A DNA stretch of 44,545 nucleotides, taken from Chitinophagaceae bacterium. GTDB lineage: Bacteria; Bacteroidota; Bacteroidia; Chitinophagales; REEL01. The position numbers and the translations under genes are program-made. Below the pieces are notes generated by a model. That model had not been told where the DNA came from. It worked only from the letters and a program-made list of their open reading frames with translations, and ran no database searches. Of the stretch, positions 1-44,545 are shown in pieces. The stretch covers positions 1 through 44,545 of the forward strand of contig REEL01000083.1 of NCBI GenBank assembly GCA_007695095.1, in the 5' to 3' direction. The first letter of the stretch is position 1. Every line of letters begins with the position of its first letter.

Positions 1-15
1 AAAGGATATATTGAT

Positions 16-122
16 ATTGAATTATTAGAGTAGTTTTTTGAACAAATATTTTAAATGAATTAAATTTACATGTTTGTTGATGAGATAGAGTTGTATTTAT
101 ACAAAGAAGCCGTATCACAACG
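16..122. repeat. Direct repeat copy 1 (pairs with 912-1021)
   Basis: This AT-rich stretch matches 912-1021 in the same orientation. Shared blocks include TTAGAGTAGTTTTTTGAACA, TTTACATGTTTGTTGATGA, TTATACAAA and CGTATCA, with small indels between them. The two copies bracket the lipoprotein gene at 160-690. The left edge may lie beyond the window. No coding sense was recognised. Confidence 0.7.
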
Positions 123-136
123 GTGAAGACTTATTT

Positions 137-181
137 CAGCCGGAAGCTATTCAACAAATTCACTCGCTGGAGCGAGAGCGG
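137..181. repeat. Dispersed repeat with CTCGCT/AGCGAG palindrome
   Basis: The stretch starts with CAGCCGGAAGCT and ends with GAGCGAGAGCGG, and it holds the palindrome CTCGCT-GG-AGCGAG at 163-176. A related copy lies at 39875-39925 (CAGCCGGAGGCT ... GAGCGAAAGCGG). It overlaps the last codons and stop of the leftward lipoprotein gene, so that protein's RSRSSE tail is encoded by repeat DNA. Confidence 0.55.
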
Positions 182-690
182 TAAAACCTTCTTTTTGAAA
201 TACTTACAACTTTATCTTTCACTAATTTTTCAGAAAAGGTGAATTCTATCTCATAATCCGGAAAGGTTTCTTCTACTGTAGATTGCTTTAAGGGAAATAT
301 GTAAGTTTTATAACTATGTCTTTCATCAAAGTAATAAGCATTCCCTACGTTAAATTTAACGAGATCCCTGGGAGGTCGTTCGTATTTTTGCATAACAGGG
401 ATGATTCTATACAATAAAGCCATGCTTTCTTCCCTGTTTATTTCATGGAAAACATCTTTGCCAAAAAAATCTAGTGTCCCTTCAATATTTCCATTCTTTA
501 AACTGTCGAGTATATTACATGCAACTAAATATTCAGATTCTGAAAATTTCATATCTTCAGCAGACAATTCAGGTATATCAAAGTTTATTTCAAAATTCTT
601 TTCCTTGTCAGTGGAGGAATTATTAAAATCACAAGAAGAAATTAAGGTTATTGATAGTAATGATATAAGTTGAAAAATTTTAGTTGTCAT
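160..690 (-). CDS. Hypothetical lipoprotein
   Basis: The product is 176 aa and was not recognised. Residues 1-20 form a short hydrophobic signal ending in LISSC, a lipobox, so the mature protein should start at Cys20 and be anchored in a membrane. After a Ser/Asn/acidic linker comes a mixed globular region of about 150 residues with many aromatic and charged residues and no known motif. The C-terminal RSRSSE is read out of a dispersed repeat (137-181), which suggests the original 3' end was replaced or extended. The gene stands alone between two copies of a direct repeat, so it may be accessory. Lipoprotein sorting is well supported; function is unknown. Confidence 0.7.
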   Translation of the reverse strand: MTTKIFQLISLLSITLISSCDFNNSSTDKEKNFEINFDIPELSAEDMKFSESEYLVACNILDSLKNGNIEGTLDFFGKDVFHEINREESMALLYRIIPVMQKYERPPRDLVKFNVGNAYYFDERHSYKTYIFPLKQSTVEETFPDYEIEFTFSEKLVKDKVVSISKRRFYRSRSSE

Positions 691-859
691 TCTTTAAAAT
701 CTATTAAGCTTGATAAACTAAAAAATGTGATTTTACAGTGAAACAGTAAACCCATTTTTCCAGATAGCAATATATTAAAAGTTAAGTTTAGTAAACTTTT
801 TAAACATCTAACAAAACTAATAAAAAATTAAATGAAAAGTGATTTTTAGGCTCATCTCT

Positions 860-881
860 GTCGCAGGCGTCCGCCTGTGAC
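860..881. repeat. REP-like palindrome
   Basis: GTCGCAGGCG-TC-CGCCTGTGAC forms a 10-bp stem with one G-T pair and a two-base loop. It stands out as GC-rich in AT-rich surroundings. No T run follows, so it looks more like a repetitive extragenic palindrome than a terminator. Confidence 0.5.
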
Positions 882-911
882 ACATACGATTATGCAGGCA
901 GAAAAGGAAAA

Positions 912-1021
912 ATTGAATTGTTAGAGTAGTTTTTTGAACAATTATTTTAAAAAGAATTAGATTTACATGTTTGTTGATGACTTGGAATATTTTTTATACA
1001 AAATAGTCGTATCAGAAGCGG
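912..1021. repeat. Direct repeat copy 2 (pairs with 16-122)
   Basis: Same-orientation imperfect copy of 16-122, with conserved blocks such as TTAGAGTAGTTTTTTGAACA and ACATGTTTGTTGATGA. It ends in GCGG like copy 1 and lies about 45 bp left of the insertion sequence. Confidence 0.7.
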
Positions 1022-1064
1022 ACGCTTGCGATAGATGAGAGACAATCTTCCAAAATTAAAATTT

Positions 1065-1073
1065 GTTTTTAAT
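1065..1073. repeat. Target site duplication, left
   Basis: GTTTTTAAT abuts the left inverted repeat of the insertion sequence and is repeated exactly at 2481-2489 beside the right inverted repeat. A 9-bp duplication is within the range known for the IS4 family. Confidence 0.75.
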
Positions 1074-1094
1074 CATTACTGACCGAGAAAAATA

Positions 1095-1118
1095 GGGACG
1101 ATGGTTTAACATCGCCCC
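1095..1118. promoter_or_regulatory. Hairpin in the IS leader
   Basis: GGGACGATG and CATCGCCCC pair at 8 of 9 positions around a six-base loop, between the left inverted repeat and the transposase start. In IS10 and related elements, secondary structure in outside transcripts limits transposase translation; this hairpin may play a similar role, which is inference. Confidence 0.45.
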
Positions 1119-1155
1119 TTGGTTCATATTTTTGTGTCACCACAACATAAAAAAT

Positions 1156-2375
1156 ATGAGCAGTAAAGATAACACAAAGCATTTAGTCGGTCAGCCGGTT
1201 TTCAAACAAATTCTAAATCTTATTCCACGCAATAAATTTGACCAATTAGTCAACAAGCATAGCTCCGACCGCTATTACAAGACCTTTGATTCTTGGACGC
1301 ACCTCACTACAATGCTCTTTGGCATATTGAGCCGTGAGAAGTTTGCGATGGAATGCGCGCATTAGGCGGAAAGCTAAATTACCTTGGTCTTGATTCTTCT
1401 CCCGCGAAAAGCACAGCAGGAGATGGCCTTAGAGATCGCAATAATGAGTTTTTCAAGGAGGTTTATTTTATGCTCCTGAAGCATTTTGAGCCTGTTTTGT
1501 CGGTCAGCCGAAAAGAAAAAATCAGTTTTGAGAAGTTTTATGCCTTTGACTCTACCACAATTTCGTTGTTTTCGGATGTAATGAAAGGTCTTGGCCGTAA
1601 TCCAAAAGGTGACGGAAAGAAAAAAGGAGGCTTAAAAGTTCATATGCTGACCGATGTACATGCCGACTCAGCTGTCTTTGCCAAAATTAGTGAAGCAAAA
1701 ATGCACGACAAAAAATTCCTCAAACATCTAAACCCAATCAAAGGCAGTATGCTGGTGTTTGACAAGGCTTACAACTATTACAAACAGTTTGCCGACTGGT
1801 CAGACGAGAACGTTAACTTTGTCTGCCGATTAAAAGATAATGCAAAAGCAATTGTTCAACAGGTACTTTTTGATCACCCTATAAAAAAAGATGAACATGG
1901 CGTTTATCGAGTAGAACACATTCATCTGAATTACAAAGACAATAAGCAGGAAAAGACGCTTTGTCTTAGGCTGGTTTATTATCGTGATGAAATGGGGCGT
2001 AATTATAAGTTCATCACTAACAACTGGGAGATATCGCCGCAAGAGGTGGCATTGATTTACAAACATCGTTGGTCTATAGAGACAACTTTCAAAAAATTAA
2101 AGCAGAACTTTCAGCTTCGTTATTTCTATTCGGATACCGAAAATGGAATCAAAACTCAAGTTTGGTGTACACTAATCGCTCATCTACTGCTTAATGTTAT
2201 CAGGGGTATATCAAAAAGCAAAAAGGCCTTTTCAACAGTGGCTGCATTAATCAGAATGCATCTCATTAGTCATTTGGATATGAATTGGTTGTCAACAGAG
2301 GGGCGGCGTGCATACAAGAGAAGGAAGAAGAAGCGAAACAAAGATCCAATTAACATACAATTATCTGTTTTTTGA
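1156..2375 (+). pseudogene. IS4-family transposase (DUF4372 type), frameshifted
   Basis: A DDE transposase is split in two frames. The first part (ATG 1156 to stop 1363-1365) carries the DUF4372-like N-terminus, VGQPVFKQILNLIPR. The second frame is open from 1338 to the stop at 2373-2375 and carries the catalytic core: Asp in YAFDSTT, Asp in LVFDKAY, and the IS4 signature Y-x2-R-x3-E-x6-K in YKHRWSIETTFKKLK. At the junction, relatives that I recall read roughly SRCDSxREVCDGMRALGG; here a few codons after SR are gone and the frame is shifted at 1333-1341. A TTG at 1132 would add eight residues, but the ATG gives the usual N-terminus. All catalytic residues survive, so the break looks recent. 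IS4 elements normally use one frame and no slippery run is visible, so programmed frameshifting is unlikely. Confidence 0.85.
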
Positions 2376-2480
2376 GGGGGTGGGTTTAGAAATATGACAA
2401 TCTAATACTATCATATTATTGATTTACAGTTGTTTGTAGTAAATATGTCTGGCAAAAATGTTTTTTGTCGGTTATTAGTG

Positions 2481-2489
2481 GTTTTTAAT
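2481..2489. repeat. Target site duplication, right
   Basis: GTTTTTAAT is an exact copy of 1065-1073 and directly abuts the right inverted repeat of the insertion sequence. Confidence 0.75.
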
Positions 2490-2500
2490 ATTAAAAATTC

Positions 2501-3007
2501 TTAACTTATATTGTAATTTGCATTCCAATTCCTTATTATTTTTCTAAGAAGTAAGACGTGATGATTTTCTAAAAATAATTCAAAATTATATTCAACATCA
2601 AAAGATTTAAAATATAATTTATTACCAAGTCCAGAATCTAAAGTCAGTGGCAGTATTCTTACTCTTCCTTTGTAACCCTCATACTCAAATTTAATTTCTT
2701 TTAGTTCATTGACATTAAAAGTAATTGTATTTTCATCGGAAATAAACTGGATTTTGTTATCTTTAAAAATTATATGACCAATAATTTTGAATGGGTTTTT
2801 TATCATGAATCCCCAAACCACAAGTAAAATTATAATGAAAATAGATAATTTTCCCAACATATTCTTTTGGTCATCAATAAAAATGAAAGACAAAAGAAGT
2901 ACTATCAAAGTTGTCCAAAAGCTATAATTGAATAATCTTACAGCTAATGGTCTTTCCTTCTCCACTACCGGAATTTTAACAAATTCTATATCATTGGATT
3001 GACTCAT
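2501..3007 (-). CDS. Hypothetical two-helix membrane protein
   Basis: The product is 168 aa and of no recognised family. About 27 polar residues precede two closely spaced hydrophobic segments, around residues 28-45 (FWTTLIVLLLSFIF) and 53-68 (LSIFIIILLVVWGFMI). A soluble region of about 95 residues follows, rich in beta-type alternation (FKDNKIQFISDENTITFNVNELKEIKFEYEGYKG). Two helices followed by a PH-like beta domain occur in small bacterial membrane proteins of unknown role, but this resemblance is only in layout. The gene is solitary, with the insertion sequence just past its 3' end, and its own stop codon appears intact. Confidence 0.65.
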   Translation of the reverse strand: MSQSNDIEFVKIPVVEKERPLAVRLFNYSFWTTLIVLLLSFIFIDDQKNMLGKLSIFIIILLVVWGFMIKNPFKIIGHIIFKDNKIQFISDENTITFNVNELKEIKFEYEGYKGRVRILPLTLDSGLGNKLYFKSFDVEYNFELFLENHHVLLLRKIIRNWNANYNIS

Positions 3008-3250
3008 TTATCAAAAGCCATTTAATTTTAAAATTCTGGATAACATTATCAAAAAGGGAAAAAAGATGTTTTTTAGTATCCGGAGTTCATCCCCCACTCC
3101 CACCCCATCTCAAAAAAAACAACTGTCCGTATTATTTCCTGCAAACATGGGTATATAGTTAGCTTATTGAAAATCTTGAAGATTAAATTTATTCCGACGC
3201 AAGAAACTATACCGGAATATTGCAAATATTAATCAAATATAAAAATGCTA

Positions 3251-3619
3251 TTAATACTTATAAGCAGATCCGCGATTATTGTCATCTTTTTTGTTAGTAT
3301 CTGATTGCTGATTAGATACGCCACTTTTAGATTGTGCCATCCTCAAGTCTTTAATTAATTTGTCCCTGGCTTTTATTTCCCTTTCTATTTGTCTGTTAGA
3401 AAAGAAAGACTTTATTTGTCCGTAAATAAATCCAAATAAAAACATAGCCAAAAGTATAATTATTAAGGGGAATTCAAACCTCCAAAACAACAATTTCACT
3501 TCTGCCGGATCCGTATTTTGGACGGTAATTATAATTATCAATACTAATAAAACTAATCCGCCGATTAAGTAAATATTTTCCTTACGGCGATTTCTTTCCG
3601 GTTTAACTTCTTCTTTCAT
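3251..3619 (-). CDS. LapA-like (DUF1049) membrane protein
   Basis: A 122-aa inner-membrane protein with two hydrophobic segments (about residues 17-36 and 51-70) separated by the short loop QNTDPAEVKLLFWRFEFP, the hallmark of the LapA/DUF1049 family. In E. coli, LapA works with LapB in control of LPS synthesis; many other bacteria have LapA-like proteins of unknown role. The second helix is followed by a basic, probably coiled-coil cytoplasmic tail and a Ser/Asn/Asp-rich end. It is the last gene of a four-gene leftward run and starts four bases after the stop of the coiled-coil protein. LPS-related function is only inferred. Confidence 0.75.
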   Translation of the reverse strand: MKEEVKPERNRRKENIYLIGGLVLLVLIIIITVQNTDPAEVKLLFWRFEFPLIIILLAMFLFGFIYGQIKSFFSNRQIEREIKARDKLIKDLRMAQSKSGVSNQQSDTNKKDDNNRGSAYKY

Positions 3620-3623
3620 AATA

Positions 3624-4322
3624 CTATTTTTTTATACTTTCTTTTTTACGTTCCATTTCGCTCAGAGCATTCTGCTGAGTATTCACTTGTTGTTCTAAAG
3701 TAGTGATTTCAGATCTTCCCTGCTTTATTTGCTCCTCTAAAGCTTTGTTCTCTTTTTGCAATTTCTCAATATCACTTTTATTCTTATTAAAGTTTCGTTC
3801 TGCTCTTTCTGTATTACTGACCAGTCGGCTTAAATCTCTCTCTACCCGCTTCAAATCTCTTTCATTGCTTCTTATTAAGTCGCGATAATATGAGCTGAGA
3901 TACCCACTTAAAAAATTATCTAACTGCTTTTTAAGCCAATCAAATTCATTTTGATACTGGCTGTCACCAAAATAAATATCATAGCCAAAAGCAGCAAAAA
4001 CGTACATTCGTGTTTTACCGTCTTCTCTTTTTGTCTCCGTATATAAATCAAAATTTCTATTATTTAAAGCTTCAATGGATACATTTTCAGCACTTTGGCT
4101 TCCTCTGCGTCCTCTCAGTCTCACTCTGTATTCGCTTCTCCAATAGCTGGCCCATTCACTTGTAATCTCTCTTACATCCGGATCAACTGTAACCACTATA
4201 GCAGGTCGCTGCTTATCATTGTGCATGTAAGTTGTTTCTCTAATAAGATAGGCGCCTTGCGCTGAGGCAGTTGTTGCTGTTAACATTAACAGGCAAACAA
4301 TTATTGGTACTAATATTTTCAT
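3624..4322 (-). CDS. Exported coiled-coil protein, hypothetical
   Basis: The product is 232 aa. A signal peptide (residues 1-21, ending ATASAQ) leads into a globular domain to about residue 130 with many Tyr and charged residues (YMHNDKQRPAIVVTVDPDVREI, split by basic turns). Residues from about 145 to the end form a long coiled coil (ERDLKRVERDLSRLVSN, then EKLQKENKALEEQIKQG), so the protein should be periplasmic and self-associating. No enzyme motif was seen. It begins six bases past the threonine aldolase stop and ends four bases before the LapA-like gene, so all three are probably co-transcribed. Confidence 0.65.
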   Translation of the reverse strand: MKILVPIIVCLLMLTATTASAQGAYLIRETTYMHNDKQRPAIVVTVDPDVREITSEWASYWRSEYRVRLRGRRGSQSAENVSIEALNNRNFDLYTETKREDGKTRMYVFAAFGYDIYFGDSQYQNEFDWLKKQLDNFLSGYLSSYYRDLIRSNERDLKRVERDLSRLVSNTERAERNFNKNKSDIEKLQKENKALEEQIKQGRSEITTLEQQVNTQQNALSEMERKKESIKK

Positions 4323-4328
4323 TTCTAT

Positions 4329-5348
4329 TTAGTTTTTTAATTTATTAAAGAATTTACAAACGTTTTCAATCATTTCAGAATCAATATTTAAGTGCGTGAC
4401 CATTCTAAAAGAATCGGAGCCGAATTTAGAAACAAATATACCATTATTACTTAAATTATTAATGAAATTATCAATATCGACAGATTCAATTAATCTTGCA
4501 ATTACAATATTGGTCTCTACCGGAAGAATACTTTTTATATAACTGCAATTCTCAAGGCTTCGCTCAAGAGTTTTTGCATGCTGGTGATCTTCTTCCAATC
4601 TGTCTGTTTGATGTCTGATGGCAAACATTGCCCCTGCTGCCAGTATTCCGGCTTGTCTCATACCTCCACCCATAGCTTTTCGTATCTTTCGGGCTCTTTG
4701 TATATGTTCTTCAGTTCCTAATAACATAGAGCCCACCGGAGCACCTAAGCCTTTTGAAAAACAAATAGAAATAGTATCCGGATATTTTCCATATTCGGCA
4801 GGAGAAACTTTTTTTGCAACTATTGCATTCCAAATCCTGGCACCGTCCATATGCAGATACAACTGATTATCAAGGCAAAAGTTTTTAATTTTCTTAATTT
4901 CTTCAATTTTATAACACCCGCCGCCACCTTTATTTGATGTATTTTCTATACAAACCAATCGGCTTTCAGGCAGCCAGTCAGCTTTTGGCTGTATAGCATT
5001 TTTCAAATCTTCAGCTTTAAAAAGTCCATTTTCACCTTTAATCAATTTAATTGACAAGCCGCTATGATAGGCATATCCCCCATTTTCATAATTATAAATA
5101 TGGGAAAGCTCATCGCAAATAATTTCGTCCATCGGACGGGTTAAAACTTTTAGAGCAATTTGATTTGACATGGTTCCGGAGGGCACAAATAATCCGGCTT
5201 CTTTTCCGAACATGTCGGCACAATACTCCTCCAGCTCATTTACCGTTGGGTCTTCACGAAATACATCATCTCCTGTTTTTGCCGTTAACATTGCCTGCAA
5301 CATCCCCTTGCCGGGTTGGGTTACGGTATCGCTTCTCAAATCTATCAT
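4329..5348 (-). CDS. ltaE: Low-specificity L-threonine aldolase
   Basis: A PLP-dependent enzyme that cleaves L-threonine or L-allo-threonine to glycine and acetaldehyde. The 339 aa fit the family length. The start MIDLRSDTVTQP is the standard N-terminus. Visible active-site features are GDDVFREDPT near residue 30, the substrate-region His83 in DELSHIY, Asp168 and Arg171 in HMDGARIWNA (PLP ring contact), and Lys199 in CFSKGLGAPVGS, which should form the Schiff base. Its start overlaps the rhomboid stop by four bases, implying translational coupling. Glycine and threonine metabolism is the likely role; nothing looks damaged. Confidence 0.93.
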   Translation of the reverse strand: MIDLRSDTVTQPGKGMLQAMLTAKTGDDVFREDPTVNELEEYCADMFGKEAGLFVPSGTMSNQIALKVLTRPMDEIICDELSHIYNYENGGYAYHSGLSIKLIKGENGLFKAEDLKNAIQPKADWLPESRLVCIENTSNKGGGGCYKIEEIKKIKNFCLDNQLYLHMDGARIWNAIVAKKVSPAEYGKYPDTISICFSKGLGAPVGSMLLGTEEHIQRARKIRKAMGGGMRQAGILAAGAMFAIRHQTDRLEEDHQHAKTLERSLENCSYIKSILPVETNIVIARLIESVDIDNFINNLSNNGIFVSKFGSDSFRMVTHLNIDSEMIENVCKFFNKLKN

Positions 5349-5965
5349 TTAATGATTTGGTTTATTTGGGTTAAAAAACTGTAAAGTACTTCTATGCTGA
5401 TAATTACCGGAAAGATAAAGCCATAAAGAGCTCCCGTAAAGTGAGCGCTATGCGCAATATTATCACTTCCGTATTTAGACATATATGCAGAATATAGTAA
5501 AAAAAGCACCCCCAGCAAAACAGAGGGCAGCGTTATCGGAAGTAAAATAATTCCTATTGAACCGGTTGGCTGAAACATGATAAATGAAAAAACAATAGCA
5601 GAAACAGCTCCGGATGCTCCCAGACTGGCATATTCGGGATTATTTCTATTTTTTATGTATAAAGGTATTTCAGAAATGATGATAGCTGTGAGATACATAA
5701 TTACAAAATACAAACCGGAAAATTTACCGAAAAAAAGTTTGAAATTTGTTTCCACTGCATGGCCAAAGACATACAAAACGTACACATTCAAAATTAAATG
5801 AAGCCAATTCGCATGGATAAATCCGGAGGTTAGAAATCGGTAATAAGATTTTTCCTTTTTAATTAAAACAGGCATAAATACAGCCCATTCAAAAATCTTT
5901 TTCGAACGAAAGGAAATAATTGAAAACACTAAGGTAATCAGCACAATCACCTCCGTATATGTCAT
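5345..5965 (-). CDS. Rhomboid family intramembrane serine protease
   Basis: A 206-aa polytopic membrane protein with about six hydrophobic helices. The catalytic dyad is visible: Ser118 in SLGASGAVSA and His175 in AHFTGALYG. Asn60 in HLILNVYVL matches the oxyanion residue of GlpG-type rhomboids, and GFIHANWLH is the conserved loop before it. Rhomboids cleave membrane proteins within or near a transmembrane helix; substrates cannot be read from sequence. It is the first gene of the leftward run rhomboid - threonine aldolase - coiled-coil protein - LapA-like protein, and its stop overlaps the aldolase start. Confidence 0.9.
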   Translation of the reverse strand: MTYTEVIVLITLVFSIISFRSKKIFEWAVFMPVLIKKEKSYYRFLTSGFIHANWLHLILNVYVLYVFGHAVETNFKLFFGKFSGLYFVIMYLTAIIISEIPLYIKNRNNPEYASLGASGAVSAIVFSFIMFQPTGSIGIILLPITLPSVLLGVLFLLYSAYMSKYGSDNIAHSAHFTGALYGFIFPVIISIEVLYSFLTQINQIIK

Positions 5966-6156
5966 AAATTGCTTTTAAAATGAACCATAAAGTAAATGAT
6001 GAAAATAAAGCATTTCATTCAATCCCCGAAATTAAATACTTAATTAAACCTGAATTTATCCACTTAATCATAGTTTGAATGAACAGACTTATGAAATAAT
6101 CAAAATTATTAAACTAAAGAAGCAGATAAACTGTTTAAGAGGCAAACATTATAATT

Positions 6157-6843
6157 ATGCCTGCAAAAGCAAAAAAAGAAACGAAGGTAAATTTAAAAGA
6201 CAAAATCAGTTCTTATTACATAGAATATACCTTGGAGCATGAAGCCAGCCCAAAGTCCGTATTTAAATTCTGTAAACACTTAAAAATTTCAGAAAAGGAT
6301 TTCTACGCACTCTTCCCCAATTTTGATTCAGTAGAAAAGTTTATTTGGAAAAATTTTACAGATCAGGCCATTCAAAATGCTGAAAATCAAGAAATTTATA
6401 AAAATTATTCTTTTAATGAAAAGTATCTGTTATTCTGCTTTTCTCAGCTTGAAGTCTGGATGGATAACAGAAGTTTTATACTTTTTAAACTCAGTAAACT
6501 TTCAAAGTCAACCGTTATTCCTTCATACTTAAATAGTGCAGCAGAAACTGTAAAAGAATTTGGTGAGAATTTGATAAATGAAGGTTTATCAGAAAATCTT
6601 TTAAGTGAAAGACCTTTACTAACATCCAAATATCCGGATGTTTTATGGTATCAATATTTAACGATGCTTCAGTTTTGGATCAGAGATGAAAGTCATGAAC
6701 AAACAGATACTGACGCCTATGTAGAAAAGTCTGTAAAGTTGGCTTTTGATGTAATGGCTCCCGGTGCTGTCGATTCAACAATTGATTTTTTCCGTTTTAT
6801 GTTTCGAAAAAAGTCTAACTTTTTTTCCTCTTTCTCATCATAA
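6157..6843 (+). CDS. TetR-like transcriptional regulator
   Basis: The product is 228 aa. The N-terminal 75 residues look like a TetR-type helix-turn-helix: KDKISSYYIEYTLEHE, then a helix pair, then ISEKDFYALFPNFDSVEKFIW, where EKDFYxxF sits at the recognition-helix position. The remaining 150 residues are helical, as expected for a ligand-binding and dimer domain, and rich in Phe and Trp. It is followed after 15 bases by an ABC1/UbiB kinase gene. The same pairing is familiar from other Bacteroidota, and autoregulation of the pair is the natural guess. The ligand is unknown, and the HTH is a weak match to the classical family. Confidence 0.7.
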   Translation: MPAKAKKETKVNLKDKISSYYIEYTLEHEASPKSVFKFCKHLKISEKDFYALFPNFDSVEKFIWKNFTDQAIQNAENQEIYKNYSFNEKYLLFCFSQLEVWMDNRSFILFKLSKLSKSTVIPSYLNSAAETVKEFGENLINEGLSENLLSERPLLTSKYPDVLWYQYLTMLQFWIRDESHEQTDTDAYVEKSVKLAFDVMAPGAVDSTIDFFRFMFRKKSNFFSSFSS

Positions 6844-6858
6844 TTCATATCCAATAAA

Positions 6859-8190
6859 ATGAAAGAAAAAGATAATATTCCGGTCAGTAAAGTCCAGCGG
6901 ACGACCGGTTTCCTCAAAGCAGGTGCTAAAGTAGGCAGAAATTATTTATCACACTACACCAAAAAAGCATTTGGCGGGAAGGCTGACAAAAGCGATTTAA
7001 ACAGCCGAAATGCTGAAGACATATATGCTTCCCTGGCAGAATTGAAAGGTACCGCCTTGAAAGTTGCTCAGGTTGCCAGTATGGATAAAAATATTTTACC
7101 ACAGGAGTTTACGAAAAAGTTTATGGAGGCTCAATATCAGGCGCCTCCCCTTTCTGCTCCATTGGTAAGAAGAACCTTTAAAAAAGTTAGCGGAAAAAAT
7201 CCGGAGGATATTTTTGATAGTTTTTCTCCTGAATCAGTTCACGCTGCCTCTATCGGACAAGTTCATAAAGCGGCCCTGAATAATAAAGAGTTAGCTGTTA
7301 AAATTCAATATCCCGGTGTAGCTGAAAGTGTGGAGTCGGACCTTCAGGTAATTAAACCTATAGCTTACCGGATTTTTGGAATCAAAGGCAAGCAAGCTGA
7401 GGATTTCTTTGAAGAAGTAAAAAACAGAATGCTCGAAGAAACAGACTACCTGCAGGAAATGAAACAGGGAATTGAATTAGGGAATTTTTGCAAACACCTG
7501 CCGGGAATGGAATTTCCAAGCTATTATAAAGATGTTTCTTCTTCTAAGATATTGGTCATGGACTGGATGAACGGAAAACCTCTAAAGCTCATCTTAGACG
7601 AGGTCGAAAATCTACCACAAATTACCAGAAATTCAATTGGACAAAGACTTTGGGATTTCTTTGAGTTTCAGATACATGTTTTGAAAAAATTTCATGCAGA
7701 TCCACATCCCGGAAATTTCTTGATAAAAGATGATTTTACCATACAGGTTATAGATTTCGGTTGCGTAAAAAATATAAGCGAAGAGTTTTACACAAATTTC
7801 TTCAGTTTGCTAAAAGATGACGTTATGCATGATGATCATGTATTTGATTACTATGCTTATAAACTTCAAATGCTGTATGAAGAAGATACACCCAAAGAGC
7901 TATTTTTCTTTAGAAACAGCTTAAAAGAAGCCATTAGAATTTTATCAAAGCCTTTTAAAACCGAACATTTTGATTTTGGTGAGGACAGCTTTTTAGATGA
8001 GCTCTCTGACTTTGGATTGCGTATGTCTAAAACTCCGGAGGTTTATAAAAATAAACGCGCCAGAGGGCCGGCAGATGCCTTGTATGTAAACAGAACCTAC
8101 TTCGGCTTATTTACTATACTGAGTAAGCTAAAAGCAAATATCAAAACTGAAAATAAATGGGTAAAAGAAATAAATACCCAATATGGTTGA
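6859..8190 (+). CDS. ABC1/AarF/UbiB family atypical kinase
   Basis: The product is 443 aa. Kinase-like features are in order: the family KxGQ helix as LKGTALKVAQVAS (K68, Q71; Gly replaced by Ala), the Ala-rich nucleotide loop in VHAASIGQVHKA (about 127-138), Lys148 in AVKIQYPGV, Asp281 in HADPHPGNFLI and the metal-binding Asp299 in VIDFGCVKN. The family acts as ATPases that support isoprenoid-quinone biosynthesis or lipid homeostasis at membranes. No clear C-terminal membrane helix was seen, unlike E. coli UbiB. It shares an operon with the TetR-like gene just upstream. Exact substrate is unknown; family assignment is firm. Confidence 0.88.
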   Translation: MKEKDNIPVSKVQRTTGFLKAGAKVGRNYLSHYTKKAFGGKADKSDLNSRNAEDIYASLAELKGTALKVAQVASMDKNILPQEFTKKFMEAQYQAPPLSAPLVRRTFKKVSGKNPEDIFDSFSPESVHAASIGQVHKAALNNKELAVKIQYPGVAESVESDLQVIKPIAYRIFGIKGKQAEDFFEEVKNRMLEETDYLQEMKQGIELGNFCKHLPGMEFPSYYKDVSSSKILVMDWMNGKPLKLILDEVENLPQITRNSIGQRLWDFFEFQIHVLKKFHADPHPGNFLIKDDFTIQVIDFGCVKNISEEFYTNFFSLLKDDVMHDDHVFDYYAYKLQMLYEEDTPKELFFFRNSLKEAIRILSKPFKTEHFDFGEDSFLDELSDFGLRMSKTPEVYKNKRARGPADALYVNRTYFGLFTILSKLKANIKTENKWVKEINTQYG

Positions 8191-8234
8191 TAGTTGGCTT
8201 TTATAAAATCAGCCATCGATAAAAAGAATCAAAA

Positions 8235-8274
8235 CAAATTAAGCGGCTACTGCTCGCAATAGCCGCTTAATTTG
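8235..8274. terminator. Bidirectional terminator
   Basis: CAAATTAAGCGGCTA and TAGCCGCTTAATTTG are perfect 15-bp complements around a 10-base loop, directly between the convergent ABC1 kinase and EVE genes. The AT-rich outer stem supplies U-rich tracts in both directions. Confidence 0.85.
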
Positions 8275-8679
8275 TTATCTGCTCAACTCCAATATTACGT
8301 CAAACTCTTCAGCTTTCAGTGGCATAACGCTTAAACGGCTTTGTCTTACAAGGGCAATTTCATCCAAACGCTCATCTTTTTTAACCATCTCAAGGCTGAC
8401 AGGATTTTTTAATTTTTCCTTTGCTTTAATGTCAACGGCTACCCAGCGATCATCTTTGGTTGTTGGGTCCTGATATGCTTCTTTTACTACTTCCGAAACA
8501 CCGACAACCTGCTTTTCTTTAACACTATGGTAAAAAAGTACCATGTCACCTTTTTTCATTTCTTTCAAATTATTTCTGGCCTGGTAGTTTCTCACACCAT
8601 CCCAAAAAGTTTTTTTATCCTTTACCAAATCATCCCAAGAGTAAGTTCCCGGTTCAGATTTTACCAACCAATAGTTCAT
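8275..8679 (-). CDS. EVE domain-containing protein
   Basis: The product is 134 aa, a whole single EVE domain. It has the diagnostic opening NYWLVKSEPGTYSWDDL, then FWDGVRNYQARNNL and GDMVLFYHS, and near the end VRQSRLSVMPL. EVE folds belong to the PUA/YTH superfamily and are thought to read modified bases in RNA or DNA; one relative is human thymocyte nuclear protein 1. As a stand-alone gene with no restriction or helicase partner, a housekeeping role is more likely than defence. It faces the ABC1 kinase gene across a shared terminator. Confidence 0.93.
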   Translation of the reverse strand: MNYWLVKSEPGTYSWDDLVKDKKTFWDGVRNYQARNNLKEMKKGDMVLFYHSVKEKQVVGVSEVVKEAYQDPTTKDDRWVAVDIKAKEKLKNPVSLEMVKKDERLDEIALVRQSRLSVMPLKAEEFDVILELSR

Positions 8680-8795
8680 AATTTATCTTTTAATTTTTCA
8701 ATGCAAGTATATAACAAAATAAAAAAAGTTTGCAGCCCGAAGCGCAGTTTATTTTAAAAAATGACAATCGATGCCTCAAGCAACTCTATAAATAA

Positions 8796-8831
8796 AAAAA
8801 CGGTTGTCTGAAAATTCAAACAACCGTTTTT
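8796..8831 (-). terminator. Terminator after rpsA
   Basis: AAAAACGGTTGT and ACAACCGTTTTT pair perfectly around a 12-base loop, 22 bases past the leftward rpsA stop. On the minus strand a T run follows the stem. Confidence 0.85.
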
Positions 8832-8852
8832 ACTTAATAAAGAATTTAAAAA

Positions 8853-11153
8853 TTACTTAGACTCGTCTGAATCAGTGTCTTTTTCTTTTTTATCTTCTTT
8901 TTTTTCAGCTTTCGAATCAGCCTTTTTTTCTGCTTCAGAATCAGATGTTTTCTCAGCATCGTCGTCTGCTTCCTTTTCTTCAGCATCTGCCGCTTTCGCT
9001 TTTTTCTTGGCAGCTGTTTCAAGCTTAGATTTTGCAGCTTCTTTGCTTTGAGTATCCATCTTTTCCTTAAGTTCATTCAATGCTTCAAGATCACCTAAAG
9101 TAGACTTTTCAGTCTGCTTGTTCATTTTTTGAACCTTTTGTTTGGTGACTTTTTGCTCTTTTTGAACTTCCACTTCTTTTTGCTTCATCTCTTCATTTTT
9201 CTGTTCGCCCCAGAATTTTGAATGAGAAACTAAAATCCGCTTATTGTTTCTGTCAAATTCAAGAATAACAAAGTTTAGCACTTCTTCATCAGCCGGTGTG
9301 GTTCCATCTTCTTTTTTAAGATGCTTAATCGGGCAGAAGCCTTCTAAACCGTATGGTAATAAGACAATAGCACCTTTATCATCTTTTTTCTGAACAGAAC
9401 CTTCGTGCATAGAACCTACAGGGAACACTTCTTCAAATGCATCCCATGGATCTTCTTCGATTTGCTTGTGTCCTAAAGATAGTTTTCTGTTTTCTTCATC
9501 TATTTCAAGAACTACAATTTCGATCTTATCACCTACTTTAGTTACCTCAGAAGGGTGATTGTAGCGCTTTGTCCATGACAAATCAGAAATATGAACCATA
9601 CCACCGATACCTTCATCCAATTCAATGAATACTCCGTAAGGTGTGATATTCTTCACTTCTCCGGTATGCTTGGAACCCGGAGGGAATTTCGTATCAACAT
9701 TCTCCCATGGATCCGGCTTCAGACGCTTAATGCTTAATGACATTTTACGCTCTTCTCTGTCTATTGTCATTACTTTAGCTTCATGAGCATCGCCTAACTT
9801 GAAAAACTCTTTTGAGTTTACAGGCTGGTATGACCAGGAAACTTCTGAAATATGGACTAAACCTTCAACACCCGGAATAATTTCAAGGAAAGCTCCGTAG
9901 TCTTCTATATTAACTATTTTACCTTTTACGGTTGAGCCAATTTCCAATTCTTTATCTAAAGTATCCCATGGATGGTCTTGTAATTGCTTCAAACCAAGAG
10001 AAATTCTTTTCTTCTCATCGTCAAAATCAAGAACAACAACATTAATGGTTTCGTTAAGCTCTAATACTTCGTTCGGGTGGTTAATTCTACCCCAGGAAAT
10101 ATCAGTGATATATAATAGACCATCTACTCCACCTAAATCGATAAAGGCACCAAAATCAGTAAGGTTTTTAACCGTACCTTCAAGTACCTGTCCTTTTTCA
10201 AGTGTTGAGATAATCTGAGCTCTTTGCTCTTCTATATCGCTTTCAATAAGTGCTTTGTGAGAAACAACGGCATTTTTAATCGTTTCGTTGATTTTAACAA
10301 CTTTAAATTCCATTGTCTTACCTACAAAACTATCGTAATCCAAAATAGGCTTCACATCAATTTGTGATCCCGGTAAGAATGTTTCCATTCCTAACACATC
10401 AACAATAAGTCCACCTTTTGTTTTACTGATTACTTTTCCTTCAACTACTAATTCTTTTTCATAAGACTCTACTATAGTGTCCCATGCTTTTACAAGTTTC
10501 GCATTTTTTCTGGAAAGTAAAAGTTGTCCGCGCTCGTCTTCCTTACGAACAACATATACGTCAACATCAGTTCCAATTTTGATTTCATCTAAATCTCTGA
10601 ATTCAGATTTTGAAACTAAACCGTCTGATTTGAAACCAATATTAAGAATAACATCATTTTCTGTAACTCCTACTATAGAACCTTTTACAATCTCGTTATC
10701 ATTGATTTCAACGAGTGTATCGGTATACATATCCTCAAGCTTTTTGAATTCACCTTTGGTGTAATCAAGCTTAGACTCATCTTCAGCATCCCAATCATAA
10801 TCGTCGTGAGCTACTGCAACTTTCTCTTCAGTAACCTCTGCAGGTTCTTCAGTTTCAGCTTTCTTTTCTTCTGTAGAATCCTCAGCAGAAACAGTTTCTT
10901 CAACTTTTTCTTCTTTTGAAGATTCTTCAGCAGCTACCTCTTTTGATGGCTCTTCTGATTTGTCTTCGGTTGGAGTTTCTTCAGTTTCACTTTTTTTCCC
11001 TTCACCGGCATCATTTGTTACCGGATCCTCCTTATGAGCCTGCTCTTGCTTCTCATCACTTTTTGGAGATTTCTCTTCGGCAGAAGCAGGGTTTTTGTCT
11101 TTGTTAGACTCTTCTTGCTCGAAGTTTTGGTTTTCTAAATTTTTTTCAGTCAA
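8853..11153 (-). CDS. rpsA: 30S ribosomal protein S1
   Basis: The product is 766 aa and carries six S1 RNA-binding repeats from about residue 150 to 620. They start at EIVKGSIVGVTEND, ELVVEGKVISKTKGG, GQVLEGTVKNLTDFGAF, GSTVKGKIVNIEDYGAF, GSKHTGEVKNITPYGVF and GSMHEGSVQKKDDKGAI; the third to fifth are the most typical. Protein S1 binds mRNA on the 30S subunit and is important where Shine-Dalgarno sequences are rare, as here. Unusual features are an acidic low-complexity N-terminal extension of about 140 residues (Glu/Ser/Lys/Ala) and a charged tail of about 115 residues. A TAnnTTTG-type -7 box lies about 56 bp upstream and a strong terminator follows. Confidence 0.95.
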   Translation of the reverse strand: MTEKNLENQNFEQEESNKDKNPASAEEKSPKSDEKQEQAHKEDPVTNDAGEGKKSETEETPTEDKSEEPSKEVAAEESSKEEKVEETVSAEDSTEEKKAETEEPAEVTEEKVAVAHDDYDWDAEDESKLDYTKGEFKKLEDMYTDTLVEINDNEIVKGSIVGVTENDVILNIGFKSDGLVSKSEFRDLDEIKIGTDVDVYVVRKEDERGQLLLSRKNAKLVKAWDTIVESYEKELVVEGKVISKTKGGLIVDVLGMETFLPGSQIDVKPILDYDSFVGKTMEFKVVKINETIKNAVVSHKALIESDIEEQRAQIISTLEKGQVLEGTVKNLTDFGAFIDLGGVDGLLYITDISWGRINHPNEVLELNETINVVVLDFDDEKKRISLGLKQLQDHPWDTLDKELEIGSTVKGKIVNIEDYGAFLEIIPGVEGLVHISEVSWSYQPVNSKEFFKLGDAHEAKVMTIDREERKMSLSIKRLKPDPWENVDTKFPPGSKHTGEVKNITPYGVFIELDEGIGGMVHISDLSWTKRYNHPSEVTKVGDKIEIVVLEIDEENRKLSLGHKQIEEDPWDAFEEVFPVGSMHEGSVQKKDDKGAIVLLPYGLEGFCPIKHLKKEDGTTPADEEVLNFVILEFDRNNKRILVSHSKFWGEQKNEEMKQKEVEVQKEQKVTKQKVQKMNKQTEKSTLGDLEALNELKEKMDTQSKEAAKSKLETAAKKKAKAADAEEKEADDDAEKTSDSEAEKKADSKAEKKEDKKEKDTDSDESK

Positions 11154-11208
11154 TTTTAAATCCTTTTGTTAATAAATAATTATCTTTTGCATCAAAGCAA
11201 ACAGGCCA

Positions 11209-11216
11209 CAAAAATA
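11209..11216 (-). promoter_or_regulatory. Predicted -7 box for rpsA
   Basis: Read on the minus strand, TATTTTTG matches the Bacteroidota -7 consensus TAnnTTTG. It would place transcription start near 11202, a leader of about 50 bases. No -33 TTTG at the preferred spacing is obvious. Confidence 0.45.
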
Positions 11217-11314
11217 CATCTTTTTTTAAAAATATAAAATCTCAAACTGCTTTATTTTCAATATTTTCGTGTTTATTTTTGAGTATCAAAATCAATTACT
11301 TGGAAAACAGGCAC

Positions 11315-11322
11315 TATATTTG
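11315..11322 (+). promoter_or_regulatory. Predicted -7 box for the outer-membrane barrel gene
   Basis: TATATTTG fits TAnnTTTG and lies about 112 bases before the chosen start. The same DNA (11310-11323) also reads GGCAC-N5-TTGA, close to a sigma-54 site but lacking the final C. Confidence 0.4.
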
Positions 11323-11434
11323 AATTATAAGAAATTGTAAGCTTTTTTTTAAAAAAAATATTTTAACTATTTAAAAATAAAATCCGCACTTTTTAAACGC
11401 CTAAAAGAGTCAAGACGACTTGAAATGCAATCAT

Positions 11435-14233
11435 ATGAAAAAAAGACACATAATTTCCTTTTTGTTTTCAATCCTGTTTTTTGCAGTATCAAGTAGCTTA
11501 AGTGCTCAAAACTCCATACAAATAAAGGGAGAAGTAAATCATTTACTATACAATGAGCAATTAATAGGCGCACATATAATCTTATCGGATAAAGAAAAAG
11601 AAACTGTTGTGAAAGCAATGCTTACTGGCGAAAGTGGAAATTTTAACTTTTCTATTGATTCTACCGGGCTTTACAAACTGGAAATTTCTTATCTGGGATT
11701 ACAAGGTTTTGATACTATACTGGATATCCAAAACTATCAGCAGATTAATTTAGGTCAGATATCGTTGAGTCCAAATCTTGAATTAGGTGAAATAGAAATA
11801 GTAGCTGAAGTACAGCCACAAGTCATGCGGGGTGATACTACAGAATTTAATGCTGCTGCTTTTAAATCAGACAGAGACGCTTCTGCCGGTGATTTAATCC
11901 GAAAAATGCCGGGAATAGTTATTGAAAACGGAGAAGTGCAGGCACAGGGTGAAAGTGTAAGGAGAGTTTTAGTAGACGGAGAGGAATTTTTTGGAGATGA
12001 TGCTACTATAGTTTTACAAAATCTGCCGGCTGATATGATTGAAAGAGTTCAGGTTTATGACAGAGAGTCAGATCAGTCGAGATTTACAGGTATTTCTGAT
12101 GGAAATGAAGAAAAAACGATAAACATTATTACCCGTAAAGACATGAGTACCGGTCAATTTGGACGTGTTTTTGGAGGTTATGGCACCGATAACCATTACA
12201 TAGCCGGTGGCACAACTAATATTTTTCAGGGGCAAAGAAGAATCTCTTTCATTGGCTTGTCAAATAATATAAATCAGCAAAATTTTGATAGTGAAGACTT
12301 GACCGGAGTGGTTTCACCCCAATCTCAAAACCAAAGAGGTGGCCGTGGCGGAAGAGGAGGTAGAGGCAGAGGTGGAGATTCGGGAAATTTCAGAATTGGG
12401 CCGACTCCCGGAAACTCAAGAATACATTCATTAGGCGTAAATTATACCGATAGATGGGGAGATAATATCAAAGTTAGTGGCAGTTATTTTGTGAATCATA
12501 CTAATAATGTAAACAATAGAATAATTAACAGAGACTACCTATTTGGTGAAGGGCAAGGATTAATTTATGATGAAGTTTTTAACTCGGAAAGTGATAATTT
12601 AAATCATAGATTCAATAGCCGGATTGAATATACAATTACTGAAAGAAGTTCATTGATTTTTAGTCCGGGTGTAAGCTTTCAAAACTTAAACTCCTCAAGT
12701 ATTTTACAAAACAGCAGTATGCAAAACAATGAATTGATCAGTGAAAGCGAAAATTTAAGATCTAATCAATTCAATGCGTTAAACATGAATAATTCTTTAC
12801 TTTTCAGACACAGATTTGAAAAAGAAAGAAGAACGTTTTCATTAAACATCAGTCAGCAGTTTAACAACAGATCCGGTGAAGGAACAACTGATTTTTATAA
12901 TATTCCCGAAGGAGATTCAGACAGTTTGGTGATTTTAAATCAGGAAAATACCAGCTTTAGCAGAAGACAAACCTATAGTTTTAACTTTGCCTATACAGAG
13001 CCGATTACAGAAAGAAGCACATTACAATTTAATTACAGACCCAGATTTTCATTGAATAATTCTGAACAAGAAACTTTTAATATTGAGACAGATGAAACCG
13101 TTGCCTTAGATTCAAACTTAACTAACCTTTACGAAAGTGTTTACGAAAGTCATCTCGGTGGTGTGAATTACAGCTTTAATGACTCTTTATGGAATTTTAG
13201 TGTGGGCATGAATTATCAGTGGGCTCAATTAAAAGGAGAGCAGCGTTTTCCTCAGTTGGAAAGCGTTAGCCAGGACTTTCAAAGCTTTTTACCTTCGGTT
13301 CGTTTCAGATATCGCCTGAGCAGAAATATGAATTTAAATCTAAACTACAGTACCCAAACCAATGAACCCTCAGTTAATCAACTGCAAAATGTAATTGATA
13401 ACAGCAATACTTTATTGCTTAGCGCAGGAAATCCTTCTTTGGTTCAGAGCTACAGACATAATGTAAATCTTCGTTTCAATAGAAATATGCCTGAAACATC
13501 CAGAAGCTTTTTTGTTTTTATGAACTTTAATAAAAGTCAGAATTTTATAGGTAATGAAACTGTTTTTGCAAATGCGGATACCATTGTTGATGGTGATATT
13601 TTTCTGCCTGCCGGTGTGCAACTCAGCAGACCTCAAAACCTGGACGGACAAATGAGTTTCAGAATATTTGTTAATTATTCTATGCCGGTAAAATTTTTAA
13701 AAAGCAATTTCAGCATAAACTCCGGCCTACAAATCAACAGAACCCCTACCCTGTTTAACGGAAATAGTTTTTTCACAAACAGACAGACATTATCTTCGGG
13801 ATTTTCATTTTCAAGTAATATCAGCCAACAGCTAGATTTCTTTGTTGGATATAGTGCACAATACAATCTGGTTGATAATAATACACCTAATGCTCTTTCT
13901 AACAATTATTTTTCACAAAATACAAGAGCAAATATCAAATGGGTTTCTGACAGTGGATTGAATCTTTCAGCTGAAGTAAACCACCTTTTTTATAATGCCT
14001 CTGCCGCAGATTTCACAAATTCCTATCTATTGTTAAATGCCAATATCGGATACCGTTTTGCCAGAAATGGAGCCGCAGAAGTTAAATTAGGGGTATTTGA
14101 TATTCTCAACAGCAATAACAGTTATCAGAGAACTGCTTCTGAATTGTATGTACAGGAAAGTCAAAACAGTGTGTTAAATCGCTACTTCATGCTTACATTT
14201 TCCTACATGTTCAGAAACTTCAGTGCAGCATAG
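11435..14233 (+). CDS. Outer-membrane beta-barrel protein, TonB-receptor-like
   Basis: The product is 932 aa. The ATG at 11435 was chosen because it begins directly at the signal peptide (MKKRHIISFLFS ... SAQ); an upstream TTG would add five residues. Residues about 25-110 form a carboxypeptidase-regulatory-like beta-sandwich. A plug-like domain follows (about 130-240: GDLIRKMPGIVIENGEVQ, VRRVLVDGEEFFGDDA, INIITRK). The rest is a barrel of amphipathic strands ending in Phe-rich FSYMFRNF. A Gly/Arg-rich loop (GGRGGRGGRGRGG) interrupts the early barrel. This is the outer membrane beta-barrel (OMP_b-brl_3) type, related to SusC-like receptors but with no SusD partner next to it. No clear TonB box was seen, and the substrate is unknown. 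Confidence 0.85.
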   Translation: MKKRHIISFLFSILFFAVSSSLSAQNSIQIKGEVNHLLYNEQLIGAHIILSDKEKETVVKAMLTGESGNFNFSIDSTGLYKLEISYLGLQGFDTILDIQNYQQINLGQISLSPNLELGEIEIVAEVQPQVMRGDTTEFNAAAFKSDRDASAGDLIRKMPGIVIENGEVQAQGESVRRVLVDGEEFFGDDATIVLQNLPADMIERVQVYDRESDQSRFTGISDGNEEKTINIITRKDMSTGQFGRVFGGYGTDNHYIAGGTTNIFQGQRRISFIGLSNNINQQNFDSEDLTGVVSPQSQNQRGGRGGRGGRGRGGDSGNFRIGPTPGNSRIHSLGVNYTDRWGDNIKVSGSYFVNHTNNVNNRIINRDYLFGEGQGLIYDEVFNSESDNLNHRFNSRIEYTITERSSLIFSPGVSFQNLNSSSILQNSSMQNNELISESENLRSNQFNALNMNNSLLFRHRFEKERRTFSLNISQQFNNRSGEGTTDFYNIPEGDSDSLVILNQENTSFSRRQTYSFNFAYTEPITERSTLQFNYRPRFSLNNSEQETFNIETDETVALDSNLTNLYESVYESHLGGVNYSFNDSLWNFSVGMNYQWAQLKGEQRFPQLESVSQDFQSFLPSVRFRYRLSRNMNLNLNYSTQTNEPSVNQLQNVIDNSNTLLLSAGNPSLVQSYRHNVNLRFNRNMPETSRSFFVFMNFNKSQNFIGNETVFANADTIVDGDIFLPAGVQLSRPQNLDGQMSFRIFVNYSMPVKFLKSNFSINSGLQINRTPTLFNGNSFFTNRQTLSSGFSFSSNISQQLDFFVGYSAQYNLVDNNTPNALSNNYFSQNTRANIKWVSDSGLNLSAEVNHLFYNASAADFTNSYLLLNANIGYRFARNGAAEVKLGVFDILNSNNSYQRTASELYVQESQNSVLNRYFMLTFSYMFRNFSAA

Positions 14234-14376
14234 TAGACTTTTATTTGCTGAATCAGATAGACCATACCATAAGAGATAACCATCTCTAAAGCACAACCAT
14301 TAATTTTAATTCCGGGATTTTCTTTTTTGAATTTCCAATACCACAAAGGGTTTGAGGCATTTTTTTGCTTAAAATA

Positions 14377-14465
14377 GTAAGCAAGCGCAAAAACTTTTTT
14401 GTAAAATACTTGACTTTTGGTAAAATCACTTGTAGTTTACAGTTGTTATCGCGCTTGCAGCTTAC
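14377..14465. repeat. Inverted repeat upstream of the T9SS protein gene
   Basis: GTAAGCAAGCGC (14377-14388) and GCGCTTGCAGCTTAC (14451-14465) are complementary apart from a three-base insertion, about 60 bases apart. The pair lies in the 299-bp gap before the gene that starts at 14533. It may be an operator, a remnant of a mobile element or a loose stem in the leader. Confidence 0.35.
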
Positions 14466-14532
14466 TACTTCTCTCCTGTTTTATTTGTACGCTAACTTCT
14501 CTCCAAAAGTTACATTACTTAAAACATTTTTT

Positions 14533-16065
14533 ATGAAATTTTTTATTACACTACTCAGCGCAGGTCTTTTAATGTCTCAAACAATGTCTGCAAAGGTCAT
14601 TTTTGATAAAGTTTATGGCGAAAGTACTTGCTATAATGATGCTTTTGATATACTGGCTCTTGATAACAACCAATTTCTGGTTTCAGGAGCTGATTTTTGC
14701 CCACACTCTAATACGGAGAGGCAAACAAATCAATTTGTGATTGACAATGAAGGAGAGATTCTTCATCATTTTCAAAATTCTGACATCAATGGATTAGTAA
14801 GAAAAACACCCGACAATCATTTAATTTATGCCGGTGGAAATTCAGCCGGATTGAATTATGACACTGTTGTAATTACCAAAACCGATTTAGTTGGACAGGA
14901 AATATGGACTACACCTATTTATTTTAACAGTTGTCTGAATAATGTTTGGGATGTTCAGGTTTTAGATAATAATCAAATCATAGTTGCCGGTACATATACC
15001 TTTACCGGATGTACAAACCCACTTTATGACAGTTATGTAAGTCTTTTAGATGAAAATGGAAATATTTTGTGGAACTATCGTCATGAAGGTCCGCTTAATG
15101 ATCAGCTTTACAGTATCAGACAAACTCCGGATGGCGGTTTTGTTGCAGCCGGCTGGACATCTTCTGTTAGCGGCGGGTTAAATGAAAAACTCCTGATAAA
15201 AATCGATGCGAATGGCTCAGAAGAATGGGTGAGAACATTTTCAGGAGATAACAATCACTATTATGCTTACGGGCTGACAATCACTCCGGATGGCAGTATC
15301 ATTAGCATTGGATATACCGATAAAATAAAAGTAATGAAAACAGATGCTTACGGAATAAGTATCTGGGAAAATACCTATGGCGAAGCTTGTGGCGGAATCT
15401 ACTTTCAAACACTCCTAACTAAGGACGGCGGGCTGGCATTTCTGGCAAATAAAAACACCGGAAATGGCTGCCGCTCTGTTCTTTTCAAAACAAGCAAAGA
15501 TGGCGACCTTTACTGGGAAAAAGCCTGGGATGCAAGGTTGAGAAGTGTTATTGAAAAAAATGACGGAAGCTTTATGTTAGCCGGTTCAAAAGACCATTTA
15601 CCCAATGCCTATGTGGTACATTTTGACTCTCTTAAGTTTCTTTCTACTTATACTTCAGATGATTTGAATGATAAAAACCTAAGTGATAAAAATTTACAAA
15701 ACGAAAATAATGACAACACATTCACACACATAGATGAATCAAACCTTTCTAATGCAGCATACTATGAAAATAAATTGGATGAGGAAGTGATTTCAAATGT
15801 TGAAATGGAAAATGCTGAAAACAATTCATTTCAAATAAGTTTATATCCAATTCCGGCAGAAAGCTATTTACAAGTTGAATTTAATAAAAACATCGCTACA
15901 AGTTTAAGTGTCTATAACTTTCAGGGGCAAAGAATTTTTGAACATGATATCAGAAATGTGAGTGAGTTTACCATTAACAGGAATAGCCTCCCTGCCGGTC
16001 AGTACCTTTTAATCATAAAAGACAATAAAAACAGATTACACACGGAACGATTTATATTCCGCTAA
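14533..16065 (+). CDS. T9SS-exported protein with beta-propeller-like repeats
   Basis: The product is 510 aa. The ATG at 14533 was chosen because a clear signal peptide follows (MKFFITLLSAGLLMSQTMSA); the longer open frame from 14365 has no export signal at its start. The body, residues about 25-380, repeats a motif such as TPDGGFVAAGWTSS, TPDGSIISIGYTD and KDGGLAFLANKN, typical of delta-60/SBBP-like beta-propeller segments. A polar Asn/Asp linker leads into a C-terminal type A T9SS sorting domain (LYPIPAESYLQVEF ... LPAGQYLLIIKDNK ... TERFIFR). The protein should be exported across the outer membrane and attached or released there. Cargo function is unknown. A terminator follows. Confidence 0.85.
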   Translation: MKFFITLLSAGLLMSQTMSAKVIFDKVYGESTCYNDAFDILALDNNQFLVSGADFCPHSNTERQTNQFVIDNEGEILHHFQNSDINGLVRKTPDNHLIYAGGNSAGLNYDTVVITKTDLVGQEIWTTPIYFNSCLNNVWDVQVLDNNQIIVAGTYTFTGCTNPLYDSYVSLLDENGNILWNYRHEGPLNDQLYSIRQTPDGGFVAAGWTSSVSGGLNEKLLIKIDANGSEEWVRTFSGDNNHYYAYGLTITPDGSIISIGYTDKIKVMKTDAYGISIWENTYGEACGGIYFQTLLTKDGGLAFLANKNTGNGCRSVLFKTSKDGDLYWEKAWDARLRSVIEKNDGSFMLAGSKDHLPNAYVVHFDSLKFLSTYTSDDLNDKNLSDKNLQNENNDNTFTHIDESNLSNAAYYENKLDEEVISNVEMENAENNSFQISLYPIPAESYLQVEFNKNIATSLSVYNFQGQRIFEHDIRNVSEFTINRNSLPAGQYLLIIKDNKNRLHTERFIFR

Positions 16066-16094
16066 GATTTACTCTATCAACCATTTTAAAGAAG

Positions 16095-16122
16095 CCCGGA
16101 GAAGAAATTTCCGGGTTTTTTT
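16095..16122 (+). terminator. Terminator after the T9SS gene
   Basis: CCCGGA and TCCGGG pair around a nine-base loop and are followed by a run of seven T, 30 bases past the stop at 16065. Confidence 0.8.
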
Positions 16123-16125
16123 ATG

Positions 16126-16386
16126 TTACAAATTGGGCTTAGTCATATTTACAGCAACTACTGAATGGATTTCAGGAACGGCTTTTTTGACAGCTTCTTC
16201 TATACCTGCCTTCATAGTGAAATAGCTTTGCGGGCAAGTTTCACAGGCACCTACTAATCTAACCTTAAGAATATTTTCTTCGGTAAGTTCTAATACCTCG
16301 ACATTTCCACCATCTTTTTTAAGATAGGGTCTCATGGTATCTAATGAACGTTCTACACGTTCCAATATGTCTGCATTTTCTACCAT
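16126..16386 (-). CDS. NifU-like C-terminal domain Fe-S protein
   Basis: The product is 86 aa, a single NifU C-terminal (Nfu) domain. The conserved parts are YLKKDGGNVEVLEL, the cluster-binding CxxC as GACETCPQS (Cys48 and Cys51), and a helix ending EEAVKKAVPEI. Such small Nfu proteins hold or pass on Fe-S clusters. It is the last gene of a leftward run and lies 47 bases after mrp, the other Fe-S carrier, so both probably serve cluster assembly or delivery. Confidence 0.9.
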   Translation of the reverse strand: MVENADILERVERSLDTMRPYLKKDGGNVEVLELTEENILKVRLVGACETCPQSYFTMKAGIEEAVKKAVPEIHSVVAVNMTKPNL

Positions 16387-16433
16387 TATTTATAATTATT
16401 CGTTGAAGTAAGATAATCAAAAAAAACCGATTA

Positions 16434-17519
16434 TTATACTTGTTTTACTTCTTTCTTTTCAGCATTTAAAATTGAAATATACCTGGCTACATTTTCACCT
16501 AAATTCATAAAAGCTTCTGCTGTTGGATTTTCTTTTTCCAAAACTACAGGAGCTCCAAAGTCTCCACCTTCCCTGATGGATTGTACTAACGGAATTTCTC
16601 CAAGAAAATTTGTATCAAACTCTTCGGCGATTCTTCGACCGCCTCCTTTACCAAAAATATAATATCTGTTTTGCGGTAATTCCTTAGGTGTAAAGTAAGA
16701 CATGTTTTCTACTACTCCAATTACAGGAATATTAATAGATTCCATTCTGAACATGCTGATACCTTTCTGAGCATCTGCTAAAGCAACATCCTGAGGGGTT
16801 GTCACTATAACAGCACCGGTTATAGGTAATGTTTGAGCAATGGTTAAATGAACATCACCGGTTCCGGGAGGCAGATCCAGCAATAAGTAATCTAATTCGC
16901 CCCAAATTACATCTGTTACAAACTGTCTTAAAGCTGAAGAAACCATAGGCCCTCTCCAAACAACAGACTGTCTTTCATCGATTAAAAAACCGATGGATAA
17001 AATTTTAACGCCCCATTTTTCAATAGGTAAAATATAGTGTTTATTCTCAATTTTCTGAATGGCAGGTCGCTCCCCTTTTAGTCCAAACATAATAGGTATA
17101 GACGGGCCATGAATATCTGCGTCAATAATTCCGACTTTAGCACCCTTTCTGGCAAGTGCCAAAGCTAAATTTACTGCTACAGTGGACTTCCCCACTCCGC
17201 CTTTACCGGATGCTACGCAAACGATGTTACGAACTCCCGGTAATAAATTTAAATCTTTTCTCGGTGTAGTAACTCTGGCGGTCATTTCTATAGAAACATC
17301 CAAATCCGGACTTATTAATGTAGAAATAGCTTTCCTGCAATCTGCCTCTATCTGCTCCTTTAACGGGCAAGCGGGAGTAGTCAGCACAACGGTAAATGAA
17401 AGTTTGTTACCCTCAATCTGTATTTTCTCAATCATGTTTAAATAGACCAAATCTTTCTTTAAATCAGGATCGTGTACAGTACTTAATGCTTCTAAAACTT
17501 GATCTTTTGTGATATTCAT
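16434..17519 (-). CDS. mrp: Mrp/ApbC-type P-loop ATPase, Fe-S carrier
   Basis: The product is 361 aa. Residues 1-80 form a MIP18/DUF59 domain (VHDPDLKKDLVYLNMI, TTPACPLKEQIE). The P-loop core follows with the deviant Walker A SGKGGVGKS (about 104-112), IDADIHGPSIPIMFG, DYLLLDLPPGTGDVHLT and VVTTPQDVALADAQKG. ENMSYFTPKELPQNRYYIFGK has no CxxC where proteobacterial Mrp proteins have one; the Cys-less version is what I recall from Bacteroidota. Mrp proteins bind and transfer Fe-S clusters in an ATP-dependent way. It is followed by the Nfu-like gene and preceded, 38 bases upstream, by a repeat protein gene. Confidence 0.93.
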   Translation of the reverse strand: MNITKDQVLEALSTVHDPDLKKDLVYLNMIEKIQIEGNKLSFTVVLTTPACPLKEQIEADCRKAISTLISPDLDVSIEMTARVTTPRKDLNLLPGVRNIVCVASGKGGVGKSTVAVNLALALARKGAKVGIIDADIHGPSIPIMFGLKGERPAIQKIENKHYILPIEKWGVKILSIGFLIDERQSVVWRGPMVSSALRQFVTDVIWGELDYLLLDLPPGTGDVHLTIAQTLPITGAVIVTTPQDVALADAQKGISMFRMESINIPVIGVVENMSYFTPKELPQNRYYIFGKGGGRRIAEEFDTNFLGEIPLVQSIREGGDFGAPVVLEKENPTAEAFMNLGENVARYISILNAEKKEVKQV

Positions 17520-17557
17520 CTCTATTTTTTTTACTTTCTGTTTATGAAAGTATTTTT

Positions 17558-18661
17558 TTAAAAAGCTTGTATTACCTGGCCATCAAAATACACTAATAAA
17601 TGATGCGGTATCCTTTTGAACATAACAACATTGTTAGAAAGTTCATAAGAAGTGACATTTTGGTTGTATAAAACTTTTTTCTCTCCGTTAATAAATCCTA
17701 TAAGTTTGTTATCCAGGTCTTTATATACTAACATATCCCTGTCAATATAGAAACTCTCAGGTATATAATATTCCAATGTCCTGCTTTCACCATTATAAAA
17801 AACATTGAAATGATTAGATTGATCTGCATAAACCATAATATTTTGTTCCAATTGCATCATAGATGGTCTGGACTGCATAAGTTCATAAATTTCACCATTG
17901 TAGAATACATTAAAATTTTGCTGAGAATTTACATAAGCAACCATATCAAAACCAACACTAAAAGTCAATGGTTTAAATGATTCCAATAAAGTGATCTCCC
18001 CTTTATGAAAAACATTAAAATTGTCCATATAATCAATGTAAGCTACGGTGTTTTTAGATATCCCATAAGAAGAAGGCTTGCCATAAGTGTTTAGTTCCAT
18101 TACATTACCTCTGTAAACGGCCTTTAGAAAATCATTTCTATCATTGTAAATAACAACGTTATTTTTTGCATCAAAAAACGGTACGCTCCAACTCTCCAGC
18201 TGATTGGTTATTCCATATTGAAAAAGCTGAAAGAAACCGAGATGGTCGTTAAAAACAATCAAGCTATCAGTAATTACTATATCGGACTCTACCCATCGGG
18301 CAACGGTTTCTATACGATTTCTGTAAAGCGCATAAATATCATTGAATCTTCTGTAAACCATTAAAAAATCGGTAGCATAAAAAAAGTGTGGCCTGTCCTG
18401 TTCTATTGTTTGTACAGTTCCATTATAATAAATTTTTAAGTGGTCGGCATTATCTATATAGACAACATAATTTCTACCAACGGCGTATTCTTTGGGAGGT
18501 AAATGTTCTATTTGCCTTACTACACCATTATCAAAAATGTAGAAACGGTCTCTTACATCTTTAAAAGCTGTAATTCCCTGAGCACAGACTTCAGTAGGAA
18601 GATTTAAAAGAAAGAAAAAAAACGAAAAGATTAAAAGCAGTAGTTTATTATTTTTCACCAA
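17558..18661 (-). CDS. Exported repeat protein, probable beta-propeller-like fold
   Basis: The product is 367 aa and not of a named family that I recognise. After a signal peptide (about residues 1-28, ending CAQ) the whole protein is built from about ten units of roughly 35 residues. Each has an aromatic strand plus turn such as FYIFDNGVV, KIYYNGTV, NVFHKGEI, NVFYNGEI, NVFYNGES, IGFINGEK and LVYFDGQV, followed by a hydrophobic strand (NIMVYADQ, DMLVYKDL). This regular beta pattern suggests a closed or extended beta structure in the periplasm. It sits between the thioredoxin-like gene and mrp with short gaps (47 and 38 bases), so co-transcription is likely, although its link to Fe-S work is unclear. 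Confidence 0.7.
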   Translation of the reverse strand: MVKNNKLLLLIFSFFFFLLNLPTEVCAQGITAFKDVRDRFYIFDNGVVRQIEHLPPKEYAVGRNYVVYIDNADHLKIYYNGTVQTIEQDRPHFFYATDFLMVYRRFNDIYALYRNRIETVARWVESDIVITDSLIVFNDHLGFFQLFQYGITNQLESWSVPFFDAKNNVVIYNDRNDFLKAVYRGNVMELNTYGKPSSYGISKNTVAYIDYMDNFNVFHKGEITLLESFKPLTFSVGFDMVAYVNSQQNFNVFYNGEIYELMQSRPSMMQLEQNIMVYADQSNHFNVFYNGESRTLEYYIPESFYIDRDMLVYKDLDNKLIGFINGEKKVLYNQNVTSYELSNNVVMFKRIPHHLLVYFDGQVIQAF

Positions 18662-18708
18662 ATAACTTTTATGTAATTAAAAAACTGAAAAAGCTCTCAG
18701 GTGATAAA

Positions 18709-19263
18709 CTATTTGATTGGAGATTCAAAGTTTTCTTCAAATTCTTCCCAGTCAACTGTTTTATAATAATTCTCTCCAAAATACTGAAGGAACATATGGA
18801 GAGCATTGGGTTCACGATAACCCGGTATAGGTTGTAAAAGGTCATTATTTTCATCTAAAAAAACGATGGACGGGTAACTCATTCTTCCCTGTAATAAAGT
18901 TGCCGGAAGTTCATGATACCCTCTTCTGCCACTCTCTACAAAGCGATATACCTGATCTCCAATTGTTATCGGCTCTTTCATTTCACCGTTCATTTTAACC
19001 GGGTAAAAATGTTTGTTTATGTATTCAATAATAAACGGATGAGAGTATGTATTTTGGTCCATACGACGGCACCAGCCGCACCAATCCGTGTAAACGTCAA
19101 TGAAAATTTTCTTTGGGTTTGCTGTATTTTTTTCAAGTGCCTCCTGGATGGGCAACCAATTTATTGATTCATCCTGACTTTCATTATTAGAGGCATTAAG
19201 TTGCCAAACTATCAAAGAGAAAAATACTAAAAATAATGTACGCATAATTAATTTGGTTTTCAT
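18709..19263 (-). CDS. Exported thioredoxin-like protein
   Basis: The product is 184 aa. An N-terminal hydrophobic signal (about residues 7-24; MRTLFLVFFSLIVWQLNA) sends it to the periplasm; Met7 is an alternative start. The thioredoxin fold shows FIDVYTDWCGWCRRMD with the redox pair Cys62 and Cys65, a long helix, and the cis-Pro region MSYPSIVFLDENNDLL. The CGWC centre resembles DUF255/thioredoxin_7 proteins. The protein probably reduces or isomerises disulfides, or guards exported thiols. It starts the leftward run leading to the repeat protein, Mrp and Nfu genes. Confidence 0.85.
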   Translation of the reverse strand: MKTKLIMRTLFLVFFSLIVWQLNASNNESQDESINWLPIQEALEKNTANPKKIFIDVYTDWCGWCRRMDQNTYSHPFIIEYINKHFYPVKMNGEMKEPITIGDQVYRFVESGRRGYHELPATLLQGRMSYPSIVFLDENNDLLQPIPGYREPNALHMFLQYFGENYYKTVDWEEFEENFESPIK

Positions 19264-19426
19264 TTTTAATTCTAAGCCGATGCTTTTTTTATCCTAAATT
19301 GAATTGCAATAAGTTTGCCAATCTTCATAAATGATAAATATAAGTTTTTTTTAGTGAATTCAAACCTTTATAAGATAAAAACTTTTTGTTAGAAAATGTT
19401 TATTATAAAAAGTAAATGCCTTGCTT

Positions 19427-20035
19427 TTATTGTATTTTAGATAGAGAACCAATGGATGATTGCAAAATCTCTGATTCATCAACATAAACATAGGAAGGCA
19501 TTATAAAATCTATCTGAACAGGATTTTCCAAACCCTTTTCAATTAAAATTTTCATATTGACCCATCTGGGGGTTTGTAATAAGTAATGGTGTATCAAAAA
19601 ACTTTTCAACTGATAAGACTCTTTTCGCAAATTTGATAAATCACCATCCGGATTTAAGAGATTCTCTGTATTATTCAAGAGTTCATTCAGGTAGCTTTCG
19701 CTTATCACTTCTGAAATAATGACAAAAGCATTCTTTAATTCATCCCCATAAATATTTTCTGAGGGCGATAAATACGTTTCATGAATTGCCGCAAATTTGA
19801 CCATTTCCGTATTCAAATCCTCCATACTTACCACATCATCCCAATATCTGGGTAAAAGCATAGAAATTTGATTATAAGTAACACTTTCAGTACTTAGTTT
19901 TGCACTATCTACATTAATGCTATACATTGGATAATCGGCATATCTGGTGCCTCTTTCGCTACTTTCACAACCCCAAAGCATAAAAATAAAGAAACTAAAC
20001 CAAACTACCGCATAGGAATTATTCATTCTGTTCAT
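19427..20035 (-). CDS. Hypothetical lipoprotein downstream of fabD
   Basis: The product is 202 aa and unrecognised. The signal FSFFIFMLWGCESS has a plausible lipobox Cys near residue 23; Met4 is an alternative start. The mature part is mostly helical and acidic, with YWDDVVSMEDLNTEMVKFA and LLNNTENLLNPDGDLSNLRK, and no motif I can name. It starts two bases after the fabD stop, so it is translated from the queD-folE-fabD message. The tight spacing suggests a conserved cluster, but no function follows from it. Confidence 0.7.
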   Translation of the reverse strand: MNRMNNSYAVVWFSFFIFMLWGCESSERGTRYADYPMYSINVDSAKLSTESVTYNQISMLLPRYWDDVVSMEDLNTEMVKFAAIHETYLSPSENIYGDELKNAFVIISEVISESYLNELLNNTENLLNPDGDLSNLRKESYQLKSFLIHHYLLQTPRWVNMKILIEKGLENPVQIDFIMPSYVYVDESEILQSSIGSLSKIQ

Positions 20036-20037
20036 TT

Positions 20038-20919
20038 TTATTGTACCCCACCTACATTAACGTCTCTTGAAACTTTTCGTATTAATCCCTGTAAAACTTT
20101 TCCGGGACCAATTTCCATAAATTCTGTTGCACCGTCTGCAAGCATCTGTTCAACGCTTTGTGTCCATTTTACCGGAGCAGTCAACTGAGCAATTAAGTTT
20201 TTTTGAATCTCTGCAGGGTCAGAAACAGCAGTAGCTGTATAGTTTTGATATACGGGACATTCAGGCTTAGAAAAATGTGTCTTAAGAATTGCTTCTTCCA
20301 GTTTCACTCTTGCCGGTTCCATCAGTGGTGAGTGAAAAGCACCACCTACATTTAATATCATAGCTCTTCTGGCTCCGGCTTCTTTTAGTTTTTCACAGGC
20401 AGCATCGATTCCCTTTAACGAACCACTGATTACGAGCTGTCCGGGGCAATTGAAATTTGCAGCCACAACTATTTCATCGCTGATAGAATTACAGACTTCA
20501 ACAACTATATTATCGTCAAGTCCGATTATGGCAGCCATAGTAGAAGGTTCTAATTCACAAGCTTCCTGCATGGCCAGCGCTCTTTTATAGACTAGTTTCA
20601 AAGCATCCTCAAACTCTAAGGTTTTATTCGCAACCAAAGCAGAAAACTCACCCAGCGAATGTCCTGCAACCATATCCGGTTTAATATTTCTACTAACTGA
20701 ACTATAGGCTGCAATTGAATGTGTAAATACCGCAGGTTGCGTAATTTTTGTTTGCTTTAAAGCGCTTTCCTCACCTTCAAACATCACCTTCGTCAACTCA
20801 AAACCCAGTACTTCGTTGGCTTTATCAAAAATAGTTTTAGAAGCCGGTGAAGTATCATAAAGTAATTTACCCATTCCGGTAAACTGTGCCCCTTGACCCG
20901 GGAAAACAAAAGCTTTCAT
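20038..20919 (-). CDS. fabD: Malonyl-CoA-acyl carrier protein transacylase
   Basis: The product is 293 aa, near the usual length for FabD. It loads malonyl groups from CoA onto acyl carrier protein for fatty acid synthesis. Seen in sequence: FPGQGAQFTGMG at the N-terminus, the nucleophile Ser88 in GHSLGEFSAL, Arg113 in YKRALAMQ, and His196 in GGAFHSPLM as the catalytic base. The C-terminal EIGPGKVLQGLIRK is standard. The gene lies nine bases after folE and two before the lipoprotein gene, inside a four-gene leftward run. Confidence 0.96.
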   Translation of the reverse strand: MKAFVFPGQGAQFTGMGKLLYDTSPASKTIFDKANEVLGFELTKVMFEGEESALKQTKITQPAVFTHSIAAYSSVSRNIKPDMVAGHSLGEFSALVANKTLEFEDALKLVYKRALAMQEACELEPSTMAAIIGLDDNIVVEVCNSISDEIVVAANFNCPGQLVISGSLKGIDAACEKLKEAGARRAMILNVGGAFHSPLMEPARVKLEEAILKTHFSKPECPVYQNYTATAVSDPAEIQKNLIAQLTAPVKWTQSVEQMLADGATEFMEIGPGKVLQGLIRKVSRDVNVGGVQ

Positions 20920-20928
20920 ATTTAATTT

Positions 20929-21528
20929 TTATCTGATTAAGTTAAGAAATTCGGTTCGGGTTGCCTGATTCATAAACTCTCCTCTAAAGGCCGATGTGGT
21001 TGTTTGAGAGTTTTGCTTTTGAGAACCACGCATCATCATACAAAGATGCTGAGCTTCAATAACTACAGCTGCTCCCTGTGGTTTTAAAACATCTACTATA
21101 CATTCTATAATTTGAGTAGTTAATCGTTCCTGAACTTGCAGTCGTCTTGCAAAAACATCCACTACTCTAGGAATTTTACTTAAACCAACTATTTTCCCAT
21201 TAGGGATATAAGCCACATGAGCCTTACCAAAAAAAGGAAGTATATGATGTTCACAAAGTGAATAAACTTCAATATCTTTTACCACAACCATTTCATTATG
21301 GTCTTCATCGAAAACGGCACTTTCTAAAATTTTGGCCGGATCCATTTGATATCCCTGAGTAAGAAATTGCATGGCCTTAGCTATCCTTTCGGGTGTTTTA
21401 ATCAGGCCGTCTCTGGAAGAATCTTCTCCCAAACTTTTAATTATTTTTTCATATAAATCAGCGAGATAATCCGTTTGTCCTTCATTATAAACATCTATTT
21501 TCTTGTAATTTTTGGGATTTTCTTTCAT
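20929..21528 (-). CDS. folE: GTP cyclohydrolase I
   Basis: The product is 199 aa. The enzyme opens GTP to 7,8-dihydroneopterin triphosphate, the first step of folate and of queuosine/pterin synthesis. Zinc ligands are visible: Cys92 and His95 in [17 protein letters not shown], and Cys163 in [33 protein letters not shown] is the conserved active-site helix region (written here without gaps only to 20 residues: [20 protein letters not shown]). Its neighbour queD, 13 bases upstream, uses its product, so the pair is functionally coherent. Confidence 0.96.
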
Positions 21529-21541
21529 GTATCTGATTTAA

Positions 21542-21955
21542 TTATTCTCCAAAATATTCTGCATATATGTTTTCTGTCTCATAAAGCTTAACGGAATGTA
21601 GTGAACAGCCTTTAATATTCAGCTCCAGTTCTTTCCAAATGGCGATTACCAAATTTTCGGTAGAAGGCATGATTCCATCTAAAAATGGAACATCCATATT
21701 CAAATTTCTATGATCTAATTTATCAATCACTTTTTCTTTTATGAGAGTTCCTAACTCTTTCACATTTATGATAAACCCCGTGTCCGGGTCAGGCGTTCCT
21801 TTTACAGTTACAAACAATTGATAATTATGACCGTGCCAGTTTGTGTTTGCACATTTGCCAAAAACACTTCTGTTCTTTTCTTCTGACCACTTAGGATTAA
21901 AAAGTTTGTGTGCTGCATTAAAGGTTTCGCGCCTCGTCAAATAAACCATGCTCAC
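21542..21955 (-). CDS. queD: 6-pyruvoyl-tetrahydropterin synthase / QueD family
   Basis: The product is 137 aa. The zinc-binding histidines are His16 in FNAAHKLF and His41 and His43 in WHGHNYQ; Cys35 in FGKCANTNW is the expected catalytic Cys, and LDHRNLN carries the partner His. The C-terminal YETENIYAEY holds the pterin-binding Glu. The family converts dihydroneopterin triphosphate either to 6-carboxy-tetrahydropterin (QueD, for queuosine) or to 6-pyruvoyl-tetrahydropterin. QueD is the more likely bacterial role, and folE directly downstream makes the substrate. A -7 box 11 bases upstream implies a very short leader; Met3 is an alternative start. Confidence 0.9.
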   Translation of the reverse strand: MSMVYLTRRETFNAAHKLFNPKWSEEKNRSVFGKCANTNWHGHNYQLFVTVKGTPDPDTGFIINVKELGTLIKEKVIDKLDHRNLNMDVPFLDGIMPSTENLVIAIWKELELNIKGCSLHSVKLYETENIYAEYFGE

Positions 21956-21965
21956 TTTTTTTGTG

Positions 21966-21973
21966 CAAAGATA
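21966..21973 (-). promoter_or_regulatory. Predicted -7 box for the queD-folE-fabD run
   Basis: On the minus strand TATCTTTG is a perfect TAnnTTTG box, 11 bases before the queD start. Transcription would begin near 21960, leaving almost no leader. No -33 element was found. Confidence 0.5.
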
Positions 21974-22248
21974 AGCATTAAAACATTTTCTTTAATAAAG
22001 CAGTGCTTTTCTTCTACTTTTAATCCTAAAATCTGTGGATTTCATTGTTTTTATTTAGGGTGAAAATGGAAATTTGCTTCGCAAGACCCAAAGGAGAAAG
22101 TAGGCAGTGGCAGTAGGCACTTATGAAAGAACCAAGACCCAAGTATGACCAAGACCCAAATTCCAAAAATTCAAAGGCAGCAATTTTATTAGCCGGCTCA
22201 TAAAAGGGAAAACCTAAAAAATCCGTTATTATGAAATAATCCTTGAAT

Positions 22249-22329
22249 AACCCGCAAGGTTTTTGTTTTTTCAATTGCATCTGAATTCACTAACAATAAA
22301 ATTCATTATAAAAGTAAACCTTGCGGGTT
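22249..22329. repeat. Perfect 14-bp inverted repeat, 53-bp spacer
   Basis: AACCCGCAAGGTTT (22249-22262) and AAACCTTGCGGGTT (22316-22329) are exact reverse complements. Each arm is followed by T-rich DNA on one side. It could be a long stem-loop, a small MITE-like unit, or the paired ends of a lost element. Confidence 0.55.
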
Positions 22330-22357
22330 TATCCCGGAACCAAGACCCAAGAGAGAA

Positions 22358-22488
22358 ATGGAAAAATTATGATGGAAAATATGCTTCGCAAGTCCCAAGA
22401 GCCCAAATTTCAAGAGCCCAAATTCCAAGAAAATTTAGACAGCGGCAGTAGGCGCTTTGCAGTTTATGGAAAAATTATGATGGAAAAT
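22358..22488. repeat. 23-bp direct repeat pair (22358-22380, 22466-22488)
   Basis: Both copies read ATGGAAAAATTATGATGG followed by AAAAT. The core AAAATTATGATGGAAAAT is found reverse-complemented at 40038-40055. Confidence 0.65.
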
Positions 22489-22671
22489 GGCAAATGGAAG
22501 AAAGTAAATTTAAATCTAAAAAACCAAAAATTCAACTCTAACAAGAACAGATAACCAATTATAAATTATGTATATAAATTCATAGATTTCAACTTTTTAG
22601 AAATAGAATTGTTAAAGTTTTTGTTATATTAGTTAGATTAAATTACGGTTATACACTTTTAAGTACCTTTA

Positions 22672-24507
22672 ATGAGAAAAAATATACTTTTTAAATCTAC
22701 CGGCTTCCTGTTTCTATTTATTTTAACTGCTGTAAGTGCTCATAGCTTTGAAATTGGGCGATATACTATCACTTATCAAGATCCGGACAGAAATAACAGA
22801 AGCATACCTACAGAAATATATTATCCTGCACAAACTGCCGGCACTCAGACTCCATTTGCGAACGGTACTTTCCCGGTGGTAGTTTTTGGGCACGGATTTG
22901 CAATGGAATGGTCGGCCTACCAAAATATATGGGAGTTTTTAGTATCTCAAGGATATATAGTTGCTTTCCCCAAAACTGAAAACACCCTTTTTCCTCCTCC
23001 CAGTCATGGTGATTTTGGTGCTGACATTAACTTTTTAGTTGGTCAGATTATACAATCCGGCAATACACCGGGCTCTTTCTTTTATGGGAAAACCAATAAT
23101 AAAGCCGCCGTATTGGGGCACTCAATGGGTGGAGGTGCTGCTTTTTTAGCTGCTGACGGAGGGCATTCTGCCATTAAAACAAAAATTACATTAGCGGCAG
23201 CTGAAACCAACCCTTCTGCTATTGGGGCGGCTGAAAATATAGATATCCCTTCATTGGTTATTGCCGGTGCCAATGATTGTGTAACCCCTCCGGGTGACCA
23301 TCAGATACTTATGTACAACGAACTTTCGACTGCTTGTAAATTTTATGTAAGCATTGAAGGTGCCAGCCATTGTCAATTTGCCAATTCTAATTTCAACTGC
23401 TCATTTGGAGAAAGCACCTGCTCCCCCTCTGCTTCGATTTCAAGAGCCGTGCAACAAAGCAGAACAAATGATTTAATTTTACCCTGGCTAAACTATTTTT
23501 TAAAAGGGCAATGCACTGCCTGGGAAACTTTCAATGATTATATTGAAAATCAAAGTTTTATAGACTTTAATGCTTCCTGTTTGCTTAATCCGGCTACTGC
23601 TGAAATTGAAATCACAGGTGATTCTGACTTTTGTGAAGGAGAATCTGCAATATTAAGTACTGCCTCTGATGATTCATACACCTATTCCTGGAATAATGGA
23701 AGTTCTGACAGTATTATTATCGTTAATCAAAGCGGTACTTATTCTGTGATAGTTACTGACCCGGCCGGCTGTTCTGATACCTCAGAAGTCCAAATTAATG
23801 TTTTACCTTCTCCTTCCCCATCCATAAATGCCATTCCCGGAAACGCAGTATGCTCCGTTGACAGTATAATACTCAGCACGCAAAATGTATATAACAGCTA
23901 CCTTTGGAGTACTGGCTCTACTGAGGCAAATACAATTATATATGATAATGACACTATCTCGGTAATAGTTACCTACCAGAACGGTTGTTCCGGCACGAAT
24001 GAGATTGTACTTGAGTTTTTTGAACAACCCGATAGTGGCTTTTTATACTTTGAGAACGATACCTTGTTTTCCAGTATTAACGGTACTTTTTACAACTGGA
24101 TGTTAGACGGTGAAATATTGCCTGCAAACCCGCAACAAAACTTTATTCTTCCGGAAAGTGAGGGCGTTTATATGTTAGAGATTGTTCAAAGTGAAAATTG
24201 TAGTATTTATACAGAGCCGTTTTTATTCACTTTTAACCATAACCGGAATTTAGAAAACAACATAGATTTTACAGCTTATGTGCAAAACAATCTTTTGAAA
24301 GTAAACATAAATACTGTTGAATCTAAAAAGCTTGTATTTGAACTGTTTGATATTCAGGGGCGAATTATTCATCAAAACCACCGGGAAATTTATAAAAACA
24401 GCCATTTTACCTTAACTGAAACCGGAAACCTCAGTAGTGGTTTATATCTTTTAAGAGTCAGCAAGGGTGCGCAAAGGCAAGTTCAGAAAATTTATATTAA
24501 CCATTAA
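22672..24507 (+). CDS. Secreted alpha/beta hydrolase with T9SS sorting domain
   Basis: The product is 611 aa. Signal peptide about 1-24. Residues 25-300 form an alpha/beta hydrolase of the chlorophyllase / dienelactone hydrolase / polyester hydrolase type: VVVFGHGFAMEWSAY (oxyanion region), nucleophile Ser151 in LGHSMGGGAA, Asp202 in GANDCVTPPGDH and His233 in GASHCQF complete a triad. Cysteines near these sites may form disulfides. Residues about 310-500 hold two Ig-like segments (YTYSWNNGSSDSIIIVNQSG; YNSYLWSTGSTEAN) and the end is a type A T9SS sorting domain (LVFELFDIQGRI ... GLYLLRVSKGAQ ... KIYINH). The enzyme should act on an ester outside the cell; the real substrate is unknown. Its last codons lie inside an 81-bp segment duplicated from the nearby VOC gene. 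Confidence 0.85.
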   Translation: MRKNILFKSTGFLFLFILTAVSAHSFEIGRYTITYQDPDRNNRSIPTEIYYPAQTAGTQTPFANGTFPVVVFGHGFAMEWSAYQNIWEFLVSQGYIVAFPKTENTLFPPPSHGDFGADINFLVGQIIQSGNTPGSFFYGKTNNKAAVLGHSMGGGAAFLAADGGHSAIKTKITLAAAETNPSAIGAAENIDIPSLVIAGANDCVTPPGDHQILMYNELSTACKFYVSIEGASHCQFANSNFNCSFGESTCSPSASISRAVQQSRTNDLILPWLNYFLKGQCTAWETFNDYIENQSFIDFNASCLLNPATAEIEITGDSDFCEGESAILSTASDDSYTYSWNNGSSDSIIIVNQSGTYSVIVTDPAGCSDTSEVQINVLPSPSPSINAIPGNAVCSVDSIILSTQNVYNSYLWSTGSTEANTIIYDNDTISVIVTYQNGCSGTNEIVLEFFEQPDSGFLYFENDTLFSSINGTFYNWMLDGEILPANPQQNFILPESEGVYMLEIVQSENCSIYTEPFLFTFNHNRNLENNIDFTAYVQNNLLKVNINTVESKKLVFELFDIQGRIIHQNHREIYKNSHFTLTETGNLSSGLYLLRVSKGAQRQVQKIYINH

Positions 24508-24576
24508 TCTCCCCACTTACCTTTCTTAACAATTTCGCCTACATGTTTGTCAGGGTCTTCAAAGTAGAATGATTCA
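24496..24576. repeat. Duplicated VOC 3' segment, copy 1
   Basis: This 81-bp stretch matches 24792-24872 without gaps and with four mismatches. It starts within the last codons of the secreted hydrolase gene and covers the 3' end of the VOC fragment. Confidence 0.85.
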
Positions 24577-24647
24577 CCTGTTTTGTGCAATGGGTTACCT
24601 AGTTTTAAATTTTTAATTTCATGGAGTAGTTTTTTAATTTGCTGCAT
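24504..24647 (-). pseudogene. Truncated VOC-family protein fragment
   Basis: An open frame of 47 codons encodes only a VOC C-terminus: LGNPLHKTGESFYFEDPDKH, then VGEIVKKGKWGD. It parallels the intact neighbour's FESFYFEDPEKHVGEIVMKGMWGD-type ending (here cut to motif level). The first 20 residues (MQQIKKLLHEIKNLKLGNPL) look like a different VOC subfamily. The N-terminal betaalphabetabetabeta unit is absent, so no metal site can form. The stop overlaps the hydrolase stop. The 3' part is nearly identical to the intact gene, so recent duplication or gene conversion is likely. Confidence 0.7.
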
Positions 24648-24684
24648 GCATCTACAAACATTCACTGAATCAGGGTTTTAAAAT

Positions 24685-24785
24685 AATAGAACATTCGAAC
24701 AATCGAATAGTGAAGTAAAAATGAAAGAAACGGGTTAATTTTAGTAACGTTCTGATTTCTGATTTCTTCATTCAAATGTTCTATT
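24685..24785. repeat. Inverted repeat between VOC copies
   Basis: AATAGAACATTCGAA (24685-24699) and TTCAAATGTTCTATT (24771-24785) are complementary at 14 of 15 positions, about 70 bases apart. The pair occupies the spacer between the VOC fragment and the intact VOC gene. Confidence 0.5.
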
Positions 24786-24791
24786 GTTCAA

Positions 24792-24872
24792 ATTAACCAT
24801 TAATCTCCCCACATACCTTTCATAACAATTTCGCCTACATGTTTTTCTGGGTCTTCAAAGTAGAATGATTCA
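24792..24872. repeat. Duplicated VOC 3' segment, copy 2
   Basis: This is the 3' end of the intact VOC gene plus eight flanking bases. It matches 24496-24576 at 77 of 81 positions. Confidence 0.85.
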
Positions 24873-25198
24873 AACCCTCTCCCCCATTTTTCTTCATGAA
24901 TTATGGGAATATTCTTCTTTTGAAAAAAAGCTTTCCACTGCAAATATTCTTCTTTTTTACATTCCAATGCATAGTGCATTTTACCTTCTCCAAAATGAGG
25001 AGGTAAATTCTTATCTTCTTTTGTACTTTCAGAAATAAAACACAGTAAAACACTTTCTCCGGCACGAAAAAAAATATGTCTGTTTTCCACTTCAGTAATC
25101 ACCGGAAGTCCGAGTTTTTTATGATAAAAGTCTTTTGTAGCGCTTAAGTCTTTAACATATAAGCAAGTTTCTTTTACTTTTGTAAATGATAAGTTCAT
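24800..25198 (-). CDS. VOC family (glyoxalase-like) protein
   Basis: The product is 132 aa, a complete two-module vicinal oxygen chelate fold. Module one has TCLYVKDLSATKDFYHKKLG and FFRAGESVLLCF; module two has MHYALECKKEEYLQWKAFF and ESFYFEDPEKHVGEIV. Candidate metal ligands are the His in KMHYALE and the Glu in HVGEIV. The family includes glyoxalase I, fosfomycin-modifying enzymes and dioxygenases; the sequence alone does not choose. It is transcribed leftward from a gap shared with the divergent SDR gene. Confidence 0.85.
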   Translation of the reverse strand: MNLSFTKVKETCLYVKDLSATKDFYHKKLGLPVITEVENRHIFFRAGESVLLCFISESTKEDKNLPPHFGEGKMHYALECKKEEYLQWKAFFQKKNIPIIHEEKWGRGFESFYFEDPEKHVGEIVMKGMWGD

Positions 25199-25285
25199 AA
25201 TTAACGATTCTTTTGTTTTAAAACTAAACCAAGCAGGGATTGTTAGCCCTATGATTTTAATTTCAAGTTATAAAAAAAATACGAA

Positions 25286-25972
25286 ATGACTAAAACAGCA
25301 ATAGTAACCGGAAGTAGTAAAGGCATAGGCTTTAAAGTGACAGAATTATTCCTGAAAGAAGGATATAAAGTTGCGGGCTGGAGCAGAAGTAAAACAAAAA
25401 TTGACCATAAAAACTTCATCCACATTGACACGGATATGGGTGATGAAAAATCTGTATTAAAAGCTCTTGAAAGCAGTAAAGCATTTTTAGGTGATGCCTT
25501 AAGTGTATTAATAAATAATGCAGGCTTAGGCTATTTCTCCAAAACAGAAGAGATGTCTTCTCAGCAATGGCTTGAAATGTTTAACACTAATGTCCATGGA
25601 ATATTTTATGCCACCAAAGCGGCAATTCCTTACATGCGCAAAGCCGGAGGCGGACACATTTTCAATATTGCATCTATAGCCGGACTCACAGGAGTTCAGG
25701 AAGGTGCCGGATATTCGGCAACAAAATTTGCGGTCAGAGGTTTTTCAGAATCTTTATTCAAGGAAGTCAGAAAAGACAACATCAAAGTAAGCTGTATTTA
25801 TCCCGGCTCTGTAAATACTGAATTTTTCAGGCATGTAGATTCTGTAAAAGCAAATGACACCATGCTTTGGCCAGAAGATGTAGCCGATATGATTCTATAT
25901 TTTATCAACACTCCGGGAAATTTTTTACCGGTTAATATCGAAATTCGCCCAATGGCTGCCAAATACAATTAA
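25286..25972 (+). CDS. Short-chain dehydrogenase/reductase
   Basis: The product is 228 aa, a classical SDR. The NAD(P)-binding motif is TGSSKGIGF at the N-terminus, NNAG follows near residue 80, Ser in FNIASIAG near 130, and YSATKFAV gives the catalytic Tyr-x3-Lys. The GWSRSK turn after the first strand, with Arg and Lys, favours NADP over NAD. PGSVNTEF is the usual post-catalytic loop. The substrate is unknown. It is divergent from the VOC gene and about 100 bases before pdhB. Confidence 0.92.
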   Translation: MTKTAIVTGSSKGIGFKVTELFLKEGYKVAGWSRSKTKIDHKNFIHIDTDMGDEKSVLKALESSKAFLGDALSVLINNAGLGYFSKTEEMSSQQWLEMFNTNVHGIFYATKAAIPYMRKAGGGHIFNIASIAGLTGVQEGAGYSATKFAVRGFSESLFKEVRKDNIKVSCIYPGSVNTEFFRHVDSVKANDTMLWPEDVADMILYFINTPGNFLPVNIEIRPMAAKYN

Positions 25973-25978
25973 ATCATT

Positions 25979-25986
25979 TATATTTG
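25979..25986 (+). promoter_or_regulatory. Predicted -7 box for pdhB
   Basis: TATATTTG fits TAnnTTTG and lies seven bases past the SDR stop, about 89 bases before the pdhB start. It suggests pdhB has its own promoter. Confidence 0.45.
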
Positions 25987-26074
25987 CATGAATTTTAAAT
26001 AAAAAACTAAGTATTTAATTGCCGATTTAGATACTCATGTTTATCTAAAGTACACAATACAAATAGAACGAATA

Positions 26075-27058
26075 ATGAAAAAAGTCAGACTAAGAGAAGC
26101 TATTAGAGAAGCAATGGAAGAAGAAATGCGCAGAGATGAGTTAGTATTTCTAATGGGTGAAGAAGTTGCTGAGTATAATGGTGCATACAAAGTCAGCGAA
26201 GGTATGCTGGACGAATTTGGAGCTAAAAGAATTATTGACACCCCAATTTCAGAATTAGGTTTTGCCGGTTTAGGAGTTGGTGCTGCAATGAACGGATTGC
26301 GACCGATAGTTGAATTTATGACATTTAACTTTGCTGTTTTAGCTTTTGATCAAATTGTAAACTCAGCTGCTAAAATGTTGGCTATGACGGGTGGTGAATT
26401 TAAGTGTCCCATAGTTTTCAGAGGCCCCAGTGGTTCTGCCGGTCAGTTGGGCGCGCAACACTCCCAAAGTTTTGAAAGCTGGATGGCTAATACGCCCGGC
26501 CTTAAAGTAATTTCTATTTCTAATCCTTATGATGCCAAAGGGCTTCTAAAATCTGCTATCAGAGATGAAGACCCGGTGATTTTTATGGAATCTGAGGTAA
26601 TGTATTCTGATACCGGCGAAATTCCTGAAGAGGAATATCTGATCCCAATTGGCAAAGCAGATATTAAGCAAGAGGGTTCTGATGTAACTATTGTTTCTTT
26701 TAACAAAATGGTTAAAGTAGCACTTGATGCAGCAAAAGAACTGAAAAAAGACGGCATAAGTGCTGAAGTTATAGACTTAAGAACAATACGTCCTCTCGAT
26801 TATGAAACGATTCTCAAATCTGTAAAAAAGACAAACAGAATCATAGTAGTTGAAGAAGCCTGGCCTTTTGGAGCTGTTTCTACTGAAATTGCATACAGCG
26901 TTCAGCGACTGGCATTTGATTATATGGATGCACCTTTAATCAGAGTTAATACTGCAGACACACCATTGCATTATGCCCCGACTCATGTGAAAGCATTTTT
27001 ACCTGATGTTGAAAAAGTTGTGAAAGCGGTTAAAGAAGTAATGTATATCAAAAAGTAA
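26075..27058 (+). CDS. pdhB: Pyruvate dehydrogenase E1 component, beta subunit
   Basis: The product is 327 aa, the length of the stand-alone beta chain of the alpha2beta2 E1. It binds thiamine diphosphate jointly with E1 alpha. Seen: REAMEEEMRRDELVFLMGEE, with the ThDP-contacting Glu in this region; TPISELGFAGLGVGAAMNGL; QLGAQHSQSFESW, with the active-site His; and the C-terminal domain PLDYETILKSVKKTNRIIVV. It acts in conversion of pyruvate to acetyl-CoA. The alpha subunit, E2 and E3 genes are not in this window, so the complex is encoded in pieces. A 2-oxoisovalerate E1 beta is the close alternative. Confidence 0.92.
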   Translation: MKKVRLREAIREAMEEEMRRDELVFLMGEEVAEYNGAYKVSEGMLDEFGAKRIIDTPISELGFAGLGVGAAMNGLRPIVEFMTFNFAVLAFDQIVNSAAKMLAMTGGEFKCPIVFRGPSGSAGQLGAQHSQSFESWMANTPGLKVISISNPYDAKGLLKSAIRDEDPVIFMESEVMYSDTGEIPEEEYLIPIGKADIKQEGSDVTIVSFNKMVKVALDAAKELKKDGISAEVIDLRTIRPLDYETILKSVKKTNRIIVVEEAWPFGAVSTEIAYSVQRLAFDYMDAPLIRVNTADTPLHYAPTHVKAFLPDVEKVVKAVKEVMYIKK

Positions 27059-27064
27059 AACGCT

Positions 27065-28138
27065 TTAGGGTATAAATACAGATTTGACTGATTGCATTCC
27101 ACTTTTCGTTTGAAAATGTAGATAATAAACTCCTGAAGTCTGTAGTGAGTTGAGATCAATTTTATAATCTGAGCGATTTAAGACTTGGTAGTCTTTTACT
27201 TTTCTGCCACTAACATCATAGATATTTAATTTAATTTTTTCATTAGTATTCTTTAATGAAATGTGTGCAATATTTTCATGCACATAAAAATGATCTATGA
27301 AATCATTGGGGCTGTTAACATTATTAACATTGATTTCCTTATATCGAACTAAAGTAACTTGTTCATTCCCACCGGCTTGAGCTGATTGAGTTAAAACTTC
27401 AAAAACCGGTAAATTATAGCTTTCTGCATACCATCGATAAGAAGTTTCCAGTCTGGCAGGCGGACTAAAAGGAAATCCTATCACATAATTAAAAATACTG
27501 TCTTTTACTAAAACTGTTGTTGTTACTTTTAAAACCTCAACACTGACGTTATTCGGTAAAATAAGCTGCCCATAGGCATCAACTTCAGATGAACTTTCTC
27601 TTTGCTGCTGCCAATAAGCTAAAGATGGAATATCAACGTCGGCAGTGCTCTCACTTGACCATTGATTAGAAAAAGTTAAGGGAAATTCAAGTATAACCTC
27701 AGGATTATCATATCTGGCTGTTATAGGAATTGAGTTTATCAAAAAAGCAAAACCCATATCTAAAAATGCATCATTAGAAGTATGATAAAAAATATAGGAA
27801 TCATCAATATCAAAGCCGGGTCCCGGGAAATCAAATGCCGGATTTTCTCTGGCGATATTTGAAATAGGTGGAGAAATAGGATTTGTAAATGCCGGATAGA
27901 ACTGAAAAGGGACAGAAAACGAGCTCAGGTAAACCTCAGAAACATCATCTACTGCAACAACTGTTGAGAAATCCCACACTATATTTTGTCCGGCAGCCTT
28001 ATAGTCAATTGCAAACACCTGACCGGCTTCTTTAAAATCAAAAACCTCAGATGCTGACGGAGCTGCAAAAGGAATAACTATTTGTGCCTGTATTCTCTCA
28101 ATCGAAAAAAATATAAATATTAAAAATATAAACCTCAT
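27065..28138 (-). CDS. T9SS-exported protein, hypothetical
   Basis: The product is 357 aa. A signal peptide (about 1-18, ending IQAQ) is followed by a beta-rich body of some 260 residues with no recognised domain; IVWDFSTV, PLTFSNQWSSES and ETSYRWYAESYNLPVFEV are typical of uncharacterised Bacteroidota surface proteins. The C-terminal 75 residues form a type A T9SS sorting domain (LNIYDVSGRKVKDYQV, LNSLQTSGVYYLHFQTKSG, SVKSVFIP). It ends six bases from the convergent pdhB stop without an obvious terminator between them. The role is unknown. Confidence 0.8.
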   Translation of the reverse strand: MRFIFLIFIFFSIERIQAQIVIPFAAPSASEVFDFKEAGQVFAIDYKAAGQNIVWDFSTVVAVDDVSEVYLSSFSVPFQFYPAFTNPISPPISNIARENPAFDFPGPGFDIDDSYIFYHTSNDAFLDMGFAFLINSIPITARYDNPEVILEFPLTFSNQWSSESTADVDIPSLAYWQQQRESSSEVDAYGQLILPNNVSVEVLKVTTTVLVKDSIFNYVIGFPFSPPARLETSYRWYAESYNLPVFEVLTQSAQAGGNEQVTLVRYKEINVNNVNSPNDFIDHFYVHENIAHISLKNTNEKIKLNIYDVSGRKVKDYQVLNRSDYKIDLNSLQTSGVYYLHFQTKSGMQSVKSVFIP

Positions 28139-28236
28139 TAACTAATAAATACTTTAAATAACAAGTATAGACAAAAAAATAGAAATATTTGTTTATCAAA
28201 CAGACTTTATGAAACTATAGCAAATTTAAAAAATAA

Positions 28237-28276
28237 AATAGCGGAAGAACATCAAATTTGATATCCTTCCGCTATT
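28237..28276. terminator. Bidirectional terminator after the lipoprotein gene
   Basis: AATAGCGGAAG (28237-28247) and CTTCCGCTATT (28266-28276) are perfect complements around an 18-base loop, with A- and T-rich flanks, 24 bases past the lipoprotein stop at 28300. Confidence 0.8.
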
Positions 28277-28299
28277 AAAATGAAACAAGCTTTACTATA

Positions 28300-29466
28300 T
28301 TAAGGTAATTCTACATCACCTAATTCATTACCAAAAAAGGTATTATTTCCTAAATCTTCATATACTCCATCATTATTTCTAACTCTCAAGCCATAGCGTG
28401 CACTATTACTGACAGTAGAGTTGCCCATTTTCAGGAATCCACTTCCATTAATGTGTACATTTGCATTTCCGGCATTAGCAGAATTTCCACCACCATAAGA
28501 AATGTCTACATACTGAAATTCATTTGATGGGTTGTTTGAGTTATCAATTCTTATATAATCCCAGTAACCTTTTGCTTCCTGTTCTCCGGTTACCGTAATA
28601 ATATTATCGGGATTACCAATCATACTAATAGAACCACTACTTGAAATATTTAATCTGGCTGAAGGCCCCATAAGTATAGTAGTACCGGGCTCTATAGTAA
28701 GCGCTGCACTCATGTTAGTAGTACCTTTAAGGTTTATCGGGCCGACAGTATTTTTTACCGTAAAGGGAACATCAATACTTGAACCACCCACCTCAATAGA
28801 ATTATAAGTATTGTTGCCCACAAAATTATTACTACCATCAATACCGGATACTTGTCTCAGTGAAGCCAAGCTAATTGGGTGTAATTGGCAATTATCAATT
28901 TTATTATTTGAAAAATCATTTAACCTTCCATCAACCTGACGAATACGAATGCCATAACGGGCACTGTTTGTAACCTCAGAATGTTGCATAACCAATTGTG
29001 AGTTCCCTTGTAAAAATACAGCTGCATTTCCTGCATTGGCAGAATTCCCTCCTCCATTTCGAATTATTGTATGTATCAGCTTGTTATTGGGGTTATTTGA
29101 GTTATCAAAGCGTATGTAATCCCAATATCCCGGAGTAGGTGCTTCTCCATCAAAAACAATCGGCAAATCAGATGTACCAACTGCCGCAAGTGATCCGCCA
29201 CTTCTAACATTAATTCTTGCACTGGCATTCATTCTAATTCGAACTCCCGGTTCAATAGTTACGGCAGCATCTAAATTCCATGTACCGGATACATAATAAT
29301 CATATGCCGTTGCACTTTGAAATCGATTGTCCAATGTAAGCGGAACATCTTGTGTCCCTGATAATTCAATGGGCGTACCGGTGGTAGGTAGGTCATCTTC
29401 ATCATCTTTTTGACATGATAAAAATAATACACTTAACAGTAATAATAAAATAGAAAAATTCTTCAT
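28300..29466 (-). CDS. Beta-helix-like repeat lipoprotein (paralogue A)
   Basis: The product is 388 aa. A signal ending VLFLSCQKDD gives lipid attachment at about Cys18, followed by an acidic linker. The body has two similar halves: each has a TIEPGxxIxM-x-ASARIN strand block, then GYWDYIRFDNSNNPNN or GYWDYIRIDNSNNPSN, then a block with RNGGGNSANAGNA or SYGGGNSANAGNA, then SARYGIRIR or SARYGLRVR. Such stacked Asn-rich strands fit a right-handed parallel beta-helix. No catalytic residues are apparent, so binding or structural use at the cell surface is the guess. The next gene upstream is a paralogue of exactly the same length. Both have a TAnnTTTG box and a terminator of their own. Confidence 0.75.
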   Translation of the reverse strand: MKNFSILLLLLSVLFLSCQKDDEDDLPTTGTPIELSGTQDVPLTLDNRFQSATAYDYYVSGTWNLDAAVTIEPGVRIRMNASARINVRSGGSLAAVGTSDLPIVFDGEAPTPGYWDYIRFDNSNNPNNKLIHTIIRNGGGNSANAGNAAVFLQGNSQLVMQHSEVTNSARYGIRIRQVDGRLNDFSNNKIDNCQLHPISLASLRQVSGIDGSNNFVGNNTYNSIEVGGSSIDVPFTVKNTVGPINLKGTTNMSAALTIEPGTTILMGPSARLNISSSGSISMIGNPDNIITVTGEQEAKGYWDYIRIDNSNNPSNEFQYVDISYGGGNSANAGNANVHINGSGFLKMGNSTVSNSARYGLRVRNNDGVYEDLGNNTFFGNELGDVELP

Positions 29467-29497
29467 GTTTTATGTTTTTAGTTTTAAAATCCAATGA

Positions 29498-29505
29498 CAA
29501 AGGTA
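29498..29505 (-). promoter_or_regulatory. Predicted -7 box for lipoprotein paralogue A
   Basis: Minus strand TACCTTTG is a perfect TAnnTTTG box, 31 bases before the start codon. No clear -33 TTTG was seen. Confidence 0.5.
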
Positions 29506-29628
29506 CAATCTAATGAGTAAACTAAAAATACATTATTATCTATTTGTGATGAAAACAATTTTTATTCCTGCATAAACCATCTAAATTAGTTTATTAAATG
29601 CTTTATATTGTTTGTAAGTTTCAATAAA

Positions 29629-29664
29629 AAAGTGGGAACCTGTAAATTAACAAGCTCCCACTTT
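29629..29664 (-). terminator. Terminator after lipoprotein paralogue B
   Basis: AAAGTGGGA (29629-29637) and TCCCACTTT (29656-29664) pair perfectly around an 18-base loop, 25 bases past the paralogue B stop. A T run follows on the minus strand. Confidence 0.8.
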
Positions 29665-29688
29665 AAACTAAAAACATAAACCTTAAAA

Positions 29689-30855
29689 CTAAGGCAAACT
29701 GATGTCACCTAATAAATTTCCCGTAAAAGTATTGTTTCCTTCATCTACAAAGTTTCCGTTTTGATTACGAACCTTAACTCCGTATTGCTCACTGTAATTA
29801 ACAGAAGAATTTCCCATTTTAACATAACCTCCGCCATTTACAAAAATAATGGCATCAGCAAATGCACCGGAAGGGCCACCGCCACCATACGAAACATCTA
29901 CATACTGCAATTCATTTAATGAATAATTTGAATTGTTAAAGCGAATATAATCCCAATAACCGGGCATTTCTTCACGACCTGTAAAAGTTATTCTATTGTT
30001 TTCTGTTCCTATCATATTGAGTGATGCATCCTGAGTAACCTCAATTCTTGAAGAAGGCCCCATCAAAAATTCAGAACCGGCATCAACACTTACAGCAGCT
30101 TTTAAATAGGTAAGTCCGTTCAAAATAATCGGACCATTCACTTTAGGAATACTAAGTGGTGATTCAATGTGAGCTCCTTCAACAGAAATAGCTTCATAAG
30201 TGTTATTGCTCACAAATATTGAGGTTTCATCAAATGTTGCTATCTGGGCAATGCTGGCAAGCTTAATTGGGTACTGCTGGCAATGACTAATTGTATTATT
30301 TTTAAAATCCTGAACAATCCCACTACTAAAATTGACTTTAAAGCCATTCGTTGCACTATGGGAGATTTCAGAGTTTTTTAATGTTAAACGGGAATCATTA
30401 TTCACAAAAACTGCAGCATCAGTAAAAGAAGTAGAATATCCACCACCATATCTTATTATGGTATGCGATAAAATGTTATTGACACTGTTAGAGTGGTCAA
30501 AACGAATGTAATCCCAATATCCTGCCACCGGCTCCGAGCCGATAAAAAGTATTGGCTCGTCTTCAGTACCTTCTGCTGTTAAAATCCCACCTTCTGCCAC
30601 ATTAATTCTGGCTCCGGAAGACATTTCAATTCTCACACCCGGTTCAACTATCACATGAGCCCGTAATAGCCAGGTAGATTCTACTATGTAGTCAGACGCA
30701 TTCGGATCTGAAAAACGATTTTCAAGTGTTCTGGGCTCTTCTTGCCAACCCGTTAAAACAATTGGTTCACCGCTGCTTGGCAAGTCATCATTATCCTTTT
30801 TACAGGAAGAAACTAGTACACTGAGTACTAAAATTAGAAATAAGTAATTTTTCAT
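29689..30855 (-). CDS. Beta-helix-like repeat lipoprotein (paralogue B)
   Basis: The product is 388 aa from the ATG at 30855, which starts the lipoprotein signal MKNYLFLILVLSVLVSSCKK; an upstream ATG at 30906 would add 17 residues with no export role and was rejected, also because the -7 box lies between the two. It has the same two-half plan as its neighbour: ARINVAEGG ... GYWDYIRFDHSNSVNN ... YGGGYS in the first half and SRIEVTQDA ... GYWDYIRFNNSNYSLN ... YGGGG in the second. It ends GNLLGDISLP where paralogue A ends GNELGDVELP. Tandem duplication is evident, with the copies now well diverged. The two may have different ligands. The gene follows the response regulator in the same direction, 106 bases downstream of it. 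Confidence 0.75.
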   Translation of the reverse strand: MKNYLFLILVLSVLVSSCKKDNDDLPSSGEPIVLTGWQEEPRTLENRFSDPNASDYIVESTWLLRAHVIVEPGVRIEMSSGARINVAEGGILTAEGTEDEPILFIGSEPVAGYWDYIRFDHSNSVNNILSHTIIRYGGGYSTSFTDAAVFVNNDSRLTLKNSEISHSATNGFKVNFSSGIVQDFKNNTISHCQQYPIKLASIAQIATFDETSIFVSNNTYEAISVEGAHIESPLSIPKVNGPIILNGLTYLKAAVSVDAGSEFLMGPSSRIEVTQDASLNMIGTENNRITFTGREEMPGYWDYIRFNNSNYSLNELQYVDVSYGGGGPSGAFADAIIFVNGGGYVKMGNSSVNYSEQYGVKVRNQNGNFVDEGNNTFTGNLLGDISLP

Positions 30856-30880
30856 GAGTATATAATTTTTGATTTGACAG

Positions 30881-30888
30881 CAAAAGTA
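30881..30888 (-). promoter_or_regulatory. Predicted -7 box for lipoprotein paralogue B
   Basis: Minus strand TACTTTTG matches TAnnTTTG and lies 25 bases before the ATG at 30855, which supports that start over the longer one. Confidence 0.5.
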
Positions 30889-30961
30889 GACCCTGCTGTT
30901 AATCAAAAAAAATACAAAAAAAACCTATTTGTGATAAACGGCTATATTAAATATAATAAAA

Positions 30962-32320
30962 TTAAACATCCATCTCTTTGAGCATTCTATATATCGTAGA
31001 TTTACCTATTTCTAATTTTTGAGCTACTTTCTTAATGTCGCCGTTATACTTTTTTAGATAAAAGTTTAGAATACGGTTACTATATTCTTTCATGGTCATT
31101 TCTTCTTTGAGCAAATCTTCAACCATATGATCTTCCGAAAATGAAATATCCTCCGGTTCAATATCTTTACCATTAATCATCACGGCTGCCAATTCAATTA
31201 TAGCCTTTAACTCCCTTACATTACCGGGATAGTGGTAGCGTAACAATTTTTTCTTAGCCTTTGAACTAATCACAGGTAAATCAATATTATTTTGTTTGCA
31301 AAATTCAATTAGAAAAAATTGTGCTAACAGCAAAATATCATTTCCTCTCTCTCTCAATGGTGGCAGGTATACCGGTAAACCCATCAATCTGTAATATAAA
31401 TCTTCCCGAAAATTTCCTCTTTTTACCTCTTCTTTTAAATCTCTGTTTGTAGCTACAATAAATCTGGTATTAAAAGGGATAATTTTATTACTGCCAATTC
31501 TAGAAAACTCTCTTTCCTGTATGGCTCGCAATAGTTTTGCCTGAAGCGAAAAATCCATTTCACCTATTTCATCGAGAAATAATGTGCCATTATTTGCTTC
31601 TTCAAATTTACCTATTCTTAATGAGGAAGCTCCTGTAAATGCACCTCTTTCATGACCAAATAACTCAGATTCCAATAGCTCATTAGGTATGGCCGCAACA
31701 TTTACCGGAACAAAAGGTCCTTTTTTCTGATTTGAATTATAGTGTATGGACTTTGCAACTAATTCTTTACCTGTTCCCGTTTCTCCGTAAATAGTTACAT
31801 TAATATTTGTCTGTACTGCTTTATCTAATAGATCAAATACTTTTTTCATTGGCGCACTGTTTCCCATTATAGTATTTGAAAACACATACTTATCGGATAG
31901 CTCTCTTCTTGCCTTTTCTAACTCCTTAACTAATAAAGAGTTTTTGTAAATATTATTAATTATGTTTAATAAGCGATCTTTTGTCTGACTATCTTTTGTA
32001 ATATAATCATACGCACCACCCTGCTTTACCAGGTTTACGGCAACTGAAATATCTTTTTGACCCGATAAAATTATCACGTTAATATCCTTATCGTGTTTAT
32101 TGATTTTTTCAAGTACATCCTCCCCCTTCATGTCCGGCAAAGAATAATCCAAAGTAATAACCAATGGATTTAAATGAAGATTATTTATACACTCCTTACC
32201 ACTTTCAAATATATGAACTTCATGTTCGGGATTCATCTCAAAAAGATACTTTAGCATTCTGGCGTAGCCGGTATCATCTTCTACTATGAAAATTACTTTT
32301 GAATACTCCTCAGACTTCAT
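30962..32320 (-). CDS. NtrC-family sigma-54-dependent response regulator
   Basis: The product is 452 aa with three domains. A receiver domain (1-120) has the acidic pocket near 14-16 (VEDD), the phospho-acceptor Asp58 in ITLDYSLPDM and Lys109 in DYITKD. A sigma-54-interacting AAA+ domain (about 150-385) has Walker A GETGTGKE (179-186), the sigma-54 contact loop GAFTGA (226-231) and Walker B LFLDEIGEM. A Fis-type HTH ends the protein (DIKKVAQKLEIGKSTIYRML). It would activate sigma-54 promoters after phosphorylation. No histidine kinase is nearby, but an HPt gene lies 76 bases upstream in the same direction, so a phosphorelay is likely. Targets are unknown. Confidence 0.93.
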   Translation of the reverse strand: MKSEEYSKVIFIVEDDTGYARMLKYLFEMNPEHEVHIFESGKECINNLHLNPLVITLDYSLPDMKGEDVLEKINKHDKDINVIILSGQKDISVAVNLVKQGGAYDYITKDSQTKDRLLNIINNIYKNSLLVKELEKARRELSDKYVFSNTIMGNSAPMKKVFDLLDKAVQTNINVTIYGETGTGKELVAKSIHYNSNQKKGPFVPVNVAAIPNELLESELFGHERGAFTGASSLRIGKFEEANNGTLFLDEIGEMDFSLQAKLLRAIQEREFSRIGSNKIIPFNTRFIVATNRDLKEEVKRGNFREDLYYRLMGLPVYLPPLRERGNDILLLAQFFLIEFCKQNNIDLPVISSKAKKKLLRYHYPGNVRELKAIIELAAVMINGKDIEPEDISFSEDHMVEDLLKEEMTMKEYSNRILNFYLKKYNGDIKKVAQKLEIGKSTIYRMLKEMDV

Positions 32321-32350
32321 TTTCTCCTGGTTTTTTTTTAACTAATTCAA

Positions 32351-32358
32351 CAAAAGTA
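32351..32358 (-). promoter_or_regulatory. Predicted -7 box for the response regulator
   Basis: Minus strand TACTTTTG is a perfect TAnnTTTG box, 30 bases before the start. It lies in the 76-bp gap after the HPt gene, so the regulator may be transcribed on its own as well. Confidence 0.5.
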
Positions 32359-32396
32359 TAAAAAATCAACTGTACTCCTCAGTCATATAGTTTCCT

Positions 32397-32744
32397 CTAG
32401 CTTAACTTTTTAAGACAAATCTCAATACATTCCATCTGCTTGCTTAATTTCTTTGAGAACCTTTCCGAAAAATTATTCTCGGACAATTCGGCTTCCAATT
32501 CATTATTTATATCAACTAAGGCAGAAACACCTATAGAACGCAAACTTGATTTAAATCTGTGTATCAAAAATAAAGCTGCCTTCTTATCTTCATTGCTTAT
32601 TGCTCTTTTAATTTCTTTTTTGAAAATTTCAAAACTCTCATTAAATATACTTAGCATTTCAGCTTTAAAAACAAGTGGATTTCTTGTAAAAGTAGAGAAA
32701 AAATCATCTATTTCCGTTAAAGTTTCGTCTATACACGTTTTCAT
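32397..32744 (-). CDS. Histidine phosphotransfer (HPt) domain protein
   Basis: The product is 115 aa, one helical HPt domain. The phosphorylation site is His62 in FLIHRFKSSLRSIGV, a good match to the HxxKxS pattern of HPt helices. Preceding and following helices (FNESFEIFKKEIKRAI; VDINNELEAELSE) complete the four-helix bundle. HPt proteins shuttle phosphoryl groups from a hybrid kinase to a response regulator; the sigma-54 regulator 76 bases downstream is the obvious partner. No kinase is in the window. Confidence 0.85.
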   Translation of the reverse strand: MKTCIDETLTEIDDFFSTFTRNPLVFKAEMLSIFNESFEIFKKEIKRAISNEDKKAALFLIHRFKSSLRSIGVSALVDINNELEAELSENNFSERFSKKLSKQMECIEICLKKLS

Positions 32745-33054
32745 TTTTAAAAATATTCTACTTCAATAAAATATGCATATGTTTTATTTATAAACAATGA
32801 ATTCTTTCGTCCTTAAAAATTGAGTTCCTTATTAGTTTAAATACCTCATATAAACCATCTGACACTCACAAATATATACTCTTAGACAATGAAAACTTAA
32901 AGTTAATTTAATTTTTAGTCCAAAATGTAAAATTTTTAGGTATTTTAACCGTGTATTATTACATAAGAAAGTTAATTTACAACAAGTTTATCCATATTTA
33001 AGTTGACTTTGATTTTAGAAAAAATATTTAATTTTAACTCAAACAATAAGAGAA
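32745..33054. other. AT-rich intergenic region between divergent genes
   Basis: This 310-bp gap separates the leftward HPt gene from the rightward lipoprotein gene, so both promoters should lie here. It is very AT-rich with no convincing TAnnTTTG box, hairpin or open frame. I see nothing else in it. Confidence 0.5.
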
Positions 33055-33714
33055 ATGAAAAAAATAACATTATTAATCATAGTTGCCACTATACAATTTG
33101 TCTCATGTACCGGAAGTGTAGAATCATCTGTAAACAAAACCAACACCGAATCTGATGATCAACCGAAACTTAAAGAAGTAGATGTAGCTGATGCTGAAAC
33201 AATCTCAGATTATGTAGAAGAAATAAAAGAAAACTTAGGTGAAGTTCAATTGTCAGTAGTAAGCAGTACTACTTATTTTTCACCCGGTGAAAATGAATCT
33301 GATTTTTTAAGCATTCAATTGGTAAACAATACAGGAAAAAGCATTACTTTGCCCAAAAACTTACTCAAAAACTTAACACTAACCGGACAAGGTTCATCTC
33401 AAAGATTTCCATTAACTCTCAATATTATTAAATATCCGGAAAGCAGTATAAAAGAAGAAGTCACCTTACAATCCGGAGAAAAAATAGAACTCATTCGCTT
33501 TAGCTATCGGGATTTATTTTATGAGCACAAGCATCTGACAGGCCGAGATCGTCAAGCTCGTTGGATTTGGGACTGGGAAGCGGCAATGATGGCTCCCCCC
33601 TCACCTATGCAAACCGGTGACTCTTTTGAAAACGAAGTGGTATTCAGTGCAGAGTTAATGCTAGAAAACAAGGAAATAAAAAGTGAAAAAATAACTTTAG
33701 ATATCAGGCCTTAA
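33055..33714 (+). CDS. Hypothetical lipoprotein
   Basis: The product is 219 aa. The signal KKITLLIIVATIQFVSCTG gives a lipobox with Cys19. An acidic linker (about 20-65) leads to a beta-sandwich-like domain: GEVQLSVVSSTTYFSPGE, LSIQLVNNTGKSITLPKNLL, then PLTLNIIKYPESS and VVFSAELMLENKE. The layout recalls Ig-like exported domains, but no family was recognised. It ends overlapping the convergent proteasome-like gene by four bases. Function is unknown. Confidence 0.65.
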   Translation: MKKITLLIIVATIQFVSCTGSVESSVNKTNTESDDQPKLKEVDVADAETISDYVEEIKENLGEVQLSVVSSTTYFSPGENESDFLSIQLVNNTGKSITLPKNLLKNLTLTGQGSSQRFPLTLNIIKYPESSIKEEVTLQSGEKIELIRFSYRDLFYEHKHLTGRDRQARWIWDWEAAMMAPPSPMQTGDSFENEVVFSAELMLENKEIKSEKITLDIRP

Positions 33715-34502
33715 ATTATCTCTTCACTATAACTTGAAGGAGTAAGTTTAGCGCTGATTATAGGCTTACCACAATCAGGCACCATTATGGCAAAACGTTG
33801 ATAATCACAGGTAAAATCAACTAAAAATCGAGTGTAGTCAACTGCATCAGCCAATGACAATAATTCATACTGCCCCTGTATTGGCGGTAAATTGGATTTT
33901 TGGTTTACTAAATGAGAGATAAATTCGGTTCTGCCTATCCAGCATCCTCCAAAACGTGCGCTTCCTTTAGTATTTCTCCACCTAACTATATGACCGCTGT
34001 CATTTAGATTATTATCTATCATAATTTTTCCCGAAAAAACCATGTGAGACTCAATTCTGGGTTTTGAAACATCTTTATTTTCATAACCTGCTATTATAAA
34101 ATCAACGGATAAACGCTGAGTGGCATTCTTTAGCTCCTCTGTTCCAAGCTGAACCTGCATTTGTTTTTGCACACCATGTACAAAATACTTTACAATTGCG
34201 TCATAATTATTTTCACCTTCATAGCTTGCTTCAAGTGATTTAAAAAGAGAATAAATCGTTTTATGATTTAAAATTGCGGTTCCGGCTACACATACTCCAA
34301 ATATGGAATCCTGAATTTTTATATCAAAAAGCTTTCGGGCCATTTTAGACCAGGATATTGGTTGTTGAATCGGCTTTTCTAATGACACTATCCTGCCGGT
34401 GCCGGCTTCTTTAACCTGAGTGATTGTCTGATTCCAGGTAGTTTGACTATCTGCCGCTAAGGCTATGCCGTCCGGAACGGCTATTGCTATACAAATTGAC
34501 AT
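33711..34502 (-). CDS. Proteasome-fold Ntn hydrolase, probable Ser nucleophile
   Basis: The product is 263 aa. Its start matches proteasome beta-type chains: SICIAIAVPDGIALAADSQT. With Met removed, Ser becomes residue 1 and Asp becomes residue 17, exactly the spacing of Thr1 and Asp17 in proteasome beta subunits. Further parallels are a Lys in SKMARKLFDIK, corresponding to Lys33 after an insertion of about 23 residues; FGVCVAGTAILNH, like the AGxAAD loop; VDFIIAGYENK; and GCWIGRTEFISHLV, like the IGSG helix region. There is no propeptide. HslV and Anbu are known bacterial relatives; no HslU partner is nearby. The gene is solitary and overlaps a convergent lipoprotein gene. Peptidase activity is inferred, not certain. 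Confidence 0.7.
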   Translation of the reverse strand: MSICIAIAVPDGIALAADSQTTWNQTITQVKEAGTGRIVSLEKPIQQPISWSKMARKLFDIKIQDSIFGVCVAGTAILNHKTIYSLFKSLEASYEGENNYDAIVKYFVHGVQKQMQVQLGTEELKNATQRLSVDFIIAGYENKDVSKPRIESHMVFSGKIMIDNNLNDSGHIVRWRNTKGSARFGGCWIGRTEFISHLVNQKSNLPPIQGQYELLSLADAVDYTRFLVDFTCDYQRFAIMVPDCGKPIISAKLTPSSYSEEII

Positions 34503-34600
34503 TTATTACTAGTTTTAATTTATTGAAGAACGAACTTAATATTTTTTCTAAACAACTTCCAATTAATTGTGTTTTTCAAGTCTTTACAAACTCAGATTTG

Positions 34601-34608
34601 TAAATTTG
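34601..34608 (+). promoter_or_regulatory. Predicted -7 box for the nitroreductase gene
   Basis: TAAATTTG is a perfect TAnnTTTG box, 30 bases before the TTG start at 34638. Confidence 0.5.
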
Positions 34609-34637
34609 TGGCAATGAATCAATAAATAACATTAAAA

Positions 34638-35372
34638 TTGGAAAATAAATTTAAAGTATTTGAAGAAATAGTAAATGACCGGCGCTCTGTGAGAGTTTAC
34701 GATTTAGAAACTCCTTTTGATCATGATATTATTCAAAGTTGCCTGGAAAATTCAGTCTTATCTCCTAATTCCAGCAACTTACAATTATGGGAATTTTACC
34801 GAATTATTTCTCCGGAGGCAAAAAAGAAAATGACTACTTTTTGTTTAAATCAACCGGCCGCAGCAACATCCAGAGAAATGGTTGTTTTTGTCAGCAGGCC
34901 TGATAAGTGGAAAGACAGACAAAAGGAAATTGTATCTCAACTGGAAAAGCAATTTCCAACTTTAACGAAAGCTGAAAGAGCAAAAAACGGAGCTTTTAAA
35001 TATTATGAGCAAATCATCCCAATGCTATACAGCAGAAGATTAGGCTCTCTAAGTGATTTTGTAAAAAAAATCATCGTAAATTTCAGAGGCATGAAAAAAC
35101 CGACTCCTCGTGAGGTCACCCATACAGATATAAGAATTTCAGCGCACAGAAGCATTTCTTTGGCTGCCCAAACATTTATGCTCGCCGTAAAAGCGGCAGG
35201 CTATGACAGTTGTCCAATGGAAGGGCACGATTCAAGCAGAATTAAAAAGTTTTTGAATTTACCTAAAGAAGCTGAAATCAATATGGTGATAAGTGTTGGA
35301 TTGGGAAAACCTCAGGGCATTTACGGCCCCCGCTTCAGAGTTGATAATAAAAAAGTAATCTTTGTAAAATAA
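34638..35372 (+). CDS. Nitroreductase family FMN protein
   Basis: The product is 244 aa. The start is TTG at 34638: the reading frame has an upstream stop (ATG AAT CAA TAA region) and no earlier ATG, while the next residues MENKFKVFEEIVNDRRSVR contain the family's opening RRSVR, an FMN-phosphate contact. Other family parts are CLENSVLSPNSSNLQLWEFY, RISAHRSISLAAQTFMLAV and GYDSCPMEG near the C-terminus, and LGKPQG. These enzymes use FMN and NAD(P)H to reduce nitro groups, quinones or enones. Substrate unknown. It ends at 35372, immediately beside the convergent hemerythrin gene. Confidence 0.85.
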   Translation: MENKFKVFEEIVNDRRSVRVYDLETPFDHDIIQSCLENSVLSPNSSNLQLWEFYRIISPEAKKKMTTFCLNQPAAATSREMVVFVSRPDKWKDRQKEIVSQLEKQFPTLTKAERAKNGAFKYYEQIIPMLYSRRLGSLSDFVKKIIVNFRGMKKPTPREVTHTDIRISAHRSISLAAQTFMLAVKAAGYDSCPMEGHDSSRIKKFLNLPKEAEINMVISVGLGKPQGIYGPRFRVDNKKVIFVK

Positions 35373-36134
35373 TTAATTTAAGGAAGCTGTAGAACTCAAC
35401 TCCTTATACAAGCTTTTCTCAAGCTTAATAGCTCTTGGAAATAAAATCTCATTCTCAATTTTTGAGTGTGTGCTCAAATCCTTTTCAAAAGACTTCATTT
35501 CAGAAAAAAGTACATGTAATTCAATGGACACTTTTTTTCCGGATTGTAAAGAGGATATATACTGATCATTTATTTCCCGAATAAATCGCATATCTTCATC
35601 AGGGCTGGCATGTTCTATTGCTTCTTCCTGAATAGAAACTTTAGATAGCAATTTGTGTAAAGCCAGCATATCATATTTCCCCGCAGCAGCATCACACATA
35701 TTAATTACATGATCAAATATAACTTCTTCTTCTTCGCGTACATGATGAATAAAGTCCATTGCAAACATATCAAACAAATAACGCAATTCAGAATGGTCAT
35801 CATTAGAAATTTCAGCTATATTATTTTGAATAATCAGGCTGTTGATGTAAGGAATTCGAACTTTTACAAATTGATAATGAGACTGCTTTAAGACTTCAAG
35901 TAATTGGGATATAGGTTTATTTCTAAGTTCCGTAAAACTGAATTTTCCGACATTAATATTTGCCTCATACTGCTTCTCCAATAAAGAAAAATTAATCTTT
36001 TTCTCGCTGCATAATTGCTCTATTTTATCAGACAAGTGCTCACTGTAGGAGACTCCAAAATAGTGTAAAACACCTGCAAAAGTAAAATCTTCCAGAATTA
36101 TCTGTTCTACCGTTTTGTTAAGGATATTTTTCAT
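35373..36134 (-). CDS. RIC/ScdA-like di-iron hemerythrin protein without CC motif
   Basis: The product is 253 aa with the layout of the RIC (YtfE/ScdA) family that repairs Fe-S clusters after nitrosative or oxidative stress. Residues 1-50 form a DUF542-like domain (TVEQIILEDFTFAGVLHYFG), but the position of the invariant CCGG after the GV/GI turn reads SYSEHLSD here; only Cys42 in EQLCSEK remains. The hemerythrin-like di-iron domain is intact: SHYQFVKVRIPYI, FIHHVREEEEVIFDHV, IEHASPDEDMRFIREI, ELHVLFSEMKSFEKDL and STHSKIENEILFPRAI hold the His and Glu ligands. Thus iron or NO chemistry is probable but the N-terminal thiol function is lost. Confidence 0.8.
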   Translation of the reverse strand: MKNILNKTVEQIILEDFTFAGVLHYFGVSYSEHLSDKIEQLCSEKKINFSLLEKQYEANINVGKFSFTELRNKPISQLLEVLKQSHYQFVKVRIPYINSLIIQNNIAEISNDDHSELRYLFDMFAMDFIHHVREEEEVIFDHVINMCDAAAGKYDMLALHKLLSKVSIQEEAIEHASPDEDMRFIREINDQYISSLQSGKKVSIELHVLFSEMKSFEKDLSTHSKIENEILFPRAIKLEKSLYKELSSTASLN

Positions 36135-36178
36135 TAAGCATCGATATTATACAATGATATATAAACTTTTTATAAAAG

Positions 36179-36673
36179 TCAAGTATGAATCGTTTCAAAA
36201 ACGCCTGTTTTGTAATTTTTCTGAACATTATCCCAATTAAAATAACGACCATTCATTACAATGTAGACTCCCGGAGGTAAAAGTTGAACATAACCCATCG
36301 CATTCCCTAAATTAAAGAATCCGTCAGATGAACCAAATTTATAAGGGATTAACGCTCCTGTTAACACTATTGTTTTATTTATATTATACTTAGCTATTAC
36401 GGAAGCTGTTTTGACCATAGTATCAGTACCATGCGTAATCATTATCTTATCTCTTTCTGCGCGTTGACAATTTTCTGCAATTAATTGTCTGTCCATATCA
36501 CACATTTCCAGACTATCAACCATCATTAAAGTTCTTACTTCTACATTTAAAGTACACTTACCGAGCTTAAGCAATTCGGGCAAATGCGTATCCTTAAAAT
36601 AAAGCTTACCATTGATTTCATCATACTCTTTATCAAAAGTCCCGCCGGTTACATATAATCTGATTGGTTCCAT
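36179..36673 (-). CDS. Asparaginase N-domain-like protein, single domain
   Basis: The product is 164 aa, the length of only the N-terminal domain of L-asparaginase (about 330 aa). Catalytic parts of that domain are present: Thr12 in VTGGTFDKEYD, the MITHGTDTMVKTA motif (Thr83, Asp84) and TGALIPYKFGSSDG with the expected Lys. The C-terminal domain and its substrate contact are missing and there is no downstream remnant, so this is a naturally short family, known from other bacteria, not a recent truncation. Asparaginase activity is uncertain. A -7 box lies so close to the start that its message may have almost no leader. Confidence 0.8.
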   Translation of the reverse strand: MEPIRLYVTGGTFDKEYDEINGKLYFKDTHLPELLKLGKCTLNVEVRTLMMVDSLEMCDMDRQLIAENCQRAERDKIMITHGTDTMVKTASVIAKYNINKTIVLTGALIPYKFGSSDGFFNLGNAMGYVQLLPPGVYIVMNGRYFNWDNVQKNYKTGVFETIHT

Positions 36674-36677
36674 TTTG

Positions 36678-36685
36678 CAAAAATA
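36678..36685 (-). promoter_or_regulatory. Predicted -7 box for the asparaginase-like gene
   Basis: Minus strand TATTTTTG fits TAnnTTTG and ends four bases before the ATG at 36673, so transcription would start at or next to the start codon (leaderless). Confidence 0.4.
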
Positions 36686-36777
36686 TTGAAAGCTAAGGAA
36701 TCAAATAAGTAAATGAGCAGATTTATCTGGGGCAAAACAATTTTTTAAATAAAAAAGAACAGCTTTCCAATTTAACG

Positions 36778-36785
36778 TAACTTTG
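36778..36785 (+). promoter_or_regulatory. Predicted -7 box for prfC
   Basis: TAACTTTG is a perfect TAnnTTTG box, 21 bases before the ATG at 36807; a TTG within it at 36783 is therefore unlikely to be the real start. Confidence 0.55.
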
Positions 36786-36806
36786 CAAAAAAATCAGGAC
36801 AGAAAA

Positions 36807-38411
36807 ATGTCAGAAAGAATTAACGAACTGAACAGAAGGCGAACTTTTGCCATTATTAGTCACCCGGATGCCGGAAAAACCACCCTTACTGAAAAGTTAT
36901 TACTCTTTGGAGGGGCTATCCAAATTGCCGGAGCTGTAAAATCTAAAAAAACAGATAAAGCTGCCACCAGTGATTTTATGGAAATTGAACGTCAGAGAGG
37001 TATTTCCGTAGCTACCTCTGTAATGGGTTTTGAATATAATAAAAGAAAAGTAAACATACTTGACACTCCCGGTCACCAGGATTTCAGTGAAGATACTTAT
37101 CGTACTTTAACAGCAGTAGACAGTGCCATTATGGTTATTGATTGTGTTAAAGGTGTAGAGCCACAAACTGAAAAATTAGCTGAAGTGTGCCGAATGAGAA
37201 ATACACCTATTATAACTTTTATCAATAAAATGGATCGGGAAGGTCAGGACCCGTTTGATTTGCTGGACGAACTGGAGCAAAAGCTAAATATTAAAGTAAA
37301 ACCACTTTCCTGGCCAATTGGTATCGGTAAAACATTTCAGGGGGTCTATAATATTTCTGAAAATAAACTGGTCTTATTCCAAAGCCATACAAAACAATCG
37401 AAAGATAACAGCCTTACTTTTGACAATATACATGACGAAGCATTAGATAAAGTAATTGGGAAAAAAGAAGCCGATCTTCTAAGGGAAGAAGTCGAAATGG
37501 TAGAGGGAGTGTATCCGAAATTTGATTTAGAAGCCTATAGAGAAGCCGGTATATGTCCGGTGTTTTTTGGTAGTGCTTTAAATAACTTTGGTGTAAAAGA
37601 GTTGCTGGATTGCTTTGTTGATATTGCACCACCACCTCAAGCCCGCGAAACAGGATTGCGGCTCGTAAAGCCTGAAGAATCTAAATTCAGTGGTTTTGTT
37701 TTTAAAATTCATGCCAATATGAACCCGAAACATCGGGACAGAATAGCTTTTGTACGCATTTGTTCAGGCATGTTTGAAAGAAATAAAAACTATTTACATG
37801 TCCGCTTAGATAAACAATTTAAATACTCCTCTCCCACTGCTTTTTTAGCACAGGATAAAGAAATTGTGGATGTCGCCTATCCCGGAGATATTATCGGACT
37901 TCATGATACGGGTAACTTCAGAATCGGAGATACCCTAACTGAAGGTGAAAAGTTCTTTTACAAAGGAATTCCCAGTTTTTCACCTGAATTATTTAAAAGC
38001 ATTGTTAACAGAGACCCTTCCAAGACAAAGCAATTAAACAAAGGTATAGAGCAGCTTATGGATGAAGGAGTGGCTCAGCTTTTTACAAACCACTTAGACC
38101 AGAGAAAAGTTATTGGTGCTGTCGGTCAACTACAGTTTGAAGTGATACAGCATCGATTATTAAATGAATACGGAGCCTCTTGTGAATTTGAAAATGTAGA
38201 TGTTTACAAAGCCTGCTGGATAGATTCTGATGACACAAGTAAGCTCGAAGAATTTGTTCGCTTAAAAAAAGGTCAAATTGCAACTGACAAGCATGGACAA
38301 TACGTATTTCTGGCTCCTTCTCAATGGATACTGAATGTGGTGAAAGAGGATTTTCCTGATTTGAATTTTGCTTTTACTTCAGAGATTCAAAATTTTAATT
38401 TGGCGGAATAA
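36807..38411 (+). CDS. prfC: Peptide chain release factor 3
   Basis: The product is 534 aa, close to E. coli RF3 (529). The GTPase recycles release factors 1 and 2 from the ribosome after termination. G1 is SHPDAGKTTL, G3 is LDTPGHQDF, and G4 is INKMDREG. RQRGISVATSVMGFEY is the switch I region typical of RF3 and not of EF-G. The ATG at 36807 was chosen over the TTG at 36783 because the -7 box overlaps the TTG and the family starts at this Met. The stop overlaps the methyltransferase start by one base (TAATG). Confidence 0.96.
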   Translation: MSERINELNRRRTFAIISHPDAGKTTLTEKLLLFGGAIQIAGAVKSKKTDKAATSDFMEIERQRGISVATSVMGFEYNKRKVNILDTPGHQDFSEDTYRTLTAVDSAIMVIDCVKGVEPQTEKLAEVCRMRNTPIITFINKMDREGQDPFDLLDELEQKLNIKVKPLSWPIGIGKTFQGVYNISENKLVLFQSHTKQSKDNSLTFDNIHDEALDKVIGKKEADLLREEVEMVEGVYPKFDLEAYREAGICPVFFGSALNNFGVKELLDCFVDIAPPPQARETGLRLVKPEESKFSGFVFKIHANMNPKHRDRIAFVRICSGMFERNKNYLHVRLDKQFKYSSPTAFLAQDKEIVDVAYPGDIIGLHDTGNFRIGDTLTEGEKFFYKGIPSFSPELFKSIVNRDPSKTKQLNKGIEQLMDEGVAQLFTNHLDQRKVIGAVGQLQFEVIQHRLLNEYGASCEFENVDVYKACWIDSDDTSKLEEFVRLKKGQIATDKHGQYVFLAPSQWILNVVKEDFPDLNFAFTSEIQNFNLAE

Positions 38412-39205
38412 TGTTATCAAAAGTGAACCAACTATTGTGGTACTTGAAATATTATCGAATTGCCAAAACCAGATTTGATGTTCATTCCCCTTTTGTTTAT
38501 GAGTTTATAGAGGAGATTATCAAAGATAAGCGCTCCTTTTATGCCTTTGAAAAAGTAGACTTATTAAGAAAAAAATGGATAAAAAAGAATGAGAGTTATG
38601 AGTATACCGATTTAGGGGCAGGGACATTTACCGGTGAAAAAAAGATTCGAAATACCAAAAAAGTCATTCAAAATCAGGCTTGTAATGCTAAATATGGCAA
38701 ACTCCTGTTTCGTTTAGTAAATTTCTTTCAACCGGAAAAAATACTGGAACTGGGGACATCCTTAGGAATCAGCACCGCTTATATAGCCTTGGCAAAAAGT
38801 TCTGCTCAGATAATCACCATAGAGGGCTGCAATAAAACTGCGCGAAAAGCTGCTGAAAGTTTTCAATTTTTAGACATTGAAAATGTACAAACTTTAGAAG
38901 GTGATTTTGAAAAAAATGTGCATGAACTTTTACATCAGAAAAACTTTATCCCGGACTTTGTATTCATAGACGGAAATCATAAAGGAGAAGCTATCATTAA
39001 ATATTTTGACTTATTGTATCCTTTGATGAAAGAAAAAGATACAGTCATAATTTTTGACGATATACGCTGGTCCGGGGATATGTATAATGCCTGGGAAAGC
39101 ATTGCAAAAAGACCGGAAGCAAATTTAACCATTGATATTTATAAATTTGGACTTGTATTTTTTAGAAAAGGAATACGCAAACAACATTTTACGCTGCGTT
39201 ATTGA
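38411..39205 (+). CDS. Class I SAM-dependent methyltransferase
   Basis: The product is 264 aa. The SAM-binding core shows ILELGTSLGISTAYIALA (motif I), IITIEGCNKTARKA (motif II acid), FVFIDGNHKGEAII and IIFDDIRWSGDMYNAWE. This order, with the DG-H and DDI-W motifs, resembles methyltransferase_24 / O-methyltransferase proteins. A 70-residue N-terminal helical region precedes the core (YLKYYRIAKTRFDVHSPFVY) and is shared by a common Bacteroidota family. It is translationally coupled to prfC by a one-base stop/start overlap. The substrate is unknown. Confidence 0.85.
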   Translation: MLSKVNQLLWYLKYYRIAKTRFDVHSPFVYEFIEEIIKDKRSFYAFEKVDLLRKKWIKKNESYEYTDLGAGTFTGEKKIRNTKKVIQNQACNAKYGKLLFRLVNFFQPEKILELGTSLGISTAYIALAKSSAQIITIEGCNKTARKAAESFQFLDIENVQTLEGDFEKNVHELLHQKNFIPDFVFIDGNHKGEAIIKYFDLLYPLMKEKDTVIIFDDIRWSGDMYNAWESIAKRPEANLTIDIYKFGLVFFRKGIRKQHFTLRY

Positions 39206-39215
39206 TGATTATAGG

Positions 39216-39600
39216 TGTTTTTGCAGTTAAGTTTGGAAGTTTTTCTAAGTTCGACTTCTACTTGTTTTGACTACCTTCAACACAAGATGCTCAGTGTACA
39301 CACTGCCTCTATCAATGAATCCCTAAACTGATAAATAAAAACAATGCCGCATCCCTTCTGCAAAACGGCTTCTTTATGGTCTTTCTGCTTGGAGTTTAGA
39401 ATACAAAAGCTAAAGCCTACCGTGCCGTAAGTCGGGCCTTGAGGAGTTGTCCAATAAAACAAGAAAACCGGAACGCTTAGACTATGAGAAGAAAATGGAC
39501 AGAGAACAGCCTCACACCACACCGTCATTGGTAGATTCAACAGGGGAGCTTTACGGGCATGCTTGAAGTGTGACAATCTCCTGATTAGGTGCATGGGCTA
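39216..39600. other. Unidentified G+C-richer block
   Basis: This stretch differs visibly from its AT-rich surroundings in base composition and contains small GC-rich complementary segments (for example GCCG ... CGGC near 39345-39367). One frame on the minus strand stays open for about 106 codons (39277-39594) but encodes no recognised domain. It could be a structured RNA, a decayed mobile element or a transferred fragment. I cannot decide between these. Confidence 0.35.
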
Positions 39601-39798
39601 TCAAAAAGTTTTATAATGCCCTTATAACCCTTTTATTAATAAGAAAACCCCTCCTCCATTCTGTCATGCCGGCGTCAGGAAGCATCTCCGTATTAATTGG
39701 GAGACTCTACTCTTCACTAGCAATAAGAGTGACGACCGGGTTCAGAAAGCTCCCAATACACTTGCCATCGAAACAGTTAATTGATAGGCAGATAGGTG

Positions 39799-39992
39799 GC
39801 TGAGCGGAGTCGAAGTCAACTGACTTGAAATTATGAAAATCTAACTTAAAAAATAGCATTAGACCATTAAATGCCAGCCGGAGGCTGCTCAACACTTACG
39901 CTCGCGAGACGCAGAGCGAAAGCGGTTTTCTCTTTAATAAGTACTGCCTTCGACTTACTACGACTCTGCTCTGTACAGGCCGCTCAGGCTAC
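39799..39992. repeat. MITE-like degenerate inverted repeat
   Basis: GGCTGAGCGGAGTCGAAGTC at 39799-39818 faces a broken reverse complement at 39946-39992 (CCTTCGACTTACTACGACTC ... GCCGCTCAGGC). Repeats of this kind, built around CTTCGACT and CGCTCAG, are widespread between genes in Bacteroidota. The arms are interrupted, so the unit is probably old. Confidence 0.45.
39875..39925. repeat. Dispersed repeat, second copy (pairs with 137-181)
   Basis: It begins CAGCCGGAGGCTGCTCAAC and ends AGAGCGAAAGCGG; 137-181 begins CAGCCGGAAGCTATTCAAC and ends GGAGCGAGAGCGG. The orientation is the same in the window. Confidence 0.55.
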
Positions 39993-40017
39993 GGCGATGC
40001 CAACCGGAGGGAGCTCC

Positions 40018-40110
40018 CCTCACATTTTCCATTTTCCATTTTCCATCATAATTTTGACATTTTTCTTCCTTGGGCCTTGGCCTTCCTGAAATTTGGGCTC
40101 TTGAATCTTT
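40018..40110. repeat. CATTTTCC tandem run and GAGCCC repeat text
   Basis: CATTTTCC is repeated in tandem and runs into ATTTTCCATCATAATTTT (40038-40055), the reverse complement of the core of the 22358/22466 direct repeat. TGAAATTTGGGCTCTTGAA follows near 40087 and is the reverse complement of text near 22394-22414. Confidence 0.6.
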
Positions 40111-40377
40111 CTCCCTTGTAAATTCCTGAATAAATAAAAAATCAATTTTAAATCTCTATCAAATATCAAGCCAATTTTAATTTTACAAAAAATATTGAAA
40201 ATTGTAATTTTTAAATAACCACCAATTATATCTTTTTAAACTAAAAATACTTTCAAAAAAACGCCAGACTAAGTGTATACAACAGCATCAGCATTTACAT
40301 AACCAAAACAACTAATAACATTTGTATATACTAATCTTAAAAGTGGTTATAAATCTGAATAAAATATCGTAAAAAAC

Positions 40378-40408
40378 TTGTATTGTTAAAATATTGATAG
40401 TATCTTGC
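40378..40408 (+). promoter_or_regulatory. Predicted promoter of the giant T9SS gene
   Basis: TTG (40378-40380) and TATCTTGC (40401-40408) are separated by 20 bases, the preferred distance for Bacteroidota -33 and -7 elements. The -7 box is a variant of TAnnTTTG. The leader would be about 55 bases. Confidence 0.4.
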
Positions 40409-40468
40409 AATGGAAACAGTTAATCAAGCAAGAAACTTTTTCATCATACACACTATAAAATCAAGCTT

Positions 40469-43400
40469 ATGAAATGTTACTTACACCTTTCTCTTTTTCT
40501 CATTTTGGGAATTTGCGTATCAGCACAGACAGGTCCCGGAGGTATCGGTAATTCCGATAACAATGTCCTTTGGCTAAAAGCAGATGGAGACGTTGATATT
40601 ACTATTCAGGATCAAAGAATTAATACGCTATATGATATGTCCGGTCGGGAAAATCATGCCATACAAAACATAACCGGACAAAGACCGGTATTAGGAACCG
40701 GTGGTAGAAACGGAAAGCCATATATTGATTTTCAGGGAATCTGGGAGTATCTAGTAATTCCTGATAAGGGATATTCTACCGGTTTAGACAGTATATCAAA
40801 TTTGACGATGTACACTATGATAGTTCCTACAGATGTTCAAAACTCCAATTCTGCAGCAGATGCACAGGCTATATTGTCCAGAAGAAACCCCAATGTTTCT
40901 AACCCCTGGAGCAGTTCATCTTATGCTTTTTTATTCTGGAATAACCGTCAGTATATGGCTGATATAAACGGTGACCAACATAGAAATAACAATAGAACAC
41001 CGGCAGGTTCAATTATAAATGATACTCCTTATATACTGGGGACTATTTTTGATGGCAGTCAAAGTCAGACGACAAACTGGATTAATGGCTCTTTCTCTGC
41101 CAGAGGTAATGAAGGAAGTAATGAAAATTTCATAGCCAGAAATGAATGGCCATTGACAATAGGTGCGTTGGACTCGAGTGCAACGGCTCAATATAAATTG
41201 TTTGAAGGCCAAATTTATGAAATCATAATGTTTAGTGATTCTTTAAATAAAACACAAAGAATAATTTTAACAAACTATTTGGCATCTAAATATGATGTAA
41301 ATATTGGAAGCAGAGACAGATATGCACACGATGCGTTTGGAACAGGCAACTGGTTCGGAAATGATGTAGCCGGTATTGGATTAGAAAGTGCAGCTGGTAA
41401 TGATAAACATGTTTTTGGGTTTTCAGACATTTTAGGAGTAGGAAATCCTTCTCAAATGATTGGATCTCAAGACGTTGGCAATTATTTACTTATGGGTCAT
41501 GACGGTAATCCAAAATCAAGTATTATAAATTCAATCTCCGGCAAAAGTGATGTTAAAAGAATAACTAGAATGTGGAGATTAGATGAGACTGAAAGTAACA
41601 GTCAGACAAATCCAACCGGTGTAGGAACTGTTTCTTTTTTCGTAAAAGCAGATGAAATGCCTCCTTTGCCAACCGGCTTAACTTCTTATTCTATTTTAGT
41701 AGCTTCTAACCGAGATTTTGATAGTAATTTAACCATATATGAATTAGCATTAGACAGTAATGGTCTTTATTATCAGGCAGATGATATTTCTTTTGAAGAC
41801 GGAGATTTTGTAACTATAGGCGCTTTCCGTCCGGAGATGCGTTTTACACATCCGGTTGCCAGTACTTTTGAAAATCAAGGTCCTGCACAAATTGAAGTCA
41901 CTCTTAACTATGTTCCTGCTAATGAAGTAACGGTTGACTATTTTACAACTGCCGGTACAGCTAACCCGGGAAATAACCCTGTTTTATTTGGTGATCCAAA
42001 TTCTGCATGGCAGCTTCAATGCGAACATGATACTGTTCAACTAGCTTTTAATGGGTTTATAATAGAAAAAGAAGATTATGCAGATACTTCAGGTACTTTA
42101 ATCTTTGATCCCGGTGAAAAAATTAAGTATATATATGTCGACATATGGGACAATGGCTGCTTTGACGGTACCAGAAATTTTAATGTAACATTAGATAGTA
42201 CAAGCGTTTCACCATCATCTGTAAATATAGTATCGGGTAATCAAACCCACAATATTCTGGATGATGATGAAGGACGTTTAATTCAATTTACTACCGATAG
42301 TTCTTTTGTAACGGAAGGAGATATCACTTATTTAGAGGTAGAAATTACTTTAACTTCTTCCTCAAATACGCCAATAGAAATGGATATTTACAATATAATC
42401 AACAGTACTACAGCAGTTTTAGGAGTTGATTATGATTTTGACCATACTTATACCACTCAGGCATTTGCCGGTGAGTTTTTACACACGGCTACTATTACTA
42501 TTCCTGCCGGAGACAGTATTTTTGATTTCAGAGTTGAAATTATAGATAATGATATCTTTCAATTAGAAGAATATTTAGCACTTAAAATAGATGCACCATC
42601 AACCGGTGCAAGAATTAAAGTAGACAACACTTCCTTTGATTTTGCAAAGCACGTAATTCAAATAGATGATAATGATCCATTTCCGGTAGTTAGTTTTGTT
42701 GCAGATACATCCAGTGGATGTGAATGTCTGGCTAACCCTCAGTTTGAGTTAAAAATGGATAGAAGAGCTTCTGTTCCTATTGAAGTGAACTGGTATGCAT
42801 CAGACATTTCAGCCAGAAGAACCGGATCTAAACTGGATTATTATATTTCAGGAGCAAGCACCTTACGTTTTGAGCCGGGCGACACAACCACCTTTATAGA
42901 AGAAATTGTAGTTATTGACAATACAAAGGAAGAGCCGAATCGCTGGATTGACATTTCATTAATAGATAATGCTCAGTATGCAACTATCGGCGCAATTGAT
43001 ACACACAGATACACTATTATAGATGACGATATTTGGGGTATAACCGGTCCCGGTGGAGTAGGAGATTCAATATATAATATAGTATGGTTGGCAGCAGATA
43101 TTTTAAATTTGAACGATGGTGACGCAATTTCAGAATGGGTAGATCAGTCAGGTAACGAAAATGCTGCCATAAATAGTAGTGGAAATCAGCCGGTTTACAG
43201 ACCGTCCGGTGCGTTCTTTAATGATAAGCCTTATATTGAGTTTGATGGCTCTGCTAATCCTTTAGAAATACCAAATAATCAGATTTTTGATTTTTTAACG
43301 GAGACTACTATATATGCAATAGTAAAACCGAATGCAAATAACCAGAGTGACTTGGTGCCAATTGTTTCGAAAAGAGTTAGTTGGAATAATCAAAATGCTT

Positions 43401-44545
43401 ATTCAATGTTTTTTAACTCCAGAAGATTTGTATCTGACTTTAATTCAGATAATCAAAGAAGAGAATCTAATCAACAATTTAATCTTTCTGAGTTGAACTC
43501 ACCACAAATGTTGAGCATTTCCTATAAAGGATCCAATGTTGGTGCTGATAGAAATGAAATGCGTATCGATGGTGCAGAAATAGCTTACAGGAACAATCCT
43601 AATTATTCACAGCCTTACATAGTGAATTCAACCGCACCATTCAGAATTGGTCAGATGACAGGAAACACAACTCTTGCCAGAATGGATCTCGCTGAGGTGT
43701 TAGTTTTCAGAAGTGCTCTTAATGAAGCCAGAAAGCGAATTGTTGAAAATTACTTATCAGCTAAATATGGCATTTCCATTCCGAACAACTATTTCCAGTA
43801 TGAAACTTCTCATTCTTTTGAAGTAGCCGGAATTGGAAGAGTAAGCGAAACCAGTCTACATAATAATGCGAGAGGATCTGCAATTTTAACAATTGGAATG
43901 CCTCAAAACCTTGAAGATGGTGAGTTTATGATTTGGGGTCATGATAATTCCGGATATTCAAACGATACTGTAGATGTACCGGCTTTAGTTAGCGAAAGAA
44001 TTGAGCAGGTATGGAGAATATCAACCTCTAAAAATGGCGTTTTTGGAACAGCCAATATCGGTACTGTAAGAGCAACTTTTGATGTTGAAAACATTCCATT
44101 ATTACCTGATCATGAGTATGTGTTATTAATAAACAACGATTTTGATAATGATTCCACATTTACAAATGCATTTATCCAATCAAATGGAGTCTTTAATCCA
44201 ACAAGCGGACAAGTACAGTTTAATAATACAAACTTCTCAGACGGAGATGCCTTTACTTTAGGTCAGGCTCAAATAACTCCACTACCGGTTGAATTGATTG
44301 CATTTGATGCAGTGAAGGAAGGTACTGCCGTAAGTGTTTACTGGGCAACTGCTACAGAGATAGATTCTGATCACTTTATTGTAGAAAGATCAGCTAATGC
44401 TGAAGATTATAAAGCTATAGAAATAGTAGAAGCCGCCGGAAACAGCGTAGAAGAAATCTTCTACCAAGTAAAAGATGAAGATCCTTACCACGGAGTAAAC
44501 TATTACAGATTGAAGCAAGTAGACTTTGATGGCTCTCACGAATAC
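40469..44545 (+). CDS. Giant T9SS-type surface protein with LamG-like and Calx-beta-like units, 3'-truncated by window
   Basis: The frame is open from the ATG at 40469 to the window edge, 1359 codons without a stop. Signal peptide about 1-20 (ending VSAQ). Two large units repeat: each begins with a concanavalin/LamG-like domain (VLWLKADGDVD near residue 34; IVWLAADILN near 871) containing DMSGRENHAIQ or DQSGNENAAIN and ending in NYLASKYDV or NYLSAKYGI, followed by a domain with AGIGLE or AGIGRV and MWRLDE or VWRIST. Between them (about 465-850) lie Calx-beta-like segments (ENQGPAQIEVTLNYV, VTEGDITYLEVEITL). After residue 1270 comes a fibronectin-like LPVELIAFDA ... NYYRLKQVDFDGS, which normally leads into a type A sorting domain, here beyond the edge. 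Probably an adhesin or surface-layer type protein. Confidence 0.85.
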   Translation, partial: MKCYLHLSLFLILGICVSAQTGPGGIGNSDNNVLWLKADGDVDITIQDQRINTLYDMSGRENHAIQNITGQRPVLGTGGRNGKPYIDFQGIWEYLVIPDKGYSTGLDSISNLTMYTMIVPTDVQNSNSAADAQAILSRRNPNVSNPWSSSSYAFLFWNNRQYMADINGDQHRNNNRTPAGSIINDTPYILGTIFDGSQSQTTNWINGSFSARGNEGSNENFIARNEWPLTIGALDSSATAQYKLFEGQIYEIIMFSDSLNKTQRIILTNYLASKYDVNIGSRDRYAHDAFGTGNWFGNDVAGIGLESAAGNDKHVFGFSDILGVGNPSQMIGSQDVGNYLLMGHDGNPKSSIINSISGKSDVKRITRMWRLDETESNSQTNPTGVGTVSFFVKADEMPPLPTGLTSYSILVASNRDFDSNLTIYELALDSNGLYYQADDISFEDGDFVTIGAFRPEMRFTHPVASTFENQGPAQIEVTLNYVPANEVTVDYFTTAGTANPGNNPVLFGDPNSAWQLQCEHDTVQLAFNGFIIEKEDYADTSGTLIFDPGEKIKYIYVDIWDNGCFDGTRNFNVTLDSTSVSPSSVNIVSGNQTHNILDDDEGRLIQFTTDSSFVTEGDITYLEVEITLTSSSNTPIEMDIYNIINSTTAVLGVDYDFDHTYTTQAFAGEFLHTATITIPAGDSIFDFRVEIIDNDIFQLEEYLALKIDAPSTGARIKVDNTSFDFAKHVIQIDDNDPFPVVSFVADTSSGCECLANPQFELKMDRRASVPIEVNWYASDISARRTGSKLDYYISGASTLRFEPGDTTTFIEEIVVIDNTKEEPNRWIDISLIDNAQYATIGAIDTHRYTIIDDDIWGITGPGGVGDSIYNIVWLAADILNLNDGDAISEWVDQSGNENAAINSSGNQPVYRPSGAFFNDKPYIEFDGSANPLEIPNNQIFDFLTETTIYAIVKPNANNQSDLVPIVSKRVSWNNQNAYSMFFNSRRFVSDFNSDNQRRESNQQFNLSELNSPQMLSISYKGSNVGADRNEMRIDGAEIAYRNNPNYSQPYIVNSTAPFRIGQMTGNTTLARMDLAEVLVFRSALNEARKRIVENYLSAKYGISIPNNYFQYETSHSFEVAGIGRVSETSLHNNARGSAILTIGMPQNLEDGEFMIWGHDNSGYSNDTVDVPALVSERIEQVWRISTSKNGVFGTANIGTVRATFDVENIPLLPDHEYVLLINNDFDNDSTFTNAFIQSNGVFNPTSGQVQFNNTNFSDGDAFTLGQAQITPLPVELIAFDAVKEGTAVSVYWATATEIDSDHFIVERSANAEDYKAIEIVEAAGNSVEEIFYQVKDEDPYHGVNYYRLKQVDFDGSHEY

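Follow-up and report, generated by a model that had tools for sequence, protein, structure and literature searches.

What does a protein with a proteasome fold and an N-terminal serine do in a bacterium that appears to carry it alone? The question is raised by P0001, whose gene lies in a 44,545-nucleotide stretch of contig REEL01000083.1 from a Chitinophagaceae bacterium (hereafter the window). An initial annotation had read it as a possibly new, self-contained Ntn peptidase or amidase. Our analysis places P0001 as a real further member of the already described, uncharacterised proteasome relatives, and not as a new kind of system. We consider it probable that it is a stand-alone proteasome-like Ntn enzyme of the PMI type, which would act on a restricted set of substrates without a dedicated ATPase.

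The gene and its putative catalytic residues

The gene lies on the minus strand, within exactly the coordinates that the initial annotation had given (Table 1), and its predicted product starts MSICIAIAVPDGIALAADSQTTW. Removal of the start Met is expected since residue 2 is Ser; with the Met removed, residue 1 is Ser and residue 17 is Asp. The Lys of the 'ARKLF' motif lies 39 residues past this Asp, whereas proteasome Asp17 and Lys33 are 16 apart; the insertion put earlier at about 23 residues is therefore exactly 23. The claimed alignment of Ser1, Asp17 and a later Lys with the proteasome triad was confirmed, and so was the claimed lack of a propeptide: the in-frame TAG-TAA-TAA abutting the ATG leaves no possibility of a propeptide or N-terminal extension. 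On these features of the sequence, the exposed mature Ser1 is probably the catalytic group.

Table 1. Features of the P0001 locus (positions in the window).
Feature	Position	Strand	Basis or remark
Gene of proteasome-like protein P0001, 263 aa	33711..34502	minus	ORF reading
Start codon ATG of P0001	34500..34502	minus	
Stop trio TAG TAA TAA, in frame, immediately ahead of the ATG	34503..34511	minus	
Ser2 codon (mature Ser1), proposed nucleophile	34497..34499	minus	Invariant in 6 orthologues; Thr in most distant relatives
Asp18 codon (mature Asp17)	34449..34451	minus	Invariant in 23/23 aligned sequences
Residues 22-51, extended S3/S4 region with the 23-residue insertion	34350..34439	minus	Modelled long beta-hairpin and Asp-Lys spacing
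Lys57 codon (proteasome Lys33 equivalent)	34332..34334	minus	Invariant in 23/23 aligned sequences
Gly74 codon in 'VAGTA' (oxyanion Gly47 equivalent)	34281..34283	minus	Invariant in 6 orthologues; N in some distant phage relatives
Convergent downstream neighbour, 219 aa, without Pfam family	33055..33714	plus	Overlaps the P0001 stop by 4 bases
Divergent upstream neighbour, nitroreductase family	34638..35372	plus	

A search of genome contigs recovered five close relatives, 57–62% identical to P0001 in the best segments. Four of the five come from Bacteroidota (Belliella alkalica, a Bacteroidales MAG, a Chitinophagaceae MAG and another Bacteroidetes MAG) and the fifth from a Dehalococcoidia MAG (Chloroflexota). 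In the alignment, Ser, Asp17, Thr21, Lys, the oxyanion-type Gly and the length of the insertion are kept in all five, which bears out the homologue check that had been proposed. The position of proteasome Ala49 is occupied by Ala in most orthologues and by T in the Dehalococcoidia copy. A codon comparison of the Belliella and Bacteroidales MAG pair (dN 0.062, dS 0.894, dN/dS ~0.07) shows, as far as this pair represents it, that the family is under purifying selection. Where distant relatives share a C-terminal 'VGG-[IV]D', the orthologues have 'DCG[KR]PI'. With this replacement the S10 part of their active site may differ; the S10 side may thus be specialised in the orthologues, and the choice of acceptor or substrate may differ as well.

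The divergent nitroreductase gene and the convergent 219-aa gene indicate that the P0001 gene is monocistronic, and the genes around it in the window are ordinary chromosomal genes. Elsewhere in the window, an asparaginase ORF (36179–36673) comprises just 164 aa and the N-terminal domain alone, and may be truncated or frameshifted. A 340-aa ORF at 1353–2375 resembles an IS4-type transposase by eye. The stretch 39277–44545 is poor in ORFs (none of at least 110 aa starts past 39205); GC rises to 0.46 at 39.5–40 kb, and the stretch is possibly an rRNA operon.

Predicted fold and distant relatives

The HMM comparison proposed by the initial annotation gave a divided answer: P0001 matched PF00227 with an E value of 0.0013 in the whole-library search, but its 18.8 bits fall under the curated cut-off of 22.4 bits. 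It is because of this score that automated annotation misses the protein. Searches of NCBIfam, PHROGs and PADLOC returned no match for P0001, and a sequence search against solved structures returned no relevant one.

AlphaFold2 with the six close orthologues only produced a poor model (pLDDT 54), which was set aside. The model used was built from a 23-sequence alignment of the window protein and related loci (pLDDT 84.7, pTM 0.80). Its N-terminal part consists of S1 (3–9), S2 (12–18), two hairpin strands (22–31 and 38–51) and strands 58–63 and 66–74. Helices 83–93 and 100–119, a strand-rich middle, helices 193–200 and 217–237 and two final strands follow, the chain ending in strand 258–262. 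H1 and H2 are both modelled. About 16 residues, partly of low confidence, separate helices 193–200 and 217–237, and confidence in the hairpin is moderate (block means 68–88).

The predicted alpha-beta-beta-alpha fold was borne out, the model being of proteasome type. In a Foldseek search of the PDB the best match was Anbu (5loy, E 2.8e-8, probability 1.00), with 20S subunits next, also at probability 1.00; 171 chains matched at E<=0.001, and all 50 of the matches listed were proteasome or Anbu chains. The best match in a viral structure library was a Siphoviridae protein named proteasome beta subunit. Superposition on solved structures gave an rmsd of ~6–10 Å and TM scores of 0.4–0.5 by query length. 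A TM score near 0.5 together with a large rmsd points to real divergence, and for this reason the model says nothing on ring formation. Model and alignments support the fold and the catalytic residues well; activity, substrate and oligomeric state we infer.

Distant relatives of P0001, ~27–31% identical and starting with Thr1 or Ser1, occur in two genomes of the same order and in one prophage. Profile–profile comparison linked them to the P0001 family with 99.5% probability (E 1.7e-22), while reversed-profile controls against the P0001 family reached <=3.4%. The kinship claimed earlier with Anbu and HslV stood in part. Anbu is supported structurally, and its profile match is weak (19%, E 0.001), though still above that of the accepted Anbu–HslV pair. 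For HslV the hhalign probability was 0.98%, on a scale where those accepted homologues reach just 2.7%.

Three of the relatives have features of their own. The prophage relative (L018:5001–5798, the same protein as L007 in genome G251) has Ser1 and lies beside terminase and a SocA/Panacea antitoxin-like gene; its S3/S4 insertion includes a zinc-knuckle-like motif, CPNCG, which is absent from the window protein. A relative in G820 (L016:934–1911) is split across two frames, possibly as a frameshifted copy or through a sequencing error. One more distant relative, in G353 of the same order, has the Ser start, the insertion and the Lys.

A family of ~400-aa phage-borne proteins starting with MTAEIAI, found in 34 viral contigs, aligns with the P0001 family at both ends. 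The N- and C-terminal cores are homologous and the equivalents of D18, K57 and F59 are invariant; these proteins differ from P0001 in having Thr1, an Asp–Lys spacing of 16–23 and large insertions elsewhere. The spacing is 16–20 in nearly all sampled members and in many exactly the canonical 16. Such near-canonical spacing makes the 23-residue insertion of P0001 secondary, and on this alignment it is best read as an addition to the canonical core. By its length, insertions and occurrence in phages, compared with the published description, the ~400-aa family is probably PMI-4. Prophages and satellite phages commonly carry its members (loci L080–L113 and L037–L039). Streptococcus phage Javan85 has such a gene as its last, at the genome end behind holin and lysin, where accessory genes typically lie. 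On a Rhizobium gallicum plasmid (L037, 2113–5901) the gene lies ~1.4 kb from genes for a multiubiquitin-domain protein and a ThiF (E1-like) protein.

Distribution and genome content

A search of 396 genomes of the phylum and 349 of the order recovered the close form from the window's own genome only; distant relatives turned up in a few genomes. No close relative was found in the phage, plasmid and viral collections searched, including IMG/VR. Between the Belliella protein and that of the Bacteroidales MAG, identity is 88% despite hosts from different orders, which could reflect recent transfer or MAG contamination. Taken with the Dehalococcoidia copy, this identity suggests that the patchy spread of the family is due to horizontal transfer, with MAG binning errors a possible contribution.

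The initial annotation had seen no HslU nearby, and this extends to the whole genome: the best match to the HslU profile, a 412-aa frame of ClpX size, scored 100 bits where the cut-off is 362. The window genome yielded no other PF00227 protein, and four of the five other host genomes gave no PF00227 match either. The Belliella genome encodes two further PF00227 proteins: one is of HslV type, the other resembles Anbu in size and score; the P0001 orthologue is therefore no simple replacement for HslV.

No flanking gene common to the orthologue loci was found. The Belliella neighbours (L002:7138–10733) are an unknown 301-aa protein, a SLATT_4-like protein with two TM segments, whose SLATT_4 match lies just below the cut-off, and a HATPase_c_3 protein; together they resemble a defence island. 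In the Dehalococcoidia MAG (L006:6802–7905) the orthologue and a ThiF-family gene converge, an arrangement seen at no other orthologue. In the literature collection searched, nothing came up on a defence role or on later work on PMI-6.

Relation to known proteasome-like proteins and possible function

The suggestion that P0001 might be a new type of enzyme was overtaken by published work. Fuchs, Alva and Lupas described in 2021 22 new stand-alone proteasome-like families with Thr1/Ser1, Asp17, Lys33 and Gly47, without propeptide, AAA+ partner or informative context, and with function and partner known for none in that paper (PMC8665760). PMI-5 and PMI-6 have an insertion at the S3/S4 site, as does connectase, and PMI-6 was reported from Bacteroidetes among others (PMC8665760). 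PMI-2 to PMI-6 are characterised by an H3/H4 insertion as well, the interval in which the P0001 model has its stretch of about 16 residues, partly of low confidence. P0001 has the beta-like core fold and the Thr1/Ser1, Asp17, Lys33 and Gly47 equivalents by which proteasome-like families in the wide sense are recognised there, and its 23-residue S3/S4 insertion agrees with PMI-5 and PMI-6. Like the PMI families it stands alone, has no propeptide and no known partner, and is patchily spread, with probable horizontal transfer; like PMI-6 it occurs in Bacteroidetes. The insertion is modelled as a beta-hairpin, in contrast to two helices in PMI-6 (itself a prediction) and an unstructured segment in PMI-5. 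The P0001 family has a clear sequence link to proteins that match the published PMI description. Judged by these published descriptions, sequence and model fit the PMI group best.

Four other placements were rejected. Anbu is the nearest solved fold (5loy, 5nyg, 5nyw) and shares the lack of a propeptide and the Asp and Lys equivalents; it starts with Thr1, lacks an S3/S4 insertion and carries a C-terminal helix H5 that forms a coiled coil, whereas P0001 has Ser1 and the insertion, lacks H5 and is modelled to end in a strand. HslV shares the Ntn fold and the catalytic triad, but neither membership nor a partnership with HslU is tenable given the genome content and the profile comparison, and P0001 has neither a propeptide nor a TT start. 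The 20S beta subunit resembles P0001 in fold, in the Asp17, Thr21, Lys33 and Gly47 equivalents and, for most orthologues, in Ala at the Ala49 position. P0001 differs from it in Ser1, the 23-residue insertion and the S10 motif; the genome holds no alpha subunit or other PF00227 gene, and a propeptide is impossible. Connectase likewise has its insertion at S3/S4, close to the active site, but there the insertion is a two-helix element, and H1/H2 are lost; P0001 is modelled with a hairpin at this site and with both H1 and H2.

By analogy with these proteins, the best reading of P0001 is an N-terminal-serine peptidase or peptidyl transferase. Methionine aminopeptidase would strip the start Met and expose Ser1. 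With Asp17 and the Lys33 equivalent in place, the alpha-amino group of Ser1 would activate the Ser1 hydroxyl for attack on a peptide (amide) bond, and the Gly47 equivalent would form the oxyanion hole. As in homologues, an acyl-enzyme would form and be resolved by water or another amine. The modelled S3/S4 hairpin, at the position of the connectase specificity element, would limit access to the active site, and the enzyme would take a limited range of proteins or peptides as substrates, with no dedicated AAA+ ATPase. From the model and the connectase analogy we infer that the hairpin is a lid confining the enzyme to particular substrates, which is the weakest step of the mechanism. In Anbu, also without a propeptide, the start Met is removed, Thr1 is exposed, and epoxomicin and MG132 bind to Thr1 (PMC5666114). 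Anbu was inactive on standard peptide substrates despite complete active-site residues (PMC5666114), and this inactivity counts against a catalytic reading of P0001, as do the S10 motif change, the large rmsd of the model and the moderate confidence in the hairpin.

P0001 could instead be a self-compartmentalising general peptidase, assembling into a BPH-like ring or double ring, or into a split ring like the Anbu dodecamer, and degrading unfolded proteins or peptides without an ATPase. Ring-forming subunits share this fold, the model includes both flanking helix pairs, and Anbu is the nearest solved structure. We nevertheless regard this as unlikely: a rare and patchy distribution speaks against housekeeping proteolysis, P0001 is without the Anbu-like C-terminal helix, and its chain is longer at S3/S4 and apparently also between H3 and H4, while insertions in some such families look incompatible with stacked rings (PMC8665760).

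We give little credence to an origin as an accessory gene of a phage or genomic island (a moron, or a defence or counter-defence gene) whose product would process one specific protein while a phage infects the cell. The prophage relative beside terminase, the viral contigs including Javan85, the effector-like, sub-threshold SLATT_4 protein and HATPase next to the Belliella copy and the patchy spread across Bacteroidota and Chloroflexota all point that way; the lack of close relatives in the viral and plasmid collections searched, the lack of a PADLOC match, the ordinary chromosomal neighbours in the window and the lack of a conserved partner at orthologue loci point the other way.

Two further readings fare worse. 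Acylases likewise use a Ser nucleophile and the Ntn fold, and the S10 motif of P0001 is unlike that of distant relatives, so that a non-peptidase Ntn amidohydrolase or acylase on small molecules might be considered. It is very unlikely, since the fold matches listed fall in the proteasome-like branch only, the Asp17 and Lys33 equivalents are those of that branch, and no metabolic operon surrounds the orthologues. A catalytically inactive P0001, comparable to proteasome alpha subunits, is scarcely credible even with an S10 motif altered from that of distant relatives, because none of Ser, Asp, Lys and Gly varies across orthologues and Ser1 is unblocked by any N-terminal extension.

The most far-reaching reading of P0001 is a bacterial counterpart of connectase: a monomer with a beta-hairpin lid over its N-terminal Ser that cuts and rejoins one specific protein sequence and has spread horizontally between Bacteroidota and Chloroflexota. 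The two-helix S3/S4 element of connectase covers its active site (PMC8665760). We think this reading improbable; if true, P0001 would be a site-specific protein ligase or processing enzyme. P0001 is small, rare, highly conserved and single-copy. It has a putative Ser nucleophile and a lid-like hairpin where connectase has its specificity element, and no partner gene was found for it. These features make it a tractable starting point for exploring the function of lone proteasome-like proteins.
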